Below are positions 1 through 8,708 of a stretch of 8,708 bases of DNA, in pieces. The stretch is taken from positions 903 to 9,610 of the forward strand of contig PLXB01000113.1 in the NCBI GenBank assembly GCA_003151215.1. Direction: 5' to 3'. The DNA is from Ignavibacteriota bacterium. Its GTDB lineage: Bacteria; Bacteroidota; Kapaibacteriia; Palsa-1295. The notes under the pieces are model-generated. The model made no database searches, was not told the DNA's origin, and was given only the letters and a program-made list of their open reading frames with translations. The position numbers and the translations under genes were made by a program. Position 1 is the stretch's first letter, and every line of letters starts with the position of its first letter.

Positions 1-89
1 AGGATACGATTCCGAATTAAAGTTACCGTGAAATACTACGTAAAGAGTATAAAAAGTAAAGCGATAGAAATCACATGAATCTCATGAGC

Positions 90-1172
90 TTAAAAGGCTT
101 TCTCATCCTTCCATTCGGTACGAATTTCCTGAGACTGTGTAAAGAGTATATGATCGTGGAAGTAATGAGTAAGCAGGAAACAGAGAATTACCATGTAATA
201 ACACTGGTCGAAGGTCAGGTGATGATATTGTTGTGTCAGTATCAGCAAGCCAATAACAGAAATTGCCGTAAGAGCAGCAAGCATGGTAAACCCATAAAAA
301 CGATACCATTTACCAGGCTCAGAGAGTCTGCGTACTGCGGGATTTGAGATTTCTCCGCGATCATATCTGAGCCTATTGATATACCATGTCAAGCCAAGAT
401 ACTGGAAAGAATGCCAGGAATTAAGTCCTTGAAATGCTACATCCAGTTCATGAAAAAACGGTGTAAAGAACGTTGCTAATATTGTTACCGTAATTAGGAT
501 CGTCTTGGGAATATTGCCGATGCCGAGTTGAAATTCACGAATAGTTTTCGCAATATAAAGAATAAACGAGATCGCAAAAATTCCACTTGCAAGCCACCAG
601 ACAATATCCACTTTCAAGAATTCGGGGAAATATAGAACTTGCTGACCGACGGTAAACGTATTGTGAGTAAACTTATACATTGCCATGGGATATAAGGCGG
701 AAAGAACAACAGCATAATCAATAGTACGCGAATACTTTGTTAGAAGCGAACGCTGGCGTTCATTATAGCAATCGACAATGAAAATGATCTGATGCAGAAC
801 GTGAATACTTGCCCAAAAAAAGAAGAATGTTAGAAGATAGGTAAAATGAAAGATAGCAGAGTAGATAACGAGCGAAGGAATAATGATCGCCATTGGAATG
901 ATGGTCCAATAACGTCTACGGAATTTCGGCTCAAGAAGAGTTCTGGTATAAGTAGCATACATGTGAGGGCCGCCGATCGCGAAGGCAATAATTGTATTGA
1001 CAGTGTTGCGGGCAAGGTCCGGATTAAAACCAATAGCCCTCCCCAAGTAGTAGGTGCTATATGGTACAAACATCAGTAGCACAGAAAGTGAAACCCACGT
1101 CAAATCCCACCGGGGCGATTTAAGCCAGAGCGATGAATGTCTTGGAGTGGAATCAATTGCAAGCGTAGTCAT
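90..1172 (-). CDS. Polytopic membrane protein with conserved-looking histidine motifs, function unknown
   Basis: I do not recognise a named family with confidence. From the chosen start the protein has 360 residues and about eight or nine hydrophobic segments (roughly 25-45, 58-73, 90-110, 112-134, 152-166, 190-209, 222-240, 294-313 and 325-340), so it should sit in the inner membrane. Histidines cluster at segment ends: GGPH (H70), HVLHQ (H124, H127), FFHELD (H241), NSWHSFQYL (H254) and HYFHDH (H336, H339, H341). This pattern suggests a membrane metal site, as in integral-membrane oxygenases or desaturases, and loosely recalls Brp/Blh carotene-cleaving proteins; that comparison is inference. 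The frame stays open upstream to an ATG at 1298. I chose 1172 because a consensus -7 box (1205-1212) lies between the two starts, and the extra 42 residues are basic and look non-conserved. There is no clear ribosome binding site. It is divergent from the S1 gene. Confidence 0.75.
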   Translation of the reverse strand: MTTLAIDSTPRHSSLWLKSPRWDLTWVSLSVLLMFVPYSTYYLGRAIGFNPDLARNTVNTIIAFAIGGPHMYATYTRTLLEPKFRRRYWTIIPMAIIIPSLVIYSAIFHFTYLLTFFFFWASIHVLHQIIFIVDCYNERQRSLLTKYSRTIDYAVVLSALYPMAMYKFTHNTFTVGQQVLYFPEFLKVDIVWWLASGIFAISFILYIAKTIREFQLGIGNIPKTILITVTILATFFTPFFHELDVAFQGLNSWHSFQYLGLTWYINRLRYDRGEISNPAVRRLSEPGKWYRFYGFTMLAALTAISVIGLLILTQQYHHLTFDQCYYMVILCFLLTHYFHDHILFTQSQEIRTEWKDEKAF

Positions 1173-1204
1173 ACGTTTCTTGGAAATACGGATACTCCCT
1201 AATA

Positions 1205-1212
1205 CAAATTTA
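1205..1212 (-). promoter_or_regulatory. Bacteroidota-type -7 promoter element for the membrane protein gene
   Basis: The minus strand reads TAAATTTG, an exact match to TAnnTTTG, the -7 element used by the main sigma factor in Bacteroidota. Its near edge is 32 nt before the ATG at 1172, leaving a short leader. No convincing -33 TTTG is visible at the usual 19-21 bp. The box lies inside the longer open frame that starts at 1298, which argues for the 1172 start. Confidence 0.5.
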
Positions 1213-1343
1213 CGACAAAAAAGTCCCGATATTACTTTTTTTATTAGAAAACGATGATTCGGTTCTCCAAGTCTTGGAAATAGGAGCTGTTTGCTCATGT
1301 AAATAGCTATAACCGAAAAAAAAGCTAAGGGATGTTTTTCCTC

Positions 1344-1351
1344 TAACTTTG
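1344..1351 (+). promoter_or_regulatory. Bacteroidota-type -7 promoter element for the S1 gene
   Basis: TAACTTTG matches TAnnTTTG exactly and lies 87 nt upstream of the ATG at 1439. A second, one-base-shorter relative (TAATTTG, 1365-1371) lies just downstream and could be an alternative. Either gives a fairly long leader for the S1 messenger. No clear -33 box was found. Confidence 0.45.
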
Positions 1352-1378
1352 GTTTTCTCTCTCCTAATTTGAAAAGCG

Positions 1379-1415
1379 GCTGCTGGCTGATAGCCTGATT
1401 CCCTCTGGATGCAGC
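1379..1415 (+). promoter_or_regulatory. Possible folded leader of the S1 mRNA
   Basis: In the leader before the S1 start, GCTGC (1379-1383) can pair with GCAGC (1411-1415). This encloses a small hairpin GGCT-GAT-AGCC (1385-1395). The stems are short and no known riboswitch or leader family is recognised. In proteobacteria S1 represses its own translation through a structured leader, so a similar role is conceivable but is inference. Confidence 0.2.
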
Positions 1416-1438
1416 TCAATTGATGAAAGAATACTATT

Positions 1439-2719
1439 ATGTTAAACCAAAACGAAGAGATCGAACCTACTGAAATTACCGCTATTCCTGAAGCTTCAAC
1501 AGATGAGACTCCCCTAGTGGAATCGGAACCTCTTCCCGAAAGAGCATCGGGACCACTCGACCCTTATGAAAAGCTTCGTCGTTCCCGCGAAATTATTAAC
1601 GCAAAAGTCATCAAGTGGGCGAATAACGGACTAGAGGTTGAACTTGAAGGCGGAGTGAAAGCCTCGATGCCAAATAATCATATTGATCTTGACCCTGACC
1701 GCAATATTGCGAAATATTTCGGCAAAACCGTGCCTGTACGCATTATTAATCTAAAAAAGGAATACGGGCACCCGTCCATCAGCGTTTCCCATCGCTCCGT
1801 CTTGGAAGACGACCTGAAGAAAGCTTCGAAAGAAACACTTGAGACAATGAATGTCGGCGATGTAATTGAGGCAAAGGTTAAGGCATTTAATATTAAAGAT
1901 GTCATTGTCGATCTTGGCCCCGGAGTAGATGCATTCATTCATGGAAGGGATCTTTCGTGGGAAAATTTTAATCACCCATACGAAATAGTCAAGCGCGGAC
2001 AAACGATCTCCGCCAAAGTGTTGCAGATCGATAAGAAACACCGGAGAATCCAACTCGGTATCCGGCAACTCACGCCCGATCCGTATTTAGAGAGCTTCGG
2101 AAAATTTCATGAGGGAGACCGGGGAAATGCAAAAGTTTTGAGCATTAACGATTTTGGCGCTGAAGTTAGTATTTCCGATAACATCACTGCCTTCCTTTCT
2201 ATTTCTGAAATTTCATGGGAAAGAATTTCTTCGGTTGCATCGGAAGTGAATAATGGCGATGAATTCGAAGTGCAAATCTTAAGTGTCGATCCGAAGAAAA
2301 GACGAATTACCGTTTCGAAAAAACGCCTGATCGAAAATCCGGTACGCCAGCGTGAAGAGAAATATAAGATCGGCAGCGATCATAATGGCACGATCAAAGA
2401 AATTACCAAAGGTGGAATTGTTGTTAGTTTCGGAGACGGCAACGAAGGTTTTGTACCCCGCCGCGAACTCAGTCATGACCGCATCGAGCGATTGGAAGAT
2501 GTCTTCAAAAAAGATAAACCGATCGAAGGTCTACGCGTTATTGAATATGACCGTAGAGATGGCAAGATCACACTTTCTTTCATCGCTGCTGAAAAAGAGG
2601 CGCAGCGCAATACTCTAAAAAATTATCGTGCAACACCAAAGGGTTCGAGCTTCTCATTAGGCGAGCTTGGATCATTAAAAGAAAAGCTCGAGCAGGCGGA
2701 AGCCAAAAGGTTAGAATAA
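1439..2719 (+). CDS. rpsA: 30S ribosomal protein S1-like, four S1 RNA-binding domains
   Basis: This is an OB-fold RNA-binding protein of the ribosomal protein S1 family, expected to bind mRNA on the 30S subunit and help initiation, which matters where Shine-Dalgarno sequences are scarce. It has 426 residues. An acidic, Glu/Thr/Pro-rich N-terminal segment (about 1-40) is followed by four S1 repeats at about 51-120, 138-208, 223-294 and 309-382, and a charged tail ends in a short predicted helix (about 408-426). Repeats show typical S1 signatures such as VDAFIHGRDLSW (domain 2), AFLSISEISW (domain 3) and EGFVPRRELS (domain 4), each ending in a basic strand like KKRRITVSKKR. Many S1 proteins of this group have six repeats, so this is a short version; it could be the only S1 or a paralogue. 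The ATG at 1439 has only a weak purine stretch (GAAAG) about 10 nt upstream. It is monocistronic, divergent from the gene on its left and convergent with the one on its right. Confidence 0.85.
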   Translation: MLNQNEEIEPTEITAIPEASTDETPLVESEPLPERASGPLDPYEKLRRSREIINAKVIKWANNGLEVELEGGVKASMPNNHIDLDPDRNIAKYFGKTVPVRIINLKKEYGHPSISVSHRSVLEDDLKKASKETLETMNVGDVIEAKVKAFNIKDVIVDLGPGVDAFIHGRDLSWENFNHPYEIVKRGQTISAKVLQIDKKHRRIQLGIRQLTPDPYLESFGKFHEGDRGNAKVLSINDFGAEVSISDNITAFLSISEISWERISSVASEVNNGDEFEVQILSVDPKKRRITVSKKRLIENPVRQREEKYKIGSDHNGTIKEITKGGIVVSFGDGNEGFVPRRELSHDRIERLEDVFKKDKPIEGLRVIEYDRRDGKITLSFIAAEKEAQRNTLKNYRATPKGSSFSLGELGSLKEKLEQAEAKRLE

Positions 2720-2785
2720 GCAGTTTTTTTAAATTCGAGCTCGCCCGCAGACCTGATAAGTGTTGCCAACTCTCAACATTCCTAC

Positions 2786-2820
2786 GAGAAACAAGTCATG
2801 TTTTCTCACCGCCATTTTTT
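2786..2820 (+). terminator. Weak candidate terminator downstream of the S1 gene
   Basis: GAGAAACA (2786-2793) can pair with TGTTTTCTC (2799-2807) with one bulged T around a five-base loop. Six T residues follow at 2815-2820, but seven bases separate them from the stem, so it is not a textbook intrinsic terminator. The 191-bp convergent spacer 2720-2910 holds nothing else I can name, apart from an AT-only inverted repeat over the phosphatase stop codon. Confidence 0.25.
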
Positions 2821-2906
2821 ATTCTGAAAATAGGAACAAGAACGTATCCGCAGAAAAAGTTAGCGATGAGAAAACTGCACTCAATGACGATTCAAGTTTC
2901 ACCAAC

Positions 2907-2928
2907 TTTATTATTTAACAATAATAAA
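2907..2928. repeat. AT-only inverted repeat over the phosphatase stop codon
   Basis: TTTATTATT (2907-2915) and AATAATAAA (2920-2928) form a perfect 9-bp inverted repeat around a four-base loop, covering the last codons and stop of the phosphatase gene. With only A-T pairs the hairpin would be weak. It may be a by-product of AT-rich codons rather than a functional site. Confidence 0.2.
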
Positions 2929-4776
2929 CGAGGTTGAATGAACTTGATTTCCGCAGTAAATGATACAGTAATACGTACCTGTACAAAGAGAATTTGTAGG
3001 AATGGTTGTAGAAAATTCACCAGATGAAAGTGGCCCTTCAAAAGAAGCGACTTCTACTCCGTTTGAAGAAAAAACTTTTATTTCTACCGGCGATTGATTT
3101 ATAATTGTAAATTGAATCGTGGCAGAAGTAATTGCCGGATTTGGGAAAATCTGAATTACGTCTTTACTATTGCCAACAGTACTTTTTTGCACGGAAAGTT
3201 TAAGGCTGCTCACTCTGCCTTCGATCAGTGGTTTGATTGTATCACGTTTCGAAACATACCCTGAAACGACTTGAAACTCAGACGTATCACTATAGATTTT
3301 CAGATCACTGATAGGAATTCCGACGGTACCAAGAAAGAGCGCAGCAAATTCATTTGCAGCAATCGTATACATTTTCCCTGTATCGAGTAATGTGTTCGCG
3401 ATCATCACAGAACGCAGACGGCTATATTGCGGCGCAGTCGGATCATAATTATATTTCATCCCCGATGCTTGGACAAGGAATTCATCATTCTGTTCAATAT
3501 CTGAAAGACCGAACTCCAATCCTTCCGCAAGGGCAGCGCCTGACATCTTGAACGTAGCGAGCCTGTACCCCAAGCCATTATCAGTGTTATAACCATATCC
3601 GATCATCCGGAAAATATCCGCACCGACAACGGGACCGTGATATAATTTATCTGCCGTTGAACCGCCAACTTCGATGGCAACGTCTGCTCCCGTCAATGCG
3701 CGGAATGCATCGGTAACAAGATTGCCGACCGGCGTATCATGATTTCCTTCCGAAGTCAGGTTCTCAGCCACCTCATCAAAATCATTAAACGCATAGGTCA
3801 GCTTTTGTGAATACACCGGGCCGAACATCACTTCGACACCTTTTATTAATGTATCTATAAGAGCTTTCGTCTGCGGTTCTTCAGGAATATTTTCATCAAG
3901 CGGGATGAGTGTATAATCAAGAAATTTTACATTTGTACCATTAACAACAAGATGGATTTTTCCTATAAACGAATAATGCGCTCCGGCTTGCACGATCGGA
4001 ATCGTATCCCCCGAAATATTCACTACCTGCCTCGGAGTCTGGAATACATAATGATCGTGTCCACCGATAATCATCGTGATCCCAGGCACAGATTTTGCAA
4101 TAAGTGAATCAAGAACATATCCTAAATGCGAGAGCAACAGTATCACATTGCATCCTTTTTCTTTCAGCGTATCTACCATTGCCAGAGATATTTGAATCAA
4201 ATTTGTATCCAGAAAAGCCGGTGAAGGCTGTGAGAGTTGATTTGTTGAAGGTGTAGTCAATCCGAAGATCCCGATCTTGGCTACGCCATACATCTTTATA
4301 GTATAGGATTGAATATATTTTTTCAATCCCAGAACAGAGGAATCTTCGAGTACACAATTCGCTGATAGAAATGGAAAAGTAGATATTCCAGTGAATGCCG
4401 TATCCAAGACTTGTTTCAAGGTAGCGGGAGTCAAATCGAATTCATGATTGCCGACCGTCATTGCATCAAGCCCGAGAGCTGAAAGAATACGAAGTTCCGG
4501 TACTCCGAAATAGGCATTATAAAAAATGTCGCCGACAGAAAAATCTCCTGCATGAAGTGTGAGTACATTTCTCTCCGTCATTTTTGTTAGACCAATAACA
4601 GTTGCTGCACGTGCAATACCACCCCGCGTGCCTTTAAGATCAGTCGTGCGCGGCCCATACGGAGCAAGTCCTGAATGTGAGTCGTTCATATGTAGAATAG
4701 TTATTGTATCTGTCTGTGCAAATAACGCGCTATATGATAGAATAAAGAAGAAGCAAAAAGAAATAATTGTTTTCAT
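2911..4776 (-). CDS. Secreted 5'-nucleotidase/UshA-family metallophosphatase with T9SS sorting domain
   Basis: This is an exported two-metal phosphoesterase, 621 residues. The signal peptide is about 1-20 (ALFA before Gln21). The N-terminal calcineurin-like domain carries every expected metal-site motif: MNDSH (D32, H34), GDFSVGD (D78), GNHEFD (N110, H111, D114), LLSHLG (H217) and GGHDH (H240, H242). A 5'-nucleotidase C-terminal domain follows (about 330-515, starting near TPVGNLVTDAFR). The last 80 residues (IFPNPAITSATIQF through GTYY to a basic end) form a T9SS type A sorting domain, predicting passage through the outer membrane and release or surface anchoring. The substrate-binding loops are atypical: the usual GGGIR and GGDGY motifs are not present, so the substrate may not be an ordinary nucleotide. 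The start ATG follows a 37-bp spacer after the barrel gene upstream, without a Shine-Dalgarno, so co-transcription is likely. Family assignment is firm; substrate is unknown. Confidence 0.9.
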   Translation of the reverse strand: MKTIISFCFFFILSYSALFAQTDTITILHMNDSHSGLAPYGPRTTDLKGTRGGIARAATVIGLTKMTERNVLTLHAGDFSVGDIFYNAYFGVPELRILSALGLDAMTVGNHEFDLTPATLKQVLDTAFTGISTFPFLSANCVLEDSSVLGLKKYIQSYTIKMYGVAKIGIFGLTTPSTNQLSQPSPAFLDTNLIQISLAMVDTLKEKGCNVILLLSHLGYVLDSLIAKSVPGITMIIGGHDHYVFQTPRQVVNISGDTIPIVQAGAHYSFIGKIHLVVNGTNVKFLDYTLIPLDENIPEEPQTKALIDTLIKGVEVMFGPVYSQKLTYAFNDFDEVAENLTSEGNHDTPVGNLVTDAFRALTGADVAIEVGGSTADKLYHGPVVGADIFRMIGYGYNTDNGLGYRLATFKMSGAALAEGLEFGLSDIEQNDEFLVQASGMKYNYDPTAPQYSRLRSVMIANTLLDTGKMYTIAANEFAALFLGTVGIPISDLKIYSDTSEFQVVSGYVSKRDTIKPLIEGRVSSLKLSVQKSTVGNSKDVIQIFPNPAITSATIQFTIINQSPVEIKVFSSNGVEVASFEGPLSSGEFSTTIPTNSLCTGTYYCIIYCGNQVHSTSFIIVK

Positions 4777-4813
4777 ACGTTGTAAGTTTATAAATATGTG
4801 AAGTTATAGTTCT

Positions 4814-5401
4814 TTATGGTAAAATGGTTATGCCAAAATTCAAGCCAATATTTGATCCTGAGTATTCTCCTCCTTCTGAATTGGAATAGGATTGCCTCCG
4901 ATATTCTATTTCCGTTCGAATAGCTGCATGAGTGCCGATAAGGAATTTCATTCCTGCTCCGGCGGCAAAAATTGTAACGCTACTTTCATTACTTCCTTGG
5001 TTTTCCACAATAAATGATCCGATTGCCGGAAGTTGCAACCCATTAGAAATTCCGTATCCTATCCGGACAAATGGAGCGTATGTTTTTTCAGTGAAGGCGA
5101 ATGTATAAGAAAGATTCGCCACACCTGATAGTCCTGAGCTTCCACTGCCGTTTTCCGGATCAATAATGGTTATACCAAGTTCCGGCTCGAATGAAAGACC
5201 CTCAAGAATATAATAACCGGGCATGATTGAAAGATTGATGATTGTAGTGGAAGAAGATCTTGTGTAAGGCACAGTTGACTCTGTGAATGAGCCAAATCCA
5301 CCAAGCAGAGAAAGCTCGACGCTCCCTTTTTTGAATTGTGCAAATGCCGGTGATGCATTTATGCCGGCAAGGAATGTGATGATAATGATAGCTTGTTTCA
5401 T
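4814..5401 (-). CDS. Small exported beta-barrel protein, probable outer-membrane porin-like
   Basis: This is a 195-residue protein with a signal peptide (about 1-21, cleavage after AFA and before Gln22). The mature part is made of alternating hydrophobic/polar strands separated by Gly/Ser/Asn-rich turns, for example VELSLLGGFGSF, LSFEPELGITI, YAPFVRIGYGIS, TIFAAGAGMKFLIG and AIRTEIEYRRQ. This resembles an eight-stranded outer-membrane beta-barrel of the OMP_b-brl/OmpA-like type. It ends GLNFGITILP, lacking the usual aromatic last residue. The start at 5401 is preceded by a consensus -7 box (5437-5444) and has no Shine-Dalgarno. The phosphatase gene follows after 37 bp, so the two probably share a transcript. 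Ligand or function cannot be inferred. Confidence 0.75.
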   Translation of the reverse strand: MKQAIIIITFLAGINASPAFAQFKKGSVELSLLGGFGSFTESTVPYTRSSSTTIINLSIMPGYYILEGLSFEPELGITIIDPENGSGSSGLSGVANLSYTFAFTEKTYAPFVRIGYGISNGLQLPAIGSFIVENQGSNESSVTIFAAGAGMKFLIGTHAAIRTEIEYRRQSYSNSEGGEYSGSNIGLNFGITILP

Positions 5402-5436
5402 AATATGTATTTAAGAAAGGATGAAAAATGACTTTG

Positions 5437-5479
5437 CAAAAATATTTTTTGGGAAGTTTGAATTGTCTTGAGTTGGTCA
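5437..5479 (-). promoter_or_regulatory. Promoter C: -7 box with two 11-bp-spaced TGACAA-like half-sites
   Basis: On the minus strand the box TATTTTTG (5437-5444) matches TAnnTTTG exactly, and 35 nt separate it from the ATG at 5401. Upstream of it, read on the plus strand, are TTGTCT (5463-5468) and TGGTCA (5474-5479), each one mismatch from TTGTCA and exactly 11 bp apart. The first lies 18 bp beyond the -7 box, where the -33 region would be. The arrangement repeats at 6205 and 7095 with stronger half-sites. Any third repeat here is degenerate. Confidence 0.45.
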
Positions 5480-5487
5480 CAGAATCA

Positions 5488-6168
5488 TTAATATGCATAC
5501 GTTAACCCCATCACAAGGATCACAGGTGGGCCGCCGATCCAGCTATTCTGACTGGCTAGCTTTATGCCGCTCAACACCAGTCCGACTTCTGCCTGCGCTA
5601 CGAGATGATCGGTAATTGGCTGAGTTGCTCCGGTCTGGATGGTATTCCAAATACCCCCTTTGAAGCCTGGGCCCATCATTTCGTTATTATCTTTTTCCAA
5701 ACCGAAAGTTTTGCCCAGTGAATGTGCACAGCAAGCGCCTACAGCACCAATACCCGCCCACATTCTTCTACCACAGTCACGAGTATATTCAATGTTGAAA
5801 GCCGGCCAGGCAAGAAACCATGGTTCGCCACCCAGTTCGTGAGTTAGCGGATAATAAAAGACCGGCGAACGAAAGTATATGCGCAGATTATCTTCAGGCT
5901 GGCTAATAATTGTGCGAATGCGAATGCCATAGCCTTCAACTGCAGGGGTCTGCCCGTACATAAAGCCGATCGTTGTCTTATCGGAAATGCCGTACGCATA
6001 CTCGGCAATTCCGACATACGGAATTCCTGTTGTAAGTGTCACCATCGAATGCCCCTCACCGGTAAAAAGATAATCAGGCGAATGAACAATGCAGGTTTGA
6101 GCAGATACCAGTGAACATAAAAATGTAGTTGTTAACATTGCGATTAAAATGCGAGATGAGTTTTTCAT
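5488..6168 (-). CDS. Exported protein of unknown function, probable outer-membrane beta-barrel
   Basis: The product has 226 residues and I do not recognise a family. The signal peptide is about 1-23 (cleavage after VSA and before Gln24); C18 and C26 do not fit a lipobox, so it is not an obvious lipoprotein. The mature chain has repeated amphipathic strands (SMVTLTTGIPYVGIAEYAYGI, KTTIGFMYG, IRIRTII, LRIYFRSPVFYY, VAQAEVGLVLSGIKL) and ends MGLTYAY, an aromatic terminus typical of proteins inserted by the BAM machinery. Four cysteines remain after cleavage (C26, C132 and adjacent C146-C147), unusual for a barrel and possibly disulfide-bonded or metal-binding. It has its own promoter (-7 box at 6205-6212) and no Shine-Dalgarno. 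A three-codon ATG-ACA-ATA-TGA frame overlaps its start codon. It sits between two other small barrel genes that share the promoter layout. Confidence 0.7.
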   Translation of the reverse strand: MKNSSRILIAMLTTTFLCSLVSAQTCIVHSPDYLFTGEGHSMVTLTTGIPYVGIAEYAYGISDKTTIGFMYGQTPAVEGYGIRIRTIISQPEDNLRIYFRSPVFYYPLTHELGGEPWFLAWPAFNIEYTRDCGRRMWAGIGAVGACCAHSLGKTFGLEKDNNEMMGPGFKGGIWNTIQTGATQPITDHLVAQAEVGLVLSGIKLASQNSWIGGPPVILVMGLTYAY

Positions 6169-6204
6169 ATTGTCATTGAAAAAATGTAACTAAATTTTCT
6201 TCTA

Positions 6205-6273
6205 CAAAAATGGCGAATTAGAAGTCCGGGTTTGTCACAGAATTTTAAGAGGTTTGTCAAAAGATTGTCATGG
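6205..6273 (-). promoter_or_regulatory. Promoter A: -7 box with an 11-bp lattice of TGACAA half-sites
   Basis: On the minus strand a CATTTTTG box (6205-6212, one base off TAnnTTTG) lies 36 nt before the ATG at 6168. Further upstream, read on the plus strand, perfect TTGTCA hexamers sit at 6232-6237, 6254-6259 and 6265-6270; a degenerate TTTTAA occupies the vacant 11-bp slot at 6243-6248. The last hexamer contains the TGA stop of the preceding gene. The block aligns without gaps to 7095-7163 (52 of 69 identical), including 14 identical bases at the -7 end and 13 at the far end. Confidence 0.55.
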
Positions 6274-7059
6274 AAGTATTCCAAGTTCCAGACCGACACT
6301 TACTCCAGAAGTTCCTCCGTTTCCGATCTCCGCCCAGCCTGAAACCGAGAGCCCGATCCACGATGAAAATTTTACAAGCATGTGAAGTGAAACCGGGATA
6401 GTGATATTCACATCGGATTCAATTGAAGAAGTGTACTGATACCAGCTTTCCGGCTGTGAGGTAGGGATAAATAGAATCCACCCGGTCCCTTGCTGAGTGA
6501 CTTGTGTGCAATTGTGATACTGTACGTAATTCCTAGTAACTGCTGCCAGACCTATCAAGGGCATCAGAACGATGGTCCCTTTTGCATAACTAAAAACTTT
6601 GCCCACAATCAGTGAGAATTCATTAATCCCATCTAAAGTAGTTGCCAAATCAGCTACAGGGCTGCTGATCGGATTCCCGTTAGGAAACCATCCGGCAAAT
6701 AACGGAACACCCCACGCAGTTGCCGGAGTATTATTCTGGCGCGGGTCTCCACCGTATTGCCGATAGTCTCCCTGGATCACCCAATTCCCTACTCCAATAT
6801 CAAAACCAAGGCTGAACTGTAATTTTGGAATATTAGCCGCACCGAATTCTCCTCTGAATCCTATATAAAGTTTTTCCGGTTGTGAAGTAAGAGTATGCCC
6901 CAGGTTTATCAAAGTGTCAGAATTATATTTCAATTGTAAGTTAGCACTCGTATCTCCTCTAAATGGCTTTATTATTTGAGCCAATTGTGCTTTTACTCTG
7001 CTGTTCAGAAAAAAAATAGTTGCAAAAATAGTCAAGAGAATTGATATTATTTTGGGCAT
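6268..7059 (-). CDS. Exported protein of unknown function, probable outer-membrane beta-barrel
   Basis: The product has 263 residues and no family is recognised. A long hydrophobic signal peptide (about 1-24, cleavage after VKA and before Gln25) leads into a mature chain rich in amphipathic strands and glycine/asparagine turns: KLYIGFRGEFG, KLQFSLGFDIGVGNWVIQGDYRQYG, EFSLIVGKVFSYAKGTIVLMPLIGLAAV, VNITIPVSLHMLVKF and WIGLSVSGWAEIG. This is the look of an outer-membrane barrel. It ends SVGLELGILP, echoing the LGITILP-like end of the barrel encoded at 4814-5401, so the two may be distant relatives. The gene is preceded by promoter B (7095-7163) and lacks a Shine-Dalgarno. It is the first gene after the regulator/kinase pair and is separated from it by a hairpin, so it probably forms its own transcript. 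Confidence 0.7.
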   Translation of the reverse strand: MPKIISILLTIFATIFFLNSRVKAQLAQIIKPFRGDTSANLQLKYNSDTLINLGHTLTSQPEKLYIGFRGEFGAANIPKLQFSLGFDIGVGNWVIQGDYRQYGGDPRQNNTPATAWGVPLFAGWFPNGNPISSPVADLATTLDGINEFSLIVGKVFSYAKGTIVLMPLIGLAAVTRNYVQYHNCTQVTQQGTGWILFIPTSQPESWYQYTSSIESDVNITIPVSLHMLVKFSSWIGLSVSGWAEIGNGGTSGVSVGLELGILP

Positions 7060-7094
7060 CTGTTTTACACGAAAAAATTATACATTTTCTAATG

Positions 7095-7163
7095 CAAAAA
7101 TGGCGAATCGGAGAAGCGCAATTGCCATCGAATCTTCAAAGATTTGTCACAAGATTGTCATGG
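7095..7163 (-). promoter_or_regulatory. Promoter B: second copy of the -7 box plus 11-bp TGACAA lattice
   Basis: On the minus strand CATTTTTG (7095-7102) lies 35 nt before the ATG at 7059. Read on the plus strand, slots at 11-bp intervals hold TTGCCA (7122-7127), TCTTCA (7133-7138, weak), TTGTCA (7144-7149) and TTGTCA (7155-7160). The two distal sites are perfect and form an 11-bp direct repeat with core TTGTCAC-AAGA-TTGTCAT. The same register is kept at 6205-6273. The leader downstream also resembles copy A (AGAAAAT, then an ATTTTTTC stretch). Confidence 0.55.
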
Positions 7164-7176
7164 GCAACGAAATAGA

Positions 7177-7197
7177 CAGTGCAGACACGCTGCACTG
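7177..7197 (-). terminator. Hairpin after the response regulator gene, candidate terminator
   Basis: CAGTGCAG (7177-7184) and CTGCACTG (7190-7197) form a perfect 8-bp GC-containing stem with a five-base loop. It starts 37 nt past the regulator stop codon. On the minus strand it is followed by TCTATTTCGTT, only moderately T-rich, so termination may be partial. It separates the kinase/regulator operon from promoter B. Confidence 0.4.
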
Positions 7198-7234
7198 CGA
7201 TATAATGAAAATGCCATACGGAAACAACAGAGGT

Positions 7235-7915
7235 TTATTTTACAAACTTATACCCTGATGTATGGACTGTAATAAGATGCTTCGGCTCGGCAGGATTATC
7301 TTCGATCTTTTTGCGAATGGAGAGGATGTAATTATCTACTGTCCTTGTTGTCGGGAAGACATCATAGCCCCATACTTCATCAAGGAGTTTATCGCGCCCT
7401 AAAACTTCTCCTTCATGCTCGATAAAAAATTTTACTATCTGAAATTCTTTTGCAGAAAGTTTAATGAGAATTTTCTTTTTGGAAGCTTCTTGTTTTTTGA
7501 AATCAAAATGGAGATCACTAAAAGAGGATTCTTCGATGCCTTTTTTTAGATCCTGTGTGCGGCGAAGGAGAGCTTTGATTCGGGCTTTAAGTTCACGGAT
7601 GCTGAACGGTTTTGTCAGGTAATCATCAGCCCCGATCTCAAGACCGAGAACTTTATCGATCTCATCGGATTTACTGGTGAGCATCATCACAAGAGTATTA
7701 ATTCCCTCCTTGCGAAGTTCGCTGCATATTTCCATGCCATCTTTTCCCGGCAGCATCAGATCGAGCAGAATGAGATCAACGCTTGGATTTCGTGCCTGCT
7801 TCAATCCATCTATACCTTCGGAGGCAAGAAGCACTTCATAATTATCTTCGGCAAGTCCGGTTTCAAGCGCGAGTCGGATCGCCGGGTCGTCTTCGATGAC
7901 AAGAATCCTTTTCAT
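7235..7915 (-). CDS. OmpR/PhoB-family response regulator
   Basis: This is a two-component transcription factor of 226 residues, full length for the family. The receiver domain (about 1-118) shows the acidic pocket E8-D9-D10, the phospho-acceptor D52 in LLDLMLPG, the switch T80 in MMLTSKS and the conserved K102 in LTKPF, so it should be phosphorylatable. A linker (about 119-132) leads to a winged-helix DNA-binding domain (about 133-226) with KLSAKEFQIVKFF, the recognition-helix region RTVDNYILSIRKKIE and the terminal wing TVHTSGYKF. Its ATG overlaps the kinase stop codon (ATGA), implying translational coupling and a cognate pair. Members of this family usually bind as dimers to direct repeats spaced about 11 bp, matching the TGACAA lattices in front of the three barrel genes just downstream. 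The stimulus is unknown, and PhoB/PhoP/OmpR-type orthology cannot be settled here. Confidence 0.92.
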   Translation of the reverse strand: MKRILVIEDDPAIRLALETGLAEDNYEVLLASEGIDGLKQARNPSVDLILLDLMLPGKDGMEICSELRKEGINTLVMMLTSKSDEIDKVLGLEIGADDYLTKPFSIRELKARIKALLRRTQDLKKGIEESSFSDLHFDFKKQEASKKKILIKLSAKEFQIVKFFIEHEGEVLGRDKLLDEVWGYDVFPTTRTVDNYILSIRKKIEDNPAEPKHLITVHTSGYKFVK

Positions 7916-8708
7916 GAAGTAATAAGAGGAAAATATAATGCAAAGATACTGCCTTTTCCAACTTCACTCTTTGCTTCAACTCTTCCATTATGCCCTTCCA
8001 TTGTATGCTTGACAAGCGAAAGTCCAAGCCCCGCACCTCCGACAGATTTCATGACGTTATTTTTTATCCGGTAAAAGGGTTCGAAAATATGCTCTATTTC
8101 GCCGGAAGCAATTCCATATCCTTCGTCTTCCACTTGGAGAAGCGCAAAGCGATTTTCAGCAGAGGTTGTTATTCGAAGGTTTTTTCTATCCGCAGGTGAA
8201 TATTTCATCCCATTGGTAATCAGATTTACCAGTACATCAAAAATTGCATCGGCATCGCCTTCAATAGTTAACGAAGCAGAATCAAATGAAGTATAAATAT
8301 GAAAACCGTTTGAATGGATCTGATAAGCAAGAGACCGGATGACATCGTTCGCGACAACATTCAGATCAATATGTTTCAGTCTATAATCTTTCGTTCCTTT
8401 TTCGACCTTCGCAAAATCAAGCACATTACCAATAAGGCGTGAAAGCCGATCGGCTTCTCCTTCAATAATACCAAGATACTCATTCCTTTTTTCGGAGGTA
8501 ATATCCTTTTTATCTTTGAGCAGCTCGGCAAAAAGACGAATCGAGGTCAATGGAGTTTTCAAATCGTGCGATACAGCTGAGACAAAGTAGGACTTCAATG
8601 TATTCAGTTCAGTAAGTCTCTCGGATTCTGCCTGTTCCAATAAAAGAGCAACCAAAATACTTTGCCGTTCGAGTGCTAATCCTGCTTGAATACTCACGGA
8701 GTTCAATA
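7912..8708 (-). CDS. Sensor histidine kinase, C-terminal part (cut by window edge)
   Basis: The reading frame is open to the right end, so only the last 264 or so residues are visible. The first visible TTG codon (8704-8706) is probably internal. The segment at the visible start (SVSIQAGLALERQSILVALLLEQA) resembles the final helix of a GAF domain running into a signalling coiled coil, suggesting a GAF-type sensor upstream; this is inference. Then come a HisKA domain with the H-box SAVSHDLKTPLTSIR (phospho-acceptor at visible residue 47) and an HATPase domain with N-box NLITNGMKYS (161-170), G1 box DEGYGI (194-199), F-box IFEPFYRI (207-214) and G2 box GGAGLGLSL (223-231). All motifs for autophosphorylation are present. 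It is upstream of and overlaps the response regulator by 4 bp, so it is its likely partner. Confidence 0.93.
   Translation of the reverse strand, partial: LNSVSIQAGLALERQSILVALLLEQAESERLTELNTLKSYFVSAVSHDLKTPLTSIRLFAELLKDKKDITSEKRNEYLGIIEGEADRLSRLIGNVLDFAKVEKGTKDYRLKHIDLNVVANDVIRSLAYQIHSNGFHIYTSFDSASLTIEGDADAIFDVLVNLITNGMKYSPADRKNLRITTSAENRFALLQVEDEGYGIASGEIEHIFEPFYRIKNNVMKSVGGAGLGLSLVKHTMEGHNGRVEAKSEVGKGSIFALYFPLITS

Follow-up and report, generated by a model that had tools for sequence, protein, structure and literature searches.

The window, by which we mean the whole 8,708-nt stretch of Ignavibacteriota DNA analysed here, carries the same array of short direct repeats in three successive spacers, before genes that we call barrels B, A and C. 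This raises the question of what kind of site the arrays represent, and which protein would bind them. In the direction of transcription, the minus-strand genes are ordered as sensor histidine kinase, response regulator (RR), barrel B, barrel A, barrel C and 5'-nucleotidase-like protein. The features are as follows, in window coordinates.

7912–8706, minus strand: sensor histidine kinase, cytoplasmic part only, as the window end cuts the gene (PF00512 and PF02518).
7235–7915, minus strand: OmpR/PhoB-family RR, the proposed binder of the lattice (PF00072 and PF00486; orthologues; recognition helix).
7155–7160, minus strand: most distal half-site of copy B, TGACAA (exact scan).
7144–7149, minus strand: half-site of copy B, TGACAA (exact scan; matrix match 7144–7160).
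7133–7138, minus strand: degenerate register position of copy B, TGAAGA (TCTTCA on the plus strand; matrix match 7133–7149).
7122–7127, minus strand: proximal half-site of copy B, TGGCAA, 19 bp from the box.
7095–7102, minus strand: −7-like box of copy B, CATTTTTG (CAnnTTTG), 35 nt 5' of the barrel B start.
6268–7059, minus strand: barrel B, presumably controlled by copy B (open reading frame without a Pfam match; barrel fold unconfirmed).
6265–6270, minus strand: most distal half-site of copy A, TGACAA, which shares bases with the stop codon of barrel B, the gene upstream.
6254–6259, minus strand: half-site of copy A, TGACAA (exact scan; matrix match 6254–6270).
6243–6248, minus strand: degenerate register position of copy A, TTAAAA (by sequence; matrix match 6243–6259).
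6232–6237, minus strand: proximal half-site of copy A, TGACAA, 19 bp from the box, at the presumed −33 position.
6205–6212, minus strand: −7-like box of copy A, CATTTTTG (CAnnTTTG), 36 nt 5' of the barrel A start.
5488–6168, minus strand: barrel A, presumably controlled by copy A (predicted to fold as an outer-membrane beta-barrel, mean pLDDT 85.6).
5474–5479, minus strand: distal half-site of copy C, TGACCA, sharing the matrix match 5463–5479.
5463–5468, minus strand: proximal half-site of copy C, AGACAA, 18 bp from the box.
5437–5444, minus strand: −7-like box of copy C, TATTTTTG (TAnnTTTG), 35 nt 5' of the barrel C start.
4814–5401, minus strand: barrel C, presumably controlled by copy C (PF13505, OMP_b-brl).
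2911–4776, minus strand: 5'-nucleotidase-like protein with a T9SS sorting tail (PF00149, PF02872 and PF18962).

An exact scan of the window placed TTGTCA on the plus strand at 6232, 6254, 6265, 7144 and 7155, and the imperfect plus-strand hexamers are TTGCCA at 7122, TTGTCT at 5463 and TGGTCA at 5474. The boxes before barrels C, A and B (starts at 5401, 6168 and 7059) are all on the minus strand, 35, 36 and 35 nt from the start codons, with hexamer-to-box gaps of 18, 19 and 19 bp. Re-read in this way, the layout and coordinates given by an earlier sequence-only reading of the three spacers were correct. At least two direct-repeat half-sites lie 11 bp apart, within the 10–11 bp of the operator form considered below. 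Copy C has an exact TAnnTTTG box, the boxes of copies A and B begin with C, and a half-site holds the presumed −33 place. Lone TTGTCA hexamers at 6170 and 7612, and lone TGACAA hexamers at 7897 and 8010, lie off the lattice.

The likeness of copies A and B, which the same reading had put at 52 identities over 69 ungapped bp (6205–6273 against the sequence 890 bp further on), was reproduced, and at no other 69-bp offset did the window give more than 40. BLASTP among barrels A, B and C, the proteins behind the copies, returned nothing meaningful (best E 0.10). From 46 sites in genomes of other orders than that of the window we built a position matrix, which gave seven window positions scoring at least 5 (10.0 to 24.4), all on the minus strand and confined to the three spacers, with peaks of 24.4 in copy A (6232–6248), 22.6 in copy B and 10.4 in copy C (5463–5479). 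In 500 windows simulated with a first-order Markov model, no position scored above 21.6, and a score of 10 was reached in 28. Copies A and B are thus secure, standing alone above every simulated window. Copy C is weak by itself, and only its position, strand and homologues make it convincing. A separate matrix scored 26.7, 14.1 and 21.6 in copy A (6232–6248, 6243–6259 and 6254–6270), 23.3, 8.8 and 26.4 in copy B (7122–7138, 7133–7149 and 7144–7160) and 12.9 in copy C (5463–5479).

Two candidates for a role in this array were passed over by the sequence-only reading: the RR whose gene adjoins copy B, as its likely binder, and the 5'-nucleotidase, which recurs among the targets. Among NCBIfam models the RR matched YycF best, at 207.2 bits and short of the cut-off of 340. 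PhoB and PnpS/PhoR models were also among the best matches of the RR and kinase; the two PhoB equivalogs scored 198.7 and 165.6 (cut-offs 296.2 and 270, both missed), and PnpS and PhoR remained below cut-off on the partial kinase sequence. Orthologues of the kinase have about 820 aa at full length, and among 15 that were read, HisKA and HATPase domains were present in 15, a PDZ model matched 7, any given GAF model matched up to 5, and a 7TM model matched one, weakly. The recognition helix of the RR is nearly constant among the orthologues compared, and since its sequence, TTRTVDNYI, is also present in RRs of other phyla, it is no proof of specificity.

The structural model of barrel A had 20 PDB matches at E ≤ 0.001, all of them outer-membrane barrels, with modest TM-scores. 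The model of barrel B was too poor in confidence (mean pLDDT 48.1) to serve as evidence of a barrel; used as a probe of genome contigs, this protein found no relatives, and a protein search returned three besides itself. The 5'-nucleotidase-like gene begins 37 bp behind barrel C and is probably part of the barrel C transcript.

Relatives were located through RR orthologues by whole-genome search; a profile search of contigs gave 60–61% identity at best among the matches listed. The closest RR orthologues share 90% (G074), 89% (G066), 67% (G101) and 65% (G153) identity with the RR of the window, and the others belong to the same class. Some of the named proteins that resemble those of the window come from Kapabacteria, Ignavibacteriae and Melioribacteraceae, which makes an origin of the window in this part of Bacteroidota probable. 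We divided 245 genomes of this class by an RR match at E ≤ 1e-72 into 63 RR+ and 182 RR− genomes, and counted the pair TTGTCA-N5-TTGTCA (N5) and, as a control, the same pair spaced one base longer (N6). N5 pairs numbered 125 in the RR+ and 93 in the RR− genomes, against 76 and 148 N6 pairs (Fisher P 1e-6 for the N5-versus-N6 split), and at least one N5 pair was present in 51 of the 63 RR+ but 65 of the 182 RR− genomes (P 6e-10). Over all 245 genomes the two spacings were about equally frequent (218 N5, 224 N6); the signal of the motif resides in the split by RR, in position and in place, and not in the totals.

The sites also cluster around the RR gene. Among the RR+ sites covered by the distance count (91 of 125 N5, 46 of 76 N6), 12 N5 sites, spread across 10 genomes, lay at most 5 kb from the RR gene, where 0.32 would be expected for 3-Mb genomes, and none of the N6 sites did. 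The three N5 sites of the G153 genome count match the three pairs at its RR locus (L136). An N5 pair precedes the kinase-RR operon itself in one of 15 kinase loci (L226 in G121), and in G066 matrix sites separate the RR from the gene downstream of them, which encodes a peptidase C92 domain. No matrix site was found at two RR loci, L133 (G101, RR identity 67%) and L137 (G109, 61%). An OmpR/PhoB-type regulator, with receiver and Trans_reg_C domains, is encoded next to the arrays and co-occurs with the sites.

Genomic context was read at hand-chosen, not random, loci: 24 first loci, 20 further N5 loci and 20 N6 control loci. The 24 first loci were RR loci, pairs near an RR gene and further pairs from genomes that were closest or rich in sites; one of the loci (L225) holds no exact pair. 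In all, 55 of the 125 N5 sites counted in RR+ genomes were covered, from 24 genomes, with two overlapping site pairs (L232 and L241) each entered as separate sites. Of these N5 sites, 53 of 55 were intergenic, compared with 3 of 20 N6 controls; a start codon followed within 150 nt in the TGACAA direction for 45 of 55 (controls 0 of 20), and in the opposite direction for 9 of 55 (controls 0 of 20).

For column counts, the in-gene sites L234 and L257 were dropped, leaving 53; L234, in-gene by the open reading frame rule, is nevertheless counted below among the 5'-nucleotidase loci. The sequence-only reading had proposed a search of relatives for pairs upstream of TAnnTTTG, and such pairs are present: with at most one mismatch, a −7-like box lay at offset 19 in 26 of the 53 sites, and at any other single offset in at most 4. 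With one site per locus, the count at offset 19 was 19 of 41, and at most 3 elsewhere. The remaining 27 of the 53 sites have no recognisable −7 box at 19 bp. Exact (T/C)AnnTTTG boxes were found at offset 19 in nine sites and at offsets 10, 30, 41 and 57 in one, one, two and one. Offsets 30 and 41 are 11-bp steps from 19. When the 53 intergenic sites were aligned, T-A-n-n-n-T stood out 19 bp downstream (T 79%, A 90%, T 86%), and one register upstream lay a weaker third half-site resembling TTTACA.

The Flavobacterium −7 box is reported in the part of the source consulted as spanning −12 to −5 (PMC9723704), and the Bacteroides sigma-A promoter is described as having TTTG at −33 (PMC7366714). If the box is taken as −12 to −5, the proximal hexamer falls at about −37 to −32, in the place of the −33 TTTG. 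Recurrence of the box most often at exactly 19 bp supports the proposal that the proximal hexamer lies where a −33 element would. Together with conservation of the pair before non-homologous genes and its intergenic position, this favours the view of the arrays as a real regulatory site in helical register.

Homologues of the window's presumed targets recur behind these sites. Barrel A homologues were found at L131, L134 and L136 (G074, G101 and G153), in L131 by matrix sites, and barrel C homologues at L249, L225 and L227 (G243, G187 and G126; identities 40, 33 and 26%), where the L225 and L227 sites were identified by matrix. A 5'-nucleotidase is the first gene behind the site at L131, L224, L227, L232, L233, L234 and L238 (genomes G074, G187, G126, G212, G030, G061 and G010), the second gene at L250 (G243), and lies beside a site between divergent genes at L230 and L231 (G156 and G224). 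In total, 10 of the 24 genomes read for N5 loci have a 5'-nucleotidase homologue at such a site, although part of this target recurrence reflects conserved neighbourhood, because several loci were chosen for a pair near the RR. A Pfam search of 36 first-downstream proteins, a set that excluded the 5'-nucleotidases, the L226 kinase and several others, revealed no shared family: among the 25 of 30 families listed, radical SAM occurred twice and each other once. Omp85, subtilase and outer-membrane barrels were among these families. By a crude hydrophobicity rule, signal-like N-termini were present in 35 of 43 targets and in 93 of 174 other open reading frames of the same loci (P 9e-4).

The sequence-only reading knew of no described motif with this exact layout, and the lack of such a motif is not supported, as hexamer-N5-hexamer is a known form of OmpR/PhoB-family operators. 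The PHO box of Escherichia coli PhoB has the same TGTCA core and half-sites 11 bp apart; the phoA promoter of strain K-12, the one of two E. coli promoters read that holds an exact pair, carries CTGTCA-N5-TTGTCA on the coding strand, with its proximal hexamer ending 11 bp before TATAGT, which we take to be the −10 element. An exact scan of the phoB promoter gave one CTGTCA and no exact pair. Relative to phoA, the module of the window is reversed, its coding strand reading TGACAA, and 19 bp separate it from the TAnnTTTG-type box. PhoB sites are described as overlapping the −35 element in the part of the source seen (PMC3348028).

The consensus sequences of WalR/VicR (TGTWAH-N5-TGTWAH) and PhoB are likewise given as hexamer-N5-hexamer (PMC4168254, as far as consulted), and it is YycF, the WalR/VicR model, that the RR matches best in NCBIfam. 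The window differs in having TTGTCA rather than TGTWAH half-sites, and in its RR falling short of the YycF cut-off. Whereas VicR site positions vary, sites of the window type are fixed relative to the −7 box in about half of the cases. From the same portion of that source, VicR sites occur on either strand (PMC4168254), and OmpR domains are reported to bind in either order in the excerpt available of PMC4117788. CenR of Rhodobacter is described in the available part of PMC9275681 as an OmpR-family RR with TGA-N8-TGA tandem direct repeats and an envelope regulon; it is likened to the present case by that description, and its motif is shorter and different, in another phylum. The Bacteroidota sigma-A promoter, reported in PMC7366714 and PMC9723704, both seen in part, as TAnnTTTG at −7 and TTTG at −33, shares its −7 box type with the window copies and differs in that an RR half-site occupies the place of the −33 TTTG and that the boxes of copies A and B begin with C.

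Comparison of genomes has established the architecture of the putative operator, its conservation and its linkage to the RR. We consider it likely that the lattice is an OmpR/PhoB-family RR operator, most likely that of the RR at 7235–7915, whose kinase is encoded at 7912–8706 and beyond the window end. RR-linked enrichment, clustering, intergenic position, orientation and recurring targets lead us to regard the sites as very probably a conserved regulon of this RR. A paralogous RR encoded elsewhere could instead own the operator, the neighbouring RR being a bystander or sharing the site. Second OmpR-type matches of 44–49% identity in several relatives, and promoter-like N5 sites in some genomes that lack a close orthologue of the RR, are in keeping with this, but the N5 enrichment tracks the neighbouring RR, its gene has sites close by and its own operon is preceded by a pair in L226, and we find a paralogous owner unlikely. 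RR− genomes do keep plausible sites: of 20 read, 7 were intergenic and 5 had a start codon at most 150 nt away. The motif may therefore serve a more diverged RR there, or a different one of the OmpR family. That copies A and B are merely a recent promoter duplication, with repeats retained by descent and not function, would explain why a single offset gives 52 identities in 69 bp. The register, the direction and the 19-bp gap are, however, also seen before unrelated genes in other genomes, and the barrel A homologue of G101 (L134) repeats the 22 + 11 hexamer layout of the two copies. The layout elsewhere refutes duplication as a full account and leaves it hardly any probability, though it may still explain the likeness of A and B.

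A special case of the RR-operator explanation is that the array is a true PHO box of a PhoBR system, by which phosphate starvation would induce the 5'-nucleotidase and porins. The TGTCA core and 11-bp register shared with phoA, the PhoB and PnpS/PhoR models among the best matches, and the 5'-nucleotidase, a common Pho target according to the portion consulted of PMC4415409, all fit such a system. Against it stand the missed PhoB cut-offs, the PnpS and PhoR scores below cut-off on a partial kinase, and the promoters of PstS-type genes. In 8 of the 10 genomes searched we found 19 such genes, for which some start calls are uncertain and farther operon starts lie outside the scan; 17 of the 19 score below 6 upstream. 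The other two, which speak in favour of a PHO box, score at least 6 (L284 in G187, 16.4; L283 in G153, 7.5), and only the former at least 12. This G187 match and the PstS promoter of G243 (5.9) are made of TTAACA repeats in 11-bp register, not TGACAA. TTAACA is the half-site of Bacillus PhoP. Because these PstS promoters carry TTAACA and not TGACAA, a separate, related phosphate operator is suggested in the relatives' genomes, though some link with phosphate control may exist. We judge a true PHO box in the window to be rather improbable.

If the arrays are the operator of the neighbouring RR, the kinase would phosphorylate the RR, which would then line up head to tail along one face of the helix, bound to two to four half-sites. 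The proximal protomer would occupy the place of the −33 element, at about −37 to −32, and aid transcription by sigma-A of barrel B, of barrel A, and of barrel C together with the 5'-nucleotidase. The PDZ-like region of some kinase orthologues leads us to guess at an envelope cue as the signal. More speculatively, and as a possibility that we consider less likely than not, the system may be an Ignavibacteria/Kapabacteria-like regulon in which a large, multi-domain PDZ kinase watches the envelope and acts through a flipped PHO-box-like array on porin-like barrels and an exported 5'-nucleotidase, with phosphate genes under a separate TTAACA array. The reversed module, 19 bp from the −7 box, would let the activator meet sigma by a different face and replace the −33 element. 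Searches of the literature for the motif, for RR regulons in Ignavibacteria/Kapabacteria and for RR direct repeats with TAnnTTTG in Bacteroidetes returned no description, in material that consisted mostly of titles and the beginnings of abstracts and included few subscription papers.

The finding is very probably a new regulon of a familiar operator type with one unusual feature, its flip relative to the promoter. Both the regulon, which can be predicted from sequence, and its likely regulator belong to a group represented here mostly by metagenome-assembled genomes. The finding links outer-membrane barrels with a nucleotide-degrading enzyme. It also hints at how an OmpR/PhoB-type activator may fit the unusual Bacteroidota promoter.

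The histidine kinase adjoining the OmpR/PhoB-family response regulator has an unusual sensor arrangement. In the relatives it is approximately 820 aa long (L131:12715-15183 and 14 orthologues, alignment A3), and a PDZ model was matched close to the N-terminus in seven of these 15 kinases. GAF models were matched by some of them, and a 7TM model gave a weak match in one.

Within the window, the distal half-site of copy A (6265-6270) shares bases with the stop codon of the barrel gene lying upstream. Two further genes were noted:

90-1298, minus strand, hydrophobic-looking protein of 402 aa
1439-2719, plus strand, S1-domain protein in which Pfam matched four S1 stretches

The former had no Pfam or NCBIfam match, and a homologue of it in the related genome G066 (85% over 216 aa) adjoins the S1 gene there. 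For the S1-domain protein, none of the listed rpsA models reached its cut-off.

Other repeats were observed in relatives. Genome G221 contains numerous TTGTCA-N4-TTGTCA pairs in 10-bp register (e.g. C6:62747-62877, C22:128644-128787 and C5:216645-216775), several of which form doubled sets with approximately 105 bp between them; the pairs may represent a repeat element or a further operator. The repeats of approximately 21 bp at C79:8393-8566 of G245, which include TTGTCA, are perhaps a coding repeat. Many occurrences of TTGTCATTTGTCA, on both strands and in numerous places of G107 and G094, and of TTGTCATTCGTCATTTGTCA, on both strands of G107, resemble a dispersed short repeat.

Downstream of a strong predicted site, the match of the 5'-nucleotidase homologue L227:7991-9873 was split into two overlapping pieces, indicating that the gene or the assembly is broken there. 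The promoters of the PstS-type genes of G187 (L284) and G243 (L287) carry TTAACA repeats in 11-bp register, and these arrays look like a separate, phosphate-type operator alongside the TGACAA type.
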